Assembly: GCA_029212465.1 (NCBI GenBank)
Contig: JARGNV010000022.1
Coordinates: 1 to 33,136 of the forward strand
Source: Legionellaceae bacterium
GTDB lineage: Bacteria > Pseudomonadota > Gammaproteobacteria > Legionellales > Legionellaceae
Reading direction: 5' to 3'
Length of the DNA stretch: 33,136 bases
Of this stretch, positions 1-33,136 are shown piece by piece. Both the position numbers and the translations under genes were made by a program. How positions within the stretch are numbered: position 1 is the stretch's first letter; each line of letters starts with the position of its first letter. The notes beneath the pieces are model-generated. The model saw only the letters and a program-made list of their open reading frames with translations. It ran no database searches and had not been told where the DNA came from.

Positions 1-12
1 GGAAAAAATATA

Positions 13-624
13 ATGAATTTTACAAAAGCAGAAGAAGATGTATTACTCGAGGTTTGCAATATTGGGATGAGTAAGGCCGCGAAACAACTATCTGTTTTGC
101 TCAACGGCCCTGTTTTATTGGAAAACCCTGCGATAGAAGTATTGCCCGTAACGCAACTGGATGCTTATTCGTTGAGCTGCTCAAAAGATATCATGAGTAT
201 GGTACATCAAAGCTTAGAAAATGATATCGAAGGTCATGCATTATTGGTATTTAAGCGAGACTATACGCAACTGTTACTAGAACAAGTGATGGGGGAAATG
301 CCCAACTTAAGTGAAGTCGAAATGCGCTCTTGTGAGCAAGAAGCGATGCTTGAAATTGGGAATATTGTCATTTCTTCTTGTATTACTGCAATGGTCGACA
401 TGCTATCGCAAAAAGTTGGACTGAGTGTACCGCATTACTATGAAGGGACGCTTGCAAAGGTATTATCAAATCAGAAAGAATTTTTGCAGCAGGACTCGAC
501 CGCTATCATGATTCTTTCAACTGAAATGTCGACGCAGCTGGGTAATTTTTCGGGGCGCTTGATGTTATTTTTTACATCGCCATCGGTTGAGTCTATTTTG
601 AGTGCAATTGACGATATTGTGTGA
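13..624 (+). CDS. cheC: CheC-type chemotaxis/response-regulator phosphatase
   Basis: CheC-family proteins dephosphorylate CheY-like receiver domains in the cytoplasm. At 203 residues the length is normal for CheC. The family signature, an acidic or Ser residue then E, N and a Pro 23 residues after the Asn, is seen twice: D9, E13, N16 and P39 in the first half, and E110, E114, N117 and P140 in the second, where Glu replaces the usual Asp/Ser. Both predicted active sites therefore look usable, as in bivalent CheC and unlike one-site CheX. The ATG is preceded by GGAA at 1-4 with suitable spacing. The gene lies 13 bases before a PAS-GGDEF-Hpt cyclase in the same direction, so the two are probably cotranscribed, and the start of the operon may lie off the left edge. 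No CheY, CheA or CheD is visible here, so the partner receiver is unknown. Family call is strong; the chemotaxis role is inference. Confidence 0.82.
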   Translation: MNFTKAEEDVLLEVCNIGMSKAAKQLSVLLNGPVLLENPAIEVLPVTQLDAYSLSCSKDIMSMVHQSLENDIEGHALLVFKRDYTQLLLEQVMGEMPNLSEVEMRSCEQEAMLEIGNIVISSCITAMVDMLSQKVGLSVPHYYEGTLAKVLSNQKEFLQQDSTAIMILSTEMSTQLGNFSGRLMLFFTSPSVESILSAIDDIV

Positions 625-637
625 GGTGTGATGAGCC

Positions 638-1939
638 ATGAAAACACTGAGTAGTAATGTTTACTTAAGTATGTTAAGTACACTACCAGTTGGTGTTTTT
701 TTAGTAGATGAGAAGAAAATCATTTGTGAATGGAATGACTGGCTGGTTGATTTGACAGGTATCTCAAAAGAAAAAGCACTGAGTGCTTCGTTAGACGAAT
801 TATTCCCTAAAGTCAGCACTGCGCGATTTGAATTTGCAGTGGAACAAGTATTAAAGCATCAGCACCCTCAGGTTTTATCTCAGATATTGAACCATTATTT
901 AATTCCAATTCCCCTGCCTGAAACGTCAGCTGTTGAACAAGTAGAATTCATGCAGCAGTCGGTCTCTATTTTTCCTATTTTGGATGCCGGAGCCATCTAT
1001 GCCATGGTAGTAATTCAAGATGTAACAGAAAACTATCATCAAAGGCACATGTTATTACATGTTGCGAAGCGCTTTGAAGAAGAGAGTGTACGTGATGAGT
1101 TAACAGGCTTATATAATCGACGCTTTCTTTGGGAGCATCTAGAGTCAGAGCTTCCCAAAGCATCTCGTGAAAACTATGTGGTGGTATGTACTATGTACGA
1201 CTTAGATCACTTTAAAGTGGTGAATGATGATCTAGGACATAAGGCAGGAGATGAAGTATTGTTGTCCTTTGTGGATGTGTTGAAAAATAATATGCGTGCG
1301 GGAGATACTGCGTTTCGGTATGGTGGCGAAGAGTTTATTACGCTTTCTTGTCATATAGATGAAAACAAAGCTGGTGTTTTAGCATCGCGTATTTGTGAAA
1401 AAATGGAAGCTAAAAAACAACATGGCTCTGTTAAGCGCCAAGTTACTTGTAGTGCAGGTTTTGCTATTGCAAGACCTTTATACATACCACTGAGTAGTGA
1501 GTCTTTGGTAAAGCATGCCGATGAAGCGCTTTATCGGGCAAAAGCTGCAGGAAGAAATACAGTTTGTGAATATGCAGGAGATAAGGCATCAGCAAAAGAT
1601 AAAAAGGTCGATTTAATTGATGTTTCATCTGTTGAGAAAATAACGCATCATGATAAAGCACTGCAAAAAGAGCTTTACTCGGTTTTTTTTGAAGAAACGG
1701 TCAATCATACTGCAGCACTGAAAGCAGCCTTTTCATCAGAGAATCCAGAAGAGTTGGTGTCAGGCATGCATTTGCTGAAGGCTTCTGCAAATGCTGTGGG
1801 TGCTCACCCTCTCGCAAAAATGGCTGAGGCAGTTGAGTTTGCGGCGCGTGCCGCGGATTTTAAAGCGATTAAAGCACAGGAAAAAGATTTTTGGGCGTTG
1901 CACCGTCAGACAATAAAGCACTTAAAGCAGTTTTTGTGA
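638..1939 (+). CDS. Diguanylate cyclase with PAS, GGDEF and C-terminal Hpt domains
   Basis: This protein should make c-di-GMP from two GTP in the cytoplasm. Residues about 8-130 form a PAS-like sensor. The GGDEF domain starts at the DELTGLYNRR motif (153-162) and has an intact catalytic GGEEF at 229-233. An allosteric inhibition site RxxD is present at R220-D223, exactly five residues before GGEEF. Residues about 340-433 look like a histidine phosphotransfer (Hpt) domain: the segment MHLLKASANAVGA matches the Hpt helix pattern, with H378 as the candidate phosphorylated residue. No membrane segment is apparent. A GAGGTG ribosome site lies at 623-628, before the ATG at 638. A cyclase ending in Hpt is uncommon, and together with the adjacent CheC phosphatase it suggests a phosphorelay controls c-di-GMP output. 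The GGDEF call is firm; the Hpt call comes from motif reading. Confidence 0.88.
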   Translation: MKTLSSNVYLSMLSTLPVGVFLVDEKKIICEWNDWLVDLTGISKEKALSASLDELFPKVSTARFEFAVEQVLKHQHPQVLSQILNHYLIPIPLPETSAVEQVEFMQQSVSIFPILDAGAIYAMVVIQDVTENYHQRHMLLHVAKRFEEESVRDELTGLYNRRFLWEHLESELPKASRENYVVVCTMYDLDHFKVVNDDLGHKAGDEVLLSFVDVLKNNMRAGDTAFRYGGEEFITLSCHIDENKAGVLASRICEKMEAKKQHGSVKRQVTCSAGFAIARPLYIPLSSESLVKHADEALYRAKAAGRNTVCEYAGDKASAKDKKVDLIDVSSVEKITHHDKALQKELYSVFFEETVNHTAALKAAFSSENPEELVSGMHLLKASANAVGAHPLAKMAEAVEFAARAADFKAIKAQEKDFWALHRQTIKHLKQFL

Positions 1940-1957
1940 TGTCATGCTTTCTTGTAA

Positions 1958-1980
1958 CTACCCAGGTAGGCATTTTTTTT
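1958..1980 (+). terminator. Possible rho-independent terminator after the diguanylate cyclase
   Basis: CTAC (1958-1961), a four-base loop CCAG and GTAG (1966-1969) form a short stem, followed after CA by eight T residues at 1973-1980. The short stem is weak alone, but its left arm is also part of a 15-bp inverted repeat pairing with 2092-2106, so a larger structure is possible. Confidence 0.4.
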
Positions 1981-2008
1981 GATTGTGTATAAATCAAAAT
2001 GATCGCTT

Positions 2009-2090
2009 GTCATCCTGAACGCAGTGAAGGATCTCCTAAAAATACGCACATTTTATACTTTTTGAGATCTCTCGCTACGCTCGAGATGAC
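2009..2090. repeat. Dispersed palindromic repeat (CHPERSEGS type), copy 1
   Basis: The element begins GTCATCC (2009-2015) and ends with GATGAC (2085-2090). Each end carries its own small dyad (GAACGCAGTGAAGGATCTC on the left, GAGATCTCTCGCTACGCTCG on the right), giving a hairpin-within-hairpin shape. The left part read on the plus strand translates as CHPERSEGS, a spurious peptide known from this widespread intergenic repeat class. A related copy lies at 22918-23009. It is non-coding and probably acts as a mobile or transcript-stabilising palindrome. Confidence 0.75.
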
Positions 2091-2102
2091 GTACCTGGGT
2101 AG

Positions 2103-3476
2103 TTACGCTTGCTTTTTAAAGAGCCACGGTACAACCGCAAATAGAACAAGCCCACCTACCAAAATAGACTCAAATAACATAACGTTTTTAATCGGGACTT
2201 GTGTCGGAGGTACAAACCCAATAAAAATGGTAATGACACTACACACTAAACCTGTACCTGCAACCAGCCACATGCCAAGCATACCGCCAGGAATACGGTA
2301 AGCGCCGCGTTGAGATGGCTTTTTGTAACGAAGCTTAATCGCTGCTGCAAACATGAGCACGTAGACCAGTAAGGCCATTTGTGCACACATGTCACTGAGT
2401 ATCCAGTAGGCTGCGTTAATTGTTTTGAACAAGACAAATACGCTGGTGAGTAATGTAAAAATAATCGCTTGTGTGACTAAAATGCTGGTAGGGGCACCAT
2501 GCTTGTTTGTCTTTGTAAACCTTTTGGGAATACAGTCATCGTGCGCTGCAACCAGCAAGCCTTTGGTTGGGCCAATCATCCAGGCTGAAATACCACTAAT
2601 GGCACCAAGCACAATGAGTACAGCAAGAATAGGGGTAAGCCAGTCAAGGTGATAGGCATGGAAGAAAATAGCATATGCATCAATTAAGCCTGAGACCATA
2701 CTGAGTTGCGGGTTAGGTACAACAATAACAATAGCAAGTGATCCAAGCACCAAGGTTGAAAAAATAATGAGCGTTGAATAAAGCAATGCGCGTGGGTAAT
2801 CGCGTTGTGGATTTTTGACTTCTTCTGCGTGAACGGCTGACATTTCCATACCAAGCAGCCCAAAAAGAACCGCTGTAAAAAGGGATAAATTACCGAGCGC
2901 TGTAAAGTCTGGGAGCCATGCGGTATCGGTGATGTGTGCGGCAAGTGGTCGGCCTTGAATCACCCAAAAAAAGCCAAGTATCGCAATGACAAGCATTGGA
3001 ATAATTGTGCCAAAACAGGCACCCATTGTACTGATAAGACTGGAGGTTTTCATGCCCTGACAATTGAGATAGGTGAACAGCCAGAAGAAGCCTATCATGG
3101 TGGTCAGTAAATAAAGCTTGTGATTTGCAAGGTTTGGATCGAACAAATAAGCGAGGGTTGCAACAACAAAGGCCATGATGGTGGGGTACCAAAATATGTT
3201 ATAAATCCATTGCAACCAGATGGTCATAAATGCCGCCCGCTTTCCGAATGCTTCTCGAATCCAGATATAGATGCCACCGGTACTTGGATAAGCTGTGGCT
3301 AGCTCTGCAGCGACTAATGCGACGGGAACAAAAAAAACAAGCGCTGCAATGGCATAATATGAAACAAGCGAGAATCCTAGTTTTGCGGAAATAGGGAGTG
3401 TACGTAAGCTATCAACCGCAATGACGTTAATCATTACCAGTGAAAAAATGCTCAAAACTCGCTTAGGTGCAGCCAC
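2103..3476 (-). CDS. APC-family amino acid permease, GadC-like
   Basis: An inner-membrane amino acid transporter with about twelve hydrophobic segments. The N-terminal stretch RVLSIFSLVMINVIAVDSLR and the segment GLLGMEMSAVHAEEVKNPQR are typical of the APC superfamily branch that includes glutamate:GABA antiporters (GadC) and related permeases. At about 457 residues it is shorter than E. coli GadC (511) and ends in KKQA, so the long cytoplasmic plug of GadC seems absent. The start is uncertain: a GTG at 3476 has a weak GGA upstream, a TTG at 3488 is possible, and ATG at 3434 would remove part of the first helix. It is a single minus-strand gene, divergent from pabB and convergent with the cyclase gene. 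A glutamate decarboxylase at the right edge makes glutamate/GABA exchange plausible, but substrate specificity cannot be read from sequence alone. Confidence 0.82.
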   Translation of the reverse strand: MAAPKRVLSIFSLVMINVIAVDSLRTLPISAKLGFSLVSYYAIAALVFFVPVALVAAELATAYPSTGGIYIWIREAFGKRAAFMTIWLQWIYNIFWYPTIMAFVVATLAYLFDPNLANHKLYLLTTMIGFFWLFTYLNCQGMKTSSLISTMGACFGTIIPMLVIAILGFFWVIQGRPLAAHITDTAWLPDFTALGNLSLFTAVLFGLLGMEMSAVHAEEVKNPQRDYPRALLYSTLIIFSTLVLGSLAIVIVVPNPQLSMVSGLIDAYAIFFHAYHLDWLTPILAVLIVLGAISGISAWMIGPTKGLLVAAHDDCIPKRFTKTNKHGAPTSILVTQAIIFTLLTSVFVLFKTINAAYWILSDMCAQMALLVYVLMFAAAIKLRYKKPSQRGAYRIPGGMLGMWLVAGTGLVCSVITIFIGFVPPTQVPIKNVMLFESILVGGLVLFAVVPWLFKKQA

Positions 3477-3669
3477 GAAACAGTCCAACGCTTAAAGTAT
3501 TACAAAGAAGGTCATAAAGTATCAGTTTGAATATTTAAAAGCAAGGTTGGTGCTGTAACTATTTTGCCAGACTTGTGTGACGGTTGCTTGAGTTTCAATG
3601 TGGTATCAGGCAAGATGAAGACAGCCCTGAGATTTGCTAAAGGGTGTTAATATTTGCTTGATCGCGCAC

Positions 3670-3704
3670 CTACCACTGCCAGTGGTAGAAGGCGTTTTTA
3701 TGAT
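3670..3704 (+). promoter_or_regulatory. pabB promoter with a perfect 9-bp dyad over the -35
   Basis: A -35 CTGCCA (3676-3681), a 17-base spacer and a -10 TATGAT (3699-3704) place a start near 3711, about 24 bases before the GTG of pabB. The dyad CTACCACTG-C-CAGTGGTAG (3670-3688) covers the -35 box, as expected for an operator. A T-run at 3695-3699 follows a few bases later, so the hairpin could instead act as a terminator or attenuator. The 258 bases between the permease GTG and pabB hold no other gene that I can support. Confidence 0.5.
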
Positions 3705-3734
3705 ATTCGGTGTTAAACGGTGTGTTAATCTGAC

Positions 3735-4889
3735 GTGAGTATTCCTACTATTTTATTTGAAAACAGGCGTATGCAAGCCTTGTCTCATACAGGTTTGCTA
3801 TTTGAAAATCCGTCTGAAGAAATTATTTGTTGGAATGCCAGTGAATTGAATAAAAGTTTGGCTTACCTCGAAACTTTAAGGCAGCGCGGTTATTATTTAG
3901 CGGGATGTTTGAGTTATGAGGCCGGCTATGTATTACGTGGCTTGCCACATCTTTTAGGTACAGTCACTTTTCCGTTGTTACACTTTTTTGCTTTTCAGTC
4001 GGTAACGTCATTAAAGCCTCGAGAAGTGGATGCTTTTCTGGGCAACTCAAAAGCAACGCTTCAATCGATAGCACTGAATATAACACCACGCGAATATCAA
4101 ACAGCATTTTCGCAAGTGCAAGACCACATTACTGCAGGAAACACCTACCAAGTCAATTTAACGGCTAAATATGCATTTGAATATCTGGGCTCAAGCCGTG
4201 GGTTGTATAATATGTTGCGCCTAAAACAAAAAGTTGCTTATTCGGCCCTGCTTGAAATGCCAAATTATGAGGTTTTATCGCTGTCACCTGAACTATTCTT
4301 TTCGAAAGTAAAGCATAAAATGTATGCAAAACCAATGAAAGGAACGGTGGCACGTGGCTTGGATGCAAAAGAGGACTCTCTTAATCGAGACTTTTTACGT
4401 CGTGATTTAAAGTCGCGTGCTGAGAATACCATGATTGTGGATTTATTAAGAAATGACTTGGCAGCTATTTCAAATCCTGGTTCAGTGACAGTATCTCAAC
4501 TACTTGCTGTTGAGTCTTATGAAACAGTACACCAGATGACAACCAGCCTTGAAAGTGAAGTTGCTATCGATTTGTCGTTTGCAGATATTCTTAAAGCATT
4601 ATTTCCGTGTGGCTCTATTACAGGGGCACCTAAACGTCGCACGATGGAGTTAATTCATGCGTTAGAAACTGCGCCGAGACATGTGTATACCGGTGCAATT
4701 GGATACATTACACCAGATAATGATATGTGCTTTAATGTGCCCATTCGAACGGCATTGTGTAACAGTAACTATGGTGAACTTGGAGTGGGTGGTGGTATTG
4801 TACATGACTCAAATATGCACTCAGAATTTGAAGAGCTTCAATTGAAAGCGCGTTTTTTAACTGCACACGCAAGGTGTGATACGGTATGA
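3735..4889 (+). CDS. pabB: Aminodeoxychorismate synthase component I
   Basis: Converts chorismate plus ammonia to 4-amino-4-deoxychorismate, the precursor of p-aminobenzoate and folate, with PabA supplying ammonia from glutamine. The chorismate-binding core shows SPELFF near 184-189, PMKGTVARG with Lys at position 202, the SRAENTMIVDLLRNDL stretch near 227-242 and GSITGAPK ending at 300. The Lys in the KGT motif is the PabB nucleophile; anthranilate synthases have Ala there, so PabB is preferred over TrpE. At 384 residues it is shorter than E. coli PabB (453) because the N-terminal part is reduced. The start is GTG at 3735, with no strong ribosome site. It overlaps pabA by four bases (ATGA), so the two genes are translationally coupled and their products should form one complex. 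Confidence 0.87.
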   Translation: MSIPTILFENRRMQALSHTGLLFENPSEEIICWNASELNKSLAYLETLRQRGYYLAGCLSYEAGYVLRGLPHLLGTVTFPLLHFFAFQSVTSLKPREVDAFLGNSKATLQSIALNITPREYQTAFSQVQDHITAGNTYQVNLTAKYAFEYLGSSRGLYNMLRLKQKVAYSALLEMPNYEVLSLSPELFFSKVKHKMYAKPMKGTVARGLDAKEDSLNRDFLRRDLKSRAENTMIVDLLRNDLAAISNPGSVTVSQLLAVESYETVHQMTTSLESEVAIDLSFADILKALFPCGSITGAPKRRTMELIHALETAPRHVYTGAIGYITPDNDMCFNVPIRTALCNSNYGELGVGGGIVHDSNMHSEFEELQLKARFLTAHARCDTV

Positions 4890-5545
4890 GCGATTATGGC
4901 TGGTTAATAGCGCATCAAGCGGTGTCTGTGCCTGAGGTGCCTGCTTTTGTGTCCCAAGCAGACAAGCATGTGGTGCTGGTTGATCATTATGATTCATTTA
5001 CACAGTTGATAAAATCGTATTTTGAAAAACATCACATACAGGTGAGCGTGTTGCAGTTTGATGATGTGGCATTGCAGAAGCTTGAAACACTCGCGCCAAC
5101 GCATGTTGTGTTTTCTCCAGGCCCAGGTCGTCCCTCACAGATAACACAGCGTATTATCTTAGAGCACTATAAAACGTATCCAATGCTTGGCGTTTGTCTT
5201 GGGCATCAATGTTTGATAAAGGCATTTGGAGGTAAAATTGTGCAAGCACCTGAGGTATGTCATGGTAAGCAGTTTCATATTTATCACACGGATGAAGGAC
5301 TATTTCATGGTATCCCTCAGGGATTTTTGGCAACACGATACCATTCATTAACGGTTGCAGCGGATTGTGTGCCGAGTGACTGGGTGGTGACTGCATGGAC
5401 AAATGACACCCGAGGAAGAAAAGTGGTGATGGGGGTTCAACATCAAGCGTACCCTTTGTTTGGAGTACAGTACCATCCAGAAGCTATTTTAACCGAATAT
5501 GGAAATCCTATATTTGAACAATTTGTCTTGTTGAGCCAAACTTAA
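4886..5545 (+). CDS. pabA: Aminodeoxychorismate synthase glutamine amidotransferase component
   Basis: A class I glutamine amidotransferase that releases ammonia for PabB. The fold starts near residue 28 with VVLVDHYDSFTQLI; the oxyanion strand FSPGPGRPSQ is at 76-85, the nucleophile Cys104 sits in GVCLGHQ, and the His197/Glu199 pair in GVQYHPEA completes the triad. At 219 residues it is about 30 longer than E. coli PabA because of an N-terminal extension (residues 1-27) with no recognisable motif. The ATG at 4886 overlaps the last codon of pabB. Because PabA and TrpG are near-identical in fold and sometimes shared, it may also serve anthranilate synthase, but the coupling to a Lys-type pabB favours folate synthesis. 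Confidence 0.87.
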   Translation: MSDYGWLIAHQAVSVPEVPAFVSQADKHVVLVDHYDSFTQLIKSYFEKHHIQVSVLQFDDVALQKLETLAPTHVVFSPGPGRPSQITQRIILEHYKTYPMLGVCLGHQCLIKAFGGKIVQAPEVCHGKQFHIYHTDEGLFHGIPQGFLATRYHSLTVAADCVPSDWVVTAWTNDTRGRKVVMGVQHQAYPLFGVQYHPEAILTEYGNPIFEQFVLLSQT

Positions 5546-5575
5546 CATAGGTTTGATAATATCCGAAGCACCTCC

Positions 5576-5590
5576 CCCCAAAAGGGGTGA
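5576..5590 (+). promoter_or_regulatory. GC hairpin overlapping the ribosome site of the EAL gene
   Basis: CCCC (5576-5579), AAAA and GGGG (5584-5587) form a compact stem that contains most of the Shine-Dalgarno sequence AAGGGGTGA (5582-5590). That site lies six bases before the TTG at 5597 and supports the TTG as start. Pairing would hide the ribosome site and could damp translation. Confidence 0.35.
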
Positions 5591-5596
5591 CGTCAT

Positions 5597-7288
5597 TTGG
5601 AAGCACACTCCTTAAGGGTGGTCATGACACGCAACGTCAAACAAGGAAAAGACAAAGCAGAAGCCAACTTTTTAGCACTAAAAGCGGTTTACTCGAAGAT
5701 AATCGAAAAAAGTGCAAACGCCATTGTCATGGTAGATGCACACAAAAAAGTATTAGATGTTAATGCTGCTGCCTCAGATTTATTTGAGTTACCTAAAGAA
5801 GTATTGCTAGATGGAAATTTAACGCTACCAATACAATTGACGGCCCACGCCGAAAGTACAGAAGAAGTTTTTATTCCACAAGCAGATGGCACCCAGTTGT
5901 TTTTCGAAGTTTCTATTTTACGTATGGGCTGGGAAGTCTTGCCGCATTATCTATTAATTTTTAGGGATATTCGAGGAAAAAAAGCGACCAAACAACTGTT
6001 CGATTATATGCAAGAAAAGCAGTTTATTGACAGTTCTGCATGTCAAATTGCTTTTGAGAAAAAAATGGTTGTCGCAATACAGTCTGCATTGCAGGCGGAA
6101 GAGCATATGGCTGTACTGCATTTAAATTTAGACAATTTTAAAGTAGTGAATGATACCTTTGGGCGTGCTGTCGGAGATATATTACTAGAAAAAATAGAAG
6201 TATTTTTAAAGCAGCAGGTTCGAAAAAAAGATATGGTGATTCGTCTGCCAGACGATGAGTTTGTGATTGTATTAGAGCATCTGAGAAAGCCTGAGTATGC
6301 AGGGGTTGTGGCTCAAAATATTCTAAGAGGGTTAGATGAGCCATTTGAGATTGCAGAAGAGGAAATTTATAGCAATGTAAGTATTGGTGCGGCAGTGTAT
6401 CCTTTTGGCGGAGATTCAGCTATTACACTTGTTGAGCATGCAAAAATGGCAATGCATGCGGCAAAGCAGTATGGGAAAAATCGTTATCATCTTTATTCAG
6501 ATACCTTAGATGAAGACAATGAGCATTGGCTGTTAATCCTGAATGGCTTGAGAAATGCGTTGCAAAAAGATGAGTTTTATATGCTGTACCAACCCATTGT
6601 TGATTTAAAAACAGGCGGTTGTGTTGGCATTGAGGCCTTATTGCGCTGGCAGCATCCAATGTTTGGAAGTTTAACGCCAGATGTGTTCTTACCTGCTGCT
6701 GAAAAAATGAACTTGATGATACCAATTGGCAAGTGGGTGATACAGCGTGTTTTTTCTGACTTTAAAGTATTTGATACAGATACCTTACAGTTTTTCACGA
6801 TTAATGTAACGGCAGATGAGTTGAGTGATAAACACTCATTAGAGAGCATTCTTACTGTTATCAAGCAGTGTGATGTAACGCTTGAGAAAGTGGTTTTTGA
6901 AATCACAGAGACTTCATTTGTAAAAGAGCCTGAAGTGTTGGTTAAAAAGCTTGATGAGTTATTTAAGGTGCGTGTGCGGCTTGCAATTGATGATTATGGT
7001 ACAGGGTATTCATCACTCGGGTATTTAAAGCGGCTTCCTATTACTATTTTGAAAATTGATCAGTCATTTATACATGATATGGAAAAGCATCCGAATGATG
7101 CTTTTATTTTGGAATCAACCATTGAGCTTGCGCATAATTTGGGGATAAAAGTGATTGCTGAGGGGGTTCAAGAGGAAGCGCAAGTAGCGTTTTTAAAGAA
7201 AAACAAATGTGACTATGTACAAGGGTTTTATTTTTCTAAACCACTCTCTTTAAAAGATGTGACTCAGTTTATTAAAACACATCCTTGA
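5597..7288 (+). CDS. PAS-GGDEF-EAL protein, probable c-di-GMP phosphodiesterase
   Basis: Probably hydrolyses c-di-GMP to pGpG. Residues about 32-125 form a PAS domain. The GGDEF domain (about 165-300) has its active-site motif changed to PDDEF at 218-222, so cyclase activity is unlikely, but the RxxD site (R209-D212) five residues upstream is kept and could still bind nucleotide. The EAL domain (about 315-560) is complete by motif: EALLR at 346-350, FEITET near 434-439, IDDYGTGYSS at 464-473, LKIDQSF near 485-491, AEGV at 521-524 and QGFYFSKP at 542-549. No membrane segment is seen, so it is likely cytoplasmic. The TTG start is chosen for the strong upstream AAGGGGTGA; an ATG at 5624 is the alternative. 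It is convergent with asnS, with only 13 bases between stops and no terminator visible. Confidence 0.9.
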   Translation: MEAHSLRVVMTRNVKQGKDKAEANFLALKAVYSKIIEKSANAIVMVDAHKKVLDVNAAASDLFELPKEVLLDGNLTLPIQLTAHAESTEEVFIPQADGTQLFFEVSILRMGWEVLPHYLLIFRDIRGKKATKQLFDYMQEKQFIDSSACQIAFEKKMVVAIQSALQAEEHMAVLHLNLDNFKVVNDTFGRAVGDILLEKIEVFLKQQVRKKDMVIRLPDDEFVIVLEHLRKPEYAGVVAQNILRGLDEPFEIAEEEIYSNVSIGAAVYPFGGDSAITLVEHAKMAMHAAKQYGKNRYHLYSDTLDEDNEHWLLILNGLRNALQKDEFYMLYQPIVDLKTGGCVGIEALLRWQHPMFGSLTPDVFLPAAEKMNLMIPIGKWVIQRVFSDFKVFDTDTLQFFTINVTADELSDKHSLESILTVIKQCDVTLEKVVFEITETSFVKEPEVLVKKLDELFKVRVRLAIDDYGTGYSSLGYLKRLPITILKIDQSFIHDMEKHPNDAFILESTIELAHNLGIKVIAEGVQEEAQVAFLKKNKCDYVQGFYFSKPLSLKDVTQFIKTHP

Positions 7289-7301
7289 ATAGTGAAAGCC
7301 C

Positions 7302-8705
7302 TTAATACTTTGCGTGCCCGGGAGTTCTTGGAAATGGGATGACATCTCGTATGTTTGAAATGCCGGTGACATAGCTTACCAAGCGCTCAAGGCCAAGCCC
7401 AAAACCTGAGTGGGGCACAGTACCGTAGCGACGTAAGTCTAGGTACCACTTATATTGATGTTTGTCTAAGCCTGATGCTTCCATACGCGCTTCGAGGACA
7501 TCGAGACGTTCTTCTCGCTGGCTACCACCAATAATTTCACCTATCCCGGGAACCAGCACATCCATGGCCGCAACGGTTTTTTCGTCGTCGTTGAGACGCA
7601 TGTAAAAGCTTTTAATGTCTTTGGGGTAGTCGGTTAAAATGAGTGGCTTTTTAAAGTGCTGCTCTGTTAAATAGCGTTCGTGCTCAGATTGTAAGTCGAG
7701 TCCATACCGAACAGGGTATTCAAAAGGCTGCTTAGCTTTTTCAAGGAGTTTAATGGCGTCGGTGTAGCTGAGTGTTTCAAAGTCAGACTGAACCAGGGCC
7801 TCGAGACGCGCAAGACAAGTTTTATCGATAAATTGATTAAAAAAAGCCAAGTCGTCAGGGTAATCGTTGAGAATCGTTTCGCACACAAAACGTAAAAACT
7901 TTTGAGATAACGTACAAATATCACTGAGTGTGCCAAAAGCAAGTTCTGGTTCAACCATCCAAAACTCAGCTAAATGGCGGCTAGTATTGGAGTTCTCAGC
8001 GCGAAAAGTAGGTCCAAAGGTATACACTTTAGACATTGCAAGACAATAAGCTTCAACATTCAGTTGGCCTGAAACGGTGAGGAAGGTTTCTTGTTCAAAA
8101 AAGTCGCGTGAAAAGTCTGGCTTGTTATCAGGTGTTTTGGGTGGGTTGACCACATCAAGCGTGCTAACACGAAAGAGTTCACCTGCGCCCTCGCAGTCGT
8201 TACTCGTAATAATGGGAGTATGAATCCAGTAATAGCCTTCATGATGCAAAAATTGATGAATAGCTTGAGAAAGTCCGTGTCGAATACGAGTGACAGCACT
8301 GATGGTATTGGTGCGAGGTCTTAAATGAGCAACTTCTCGCAAAAACTCGAGTGTGTGTCGTTTGGCTTGAATAGGATATGTTTCCGGATTTTCAACCCAT
8401 CCAACGACGTCGACTGTTTCAGCCTGAATTTCGTAGGCTTGTCCTTTTCCTTGCGATTCGACCAATAGGCCTTTAGCGATGATGGCGCACCCTGCAGTCA
8501 GCTTTTGGATGGCTTTTTCGTAATTAGGCAGTGTGTTGGGTGCAACGATTTGAATGGGGGAAAAGCATGAACCATCGTGCAGGCTAATGAACGAGAGGCC
8601 GGCTTTTGAGTCGCGACGCGTTTTAACCCAGCCTTGGACAGTAACAGGGGTGCCTGAAGCAAGGGTGCCGCTTAAGCAAGTTTTGATTGAGCTGACTGCT
8701 GACAT
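7302..8705 (-). CDS. asnS: Asparaginyl-tRNA synthetase
   Basis: Class IIb aminoacyl-tRNA synthetase charging tRNA-Asn with asparagine in the cytoplasm. The N-terminal OB fold contains [17 protein letters not shown], almost the E. coli sequence. Motif 2 is [20 protein letters not shown] and motif 3 is [15 protein letters not shown] near the C-terminus. At 467 residues it matches E. coli AsnS (466). I chose the ATG at 8705 because GGAA precedes it by six bases and MSAVSSIK aligns with the E. coli start; an in-frame ATG at 8717 would add four residues but has no ribosome site. Its presence implies direct Asn-tRNA synthesis; whether the amidotransferase route also exists cannot be seen here. Confidence 0.96.
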
Positions 8706-8747
8706 GCTTATTTCCATCGTGAGTAATAATCAAAATTAGGCCCCGAT

Positions 8748-8756
8748 GATATACCA
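8748..8756 (-). promoter_or_regulatory. Possible extended -10 promoter of asnS
   Basis: Read on the minus strand, TGG-TATATC fits an extended -10 (TGn followed by a 4/6 match to TATAAT). It would start transcription about 35-40 bases before the chosen asnS ATG. No convincing -35 is present, which is tolerated in extended -10 promoters. Confidence 0.3.
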
Positions 8757-8803
8757 GAAAAAATGTACATAAAAGGGATAGCAAGCGATATGTGATTTAA
8801 AAG

Positions 8804-8832
8804 TTGCAATTTTATGGATTGAGTTATTAAAT
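8804..8832 (+). promoter_or_regulatory. Possible promoter of the small membrane protein gene
   Basis: TTGCAA (8804-8809), a 17-base spacer and TTAAAT (8827-8832) each match four of six sigma-70 consensus bases. The predicted start near 8839 leaves a leader of about 30 bases with AGGAG before the ATG at 8869. Confidence 0.35.
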
Positions 8833-8868
8833 TAAGACTGAAGGCTTTTCACCTTTTAGGAGAAAAAT

Positions 8869-9306
8869 ATGATTGGTTCTTACTTCCATTCTTTTCTATT
8901 TTCACAAGTGTTTGGTTTGTATTTTGTGATTATGTCAATCATTTTATTAAGTCGAGCGGATTACTATAAAGAGATGATAGCAAACCTCAAAACGCTTGGT
9001 ATAGGAAGCATGATGGCTGCGTCACTTGCTTTATTTATCGGGCTTTTTTTAGTGGTTTTACATAATATTTGGGTGCTTCAACCCCGTGTATTGGTAACCA
9101 TTCTTTGTTGGGCAATTGTGATTAAAAGCGTTATGTGGTTGTGTATACCCGTGCGCATGTTAGAAATGCTTCAAAAAATGTGGGCGGGCAGAGGGCATTA
9201 TTATGCGTGTGTGGTCATGTTTCTATTAGGCGTTTTTATGATGGCGCGCGGGTTTTACTTATTCATGCAAAACCCAAATGCTCCCCATGCGCTTCTTTTA
9301 TCTTAA
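8869..9306 (+). CDS. Small integral membrane protein of unknown function
   Basis: I do not recognise this family. The 145-residue protein has four hydrophobic segments, at roughly 8-27, 45-67, 75-94 and 108-131, so an inner-membrane four-helix protein is expected. Short charged loops separate them: RADYYKEMIANLK after the first and RMLEMLQKMWAGRGHYY before the last. No signal peptidase site, cofactor motif or catalytic pattern is visible. AGGAG a few bases before the ATG is an excellent ribosome site, and a perfect 13-bp hairpin lies just after the stop, so it behaves as a real monocistronic gene. It is divergent from asnS and convergent with the tyrosine-catabolism operon. Function is not inferable. 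Confidence 0.72.
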   Translation: MIGSYFHSFLFSQVFGLYFVIMSIILLSRADYYKEMIANLKTLGIGSMMAASLALFIGLFLVVLHNIWVLQPRVLVTILCWAIVIKSVMWLCIPVRMLEMLQKMWAGRGHYYACVVMFLLGVFMMARGFYLFMQNPNAPHALLLS

Positions 9307-9310
9307 ATCC

Positions 9311-9341
9311 ATTGTGAGCGAGAATTCGTCTCGCTCACAAT
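9311..9341. terminator. Bidirectional hairpin terminator, 13-bp perfect stem
   Basis: ATTGTGAGCGAGA (9311-9323), loop ATTCG and TCTCGCTCACAAT (9329-9341) pair perfectly over 13 bp. It lies between the stops of two convergent genes, 4 bases after the membrane-protein gene and 20 bases from the maiA stop. There is no long T-run on either side, so it may act as a rho-dependent or 3'-end-stabilising structure. Confidence 0.65.
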
Positions 9342-9360
9342 TATCTCATATCAACACTTG

Positions 9361-9996
9361 CTAGGGTGCTGCATCCTTAAATGCATCAAGTGTTAAGCAA
9401 TGTGCGTTGATGGCTTCGATGAGCGGATAGGGTGTGAGTGAAAACTCAAACCGTTTGGCGTTAAACACTTGAGGAATGAGGCAGATATCAGCAAAGCTTA
9501 TCTGGTTACCGTGACAAAGCCCTGCGTGTTCACGATTTATTTGCCCAAGCTTTGTTTCAAATGCATCAAATCCAAGTTTTAACCAGTGATGATACCAAGT
9601 AGTAACATCTGCCTCGGTCGCGGCAAACTGTTGTTTGAGTTGTTGCAAAACCCGTAAGTTATTTAAGGGGTGCATGTCACAAGCAATTAGCAGTGCGAGA
9701 CTTCTCACTTCTGCTGCTGCACGTGCATCTTTCGGTAGCAGTGGAGGGGTTGGATGGGTTGCTTCCAAATACTCCATAATAGCGAAAGATTGTGTGAGTG
9801 GTACGTTTTTCTCGTTATCATCAATGAGTGTTGGTACCAGTGCTTGTGGGTTTAATGCGCGGTAAGCAGGCAAATGCTGTTCACCGCCATCACGCACCAA
9901 ATGTACCGGAATACGCTCAAAAGGAATTTTTTTTAAATTCAATGTGATGCGTACGCGGTAGCTCGCAGTTGAGCGAAAATAATCATACAGCTTCAT
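9361..9996 (-). CDS. maiA: Maleylacetoacetate isomerase (zeta-class GST)
   Basis: Isomerises maleylacetoacetate to fumarylacetoacetate, the penultimate step of homogentisate breakdown, using glutathione. The N-terminal thioredoxin-like domain begins MKLYDYFRSTASYRVRITLN; the STASYRVRI segment is the zeta-GST active-site signature (SSxSxRVRIAL in relatives). ALNPQALVPTLIDD and LTQSFAIMEYLEA give the cis-Pro and Glu-Ser glutathione contacts. The helical C-terminal half contains ISFADICLIPQVFNAKRFE, typical of the family. The 211-residue length is normal. It is the last gene of the operon, starting 3 bases after the fumarylacetoacetase stop, so it should be cotranscribed with that gene and HPPD. 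Confidence 0.92.
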   Translation of the reverse strand: MKLYDYFRSTASYRVRITLNLKKIPFERIPVHLVRDGGEQHLPAYRALNPQALVPTLIDDNEKNVPLTQSFAIMEYLEATHPTPPLLPKDARAAAEVRSLALLIACDMHPLNNLRVLQQLKQQFAATEADVTTWYHHWLKLGFDAFETKLGQINREHAGLCHGNQISFADICLIPQVFNAKRFEFSLTPYPLIEAINAHCLTLDAFKDAAP

Positions 9997-9999
9997 CGC

Positions 10000-10995
10000 T
10001 TATTCATCCGGAACGTACTGTGTGACTGTTTGGTCAATGCTGCCAAACAGATTATTACCATTATCATCCAGCATTTCGATACGAATGGTATCTCCAAATT
10101 GCATGAATGGTTGTTTGGCGGCACCACTATCAATTATTTCAAGCATCCGTTTCTCTGCAATACAAGAAGAACCTTGGCTTCTGTCTGTATTAGACACAGT
10201 ACCTGAGCCAATGATAGTGCCAGCACTCAGTCGACGTGTTTTTGCGGTGTGCGCAATTAAGTCAGGAAATGAAAAAGTCATATCAATGCCGGCATTAGGT
10301 TTACCAAAGCACTCATTGTTGAGATAGCTACAAAGCGGCAAGTGTACGCGCTCACCATCAAAGTGTTTTCCTAGCTCATCAGGCGTGATGGCAACGGGTG
10401 AAAAAGCACTGGATGGTTTCGATTGAAAAAAGCCAAAGCTTTTTGCAATTTCAGCGGGAATTAAGTTACGCAAAGAAACATCATTGACAAGCATGAGAAG
10501 TCGAATGTGTTGGCTTGCATTGTTTGCTTGAATGCCCATTGGCACATCATCGGTAATGATGGCAATCTCAGCTTCAAAGTCGATGCCGTATGCTTCTTCG
10601 CGTACAGGTATTGGATCGCAAGGTCCAAGAAAAGTATCTGAGCCTCCCTGATACATTAATGGATCAGTCCAAAAGTTTGCAGGCATTTCTGCATTACGCG
10701 CTTTGCGAACAAGTTCGACATGATTGACGTAAGCACTGCCATCAGCCCATTGATAAGCACGTGGTAAGGGAGATTCACATGCTTTAGGGTTGAAGGGAAA
10801 TGCTTCTGGTAATTGATTGTCATTGAGCGCTGATGAAAGCGTTTCTAAGGCATCAAATACCTCATTCCAGCGCTCGAGTGCTATTTGAAGGGTAGGCGCA
10901 ACGCTGCTTGCATCAACAGCGCGTGATAAGTCACGGCTAACGATGCACAAGCGCCCATCTCTTGAAGTGTCAGATTTTAAGGTTGCAAATTTCAT
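10000..10995 (-). CDS. Fumarylacetoacetate hydrolase family protein
   Basis: Expected to cleave fumarylacetoacetate to fumarate and acetoacetate, the last step of tyrosine degradation. The sequence runs MKFATLKSDTSRDGRLCIVS at the start, EEAYGIDFEAEIAIITDDVP with the acidic metal ligands in the middle, and GTIIGSGTVSNTDRSQGSSC near the C-terminus, all characteristic of the two-domain FAH family. At 331 residues it resembles bacterial FAH-like enzymes and is shorter than the eukaryotic enzyme (about 420). It sits between hppD and maiA with three-base gaps, which strongly supports the tyrosine-pathway role over other FAH-fold activities. The ATG at 10995 has no strong ribosome site of its own, consistent with translational coupling to hppD. 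Confidence 0.9.
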   Translation of the reverse strand: MKFATLKSDTSRDGRLCIVSRDLSRAVDASSVAPTLQIALERWNEVFDALETLSSALNDNQLPEAFPFNPKACESPLPRAYQWADGSAYVNHVELVRKARNAEMPANFWTDPLMYQGGSDTFLGPCDPIPVREEAYGIDFEAEIAIITDDVPMGIQANNASQHIRLLMLVNDVSLRNLIPAEIAKSFGFFQSKPSSAFSPVAITPDELGKHFDGERVHLPLCSYLNNECFGKPNAGIDMTFSFPDLIAHTAKTRRLSAGTIIGSGTVSNTDRSQGSSCIAEKRMLEIIDSGAAKQPFMQFGDTIRIEMLDDNGNNLFGSIDQTVTQYVPDE

Positions 10996-10998
10996 AAT

Positions 10999-12069
10999 TT
11001 AAGACGCCATTTCAGAAGAGTTCAGTTTAAGGGTGCCACGTTTAATTTGGTCGCGCTCAATGGCTTCAAATAGCGCCTGGAAGTTGCCTTCGCCAAAACC
11101 ATCATTACCTTTACGTTGGATAATTTCAAAAAAGACAGGTCCAAAAATATTTTCTGTGAAAATTTGAAGGAGTAAGCCACCTTCAGGAGTTGGCGCACCA
11201 TCTAGGAGAATTTTTTCAGCATGCAACTCATCGAGTGGCTCTTTATGCCAAGGTACGCGTGCTTCAATACCTTCATAGTAAGTATCTGGTACATCTAAAA
11301 AGTGAATGCCTTGCGTGCGTAGGCCGCTAACGGTTTGATAAATGTTCTCTGTGCTAAGGGCAATATGCTGAATGCCTTCACCGTGGTAGTCGCGAATAAA
11401 CTCTTCAATTTGCGAGGCATCTTCGGTTGATTCATTGAGGGGGATTTTAATTTTTCCACAAGGGCTACCAAGTGCGCGGCTAATGAGTCCTGTCACTTGG
11501 CCTTTGATATCAAAAAAGCGAATTTCTTTGAATCCAAAAATACGGTCATAGAAACTTGCCCAAACATCCATATTACCGCGTTGAACATTATGCGTGAGGT
11601 GGTCAATATCAACGAGACCTTGGTTTGTCGCAGTTTCATCCGTCAGTTGCCATTCATTAGCAAAAGGGGTGTGGTTATCATCAACAAAGTAGATAACACT
11701 GCCACCAATCGCCTCAATCGCAAGCAGACCATAATTGACATCGTCTTGATCATTAAATGCAGTTGCGCCGTTTTGTATTGCATGTTCAAAAGCTTGTTTT
11801 GCATCATGCACACGAAAACCCATGGCACATGCGCCTGCACCGTGCATGTCGGCATGCTTGGTCGCGTTTGTATTCGGCGTTGTATTGAGAATAAATTGAA
11901 TATTGTTTTGTTGATACCAAATGATTGGCTTGGTGTTATGGGTTGCGTGCTTTGTGAATCCTTGTTTTTCAAAAAGTGACTCAATGTACTTGGCATCGGG
12001 CCCTGAAAATTCAAGAAATGCAAAGCCGTCAAGGCCACAAGGGTTTTCTTTGGATGGTTTATTAGACAT
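10999..12069 (-). CDS. hppD: 4-Hydroxyphenylpyruvate dioxygenase (legiolysin type)
   Basis: Fe(II) dioxygenase turning 4-hydroxyphenylpyruvate into homogentisate. The expected iron ligands are visible: H157 in DIDHLTHNV, H235 in GEGIQHIALST and E315 in PVFFEIIQRKG. The C-terminal stretch GNDGFGEGNFQALFEAIE is the conserved lid helix of the family. At 356 residues it matches bacterial HPPD. AAGGAG lies about seven bases before the ATG at 12069, a strong ribosome site. It is third in the minus-strand operon, 22 bases after the O-methyltransferase stop and 3 bases before the fumarylacetoacetase gene. In Legionella the homologue (Lly) produces homogentisate that oxidises to brown pigment; without hmgA in this cluster similar pigment formation is possible but only inferred. 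Confidence 0.95.
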   Translation of the reverse strand: MSNKPSKENPCGLDGFAFLEFSGPDAKYIESLFEKQGFTKHATHNTKPIIWYQQNNIQFILNTTPNTNATKHADMHGAGACAMGFRVHDAKQAFEHAIQNGATAFNDQDDVNYGLLAIEAIGGSVIYFVDDNHTPFANEWQLTDETATNQGLVDIDHLTHNVQRGNMDVWASFYDRIFGFKEIRFFDIKGQVTGLISRALGSPCGKIKIPLNESTEDASQIEEFIRDYHGEGIQHIALSTENIYQTVSGLRTQGIHFLDVPDTYYEGIEARVPWHKEPLDELHAEKILLDGAPTPEGGLLLQIFTENIFGPVFFEIIQRKGNDGFGEGNFQALFEAIERDQIKRGTLKLNSSEMAS

Positions 12070-12091
12070 AACATACTCCTTGTTATCACTG

Positions 12092-12766
12092 TTAATGTGT
12101 TGCGGTTGTATTTTTTCTCACTAAAAAAAGTCCATCTGCAAGTGGTAGCAAACTAATATCCACACGTGAGTCCGTTTTAAGGTGTGCGTTTAATTTTCGA
12201 ATTTCACGGGTTTGGGCACGTGTATTATCTGGGTTAATGACATTGCCATGCCAAAGCATATTGTCGATAGCAATCAGGCCGTTTGGACTGATGAGTTGAA
12301 GTGCGAGTTCATAATACGCCATGTAGTTGGCTTTATCGGCATCAATGAAAATAAAGTCAAAGGTGCCTGCCTCGTTGTGCTCGAGTAAGGTGTGTAGGGT
12401 ATCGAGCGCTGGTCCCATTTTTAGTTGAATTTTGTGCGCTTGATTCGCGGCTTGCCAAAAGGGCTCGGCGTGTTCAGTCCAGGCTGGGTTGATATCGCAG
12501 GTGATAATTTGCCCGTCATCAGGAAGCACAAGCGCCATTGCAAGAGTACTGTATCCGGTGAAGGTGCCAAGCTCTAATACCTTTTTGGCATTGAGCATGC
12601 GTAGCAAGAGTTGTATGAATTGTGCTTGCTCGGGAGCGGCTTGCATGGGGCCTAAGGGGAGCGTTGCCGTTTTTTCTCGAAGGGTTGTAAGTGTTGGATG
12701 TTCGCGTAAAGAGACATCGAGTAGATATTGGTGGAGTGGTTCTGTGAGAGGCGTATAGTGCTTCAT
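12092..12766 (-). CDS. Cation-dependent O-methyltransferase (CCoAOMT-like)
   Basis: A class I SAM-dependent methyltransferase acting on a catechol-like or other hydroxylated substrate. Motif I is VLELGTFTGYSTLAMA at about 63-78, followed by DGQIITCDINPAW, the metal-ligand stretch FDFIFIDADKANYMAYYE with D142, and AIDNMLWHG with D168/N169, the pattern of the caffeoyl-CoA O-methyltransferase family. The 224-residue length is normal. Its ATG overlaps the stop of the upstream dehydrogenase by four bases, and hppD follows after 22 bases, so it is embedded in the aromatic operon. It is not part of the standard tyrosine pathway; a diphenol such as homogentisate is a tempting substrate, but this is speculation from context. 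Confidence 0.88.
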   Translation of the reverse strand: MKHYTPLTEPLHQYLLDVSLREHPTLTTLREKTATLPLGPMQAAPEQAQFIQLLLRMLNAKKVLELGTFTGYSTLAMALVLPDDGQIITCDINPAWTEHAEPFWQAANQAHKIQLKMGPALDTLHTLLEHNEAGTFDFIFIDADKANYMAYYELALQLISPNGLIAIDNMLWHGNVINPDNTRAQTREIRKLNAHLKTDSRVDISLLPLADGLFLVRKNTTATH

Positions 12767-13830
12767 GCAGTCGTCTCGAGCTTCTCTTGGGCAATCGTAT
12801 CTGCGATAGTGCTTGTTGGGATGTTTTCGCTTTTAGCGCGCTCAAAGATTTCAGTGAGTGAGGTGTAAATGTGGCTTAATTGTTCAGAGAGCGGTTTTGT
12901 CACATTATCTAGGTAGTTGTCAGCTGCAAAGATAAGACCACCGGCATTAATGACGTAGTCTGGTGCATATAAAATACCTCTGTCATGTAACTGCTGGCCG
13001 TGATAAGTGTGTGCAAGCTGATTATTAGCGCCGCCTGCGACGACGGTTGCTTTTAACTCCCTAATGGTTTTGTCATCTAAAATACCACCGAGTGCACAGG
13101 GTGCAAATAGGTCGCACTCAACGGTATGAATGATGTCGGTTGGCACAGCTGTTGCGCCTAACATTTTTTCTGCACGTGCAACCGCTTCTGGATTTACATC
13201 GGCAACAGTGAGCTTCACACCCATTTTATGCAGCTTTTCAGCCAGTAAATAGCCGACGTGCCCGAGTCCTTGAATCGCAATATGCAAGCCTTTCAAGTCT
13301 CTATTGCCCCATTTAAATTCAGCAGCTGCCTGAATACCAAAGAAGACACCTTGTGAAGTATGCGGTGCCGGGTCACCTTCTAGACGTGAGCAAGTTGCAA
13401 CATATGGGGTTTCTTCCCGAATGATGTCCATGTCTTTAATTTCAGTGCCACTGTCCATGGCAGTGATATATTCGCCATTGAGCGAATCAACGAATTGTCC
13501 AAAGTGTTTAAGGTATGTTGTGCGATCGTAGGGTGTACTTGGTTTCAAAATAACGGCTTTCCCGCCTCCCAAAGGTAACCCTACAGAAGCCGCTTTATAG
13601 CTCATACCGCGTGCGAGTCGCATCACATCATAGAGTGCTGTATTAGAATTAGGATATTCAATAAAACGACACCCTCCGAGGGCAGGCCCAAGCTTCGTGT
13701 TATGAATGGCAATAATTGCACGCATGCCCGTTTGGGGGTCTAGCTTGATGTGGAGATTGCCAAAGCCGTGTTCTTCGGCATAGTCTAAAAAACTGGTGTC
13801 GTCGATGGGGGAGGTGATATCTTGATTCAT
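12763..13830 (-). CDS. Leu/Phe/Val-type amino acid dehydrogenase
   Basis: NAD-dependent oxidative deamination of an amino acid to its keto acid. Conserved Glu/Leu/Phe dehydrogenase residues are present: LGGCRF near 51-56, K79 in SYKAA, K91 in LGGGKAVI and D126 in ITAMDSGTE (numbered from the ATG at 13830), with the same spacing as K68, K80 and D115 of Bacillus leucine dehydrogenase. The Rossmann motif is GLGHVGYLLAEKL. The ATG at 13830 gives 355 residues; a GTG at 13842 would add four. It is the first gene of the operon with hppD, fumarylacetoacetase and maiA, so phenylalanine or tyrosine is a reasonable substrate, but leucine dehydrogenase is equally compatible with the motifs. Confidence 0.88.
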   Translation of the reverse strand: MNQDITSPIDDTSFLDYAEEHGFGNLHIKLDPQTGMRAIIAIHNTKLGPALGGCRFIEYPNSNTALYDVMRLARGMSYKAASVGLPLGGGKAVILKPSTPYDRTTYLKHFGQFVDSLNGEYITAMDSGTEIKDMDIIREETPYVATCSRLEGDPAPHTSQGVFFGIQAAAEFKWGNRDLKGLHIAIQGLGHVGYLLAEKLHKMGVKLTVADVNPEAVARAEKMLGATAVPTDIIHTVECDLFAPCALGGILDDKTIRELKATVVAGGANNQLAHTYHGQQLHDRGILYAPDYVINAGGLIFAADNYLDNVTKPLSEQLSHIYTSLTEIFERAKSENIPTSTIADTIAQEKLETTA

Positions 13831-13860
13831 AATGACTGGCACAGAAAAAATGAAAGTGAT

Positions 13861-13889
13861 GTTATAGACGGATTTGAGATTGAAATCAA
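13861..13889 (-). promoter_or_regulatory. Promoter of the Phe/Tyr catabolic operon
   Basis: Read on the minus strand, TTGATT (13884-13889), a spacer of exactly 17 bases and TATAAC (13861-13866) form a good sigma-70 promoter (4/6 and 5/6 matches). Transcription would begin near 13854, about 25 bases before the ATG at 13830. Its -35 lies inside the dyad at 13877-13892. Confidence 0.6.
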
Positions 13890-13892
13890 TCT
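13877..13892. promoter_or_regulatory. Dyad, candidate operator in the divergent promoter region
   Basis: AGATTGA-AA-TCAATCT is a 7+7 inverted repeat with a two-base centre. It covers the -35 box of the leftward aromatic operon and lies 52 bases upstream of the rightward nitronate monooxygenase gene, so a dimeric regulator bound here could act on either. No regulator gene is encoded nearby. Confidence 0.5.
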
Positions 13893-13944
13893 TGTGGGCA
13901 AATTAAAGGTAGTCGGGTGATGTTTTTTTCAGGATGATAGAAAT

Positions 13945-15033
13945 ATGAAATGCTTAATGCAGGCAACGAATCCACTGTCGCTAAATATGCCTGTTATTCA
14001 AGCACCTATGGCAGGAGGAGCAACAACCCCTGCACTGGTTGCAGCGGTCTCTAACATGGGAGGGCTTGGGTCTTTGGGGGCTGGGTATTGGTCGCCTGAT
14101 GCAATCAAAGAAGCGATTAAAAAAACACGCAAGCTGACAGATAAACCATTCGCAGTTAATTTATTTATACCTGAAAAAAATAGCGTGTTACCTGCTGCTT
14201 CGGCAATGCATGCAGCTATTCAAAGCCTTCAACAAGCATGTGTCGATATAGATGTTGTGACAGAGCCTGTTGAGCCGCCTTTTGCAGAAAATTTTGATGA
14301 ACAAATGCACGTGTTACTTGAGGAAAAGGTAGCCGTGTTTAGTTTCACATTTGGATTACTGTCGCCTGATTGGATAACGGCGTTGAAGCACAATAAGACA
14401 TACTTGATTGGGACTGCAACAACTGTCAGTGAGGCGCGAGCACTGATTGCAACGGGTGTTGATGCGATTGTACTACAAGGGCTTGAGGCAGGTGGACATA
14501 GAGGAAGTTTTGAGGGGGCGGCCGAGACACGGCTAATGCCGCTATACCATTTGCTTGAGCAATACAAAGACTTAGATGCTCGCGTGCCTTTCATTGCATC
14601 TGGTGGTATTGCAGATGGGCGTGCGATGGGTGATGTGATGCAAAGAGGTGCTACTTATGTGCAGATAGGAACTGCATTTTTGACGACCGATGAGTCAGGC
14701 ATTCATCCGGCATATAAAGCACGCTTGCTTGAGCTAACGCGGGACGAAACCGTATTAACCAAGGTTTTTTCTGGAAAACTCGCACGGGGCGTTGAGAATA
14801 GATTTACTCAAAATATGCAGCGAATAAATGCTGAAATACTTGCATATCCCGCACAAAATGCACTGACAAAGTTGCTTAGAAATTACGCAAAGGATACGAA
14901 TAACCCTGAGTACATGTCGATGTGGGCAGGGCAATCTGCACATTTGTGCCAAAAGTGCTCAGTAAAAGCCTTCATGGAGCAACTGATGCAGGATATGGCG
15001 GGGAATTTGGAGTGGCGCGCTGCGGAAGAATAA
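13945..15033 (+). CDS. Nitronate monooxygenase family FMN oxidoreductase
   Basis: FMN-dependent TIM-barrel enzyme that oxidises alkyl nitronates such as propionate 3-nitronate, or acts as an NAD(P)H:quinone-type flavin reductase. The start of the barrel reads MPVIQAPMAGGATTPALVAA, followed by NMGGLGSLGAGY; GLEAGGHRGSF contains the catalytic His185, and IASGGIADGRAM with VQIGTAFL supplies the phosphate-binding loops. The C-terminal tail from about 315 has WAGQSAHLCQKCSVKAFMEQ. The 362-residue length is normal. AGGA at 13931-13934 precedes the ATG by ten bases. It is divergent from the aromatic operon and followed by a GDPD gene after 47 bases. Detoxification is the usual role; the true substrate is unknown. 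Confidence 0.88.
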   Translation: MKCLMQATNPLSLNMPVIQAPMAGGATTPALVAAVSNMGGLGSLGAGYWSPDAIKEAIKKTRKLTDKPFAVNLFIPEKNSVLPAASAMHAAIQSLQQACVDIDVVTEPVEPPFAENFDEQMHVLLEEKVAVFSFTFGLLSPDWITALKHNKTYLIGTATTVSEARALIATGVDAIVLQGLEAGGHRGSFEGAAETRLMPLYHLLEQYKDLDARVPFIASGGIADGRAMGDVMQRGATYVQIGTAFLTTDESGIHPAYKARLLELTRDETVLTKVFSGKLARGVENRFTQNMQRINAEILAYPAQNALTKLLRNYAKDTNNPEYMSMWAGQSAHLCQKCSVKAFMEQLMQDMAGNLEWRAAEE

Positions 15034-15080
15034 GGTATGCTAATTTTCATATAAAGTAGGGAGATTGTGGGGTTTTCGCG

Positions 15081-15806
15081 GTGATAACATTAGCACCTTT
15101 AATTGCACATCGCGGCGCTTCACCTTATGCACCAGAAAATACAATTGCAGCTTTTAACAAAGCATTTGAATTAGGTGCGCGCGCTATTGAGTTCGATGTG
15201 ATGATGTGCGCCGATGGTGGTTTGTTTGTGTTTCATGATGAAATATTATCAAGAACCACGGATGGCGTCGGTACTTTTAGTGCAGCGTCGAGTGAATATA
15301 TTCAAACGTTGGATGCTGGGTCTTGGTTTGCAGAGCGCTTTCAAGGAGAGAGCGTTCCAAGTTTAGCCGATGCGCTTGCATGGTGCGCTGCACATCGCGT
15401 GCAAGCAAACATTGAAATTAAGCCGCATGTAGGCGAGGCAGAAGCCATAACAGCTGCGTTTCTGGCGTGCTTAAACCGTTATTGGTCTGCGCACTTGCCA
15501 CAGCCTTTAGTGTCTTCTTTCGATAGAGATGTACTGCGGATGTGCGCGCGTTTGTCGCCTGAATTACCGCTTGGCGTATTATTTCTTCAGTGGGAAAAAA
15601 ACTGGTCAGAAATTGCAGAAGAAGTGCAGGCATTTTCTGTGCATCTGAGCCAGTATTGGCTAACGCGGAGACGAATGCGAGCAATAAAAGATGCGGGTTA
15701 TAAAGTGCTTCTTTACACAGTCAACTCGAAAGAGCGTGCCAAGCATTATTGGGATTGGGGTGCAGATTTTTTAGTAAGCGACTATCCTGATTTGTTAGAA
15801 GAATAA
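15081..15806 (+). CDS. Cytoplasmic glycerophosphodiester phosphodiesterase
   Basis: Hydrolyses glycerophosphodiesters from phospholipid turnover to glycerol-3-phosphate and an alcohol. The GDPD signature is intact: IAHRGASPYAPENTIAAF at residues 8-25 with the first catalytic His, IEFDVMMCADG with metal-binding Glu/Asp, and VFHDEILSRTTDG with the second catalytic His. Later, ANIEIKP supplies another metal ligand Glu and FLVSDYPDLL closes the barrel. There is no signal peptide, and the 241-residue length matches UgpQ of E. coli (247), so a cytoplasmic enzyme is expected. GTG at 15081 is the only sensible start because an in-frame TAG lies at 15057; the ribosome site is weak. The antiporter gene follows 40 bases later. 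Confidence 0.9.
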   Translation: MITLAPLIAHRGASPYAPENTIAAFNKAFELGARAIEFDVMMCADGGLFVFHDEILSRTTDGVGTFSAASSEYIQTLDAGSWFAERFQGESVPSLADALAWCAAHRVQANIEIKPHVGEAEAITAAFLACLNRYWSAHLPQPLVSSFDRDVLRMCARLSPELPLGVLFLQWEKNWSEIAEEVQAFSVHLSQYWLTRRRMRAIKDAGYKVLLYTVNSKERAKHYWDWGADFLVSDYPDLLEE

Positions 15807-15846
15807 TTTAGGATGATTAAAAAGGGTATTTGGAGGATATCAGTAC

Positions 15847-17019
15847 ATGCATGACGAAACAGTTTTTTATACAATGTTCCTTATTTTTGCAGGGGCTGCG
15901 GTTTTATCAACGCTCGTGCTGTATACGCGCCAATCCCTCTTAGTTGCTTATATTTTGCTTGGGGCAGCACTGGGGCCTTGGGGGTTTAAGCTCATTACCG
16001 ACTTAAGTGCTGTGCGTCAAGTGGGTGATATTGGTATTGTCTTTTTGCTGTTTTTGCTAGGCCTTCACCTGCAGCCACAAAACTTATTACATATGTTAAA
16101 AAAGGTGACGTGGATTGCGCTGTTAAGCTCCTCATTTTTTGCGCTTTTGGCATATGGCATTGGGCGGTGGTTTGGGTTGTCGGTCAATGAGTCGTTAGTG
16201 CTTGGCGCATCGATGATGTTTTCTAGTACAATTATTGGATTGAAATTATTACCCACCACCATTTTACATCATCAGCACACAGGGGAAGTGATGATTAGTG
16301 TGTTGTTGATGCAAGATATCATCGCAATTGTTGTATTAATTTTAATTAATGGGGCGCAAAGTACGGGTGGGCTAACTTGGCGTGACTTGGTATCGGTGTG
16401 TATCACACTACCTGCTTTAATTTTCTTTGCCTTTGCAATTGAGCGTTATGTGCTTGTAAAGCTCTTGGCACGTTTTGATAGAACACAAGAATATGTATTT
16501 TTACTATCAATCGGTTGGTGCTTGGGGTTATCACTCTTAGCACTACAATTGGGATTATCAGAAGATATTGGTGCCTTTGTTGCAGGCGTTGCGCTTGCTT
16601 CTAGTCCGATTTCGCTCTTTATTGCTGAGAGTTTGAAGCCACTTAGAGATTTTTTCTTAGTGATGTTCTTTTTTGCTGTTGGCGCAACGTTTAATTTTGG
16701 GTTTGCTGCTCAGGTATTGATTCCTGCGTGTATGCTAGCGCTGCTTATGCTGGTATTTAAGCCGTTATGTTTTTATTTTATGTTGTATAAGGCAGGGGAA
16801 AAAAAAGCTGTTTCAAAAGAAGTTGGGGTGCGGCTTGGGCAGGCCAGTGAGTTTTCGTTGTTGGTTGCAAGCATTGCGTTGACAAGCCATTTGATTTCAG
16901 ATGTGGCGTCTAATTTAATTCAAGCGACGACGATTTTAACTTTTATTGTATCGTCTTATGTGGTGGTGTTGAAATATCCAACGCCTATGTCTTTTTCGGA
17001 TAAAATGCGAAAAGACTAA
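15847..17019 (+). CDS. CPA2-family cation:proton antiporter (KefB-like membrane domain)
   Basis: An inner-membrane exchanger of K+ or Na+ for protons. About eleven to thirteen hydrophobic segments are seen. Family hallmarks are LLGAALGPWG near residues 36-45, GIVFLLFLLGLHL near 62-74, the substrate-transport region LVLGASMMFSSTIIGLKLLP, and LSEDIGAFVAGVALASSP with the acidic transport residue. At 390 residues it consists only of the membrane domain; the C-terminal TrkA-N/RCK domain of KefB and KefC is missing, so glutathione or nucleotide gating is not expected. GGAGG at 15832-15836 precedes the ATG. It is in line with GDPD and the lipoprotein gene. Confidence 0.87.
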   Translation: MHDETVFYTMFLIFAGAAVLSTLVLYTRQSLLVAYILLGAALGPWGFKLITDLSAVRQVGDIGIVFLLFLLGLHLQPQNLLHMLKKVTWIALLSSSFFALLAYGIGRWFGLSVNESLVLGASMMFSSTIIGLKLLPTTILHHQHTGEVMISVLLMQDIIAIVVLILINGAQSTGGLTWRDLVSVCITLPALIFFAFAIERYVLVKLLARFDRTQEYVFLLSIGWCLGLSLLALQLGLSEDIGAFVAGVALASSPISLFIAESLKPLRDFFLVMFFFAVGATFNFGFAAQVLIPACMLALLMLVFKPLCFYFMLYKAGEKKAVSKEVGVRLGQASEFSLLVASIALTSHLISDVASNLIQATTILTFIVSSYVVVLKYPTPMSFSDKMRKD

Positions 17020-17042
17020 TATGATTCGTATAAGGGCTTATT

Positions 17043-17435
17043 ATGCAGCGATATAGTCGGTGGTTAGTTTATGCATTATTGATTTTTTTGGCTGGATGTT
17101 CTTTGTCACCCAAAGAGGATGCGAGGCGTGCACAGGCTGAAAGAGCGTGTGTTGATGAATGTAAAATAAAACTTGCTGCTTGTAAGCAGCGTTGTACTGA
17201 CAGCTGTAAACTATGTGAAAAAGCAAATCGCACACAGATGATTAAGCGTTACAAAACGTATATTCATGAGCAGTGTGTTCAAGGAAAGCGCGTGGCGCTT
17301 CAGTTGCAATCTTTTTATGATCCACTACAATGCCACAAAACATCGTGTGATTGCCCTGCAGATTATCGTGTTTGTGTTGGGGCATGTAGAGGTAAAATTC
17401 GAAAATACCTGCAAATTACGCCATTTTGCTGTTGA
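17043..17435 (+). CDS. Cysteine-rich lipoprotein of unknown function
   Basis: I do not recognise this family. Residues 1-19 form a lipoprotein signal peptide ending in the lipobox LAGC, with Cys19 as the lipidated residue, so the product should be anchored in a periplasm-facing membrane. The remaining 111 residues contain fourteen further cysteines, an even number suited to seven disulfides: C36, C40, C47, C51, C55, C58, C78, C97, C102, C104, C111, C115, C129 and C130. Several are spaced CxxxC (36/40, 47/51, 51/55, 111/115), and the chain ends in FCC. The protein is basic, with many Lys and Arg. It lies 23 bases after the antiporter gene and 51 before aceE. A redox or metal-binding envelope role is conceivable, but nothing in the sequence proves it. 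Confidence 0.75.
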   Translation: MQRYSRWLVYALLIFLAGCSLSPKEDARRAQAERACVDECKIKLAACKQRCTDSCKLCEKANRTQMIKRYKTYIHEQCVQGKRVALQLQSFYDPLQCHKTSCDCPADYRVCVGACRGKIRKYLQITPFCC

Positions 17436-17486
17436 TACTATTTTGTTGATGGCATGGTGTTATGTGTGGATTTGAGGACAATAAAT

Positions 17487-20153
17487 ATGGTGAATGAAAG
17501 TTTAAAAAAAGATACCGATCCAGCCGAAACCAGTGATTGGATTGATGCACTAGAGGCTGTTATTAAGATGCATGGCCCAGAGCGCGCAGGATTTTTAATG
17601 CAGCAGCTTTTGAGCGCTGCAGACAAGTCAGGGGTTTTGTTGCCGAGTGCGATTCATACGCCTTACCGAAATACCATCAAGCGCTCAGACGAAAAGCCAA
17701 TGCCACCTGATGAAGGCATTGGCAAACGCATTAGCGCATTGATTCGTTGGAATGCGGTTGCAATGGTGTTAAGAGCTGGTAAATATGCACCTGAACTTGG
17801 AGGGCATATTGCATCGTATGCATCTGCTTCAACATTGTATGAAACAGGGTTTAATTACTTCTTTAAAGGGCCAGAAACACCTGGAGGTGGAGACTTACTC
17901 TATATCCAAGGGCATTGTGCGCCTGGTATTTATGCACGTGCTTATCTCGAGGGGCGGTTGTCTGATGAGCAACTCGCACACTTCAGGCAAGAGGTAGAAG
18001 TAGATGGTTTGTCGTCTTATCCGCATCCGTGGCTTATGCAGCATTTTTGGCAGTTTCCAACAGTATCCATGGGACTTGGCCCCATTCAAGCCATTTATCA
18101 GGCACGGTTTTTGAAATATTTAGAAAACCGAGGCTTAATTGAAAGTAAAGGACGTAAAGTTTGGGCGTTTTTAGGGGATGGCGAAATGGATGAGCCTGAA
18201 TCTGTGGGCGCTTTATCGATTGCTGTCCGTGAAAAGCTAGATAACTTAATTTTTGTGGTGAATTGTAATTTGCAGCGCCTAGATGGCCCGGTTCGTGGCA
18301 ATGGAAAAATTATTCAAGAGCTTGAAGGACTATTTCGTGGGGCAGGCTGGCATGTGATTAAAGTCATTTGGGGTGGTCGTTGGGATGCTTTATTTGATAA
18401 AGATACTGACGGACTGATGCAGGCGCGAATGGAGGCTTGTGTTGATGGGGAGTATCAGAACTACAAAGGGAATGATGGCGCTTATGTACGAGAACATTTC
18501 TTTGGAGACTCACCTGAACTTAAAAAAATGGTTGAACACATGTCCGATGAGGAAATCTGGCGTTTAAACCGTGGTGGACACGATCCACAAAAAGTGTTTG
18601 CCGCTTATGCTGAAGCGGTTGCAACCGAAGGCGTTCCAACCGTTGTTTTAGCCAAAACAATTAAAGGCTATGGCATGGGAGCTGCTGGTGAAGCAATGAA
18701 TATTACGCATCAACAAAAAAAAATGAATGAAGAAGAGTTGCGTGTGTTCAGAGACCGGTTTAGCATTCCCGTGGGTGACGATGCGATTAAAGAGATACCG
18801 TTTTATCGTCCTGATGAAAATAGTCCTGAAAGACAATATTTGAAACAGCAAAGAGAAGCGCTGGGTGGCTGTTTACCTGCTAGAAACCCAACTTGCGATG
18901 CTTTAAATGCCCCTGACTTAGCAGCTTTTAAAGCGGTAACGGCAGGCCTTGGCGAGCGCGAGTTATCAACGACCATGGCGTTTGTACGTATTTTATCGGC
19001 GCTGTTGCGCGATAAAGAAATAGGAAAGCGTATTGTACCAATTGTACCAGACGAATCACGTACCTTTGGCATGGAAGGGCTATTCCGACAAATTGGTATT
19101 TACTCGCCTGTGGGGCAGCTGTATACACCCGTTGACCGAGATCAGGTAATGTATTATCGCGAAGCGAAAGAAGGCCAGATTTTAGAAGAGGGTATTAATG
19201 AAGCGGGTGCTTTTTGCTCGTGGATGGCCGCGGCAACTTCTTATGCCAATAATCATTATGCAATGATTCCATTCTACATTTATTATTCGATGTTTGGTTT
19301 TCAGCGCATAGGAGATTTGGCTTGGGCTGCAGGGGACATGCAGGCGCGAGGGTTTTTATTGGGTGCGACTGCAGGACGCACAACACTTGCAGGAGAAGGA
19401 CTACAGCATCAAGATGGCCACAGCCACTTAATGTCTTCAACCATTCCTAATTGTGTTTCTTACGACCCAACCTATGCGTATGAATTGGCAGTGATTATTC
19501 AAAATGGCTTGTATCGTATGTATGAAAAACAAGAAAATGTATTTTTCTACATTACAGTCATGAATGAAAATTATACGCACCCTGATATGCCAAAAGGGGT
19601 TGAAGCAGGTATTTTGAGAGGCATGTATTGCTTAAAGCCTTGTAAAAAACCAAACAAACAGCATGTGCAATTGATGGGGTCTGGCACCATTTTAAGAGAA
19701 GTTGAAGCAGCGGCGCGTCTTCTAAAAGAAGATTTTTCTATTTCTTCTGATATTTGGAGTGTGACCAGTTTCACAGAGCTTGCAAGAGATGGAATGGCGC
19801 TCGAGCGACATGCGCGCTTACATCCAAAAGAGAAAGTAGCACCTGCTTATGTTGCACAACAGTTAGCGGGTAAAAAAGGCCCTGTGATTGCCGCAACTGA
19901 TTATATGCGTGCATATGCAGACCAAATTAGACCGTTTGTGGAAGCACCTTATGTAACGCTTGGCACAGATGGTTATGGGCGCAGTGATACCCGTCAAAAG
20001 CTACGACACTTCTTTGAAGTGGATGCTAAATTTATTGTGCTTGCGGCTTTAAAAGCACTTGTTGATACAGGCGACTTACCTGCATCAACTGTGACAGATG
20101 CTATCAAACGGTATGGTATTGATCCTGATAAATTAAATCCTGCGACACATTAA
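17487..20153 (+). CDS. aceE: Pyruvate dehydrogenase E1 component, homodimeric type
   Basis: Thiamine-diphosphate enzyme that decarboxylates pyruvate and acetylates the E2 lipoyl group. The ThDP motif begins GDGEMDEPES at about 230 and ends NCNLQRLDGP at 259-268, the same positions as in E. coli. The substrate-loop region KTIKGYGMGAAGEAMNITHQ follows near 396-415. The C-terminal half has GEGLQHQDGHSHL and TLGTDGYGRSDTR, both hallmark AceE segments. From the ATG at 17487 the protein is 888 residues (E. coli 887); GAGGA at 17474-17478 supports this start over an in-frame ATG at 17454. It heads the operon aceE-aceF-lpd. A promoter could not be assigned in the 51 bases upstream, so it may lie within the lipoprotein gene. 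Confidence 0.97.
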   Translation: MVNESLKKDTDPAETSDWIDALEAVIKMHGPERAGFLMQQLLSAADKSGVLLPSAIHTPYRNTIKRSDEKPMPPDEGIGKRISALIRWNAVAMVLRAGKYAPELGGHIASYASASTLYETGFNYFFKGPETPGGGDLLYIQGHCAPGIYARAYLEGRLSDEQLAHFRQEVEVDGLSSYPHPWLMQHFWQFPTVSMGLGPIQAIYQARFLKYLENRGLIESKGRKVWAFLGDGEMDEPESVGALSIAVREKLDNLIFVVNCNLQRLDGPVRGNGKIIQELEGLFRGAGWHVIKVIWGGRWDALFDKDTDGLMQARMEACVDGEYQNYKGNDGAYVREHFFGDSPELKKMVEHMSDEEIWRLNRGGHDPQKVFAAYAEAVATEGVPTVVLAKTIKGYGMGAAGEAMNITHQQKKMNEEELRVFRDRFSIPVGDDAIKEIPFYRPDENSPERQYLKQQREALGGCLPARNPTCDALNAPDLAAFKAVTAGLGERELSTTMAFVRILSALLRDKEIGKRIVPIVPDESRTFGMEGLFRQIGIYSPVGQLYTPVDRDQVMYYREAKEGQILEEGINEAGAFCSWMAAATSYANNHYAMIPFYIYYSMFGFQRIGDLAWAAGDMQARGFLLGATAGRTTLAGEGLQHQDGHSHLMSSTIPNCVSYDPTYAYELAVIIQNGLYRMYEKQENVFFYITVMNENYTHPDMPKGVEAGILRGMYCLKPCKKPNKQHVQLMGSGTILREVEAAARLLKEDFSISSDIWSVTSFTELARDGMALERHARLHPKEKVAPAYVAQQLAGKKGPVIAATDYMRAYADQIRPFVEAPYVTLGTDGYGRSDTRQKLRHFFEVDAKFIVLAALKALVDTGDLPASTVTDAIKRYGIDPDKLNPATH

Positions 20154-20165
20154 GGGAGGATGAGG

Positions 20166-21464
20166 ATGACAAATGTAACAGAAATAAAAGTGCCAGATAT
20201 TGGCGGTGCGAGTGACGTAGATGTCATCGAAGTCTTAGTGCAAGCAGGAGATACAATAGCAGTTGACACACCCTTAGTGACACTTGAAACAGATAAAGCC
20301 AGTATGGAAATTCCATCTCCCATGGAGGGTGTGGTGCAATCCATGCAGCTGAATATTGGAGATAAAGTGGCTGAAGGCGATGTCATTCTACTGCTTTCAC
20401 AAGAAGCTGCACAGCCTGCCGCAAAAGTGGCCGAAGTGATATTGCCTGAAGACAAGATTACAGAAGAGAAAGCGGCATTACCTGCAGACTTGCCACCTGA
20501 GGCAACATCTACACACTCTGGTGCTTCAGTTGAAACCCTAGATGATACATTTATGACGGCGTCAGATGGGTCTATTTTGGCAGGGCCTGGTGTGCGACGT
20601 TTAGCGCGTGAGCTTGGCGTGAACTTAGATGAGGTTCAAGGCTCTGGTAAAAAAGAGCGTATTACCAAAGAAGATTTAGAGCAGTACGTAAAGCGAAAGT
20701 TACAAGAAAAATCAGGTGGCTCGGGGCTGTCTCTACCAGCTGCTAAAACCATTGATTTTAGCCAGTTTGGTGCCATTGAAACGAAACCGCTTAACAAAAT
20801 TAAGCGTATGACAGGTGAGAACTTACATCGTGCATGGCTTAATATTCCGCATGTAACACAGTTTGATGAGTCAGACATTACTGACTTAGAAGCATTCCGA
20901 AAAGGCGAGCTAAAAGCGGCTGAAAAAGCGGGCTATAAGCCTACCATACTTGCATTTGTGTGTAAGGTGGTTGCACGTGCGCTTCAGGTATTTCCTCAGT
21001 TTAATAGTTCGCTGGATGCGAGTGGCCAAAACTTAATTTACAAAAAGTATTGTCATATTGGGATTGCGGTTGAAACCCCAAATGGCTTGGTTGTACCCGT
21101 TATCAAAGATATTGATAAGCTATCTGTCAGTGATATTTCTAAAGAAATGGCGCGTTTGAGTACGAAAGCGCGTGAAAAAGGGTTAATGCCTGCTGATATG
21201 CAAGGTGGCAGTTTTACAATCTCAAGTTTAGGTGGTATTGGCGGGACTGCATTTACACCGGTTGTAAATAGTCCTGAAGTTGCCATATTGGGTGTGTCTC
21301 GTTCGGTAACGAAGCCTGTATTTGATGGTACAACTTTTGTGCCTCGGTTAATGTTACCGTTATCACTTTCGTACGATCATCGTGTGATTGACGGTGCAGA
21401 AGCTGCACGGTTTACACGGTTTGTGAGTGACGGACTCTCAGACATGCGTCGTATTTTATTATAA
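20166..21464 (+). CDS. aceF: Dihydrolipoamide acetyltransferase, E2 of pyruvate dehydrogenase
   Basis: Transfers the acetyl group from lipoamide to CoA and forms the core of the complex. A single lipoyl domain occupies residues 1-80 with the lipoylated Lys44 in ETDKASMEIP. A linker rich in Ala, Pro and Glu follows, then the E1/E3-binding domain (GPGVRRLARELGVNLDEVQG) at about 140-160. The catalytic domain ends with SLSYDHRVIDGA, giving His405 and Asp409. At 432 residues it has one lipoyl domain where E. coli AceF (630) has three. The ATG at 20166 is chosen because GGGAGG lies six bases upstream; the ATG at 20160 would abut that site. It is 12 bases after aceE. Confidence 0.95.
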   Translation: MTNVTEIKVPDIGGASDVDVIEVLVQAGDTIAVDTPLVTLETDKASMEIPSPMEGVVQSMQLNIGDKVAEGDVILLLSQEAAQPAAKVAEVILPEDKITEEKAALPADLPPEATSTHSGASVETLDDTFMTASDGSILAGPGVRRLARELGVNLDEVQGSGKKERITKEDLEQYVKRKLQEKSGGSGLSLPAAKTIDFSQFGAIETKPLNKIKRMTGENLHRAWLNIPHVTQFDESDITDLEAFRKGELKAAEKAGYKPTILAFVCKVVARALQVFPQFNSSLDASGQNLIYKKYCHIGIAVETPNGLVVPVIKDIDKLSVSDISKEMARLSTKAREKGLMPADMQGGSFTISSLGGIGGTAFTPVVNSPEVAILGVSRSVTKPVFDGTTFVPRLMLPLSLSYDHRVIDGAEAARFTRFVSDGLSDMRRILL

Positions 21465-21483
21465 ACAAGGTGTGATAAAACAA

Positions 21484-22905
21484 ATGACAAAACAAATGAA
21501 AGCAGATGTTGTTGTAATTGGCAGTGGTCCTGGTGGATACACAGCAGCATTCCGTGCAGCTGATTTAGGAAAAGAAGTGATCTTAATCGAGCGATTTGAC
21601 TCGCTCGGTGGGGTTTGTTTAAACGTCGGTTGTATTCCTTCGAAAGCGCTATTGCATATTGCCAAATTTGTTGATGAATCAGCAGAAATGGATGAGCTTG
21701 GTGTGAGTGTTGGAAAATTAAAATTTGATAATAAAAAGCTGGTTGCTTGGAAAAATAAAGTTATCAAAAAATTAACAGGTGGGCTTGCTGCACTTGCGAA
21801 ACAACGTAAAGTGACCTGTGTTACAGGGGTTGCACAATTTGCTTCTTCTAATCAGATTGAAGTAGATGGTAAAGATGGCAAGGTAAATATTGAGTTTGAT
21901 AAAGCCATTATTGCTGTGGGCAGTGAAGCTGTGAGCTTTCCGTTTATTCCTGAAGATAAGCGTATTTTTACGTCAACCGGTGCGCTTGAGCTTGCAGATA
22001 TTAAAGGCAATTTATTGGTGCTCGGTGGAGGAATTATTGGCCTTGAGATGGCAACGGTTTATTCTGCACTGGGTGTGGATGTAACGGTGGTTGAATTTGC
22101 TGACCAACTGATGCCAGGTGCTGATGCCGATTTGGTGAGTGTATTACAAAAACGCATGACGAAAAAAGGTGTCAAATGCCTTACCAAAACCAAAGTGGTT
22201 GCAATGGATGCCAAGAAAGATGGGATTCATGTCTCGATGGAAGGGGCTCACGCCACTAAAAAGCCGGAAGTATTCCAGCAAGTGTTGGTTGCAGTTGGAC
22301 GTAAACCTAATGGGCTTACTATTGCAGCGGATAAAGCAGGGGTTCAAGTGGATGAGCGTGGCTTTATTCAGGTTGATAAACAAATGCGAACCAATGTTGA
22401 TAACATCTTTGCGATTGGGGATGTGGTAGGTCAACCGATGCTTGCGCATAAAGCAATTCCTGAAGGTAAAGTGGCTGCTGAAGTGATTGCTGGCATGAAG
22501 CATACGTTTGACCCAACTTGTATTCCAAGTGTTGCGTATACCGACCCTGAAATTGCATGGACAGGCCTGACCGAAAGAGATGCAAAAGCGAATGGTACGA
22601 AATATGAAAAAGCGGTATTTCCATGGGCCGCAAGTGGTCGTGCACTCAGTATGGGCCGCGAAGAAGGCATGACAAAGCTTTTATTTTGCCCGGATACAAA
22701 GCGCATTTTAGGGGGCGGCATTGTAGGACTGAATGCAGGTGACTTAATTGCAGAAGTAACCCTTGCGATTGAAATGTGTTGCGATGTGGAAGATATTGCA
22801 TTGACCATTCATCCGCACCCGACTTTGGCTGAGACGATTGCACAATCTGCTGAGATATTTGAGGGTTCGATAACAGACTTATATCTGCCGAAGAAAAAAA
22901 AGTAA
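21484..22905 (+). CDS. lpd: Dihydrolipoyl dehydrogenase (E3)
   Basis: FAD enzyme that reoxidises dihydrolipoamide with NAD+, serving pyruvate and probably 2-oxoglutarate dehydrogenase. The FAD-binding GSGPGGY is at 13-19, the redox-active cysteines are C45 and C50 in GGVCLNVGC, the NAD-binding site is LGGGIIGLEMATVY, the second FAD motif is NIFAIGDVVG, and the C-terminal HPHPTLAET carries the catalytic His445 region from the partner subunit. The 473-residue length matches E. coli Lpd (474). ATG 21484 was preferred, with AAGG at 21467-21470; upstream GTG codons at 21427 and 21472 are also in frame but less likely. It is the third gene of the operon, 19 bases after aceF. A repeat element follows the stop. 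Confidence 0.96.
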   Translation: MTKQMKADVVVIGSGPGGYTAAFRAADLGKEVILIERFDSLGGVCLNVGCIPSKALLHIAKFVDESAEMDELGVSVGKLKFDNKKLVAWKNKVIKKLTGGLAALAKQRKVTCVTGVAQFASSNQIEVDGKDGKVNIEFDKAIIAVGSEAVSFPFIPEDKRIFTSTGALELADIKGNLLVLGGGIIGLEMATVYSALGVDVTVVEFADQLMPGADADLVSVLQKRMTKKGVKCLTKTKVVAMDAKKDGIHVSMEGAHATKKPEVFQQVLVAVGRKPNGLTIAADKAGVQVDERGFIQVDKQMRTNVDNIFAIGDVVGQPMLAHKAIPEGKVAAEVIAGMKHTFDPTCIPSVAYTDPEIAWTGLTERDAKANGTKYEKAVFPWAASGRALSMGREEGMTKLLFCPDTKRILGGGIVGLNAGDLIAEVTLAIEMCCDVEDIALTIHPHPTLAETIAQSAEIFEGSITDLYLPKKKK

Positions 22906-22917
22906 TACCTCGAGCAC

Positions 22918-23009
22918 GTCATCCAGAAAGTGGCGTAGCCACTTGAAGGATCTCTTGGGTTTGGTAGGTTGTTGTCTTTAGGGGATCCCTCACGTTCGTT
23001 CGGGATGAC
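22918..23009. repeat. Dispersed palindromic repeat (CHPERSEGS type), copy 2
   Basis: It starts GTCATCC (22918-22924) and ends GGATGAC (23003-23009), so the termini are inverted repeats. The left half contains a perfect 7-bp stem, AAGTGGC (22928-22934) and GCCACTT (22938-22944), with loop GTA; the right half contains a GATCCCTCACGTTCGTTCGG hairpin. It begins 13 bases after lpd and precedes the AhpD-like gene. It may act as the 3' structure of the pyruvate dehydrogenase transcript. The 15-bp arms flanking copy 1 are absent here. Confidence 0.7.
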
Positions 23010-23071
23010 GGGAAAAGTTCAAAATGACGGATTACCTTGCGTAGAAGGGACAAGTAAATAAGGAATTATTT

Positions 23072-23629
23072 ATGCGGTTATCAAAAGAAAGGTTTCAAAC
23101 CATTCCATGGTATTTGAAACCTTTCTTTTGGCGCCAAAAGCGTAAATATGGGCAGCACTTGGAGCCTGCAAAAGTGTGGGCATCTATGCCGAAACTTTTT
23201 TTGTTAGTTCTCAGTACATATGCCGTACTGGTTCGAAAATCTTCACCCATAGACCCTGTTATTCGTTCACTTGTTAGTATTAGGGTATCTCAAATGAATT
23301 GGTGTACCTTTTGTATAGACTTAAATACATTCATCATGCTGAAGCATATGCACCATCAGCAAAAAGTAAACGCACTGTCTGAGTGGCGAAGTAGCACATT
23401 ATATTCTCCTGCTGAAAGCGCCTCGCTTGATTACGCAGAGCAAATGACCGATAGTAGGCAAACAGTCACTGATGACTGTATGACGCGCTTAAAAACACAT
23501 TTCGATGACGCTACAATTGTAGAGTTAACCGCTTTAATTGCGTTTCAAAATATGTCGAGCAAATTCAATAGTGCTTTGGGCATTGAGCCGCAAGGCTTAT
23601 GTCGACTTCCCCAAAAGCAGGATATGTAG
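23072..23629 (+). CDS. AhpD-like / carboxymuconolactone decarboxylase family protein
   Basis: Members of this all-helical family include the peroxidase partner AhpD and gamma-carboxymuconolactone decarboxylases. The core reads DPVIRSLVSIRVSQMNWCTFCIDLN; the CxxC pair C78/C81 is present, but the following His of the AhpD motif is Asn85, so canonical AhpD proton relay is probably altered. The N-terminal 50 residues are basic and partly hydrophobic (KLFLLVLSTYAVLV), which could associate with the membrane. The 185-residue length is normal. AAGGA precedes the ATG at 23072 with good spacing. Acetolactate decarboxylase follows 24 bases later in the same direction, so the two may be cotranscribed. 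Its substrate is unknown. Confidence 0.75.
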   Translation: MRLSKERFQTIPWYLKPFFWRQKRKYGQHLEPAKVWASMPKLFLLVLSTYAVLVRKSSPIDPVIRSLVSIRVSQMNWCTFCIDLNTFIMLKHMHHQQKVNALSEWRSSTLYSPAESASLDYAEQMTDSRQTVTDDCMTRLKTHFDDATIVELTALIAFQNMSSKFNSALGIEPQGLCRLPQKQDM

Positions 23630-23653
23630 CTTCATGCAAGGAGGCTTTTCGTT

Positions 23654-24388
23654 GTGGCAAAACTGTATCAATACTCACACTTTTTAGCGGTTAATCGCGG
23701 GCTTTATGATGGTGATTTATCCATTGAGGCTCTCACGCAGCAAGGCAATATTGGCTTAGGTACTTTCAATGCACTCGATGGCGAGCTTGTGGTTATTGAC
23801 GGTGTTTGTTATCAGTGTGCCGAAGGCAATCAGGTACGAAGAGCAGACGCCAGTGCTCTTATGCCATGGGCCGCTGTTTCATCATTCACTACAGCAAGAA
23901 AAACGGCAACTGTTGCAGACACTGCTGACTTACCGGCATTAACATCACAATTGCTGACACATGCAGGCTCAAGTAATTATCCTTACGTATTTCAACTACA
24001 CGGCGTATTTCATCAAATAACGATTGCAAGTGCGCCTAAACAAGAAAAGCCTTACGCCAGTATTGAAACAGTTATTGAGCAAAGCACGCAACTTGAGACA
24101 GGGCCTATTCATGCCACACTGGTTGGGTTTTATGCGCCTGATTTTATGTTTCCTATCAAAGGGAAGGGCTTACATTTACATTGCGTGAGTGACGACCAAG
24201 CATTTGGGGGGCATGTACTAGATGTACACGTTAAAGCGGCTGACGTTTCTTTTGAAGCCATTACGAAATTTGACATTGAGTTGCCGCGGCACGAGCTATA
24301 CGCCAAAACGGATATGACCTCGTTTGAAGACAATGACCATGTGCCGTCATTTAAAGATAAATCAGAGACTATAGTGTCCGTCAACTGA
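23654..24388 (+). CDS. budA: Alpha-acetolactate decarboxylase
   Basis: Zinc enzyme that decarboxylates (S)-2-acetolactate to acetoin, diverting carbon from branched-chain amino acid synthesis. The three zinc ligands H174, H176 and H187 in KGLHLHCVSDDQAFGGHVLD keep the exact spacing of H194, H196 and H207 in the Brevibacillus enzyme. The N-terminal GNIGLGTFNALDGELVVIDG includes the conserved Glu44. At 244 residues it is a normal length, with no signal peptide. GTG at 23654 is the start, with AAGGAGG at 23638-23644. The protein ends only 5 bases from the stop of the convergent protease gene. No acetolactate synthase or acetoin reductase is in the window, so the acetolactate source is presumably the biosynthetic IlvBN enzyme. 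Confidence 0.9.
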   Translation: MAKLYQYSHFLAVNRGLYDGDLSIEALTQQGNIGLGTFNALDGELVVIDGVCYQCAEGNQVRRADASALMPWAAVSSFTTARKTATVADTADLPALTSQLLTHAGSSNYPYVFQLHGVFHQITIASAPKQEKPYASIETVIEQSTQLETGPIHATLVGFYAPDFMFPIKGKGLHLHCVSDDQAFGGHVLDVHVKAADVSFEAITKFDIELPRHELYAKTDMTSFEDNDHVPSFKDKSETIVSVN

Positions 24389-24393
24389 TTGTT

Positions 24394-25527
24394 TTAGAGG
24401 AGGCCCAAAAATCGTGACAAATCATTGATGATAAGTTGCGCGAGTAATACGCAAAAAGCAATGAATGCTAATTGGTGTAACAAAACCTCAAAGGCAACAG
24501 AAAGTGGTTTGCCACGTATTTTTTCCACAATAGCGTAGGCAATAGAGCCACCATCAAGCCCTGGAACAGGCAGTAAATTTACAATCGCAACGGCAAGGCT
24601 TAACGTACCAATAAAGTAAGCAAACATACTAAGACCTTGTAGAAAAGAGCCTGCCATGGCAGTGAATAATCCAAGCGGGCCAAGCAAGATTGCAAGTGGC
24701 AGTTGTCCTGTAAAAACTTGCTTTAACATCATAAAGAAAAATGCGGTTAAATATTTTATTTTATGGTATGCAAGCGTGCTTGCCTTTAAAAATGGAACAC
24801 CCAGAACGTATGCTTCTTTCATTTTTTCAATGTCTAAGGTAATACCTAAACTTTTTAACAGTGCATCTTTTTCACGCTTATAGTGCCAGTGGCTTAAATC
24901 AAGCGTTGTTTGGCGTTGAATACCTGCTTGATTGGCGATTGTGATAGGGGCTGCAGCTTGTCCTAAGTGGGTGAGTAATTCCATGCCGACTTCACGCCAC
25001 GCAGGCGTTGTTTGATTGGCGAGCGCAATCACTTTATCGCCGGGCTTAAGGCCTGCAGTTGCTGCAATACTTTTGGGGGTAACTTGATGAACAATGGCTG
25101 GAACCTCTTTATAACCAATCATAAACATGAGGGTAAAAGCGCAGTAAGCAACCAGTAAGTTTGCGAAAGCACCTGCGGAAAGAATCAAGATGCGGGCATA
25201 GACAGGTTTTTTATCAAAACAGAAAGGAAAGTCTTGGATGGCGACAGGTTCAATGCGATGACTCAGCAGTTTGACATAGCCACCAAGCGGCCAGCGTGCC
25301 CAGACCCATTCAATGCCATTTTTTCGTGTCCAGGTATATAAGGGTTTACCAAAGCCAATGGATATACGCTCTATTTTAACACCAAAGTATTTTGCGACCA
25401 GTGCATGCCCTGCTTCATGCATACCCACAACTAAAATAAGACTTAAAATAATGGCAATAATTGCCAGAACGATGGTCATGTTTTGAAATAGTTCAATGAG
25501 GCGTATGATATCTAATGTACGTGGCAT
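24394..25527 (-). CDS. M50-family site-2 membrane metalloprotease (RseP-like)
   Basis: An intramembrane zinc protease that cleaves single-span substrates such as anti-sigma factors or signal-peptide remnants. The zinc motif HEAGH is at 37-41 within the first transmembrane helix, and the second metal site NLLPVPGLDGG is at about 317-327. One PDZ domain lies between (KSIAATAGLKPGDKVIALAN near 150-170), whereas E. coli RseP has two and is longer (450 against 377 residues). Four hydrophobic segments are seen. The ATG at 25527 has only a weak AGG upstream; an ATG at 25479 would trim 16 residues. It is divergent from nadD and not next to the usual dxr or bamA neighbours, so it may be a second M50 protease of this organism rather than the main RseP. 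Confidence 0.88.
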   Translation of the reverse strand: MPRTLDIIRLIELFQNMTIVLAIIAIILSLILVVGMHEAGHALVAKYFGVKIERISIGFGKPLYTWTRKNGIEWVWARWPLGGYVKLLSHRIEPVAIQDFPFCFDKKPVYARILILSAGAFANLLVAYCAFTLMFMIGYKEVPAIVHQVTPKSIAATAGLKPGDKVIALANQTTPAWREVGMELLTHLGQAAAPITIANQAGIQRQTTLDLSHWHYKREKDALLKSLGITLDIEKMKEAYVLGVPFLKASTLAYHKIKYLTAFFFMMLKQVFTGQLPLAILLGPLGLFTAMAGSFLQGLSMFAYFIGTLSLAVAIVNLLPVPGLDGGSIAYAIVEKIRGKPLSVAFEVLLHQLAFIAFCVLLAQLIINDLSRFLGLL

Positions 25528-25564
25528 TGTCGCCTGGGTAAAGTATTCGTATTTGGAAAGATTT

Positions 25565-26221
25565 ATGCAGCAGCTAAAAACCCTTGTGTTTGGTTTAAGT
25601 GGTAATCCGCCGACAAAAAATCATTTGTTATTTATTCAGCATTTATTAACGCTTGAAGGCTACGATTTAGTACGGGTTATTTTGAGTGCACAATCGCCCT
25701 TAAAGCCGTTACAAGATTATATTCCCCCTGAAGCACGTTTTAAGATGCTGAATGCCATGTTAGAAGTAGCAGGGGTTGATTGGCGTCGCTGTGTGTTAGA
25801 ACGTCTAGAGCTTGACCGTCCTCCTCCTTCTTATATGAAAGAGACGTTGAGAGCGTTGATTGAGCGCGCTAGAAAAGCAGATATTGAAGAGCATATTACC
25901 TTGGTTTTAGGACTAGATGCTTTAAATACGTTGACGGATTGGTATGCGTGGCAGGATTTAGGGGCTTTATGTGAGATACAATTTTATCCGCGCGGTGACG
26001 TTGTGATGCCACAATCAGCCATTTATGAAAAACTGCAAGTACTGCAAGATGCAGGCATTCAAGCCTCGGTGGTAACACGCGAGACAGATATGGTTGCAGG
26101 GTCTGCAACCCATGCGCGTTTGTATTATGCAGCGGGTAAGTCGGGAATACCTCAAGGGATAACGCCTGAGGTAGACCAGCTCATTCGGGCAAAGGGCTAT
26201 TATGGCGCAAGCAGCTGCTAA
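25565..26221 (+). CDS. nadD: Nicotinate-nucleotide adenylyltransferase family protein
   Basis: Probably adenylates nicotinate mononucleotide to deamido-NAD in NAD synthesis. The nucleotidyltransferase signature is present in variant form as VFGLSGNPPTKNHLLFIQHL at residues 8-27: His20 is kept, but the usual TFDPxHxGH is replaced. VLGLDALNTLTDWYAWQDL is the conserved substrate-recognition segment, and GSATHARLYYAAGKSGIPQG matches the SSTxIR-like ATP motif in relaxed form. At 218 residues it is close to E. coli NadD (213). The ATG at 25565 has GGAAAG just upstream; an earlier in-frame ATG at 25496 overlaps the divergent protease and is rejected. Because the motif deviates from canonical NadD, an NMN adenylyltransferase or related enzyme is possible. 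Confidence 0.78.
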   Translation: MQQLKTLVFGLSGNPPTKNHLLFIQHLLTLEGYDLVRVILSAQSPLKPLQDYIPPEARFKMLNAMLEVAGVDWRRCVLERLELDRPPPSYMKETLRALIERARKADIEEHITLVLGLDALNTLTDWYAWQDLGALCEIQFYPRGDVVMPQSAIYEKLQVLQDAGIQASVVTRETDMVAGSATHARLYYAAGKSGIPQGITPEVDQLIRAKGYYGASSC

Positions 26222-26250
26222 GCTATAGACTATACTAAATATCATTGTTG

Positions 26251-26271
26251 CATTGCATGAAGCATGCAATG
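26251..26271. promoter_or_regulatory. Perfect 9-bp hairpin between nadD and msrAB
   Basis: CATTGCATG (26251-26259), loop AAG and CATGCAATG (26263-26271) pair perfectly. No T-run follows, so it is not a standard terminator. It lies 33 bases before msrAB and just downstream of a possible -10 TATACT at 26231-26236, so an operator or a 5' leader hairpin of msrAB is possible. Confidence 0.45.
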
Positions 26272-26303
26272 TGGAATCGAAAATGCATGTTGGGTGAAGG
26301 ATA

Positions 26304-27338
26304 ATGATGCAGCGAAATGTATGGATAAAAGGAATTTTAATGGTCATTTTATTGTCACAAACGCCATTATCGATTGCAAAAACGGCGCAGGCAATTTTTG
26401 CAGGGGGCTGCTTTTGGTGCATGGAGGCAGACTTTGATAAAGTGCCGGGTGTTTTAAAGACTGAGTCAGGTTATGATGGCGGCACCAGCAAAAATCCAAC
26501 TTATTATTCTGTGTCTGCTGGTAATACGAATTATGCTGAGTCAGTACGCGTAACGTTTGATGACAGTAAAGTCAGTTATGCAATGTTATTGAAGTACTTT
26601 TGGCATCATATTGACCCAACCGTTAAAGATGCGCAATTTTGCGACCGTGGGCATCAGTATCGCAGTGCTATTTTTTATTTAAATGATAAACAAAAGCAAT
26701 TGGCGGAAGCGAGTAAACGTGAAGTAGAAAAGCGTTTTTCTAAGGTGTATACCGAAATTGTGCCATCCACGCACTTTTACCTGGCAGAAGCGTATCACCA
26801 AAATTATCATAAGAACCATTCATTGAGATATAAGTATTATCGATATCGTTGTGGACGTGATGCGCGTGTTGAAGCAATTTGGGGGGATGAGATATTGTCT
26901 AACAAAGAAAAACGTTTAAAAGAGCTGACGCCATTACAGTATAAAGTGACACAAGAATCGGCAACTGAAAAGGCATTTCAGAATGCCTACTGGGATACTA
27001 AGGCGCCTGGTATTTATGTGGATATTGTATCAGGAGAGCCATTATTTAGTTCAACTGATAAATATGACTCAGGTACAGGTTGGCCAAGCTTTAGTAAGCC
27101 GATTTCACCTGATGCAGTTGTTTTTAAAGAAGATAGAACTTTTCTGTTTATTGTGCATACCGAAGTGCGCTCTAAAGAGGCCGACTCGCATTTAGGCCAT
27201 GTTTTTAAAGATGGGCCAAAGCCAACAGGGTTACGCTATTGCATTAACTCTGCATCATTGCAGTTTATTCCTGAAAATGAATTAAAGGCAAAAGGGTATG
27301 GCGAATATCTAAAATTATTTCAAACGAACAAGGAGTAA
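26304..27338 (+). CDS. msrAB: Exported peptide methionine sulfoxide reductase, MsrA-MsrB fusion
   Basis: Repairs both epimers of methionine sulfoxide in proteins. Residues 1-25 form a signal peptide ([14 protein letters not shown] core, probable cleavage after SIA), so the enzyme should act in the envelope. MsrA occupies about 28-190, with catalytic Cys36 in GGCFWCME and the GYDGG and HNxxYH-type segments. MsrB occupies about 215-335, with [22 protein letters not shown] and catalytic Cys313 in RYCINS. The zinc-binding CxxC pairs common in MsrB are absent, so this is the zinc-free type. GAAGG at 26296-26300 serves the ATG at 26304 or the ATG at 26307. Order A-B resembles PilB-type fusions without the thioredoxin domain, so an external reductant is needed. 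Confidence 0.93.
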
Positions 27339-27410
27339 GCGACTGTCAGTATTTGTTCATAGCTCGTTTAAATACGCTATGGAACCTGGTGGCGAGCTTA
27401 AGTATGAGAT

Positions 27411-27722
27411 TTAAATTGTCTCGCATTTTATGACATGATAAGCCGGTGTTGCGTAAGGGTGTGCTTTTAAAAGCGCTGCAACTGCCGGTTTTAGTTGTGC
27501 TTCTGTACAAACAATTTCTACTTTATACTCAGAGACGTGTTCAAGCCGATTTACTTCACCAATAAATGCATTGCTACCTGATAATGGCATGAATTGTCCT
27601 GTACCTAAGGTTTGCCAGGCACAGTGTTTGTAGTGCCCAATTTGACCCGCACCGGTTTCAAAAATCGCATTCTTAACGGTTTCAAGGTGTGTTTCAGGAA
27701 CTAAACAAAATAATATATACAT
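27411..27722 (-). CDS. Small NIF3/YqfO-like C-terminal-domain protein
   Basis: A 103-residue protein resembling the PII/CutA-like insert domain found in YqfO/NIF3 (DUF34) proteins, here as a stand-alone gene. Matching segments are MYILFCLVPETHLETVKNAI at the start, GAGQIGHYKHCAWQTLGTGQ in the middle with FMPLSGSNAFIGEVNRLE, and KVEIVCTEAQLKPAVAALLK before AHPYATPAYHVIKCE. His and Glu in the HPYATPAY loop fit a metal-site fold known in the family. The ATG at 27722 fits homologues; an ATG at 27761 would add 13 unlikely residues. It is convergent with msrAB and divergent from tag. Biochemical function is unknown for this family; stand-alone copies are common in gammaproteobacteria. Confidence 0.8.
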   Translation of the reverse strand: MYILFCLVPETHLETVKNAIFETGAGQIGHYKHCAWQTLGTGQFMPLSGSNAFIGEVNRLEHVSEYKVEIVCTEAQLKPAVAALLKAHPYATPAYHVIKCETI

Positions 27723-27780
27723 GCTTAAGTGTTGCCTTACGATGTGAGGGGTTTTTATCATACAACAAACAGAGGTGGTT

Positions 27781-28356
27781 ATGGATAAAGTGCGGTGTGA
27801 TTGGGGAACAAAAGATGCATTGTATCTTGTATATCATGACGAAGAATGGGGGGTGCCCTTATACGACGATAAGCAACTGTTTGAGTTTTTAATGTTAGAG
27901 GGTATGCAGGCAGGTTTAAGCTGGATCACCATTTTGAAAAAGCGCGAGGCATTTCGAGAGGCATTTTTTGATTTTGACGCAGAAAAAATAGTGCAACTGA
28001 CAACGGCAGATATAGATGCACTAATGACAAATACGCGCATTATTCGAAATCGTCGAAAAATAGAAGCCATGGTGACAAATGCCCGTTGTTTTTTAGATTT
28101 AAAAGCACACGGCCGCTTTTCTGATTTTTTATGGCAGTTTGTAGATGGTGTACCTGAGCAACCAAACCGGCACAGCATGCAAGAAATTCCTGCTTCTACG
28201 ACAGTATCAGACATGATGGCAAAAGCGCTAAAACAGAAAGGATTTAAGTTTGTGGGTACAACCATTTGTTATGCGTTTATGCAAGCAACAGGGATGGTGA
28301 ACGATCACTTGGTGAGTTGTTACCGGCATCATCAAGTCATGCAGGGTAAATTTTAG
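27781..28356 (+). CDS. tag: DNA-3-methyladenine glycosylase I
   Basis: Excises 3-methyladenine from alkylated DNA, starting base-excision repair. The protein is close to E. coli Tag over its length: LYLVYHDEEWGVPLYDD, LEGMQAGLSWITILKKREAF and KGFKFVGTTICYAFMQATGM are nearly family-invariant. The structural zinc ligands Cys6, His19, His176 and Cys180 are all present, and Glu40 in LEGMQAG is the conserved substrate-pocket acid. The length of 191 residues compares with 187 in E. coli. GAGGTG just upstream fixes the ATG at 27781; a GTG at 27775 lies inside that ribosome site. It is divergent from the NIF3-like gene and followed by an inverted repeat. Confidence 0.96.
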   Translation: MDKVRCDWGTKDALYLVYHDEEWGVPLYDDKQLFEFLMLEGMQAGLSWITILKKREAFREAFFDFDAEKIVQLTTADIDALMTNTRIIRNRRKIEAMVTNARCFLDLKAHGRFSDFLWQFVDGVPEQPNRHSMQEIPASTTVSDMMAKALKQKGFKFVGTTICYAFMQATGMVNDHLVSCYRHHQVMQGKF

Positions 28357-28399
28357 TACTATAACTCCAAGTAAACTCAGTTTTGTCATTACGGAATTT

Positions 28400-28440
28400 A
28401 GGGCTGTTAAGTTCGTGACGCTACCAAACAGCCCTGAACT
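28400..28440. terminator. Inverted repeats between convergent tag and acyltransferase genes
   Basis: AGGGCTGTT (28400-28408) pairs with AACAGCCCT (28427-28435). A second pair, AGTTC (28410-28414) with GAACT (28436-28440), cannot nest with the first, so two alternative folds compete. A bidirectional terminator is the simplest reading, although no T-run follows. The remaining intergenic sequence to 28480 shows no gene. Confidence 0.45.
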
Positions 28441-28480
28441 CTTTGCTAAACAACTTCAATAGTTATTCTATGGGCCATTA

Positions 28481-29194
28481 TTAATTTTTAATTTCCTTTG
28501 CAGGAATCCCTTTTACTAGCTGATCTTCAGCAATATTACGTGTTACAAGCGCTGCAGCCCCAACAACTGTTCTGTAACCTATTTCAACGTCTGGTAATAT
28601 TTTTGCACCCAATCCAATAATGGCATCTTCTTTGATAAACTGACCTAATACATGGTCTCCATATCCTTCAGTAATTTTATTATCGTTTGCTGTACCAACA
28701 AGTGCACTGATAAATACATTATCTTCAATAACAGTGTTGCCAGTAATATGCGATAAATCCATAATTTTAACGTTATTTCCAACAGAAACATTGTAATTGA
28801 ATGTCACATAGCGACTAATAAGACAATGATTTCCAATTTTACATTGCTCTCTTATAGATGCACCGTCTCCAATGAGCGTGTTACTTCCAATTTCCACATC
28901 ATAATAAATAACGGCATGGGGACAAATAGACGAACCTTTTCCAATGTTTATAAATTTTTTGTATTCGATTGGGCGTGCTGTACTTCCAGCTCCTTTAGGC
29001 TCTTTTCCAATAACTGCACCATGAAATACTTCAACGTCAGATGCAATGACAACAGCATCTCCAATGTAAGCATGCGGATGAATGGTGCATCCCTCATCTA
29101 TGACGCAATCACCAATTACACAATAGGAACCAATTGTGACATTTTTGCCAATTTTTGCATTGGGGCTAATTATTGCTGTTTTACAAATAGTCAA
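28481..29194 (-). CDS. Left-handed beta-helix (hexapeptide) sugar acyltransferase
   Basis: A 237-residue protein made almost wholly of hexapeptide repeats ([LIV]-G-x4) that fold as a left-handed beta helix: ISPNAKIGKNVTIGSYCVIG at the start, repeated through VEIGSNTLIGDGASI, CKIGNHCLISRYV and ILPDVEIGYRTVVGAAALVT at the end. Such trimeric enzymes transfer acetyl or other acyl groups to sugars, amino sugars or serine. The C-terminal KGIPAKEIKN is the typical closing motif of sugar O- or N-acetyltransferases. The start is TTG at 29194, fixed by GAGGAG six bases upstream. The specific substrate is not readable; LPS or capsule modification is likely from the general family and the nearby GT-C-like gene, but not proven. 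Confidence 0.85.
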   Translation of the reverse strand: MTICKTAIISPNAKIGKNVTIGSYCVIGDCVIDEGCTIHPHAYIGDAVVIASDVEVFHGAVIGKEPKGAGSTARPIEYKKFINIGKGSSICPHAVIYYDVEIGSNTLIGDGASIREQCKIGNHCLISRYVTFNYNVSVGNNVKIMDLSHITGNTVIEDNVFISALVGTANDNKITEGYGDHVLGQFIKEDAIIGLGAKILPDVEIGYRTVVGAAALVTRNIAEDQLVKGIPAKEIKN

Positions 29195-29373
29195 TTTGAA
29201 CTCCTCAAGATTAACAGTGAAAAATAACTTTTATAACCTAGAAACAATATATACGCTGACAATTAATTAATAAAGATATACCAAAGGTGATGTTTGCTGC
29301 TTTTATAAGCGGCACATCATTAAAAGCCGTTCTATACTGATGAGTAGGTATCGTATTCAAAAGGTATGAACTG
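29195..29373. promoter_or_regulatory. A+T-rich divergent intergenic region, promoters not resolved
   Basis: This 179-base gap between two divergent genes is rich in A and T (TATATA at about 29250, TATACT at 29333-29338). Neither candidate -10 has a convincing -35, so promoter positions stay unassigned. AAGG at 29361-29364 is the ribosome site for the rightward ATG at 29374. Confidence 0.3.
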
Positions 29374-30447
29374 ATGCACGTGATGATTATTGGTGCAGGA
29401 CCAACGGGTTTGATGGCGGGGATTGAGCTTGCACGGCAAGGCGTGAAAGTTGATATCATTGATAAGAAAAAACAGGGTTCAACGTTATCACGTGCTGTTG
29501 GGATTAATCCGCATAGTTTAAAGATTTTAGAAGCATCAGGGGTTACAGAGCAACTGTTAGCGGCAGGCATTCAGTACCAAACGGCTGATTTTTATCGAGG
29601 CACAAAACCTTGGGCAACCGCTCACCTAACGGCTGCATTTCCGGTTCAGTATGGTTATAATTTTATGTTGGGCCTTCCTCAAGATGAGACGGAAACCATC
29701 TTGCGTGAGAGGTTCGTTCAGCTTGGCGGTCACATTCAATATGATACGGAAATGAAGGATATCGTTGCCGAAACAGATGGTGTAACCGTGATAACTACCT
29801 CAGATAAGACATTTCGAAGTGATTATCTAATTGGCGCGGATGGCGCGCATGGGCTAACACGCTACTTAATGGGCATTGAGTCGATAGGGTTTCACTTAAA
29901 GATGCCATGGTCTATTGCAGATGTGGATGTAAAGAATTGGCCCTATGCAACCGATGGGGTGTCACTGTTTCTATTAGAGGCGGGTAAAATTGTCTTTGTA
30001 GCACCGATTGGAGTACATCGATTTCGCTTGGTATCAAATACTGAGCGTGTGCTGAATGATGTACCTTTTCGATTAGATATTACCAATATTCGGCGAGAAG
30101 GTGATTTTAAAATAAGAATTGCACAGGTAAAAGAATATAGTAAAGGGCGCGTCTTTTTAGCGGGAGATGCAGCGCATTCTCATTCTCCAGCAGGGGGGCG
30201 TGGTATGAATCTTGGAATAGCTGATGCAGCCGATTTAGCGGATAAGCTTGTGAAAGGGGATACCAGCAATTACACGAAGTCCCGCTACAAAGAAGGAAAG
30301 CAAATTATTGGCGGCTCTGAGCGGTTTCGAAAAGCACTCACAGCCAAAAACCCTATAAAGCGTTGTGCCATACTTGGCATGTTAAAACTTGTGACATCAG
30401 TGCCTTTATTACAGAAAAAAATAGCAGCTAAATTCCTCTATGGTTGA
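29374..30447 (+). CDS. FAD-dependent monooxygenase, PHBH/UbiH-like
   Basis: A group A flavoprotein hydroxylase acting on an aromatic or similar substrate with NAD(P)H and oxygen. The Rossmann motif MIIGAGPTGLMAGIELARQG is at 4-23, the middle DG motif LIGADGAHGLTRYLMG is near residues 152-167, and the FAD-ribityl motif GRVFLAGDAAHSHSPAGGRG near residues 262-281 is followed by MNLGIADAADLADKL. At 357 residues it lacks the C-terminal thioredoxin-like domain of phenol hydroxylase-type enzymes and resembles short PheA/TfdB-like or antibiotic-modifying members. It is divergent from the acyltransferase gene, and a tiny ORF follows 11 bases after its stop. Substrate is unknown; nothing ties it to the tyrosine operon 16 kb away. 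Confidence 0.87.
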   Translation: MHVMIIGAGPTGLMAGIELARQGVKVDIIDKKKQGSTLSRAVGINPHSLKILEASGVTEQLLAAGIQYQTADFYRGTKPWATAHLTAAFPVQYGYNFMLGLPQDETETILRERFVQLGGHIQYDTEMKDIVAETDGVTVITTSDKTFRSDYLIGADGAHGLTRYLMGIESIGFHLKMPWSIADVDVKNWPYATDGVSLFLLEAGKIVFVAPIGVHRFRLVSNTERVLNDVPFRLDITNIRREGDFKIRIAQVKEYSKGRVFLAGDAAHSHSPAGGRGMNLGIADAADLADKLVKGDTSNYTKSRYKEGKQIIGGSERFRKALTAKNPIKRCAILGMLKLVTSVPLLQKKIAAKFLYG

Positions 30448-30458
30448 AGGGATAGAAC

Positions 30459-30515
30459 ATGAGTCAGAAAAATCAATTATTGGTGGATATTATCAAGCTT
30501 GGTTTGGCCTCTTAA
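30459..30515 (+). CDS. Possible 18-residue micro-ORF or gene remnant
   Basis: ATG at 30459 is preceded by GAAGGGA with proper spacing and opens an 18-codon frame, MSQKNQLLVDIIKLGLAS, ending in TAA. It begins 11 bases after the monooxygenase stop. The good ribosome site and gene-like start suggest either a real small protein or the 5' end of a gene whose rest was lost. I recognise no homologue, and chance cannot be excluded. Confidence 0.3.
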   Translation: MSQKNQLLVDIIKLGLAS

Positions 30516-30568
30516 GGTCGTCGCATAAGTCTCATTTCATATGAACTTACACACAAAGTCTACACTTT

Positions 30569-30598
30569 CTTGACTCAAGTCAAGTAGGCTGATAGTCT
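30569..30598 (+). promoter_or_regulatory. Promoter with a dyad over the -35, upstream of the GT-C-like gene
   Basis: TTGACT (30570-30575, 5/6), a 17-base spacer and an extended -10 TGA-TAGTCT (30590-30598) form a plausible promoter with a start near 30605, leaving a leader of about 90 bases. The dyad CTTGACT-CA-AGTCAAG (30569-30584) covers the -35, and a smaller dyad AAAGT-CTAC-ACTTT (30555-30568) directly abuts it. The rest of the gap from 30516 to 30695 contains nothing else that I recognise. Confidence 0.45.
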
Positions 30599-30695
30599 CT
30601 TTCAAGTGCCCGCATATTGTTTTTTTATTAACCTTACCGGGTGAAAACAGGACATTTTTATCAATAGGTTTTAAGATTGATCGTGGAGTTTTAGC

Positions 30696-32405
30696 ATGGT
30701 AAGAAAAGGACTTTCTTCATTTTGGGGTGAACAAAATCTTCAAACAAATCATATTTTGAAAAAATATGGCAATGAAGTTTACAACCTTATCATTTTTTGC
30801 TTCATTTCAAGTTACATTATTTCATTGCGTTATTTTTTCCCACTATACTGGGATACAAACGATGATATTTTTATGTCGATGATTGCGCATGGTTATGGTC
30901 TTGCTGAAGTAGGTTCTCCTTTGCTTGTTTTTTCTAATGTGATTTGGGGATATTTAGTAAGAGCAATTCCTGATATATATGGATTTGTAGGATACTCTAT
31001 TGCTACTTTCGTAGTTTTATTAATGGTTGGTTTAGCTATTTTCCATAGCCTGCGAAAAATAGGGCCGGACCTTATTATCTCACTTCTTGCGACAAGCTTT
31101 GTCTTGCTCGCACCAACCGTTTTTCCGCAGTTTACTATTAATGCCGGATTATGTATGGTGGCGTTTGTATTAATTTTACAAGTAATCAATTTAGAGCAGG
31201 ATAGTATTCCTTATCATTGGCTATTTAGCGCTATATTCTTTGCTTGTCTGGGTTATTTAATCAGGCGAGAAGAGTTTTTTCTTATCTTAGGCGTTGCTGC
31301 GCCTTTCCTTCCATGGAAATTATTACTGAAGAAAAAAGAGCTTCGAATGATGGTTATAATCATTTTTGTATTTATTGGAGGAGCTACTTTTTTCGATCAT
31401 ATTAGTTATTCAGGAGAGGGTTGGCAACATTATTTTGAAGTTAATTCTGCTAGAATTTCTTATACCGACTATGGGGCTGGTGCATTACTAGAAAATCACC
31501 CAGAAATTTTAGCTCGTCACGATTATTCACCAAATGACATTAGTCTTATCTCGAATTTTTTCTTTGCTGATCCTAGCATAACAACGACTAGTAAGTTGAA
31601 TGCTTTATTAAATAAGTTGGACTATCATTTTTATGGTGATGCCTCGAACCTTTGGCGTTCCGTGAAAGCAGCACTGTCCTGCTTGCGAATCCTTCCGTTA
31701 TTATTATCCGCGATTTTACTTCTTGTTTTTTATCCGTCAAAAAAGCTATGTATTTCATGGCTTATTTTTATACTATCTTTCTGCCTGATTGGTTTCTTGG
31801 GTAGGTCGTTTACAGTGCGCATTTATATACCAATAATTAGTTTATTATTTTTATTTGGTGTAGTTAATTCATACCAATACCCAAGTAATTTTGTTCGACA
31901 AAATGCGAAGCTTATATGCAAAGGAGTAATATTATTTTTTATTATATGTGGTTTTTTGATCACTTATTTACAAGCTATAAACAGAAAAAAACTTATTAAA
32001 GATGCACAAACTAGGGTTATCCATTTTCCCCACGAAGTTATTACTATGTGGGGTAACTTTCCAGTGCAGTATATTTATACTCCTACCACAAGAAATCCTT
32101 CAAATTTCAATCTCAAAATTTATGGCTTAGATTTGTCAACCTTAGCTCCTTTTTCAGTTGCTTATCACGAGGAATTAGCGCAACGTGGATTTGTAAAAAA
32201 AATCTTATCATCAGGTGTACTTATTGTAGAAAATAACAGACACCATTTGTTAAAGACTTGGTGTAGAGAACATTTTAATGGCGAGTTGGAGGAAAAACTG
32301 ATAAATCTTTCTTATAACAAAAAGAGCCCATTAGCCTCTCAATTCCAAATACAGCGAGTTCGCTGTATAAAAGGCAATGACAGAGATTTTAGTCGTGGAA
32401 TTTGA
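30696..32405 (+). CDS. Large polytopic membrane protein, GT-C glycosyltransferase-like
   Basis: I cannot name this family with certainty. The 569-residue protein has about ten hydrophobic segments across residues 28-430, then a soluble C-terminal region of about 130 residues ending near KGNDRDF. The first periplasmic loop holds WDTNDDIF at about 53-60; an acidic pair in that place is typical of GT-C lipid-linked-sugar glycosyltransferases, and the topology (large loop, later membrane bundle, soluble tail) also fits. GGAG lies about seven bases before the ATG at 30696. The gene is A+T rich relative to its left-hand neighbours and stands alone between the micro-ORF and the decarboxylase, so it may be horizontally acquired envelope-sugar machinery. 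A plain unknown membrane protein is the alternative. Confidence 0.6.
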   Translation: MVRKGLSSFWGEQNLQTNHILKKYGNEVYNLIIFCFISSYIISLRYFFPLYWDTNDDIFMSMIAHGYGLAEVGSPLLVFSNVIWGYLVRAIPDIYGFVGYSIATFVVLLMVGLAIFHSLRKIGPDLIISLLATSFVLLAPTVFPQFTINAGLCMVAFVLILQVINLEQDSIPYHWLFSAIFFACLGYLIRREEFFLILGVAAPFLPWKLLLKKKELRMMVIIIFVFIGGATFFDHISYSGEGWQHYFEVNSARISYTDYGAGALLENHPEILARHDYSPNDISLISNFFFADPSITTTSKLNALLNKLDYHFYGDASNLWRSVKAALSCLRILPLLLSAILLLVFYPSKKLCISWLIFILSFCLIGFLGRSFTVRIYIPIISLLFLFGVVNSYQYPSNFVRQNAKLICKGVILFFIICGFLITYLQAINRKKLIKDAQTRVIHFPHEVITMWGNFPVQYIYTPTTRNPSNFNLKIYGLDLSTLAPFSVAYHEELAQRGFVKKILSSGVLIVENNRHHLLKTWCREHFNGELEEKLINLSYNKKSPLASQFQIQRVRCIKGNDRDFSRGI

Positions 32406-32480
32406 TAAGACACGGTATCGCTAATATTTAGGGTGGGCTGAATTATCAATAGACCCTACATCCAGCTAAGTTTCATAAGT

Positions 32481-32510
32481 TTGACAAGCAGTTGGCCAAA
32501 GCAGTCTAAT
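32481..32510 (+). promoter_or_regulatory. Strong promoter-like sequence facing the 3' end of gad
   Basis: TTGACA (32481-32486, 6/6), an 18-base spacer and TCTAAT (32505-32510, 5/6) point rightward. No plus-strand gene follows within the window, so transcription from here would run antisense to the glutamate decarboxylase. It may be accidental, because no dyad or activator site supports it. Confidence 0.4.
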
Positions 32511-33136
32511 GTGATAAAAATTTACCTTTTCTGGGGCTATCGTGTATGGGTTGCTTTGTTGTTTGAAGTTGATTGATAACTGCGTGAACAGCAGTTAAAA
32601 ATGCTTTAGCAAGGGTTAAGCTCATGTTTTCTTTGACGACAATGCGCAGGCAATCAATATGTTCGGCGTTTTCAGGTAAAGAATAGGCGGGTACAACCCA
32701 GCCGTGTGCGCGCAATGCGGCTGAAATGTCATACACCGTATAGTTGCAAGGTGCTTTTAAAGCAATGCTTATGACAGGCTCCATACGCCGAGTGCCGAGT
32801 AAATGGAAAACACCGGTTTTAAGTAAGCCTTCTTCAATCACAGTGCTGACTTTCATCATGTTATGAACGATGTGTCGGTAGCCTGTTTTACCAAGACGCA
32901 AGAAGTTATAATATTGTGCCACAATCATGGCACTTCCACGTGAAAAGTTTAAAGTGTAGGTTGGCATATTGCCACCTAAGTAATTGACGTCAAAGATTAA
33001 GTCTTCCGGCACAACAGCTTCATCTTTAAATAATAGCCAACCAACGCCTGGGTACACGAGACCATATTTATGACCCGAAAGATTAGGGCCTGTTGACATT
33101 TGCTTCCACCGCCGACGTGCTGCGGCTTGACCGCAG
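32506..33136 (-). CDS. gad: Glutamate decarboxylase, C-terminal part (5' end beyond the window)
   Basis: PLP enzyme that decarboxylates glutamate to GABA, consuming a proton. The frame stays open to the right edge, so the N-terminal portion is missing. SGHKYGLVYPGVGWLLFKDE contains the PLP-binding Lys and resembles the GadB SGHKFGL segment; YLGGNMPTYTLNFSRGSAMI and AQYYNFLRLGKTGY follow as in the family, and HGWVVPAYSLPENAEHIDCL is the C-terminal domain. The C-terminal tail ends SPRKGKFLSH, unlike the HKT end of E. coli GadB. The codons upstream of the ATG at 33099 stay in frame, so that ATG is not the true start. With the GadC-like permease at the left end it could form an acid-resistance system, but co-regulation is unproven. 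Confidence 0.88.
   Translation of the reverse strand, partial: CGQAAARRRWKQMSTGPNLSGHKYGLVYPGVGWLLFKDEAVVPEDLIFDVNYLGGNMPTYTLNFSRGSAMIVAQYYNFLRLGKTGYRHIVHNMMKVSTVIEEGLLKTGVFHLLGTRRMEPVISIALKAPCNYTVYDISAALRAHGWVVPAYSLPENAEHIDCLRIVVKENMSLTLAKAFLTAVHAVINQLQTTKQPIHDSPRKGKFLSH

What the first reader, a model, noticed from the sequence alone, without database searches (positions are those of the whole stretch)
17043..17435. Unrecognised cysteine-rich lipoprotein beside aceE
A 130-residue predicted lipoprotein has the lipid Cys plus fourteen others, many spaced CxxxC, and a terminal CC. The even count suggests disulfide knots or metal clusters on the envelope. I cannot place the family.
Basis: partly seen in the sequence, partly recalled or inferred. 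Interest (0 to 1): 0.6.

Follow-up and report, generated by a model that had tools for sequence, protein, structure and literature searches.

The report
Disulfide-laddered envelope lipoprotein of Legionellaceae
A small lipid-anchored envelope protein of Legionella relatives belongs to an unnamed family whose cysteines come and go in pairs, which suggests that its helices are stapled together by a ladder of disulfide bonds; its job in the cell is still unknown.

Summary
Window 17043-17435 encodes a 130-residue lipoprotein (LAGC lipobox) with the lipid cysteine plus 14 others, just upstream of aceE. It is a real gene: 127 of 143 same-family genomes have a match (three are fragments), and dN/dS is 0.05-0.21 in eleven pairs. 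In 79 aligned members nine non-lipid cysteines are invariant and a tenth, C36, is kept in 78. The terminal CC is not conserved.

It belongs to a wider family (profile match 98.9%) for which I found no Pfam, NCBIfam or PDB match. Cysteines are gained and lost in pairs. C51 and C102 are both present in 112 and both absent in 12 of 124 members, never one alone. The 8 of 80 rows without C55 all lack C129. This favours disulfides over metal clusters. The best model is a helical hairpin stapled by five or six disulfides, probably on the outer membrane.

The place beside aceE is old, but aceE persists where the gene is missing or decayed, so a role in pyruvate dehydrogenase is unlikely. What the protein does is not shown. 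It is an uncatalogued family, a mirror-image CX3CX6C/CX6CX3C variant of known disulfide helix hairpins.

The parts
17043..17435 (+). cysteine-rich lipoprotein gene, 130 aa, stop codon included
   Evidence: homologues; dN/dS
17032..17036 (+). AAGGG, likely ribosome-binding site, 6 nt before the ATG
   Evidence: read from the sequence; inference
17043..17096 (+). lipoprotein signal peptide, residues 1-18, ending LAG before the lipid Cys
   Evidence: Cys at this column in 79 of 79 rows; the residue after it is never Asp in 79 rows
17097..17099 (+). lipid-acceptor Cys19
17148..17216 (+). first cysteine block, residues 36-58: C-x3-C-x6-C-x3-C-x3-C-x2-C, helix 1 and turn
   Evidence: helix 23-50 in the AlphaFold2 model
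17310..17387 (+). second cysteine block, residues 90-115: S-F-Y-D-P-L-Q-C-H-K-T-S-C-D-C-x6-C-x3-C. S90, P94, L95, Q96, K99 and D107 are invariant in 79 rows
   Evidence: helices 94-100 and 104-115
17427..17432 (+). C129 and C130. C129 is missing in every row that lacks C55; C130 is not conserved
15847..17019 (+). cation:proton antiporter gene immediately upstream
   Evidence: found upstream in 77 of 78 homologous loci; product name from the record of L. adelaidensis
17487..20153 (+). aceE, pyruvate dehydrogenase E1, immediately downstream
   Evidence: downstream on the same strand in 78 of 78 loci; estimated gap -4 to 89 bp, median 25, in 77 loci

Best explanation
The gene makes a small lipoprotein that is exported, lipidated on Cys19 and probably sorted to the outer membrane. 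In the oxidising periplasm it folds into a helical hairpin whose first helix and turn (C36, C40, C47, C51, C58) are stapled antiparallel to the C-terminal helices (C115, C111, C104, C102, C97) by up to five disulfides, with a sixth (C55-C129) pinning the tail. Shown by computation: the gene is under purifying selection; nine non-lipid Cys are invariant in 79 rows and a tenth nearly so; C51/C102 and C55/C129 behave as pairs. Inferred: the other partners (36-115, 40-111, 47-104, 58-97), from the mirror-image spacing CX3CX6C / CX6CX3C, from the predicted contact 54-102 and from a minimal six-Cys relative. Also inferred: that it works as a rigid scaffold or adaptor of the envelope, presenting the conserved S-x-x-D-P-L-Q-C-x-K loop to a partner, rather than as a metal store or enzyme. 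The partner is unknown. The link to aceE is probably an old gene order with shared transcription, not a role in pyruvate dehydrogenase.
For: (1) Pairwise gain and loss. C51 and C102: 112 members have both, 12 have neither, 0 have one, of 124; a recount with 12 more members gives 123, 12 and 1 of 136, and the one odd row (L077) is mis-anchored by that script because its C36 is Phe; read as it has both. C55 and C129: the 8 rows without C55 all lack C129, of 80; 7 changes of C55 on an aceE tree; Fisher p 1.7e-8 without correction for relatedness. Members without C55 have 0 or 2 tail Cys (18 and 34), never 1. (2) An even number of non-lipid Cys in 59 of 79 rows, 42 of them with exactly 12. (3) Of all 120 pairings of the two five-Cys blocks, the antiparallel order 36-115, 40-111, 47-104, 51-102, 58-97 has the most constant register, with sums 151, 151, 151, 153, 155. 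(4) Both AlphaFold2 models are helical, and each has only two bridge residues, 54 and 102, which must therefore face each other. (5) A minimal relative, L145, has a hairpin with just CX3CX6C plus CX6CX3C. (6) Lipobox Cys in 79 of 79 rows, never Asp at +2. (7) dN/dS 0.05-0.21 in eleven pairs. (8) aceE is retained where the gene is missing or a remnant.
Against: C40, C47, C104, C111 and C115 anchor the count, so their constancy there is by construction, and with C36 they hardly vary within Legionellaceae, so there is no co-variation test of their partners. The mirror register is only mildly unusual: 4.7% of random ladders score as well and 29.5% reach three equal sums. The phylogeny-aware test of C55/C129 has only 5 supported independent pairs and does not reach significance, and 4 rows lack C129 while keeping C55. 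The 12 members lacking C51/C102 may reflect few events. L077 lacks C36 and L140 lacks the first Cys while keeping the proposed partner. Twenty of 79 rows have an odd number of non-lipid Cys, so at least one thiol is free or intermolecular there. The models are of middling quality (pTM 0.54), and I had no coordinates with which to measure Cys-Cys distances. Nothing shows a function.
Confidence: 0.6

Rival explanations
1. A periplasmic Cu(I) or Zn thiolate store, working like Csp1 (four-helix bundle with core cysteines).
For: Cys at i, i+4, i+11, i+15 would line one face of a helix (inference). Csp1 of M. trichosporium binds 13 Cu(I) ions in a four-helix bundle (passages of PMC7558416).
Against: No Pfam or NCBIfam match to any metal-store model. 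Csp1 carries a Tat signal (PMC7558416 passages), not a lipobox. Pairwise loss of Cys is expected of disulfides, not of a cluster. No metal gene that I recognised, by eye, among near neighbours.
Confidence: 0.1
2. A cross-linker of the envelope, working like the cysteine-rich chlamydial proteins OmcA and OmcB: extra cysteines (C78, C130) form disulfides between molecules.
For: Small cysteine-rich outer-membrane lipoprotein, as described for OmcA (PMC2811131 passages). 20 of 79 rows have an odd number of non-lipid Cys. L. pneumophila has an essential periplasmic disulfide oxidoreductase/isomerase, DsbA2 (PMC4273665 passages).
Against: C78 and C130 vary (24 and 20 of 79), while the even core is what is conserved. 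OmcA was not aligned here.
Confidence: 0.13
3. A thiol redox sensor or relay whose CxxxC pairs cycle between oxidised and reduced forms.
For: Several CxxxC steps. In L. adelaidensis a thioredoxin-family gene lies about 8 kb downstream, too far to weigh much.
Against: No match to a redox family in Pfam or NCBIfam and no significant fold match. Paired Cys are simply dropped together in some members, which suits structural disulfides.
Confidence: 0.07
4. A functional partner of pyruvate dehydrogenase or of its operon.
For: Next to aceE in 78 of 78 fetched Legionellaceae loci and in members from four other families.
Against: AceE is cytosolic (established knowledge) and this protein is exported. 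aceE persists in all 11 genomes checked, although in 5 of them no such gene stands upstream or is found elsewhere with the profile, and in two more genomes only a remnant is left. Other family members stand elsewhere.
Confidence: 0.04

Closest known systems
Small Tim proteins (twin CX3C) of mitochondria
   Same: Helix-loop-helix in which two helices are joined by disulfides C1-C4 and C2-C3 between two CX3C motifs (PMC3759932 passages). Our C36-x3-C40 and C111-x3-C115 would pair in the same way.
   Different: No sequence relation was found. Here each side has a further Cys at a 6-residue spacing, five or six disulfides are proposed, and there is a lipid anchor and a bacterial periplasm. Resemblance of layout only.
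Chlamydial OmcA, 9 kDa cysteine-rich outer-membrane lipoprotein
   Same: Small, cysteine-rich, lipidated, in the outer membrane of an intracellular bacterium (PMC2811131 passages).
   Different: No alignment was tested. Here the conserved Cys number is even and pair-wise, which suits intramolecular bonds.
Csp1 copper storage proteins
   Same: Helical, periplasmic, many Cys on helix faces (PMC7558416 passages).
   Different: Tat signal instead of a lipobox; no family match seen; here Cys co-vary in pairs.
PF18534 HBD, helical bundle domain
   Same: The only Pfam hit of the window protein, E 0.035 over residues 43-99.
   Different: 14.7 bits against a cut-off of 32.9, so not a member by Pfam's rule.

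Membership tests
Family described here: CX3CX6C / CX6CX3C lipoproteins of Gammaproteobacteria | Lipobox Cys followed by C-x3-C-x6-C and, later, C-x6-C-x3-C | tested here: met
   The window protein has both, and 78 of 79 Legionellaceae rows have all of these Cys. The wider members were partly picked by these motifs, so their having them is no independent test
Family described here: CX3CX6C / CX6CX3C lipoproteins of Gammaproteobacteria | Profile similarity between the Legionellaceae set and the wider set | tested here: met
   hhalign probability 98.9, E 1.4e-17 over 125 columns; the wide profile alone finds the window protein at E 8.3e-10
Small Tim / twin CX3C | Sequence relation to Tim9/Tim10 or other solved twin-CX3C chains | tested here: inconclusive
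   No PDB sequence match for the protein or the wide profile, two weak unrelated ones (E 0.51, 1.1) for the 79-row profile; Foldseek found nothing at E <= 0.001
Small Tim / twin CX3C | Antiparallel helices joined by mirrored disulfides | tested here: inconclusive
   Register and predicted contact 54-102 fit; no coordinates were available for Cys distances
Csp copper storage | Match to a curated copper-storage family model | tested here: inconclusive
   No such match in Pfam or NCBIfam at E up to 10; I did not check that either library holds such a model
Csp copper storage | Binds many Cu(I) ions | not testable with these tools
   Needs protein chemistry
PF18534 HBD | Score above Pfam's gathering cut-off | tested here: not met
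   14.7 bits against 32.9
OmcA-like envelope cross-linkers | Intermolecular disulfides in the outer membrane | not testable with these tools
   Needs gels or mass spectrometry; OmcA was not aligned
Bacterial lipoproteins (signal peptidase II substrates) | Hydrophobic signal peptide ending in a lipobox with invariant Cys | tested here: met
   LAGC at 16-19; Cys in 79 of 79 rows

The most novel reading that the evidence does not exclude
A bacterial outer-membrane counterpart, evolved independently, of the mitochondrial twin-CX3C chaperones: a lipid-tethered, disulfide-laddered helix hairpin that holds or guides unfolded envelope proteins, scattered through Gammaproteobacteria without a name and near-universal in Legionellaceae.
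Probability: 0.07. Interest if true: 0.75.

Novelty: new variant of a known kind. Interest (0 to 1): 0.42.

Why it matters
The protein is near-universal in Legionellaceae (108 of 117 good genomes, three of them fragments) and under strong selection. Yet I found no match above cut-off in Pfam, NCBIfam or the PDB, and no paper on it in the listings I saw. If the ladder model holds, it adds a very heavily disulfide-bonded substrate of the periplasmic Dsb system in a family whose best-studied species has an essential DsbA2 (PMC4273665 passages). The paired losses make parts of the disulfide map predictable and so directly testable by mass spectrometry.

Tried and rejected
Family libraries: Pfam, NCBIfam, PADLOC and PHROGs gave nothing above cut-off for the window protein. 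Pfam with six wide-family members gave none above cut-off, NCBIfam with three of those six likewise. PDB by sequence: no match for the single protein or the wide profile, two weak unrelated ones for the 79-row profile.

Fold search: Foldseek against the PDB with two models gave no match at E <= 0.001. VIA-align's best Z was 4.8 and 5.3. The best row, a chain of a YbjP-MacAB-TolC entry, is of a size the tool calls usual for helical models, and I do not use it.

Mobile origin: no phage match. The single plasmid-collection match is a Legionella adelaidensis record that carries housekeeping genes in the same order, so it is not evidence of mobility.

aceE partnership: rejected as above. Promoter and terminator scan of 16850-17600: 4 promoter-like sites (2.4 expected) and 2 terminator-like sites (0.6 expected). 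None lies between this gene and aceE. One plus-strand promoter-like site is inside this gene (17304-17331), and one plus-strand terminator-like site is near the end of the antiporter gene (16965-16985). These are consensus matches only, so shared transcription with aceE remains an inference.

Metal cluster: weakened by paired losses, not excluded. I considered pairing C78 with C130: they co-occur in 14 of 24 rows with C78, but 6 rows have C130 without C78 and 10 have C78 without C130 (tallied), so I do not claim it.

Papers: 34 papers hold Legionella, cysteine-rich and lipoprotein; 15 listings seen, none on this protein by title or start of abstract. 128 hold five of six related terms; 10 listings seen, likewise. 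None for a locus tag guessed from memory, none for AmpE, aceE and Legionella together, none for twin CX3C, disulfide, bacteria and lipoprotein. Four papers were opened, passages only: PMC4273665, PMC3759932, PMC7558416, PMC2811131.

Rows left out of the 124-member count: L157, L159, L162, L169, L170 (near copies of Legionella paralogues kept in); L143, L148, L175-L177, L179-L181 (genes already in, or close copies of them); L014, L020, L021, L022, L024, L196, L206 (further Legionellaceae members); L144, L146, L150-L152 (fragments, no usable frame, or second parts of genes already in). One search put the first five and the seven further members back: 136 members, 123 with both C51 and C102, 12 with neither, 1 odd. 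The odd row, L077, is an anchoring error of that script (its C36 is Phe); the same row is concordant. In one search members without C55 have 0 (19), 1 (1, the same L077 error) or 2 (39) tail Cys. The pair hypothesis C51/C102 was first seen in L136 and L046, which are in the count. The rule for C102 (a Cys within four residues before C104) was written after looking at the sequences; L149 and L197 meet only this loose rule. L149 is a weak member (E 2.8e-4, partial match). Three rows of the 79-row alignment (L060, L067, L113) have no start codon chosen.

Full report
Observation. The ORF at 17043-17435 is as described: 130 aa, lipobox LAGC, 15 Cys in all, 14 besides the lipid one, ending in CC. 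The 29 other window ORFs that I picked average 1.35% Cys. The window is a 33,136-base contig of a 1.98 Mb genome. Its relatives are Legionellaceae: the 78 loci found in named genomes are Legionella species, Fluoribacter gormanii, or metagenome-assembled genomes, most of them labelled Legionella, Tatlockia, Legionellaceae or Legionellales and a few only Gammaproteobacteria or Proteobacteria.

Is it a gene? Yes. In a first search 25 of 31 same-family genomes (own included) match at E below 1e-14, and 4 of 21 more distant genomes match only weakly, E 0.06-0.33. With the 79-row profile, 127 of 143 family genomes match at E <= 1e-5, 108 of 117 among the good assemblies. Three of the 127 (G441, G467, G474) are fragments of 23 to 45 positions. 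Pairwise dN/dS in eleven pairs is 0.05-0.21.

Conservation. In 79 aligned rows, C19, C40, C47, C51, C58, C97, C102, C104, C111 and C115 are invariant. C36 is kept in 78, C55 in 72 and C129 in 68, but C78 in 24 and C130 in only 20. Non-Cys positions S90, P94, L95, Q96, K99 and D107 are invariant too, marking the loop S-x-x-D-P-L-Q-C-x-K as a likely functional surface (inference). The residue after the lipid Cys is never Asp; by the E. coli sorting rule (recalled) this points to the outer membrane.

Neighbourhood. aceE is the next gene on the same strand in 78 of 78 loci and the antiporter lies upstream in 77 of 78. The estimated gap to aceE is -4 to 89 bp, median 25, in 77 loci (L060 was left out because its aceE match is partial). 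In five loci that I read (L058, L066, L069, L072, L111) a gene stands between antiporter and lipoprotein, and the spacing suggests the same in many others. The record of L. adelaidensis names it AmpE; the lipoprotein ORF is present there, but no gene is listed for it in that table, which is known to be incomplete. The window lacks an AmpE gene at this place; the rest of its genome was not searched for one. In members from four other families of the class (G050, G054, G129, G143) a relative also stands next to aceE, in G129, G143 and G054 after a gene whose first residues look like AmpE by eye.

The gene is not needed for aceE. Eleven family genomes that an earlier search had missed all keep aceE. 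Five have no such ORF upstream (L203, L205, L207 and the two 0.5 Mb genomes L210 and L211), three do have it (L204, L206, and L208 in a divergent form), and in three the upstream part is cut off. The five also have no match elsewhere with the 79-row profile (G440, G024, G436, G023, G403). In two further genomes only about 20 residues remain at the place.

Wider family. Profiles found relatives in other Gammaproteobacteria: 15 of 274 class genomes (E <= 0.01), 24 of 369 with the wide profile (E <= 0.001) and 8 of 299 in the phylum (E <= 1e-4); in the order, 91 of 140. These tallies include Legionellaceae. The two sets are homologous by profile comparison (98.9%, E 1.4e-17). About two dozen genomes of one Legionella group (g15) carry a second, wide-type copy at another place. 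In seven genomes with free-standing members that I fetched outside Legionellaceae, I saw no shared neighbour by eye, except between G103 and G332, which are of one family and share at least two nearby genes. The wide type usually has Y-x-PP after the lipid Cys, CGG after the last helix and a C-x3-C tail (ten rows).

Pairs. Counting 124 members, C51 and C102 are both there in 112 and both gone in 12; no member has just one. A recount of 136 gives 123, 12 and one odd row, L077, which that script mis-anchors. Members without C55 have 0 or 2 tail cysteines (18 and 34), never 1; members with C55 have 1 (48), 2 (20) or 0 (4). Within Legionellaceae, 8 of 80 rows lack C55 and all 8 lack C129, while 4 more lack C129 alone. 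On an aceE tree this needs 7 changes of C55 and 10 of C129. The stricter test on well-supported branches has 5 pairs, on average 4.4 concordant and none opposite, which cannot reach significance. Paired loss is what structural disulfides predict.

Shape. Both AlphaFold2 models (pLDDT 81 and 76, pTM 0.54 each) have helices at about 23-50, 55-80, 94-100 and 104-115 and a single bridge between residues 54 and 102 (the second model starts at residue 27). The spacing C36-x3-C40-x6-C47 is the exact mirror of C104-x6-C111-x3-C115, giving constant sums of 151; 51-102 and 58-97 follow at 153 and 155. A random-spacing control shows that this alone is weak evidence: 4.7% of random ladders do as well in overall register, 29.5% reach three equal sums. 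The minimal relative L145 keeps only the two mirrored triplets. The layout recalls the twin-CX3C hairpins of mitochondrial small Tim proteins, with bonds C1-C4 and C2-C3 (PMC3759932 passages), but no sequence or fold relation was found.

Verdict. A real, conserved lipoprotein family that the libraries searched do not name; the disulfide reading is favoured, the exact map is partly inferred, the function is unknown. The best guess is a rigid scaffold or adaptor of the outer membrane. Some of the early excitement (terminal CC, metal clusters, a working link to aceE) does not hold up; the paired cysteines do.

Noticed in passing
L126, L153-L172 (free-standing copies in Legionella genomes): About two dozen genomes of one Legionella group (g15) carry a second member of the family away from aceE, of the wide type with Y-x-PP and CGG motifs.
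   Followed up: partly
window 17019-17043 versus L058, L066, L069, L072, L111: An AmpE-like gene stands between antiporter and lipoprotein in the five loci read but not in the window, where only 23 bases separate the two genes.
   Followed up: partly
L183-L188 and L195: Free-standing wide-type members in other Gammaproteobacteria, several with about 60 or more extra residues between the two cysteine blocks; neighbours look different except between G103 and G332.
   Followed up: no
L191:6790-7619: Two tandem family members before aceE in one genome, one with and one without the C51/C102 pair.
   Followed up: partly
L196 (NZ_LR134428.1): A Legionella adelaidensis record labelled 'plasmid 19' carries aceEF-lpdA and adk, so it may be a mislabelled chromosome piece.
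   Followed up: no
window 28481-29194 and 30696-32405: Two ORFs with lower G+C (36% and 34%) and lower third-position G+C (22% and 27%) than the other ORFs picked in the window, perhaps of foreign origin.
   Followed up: no
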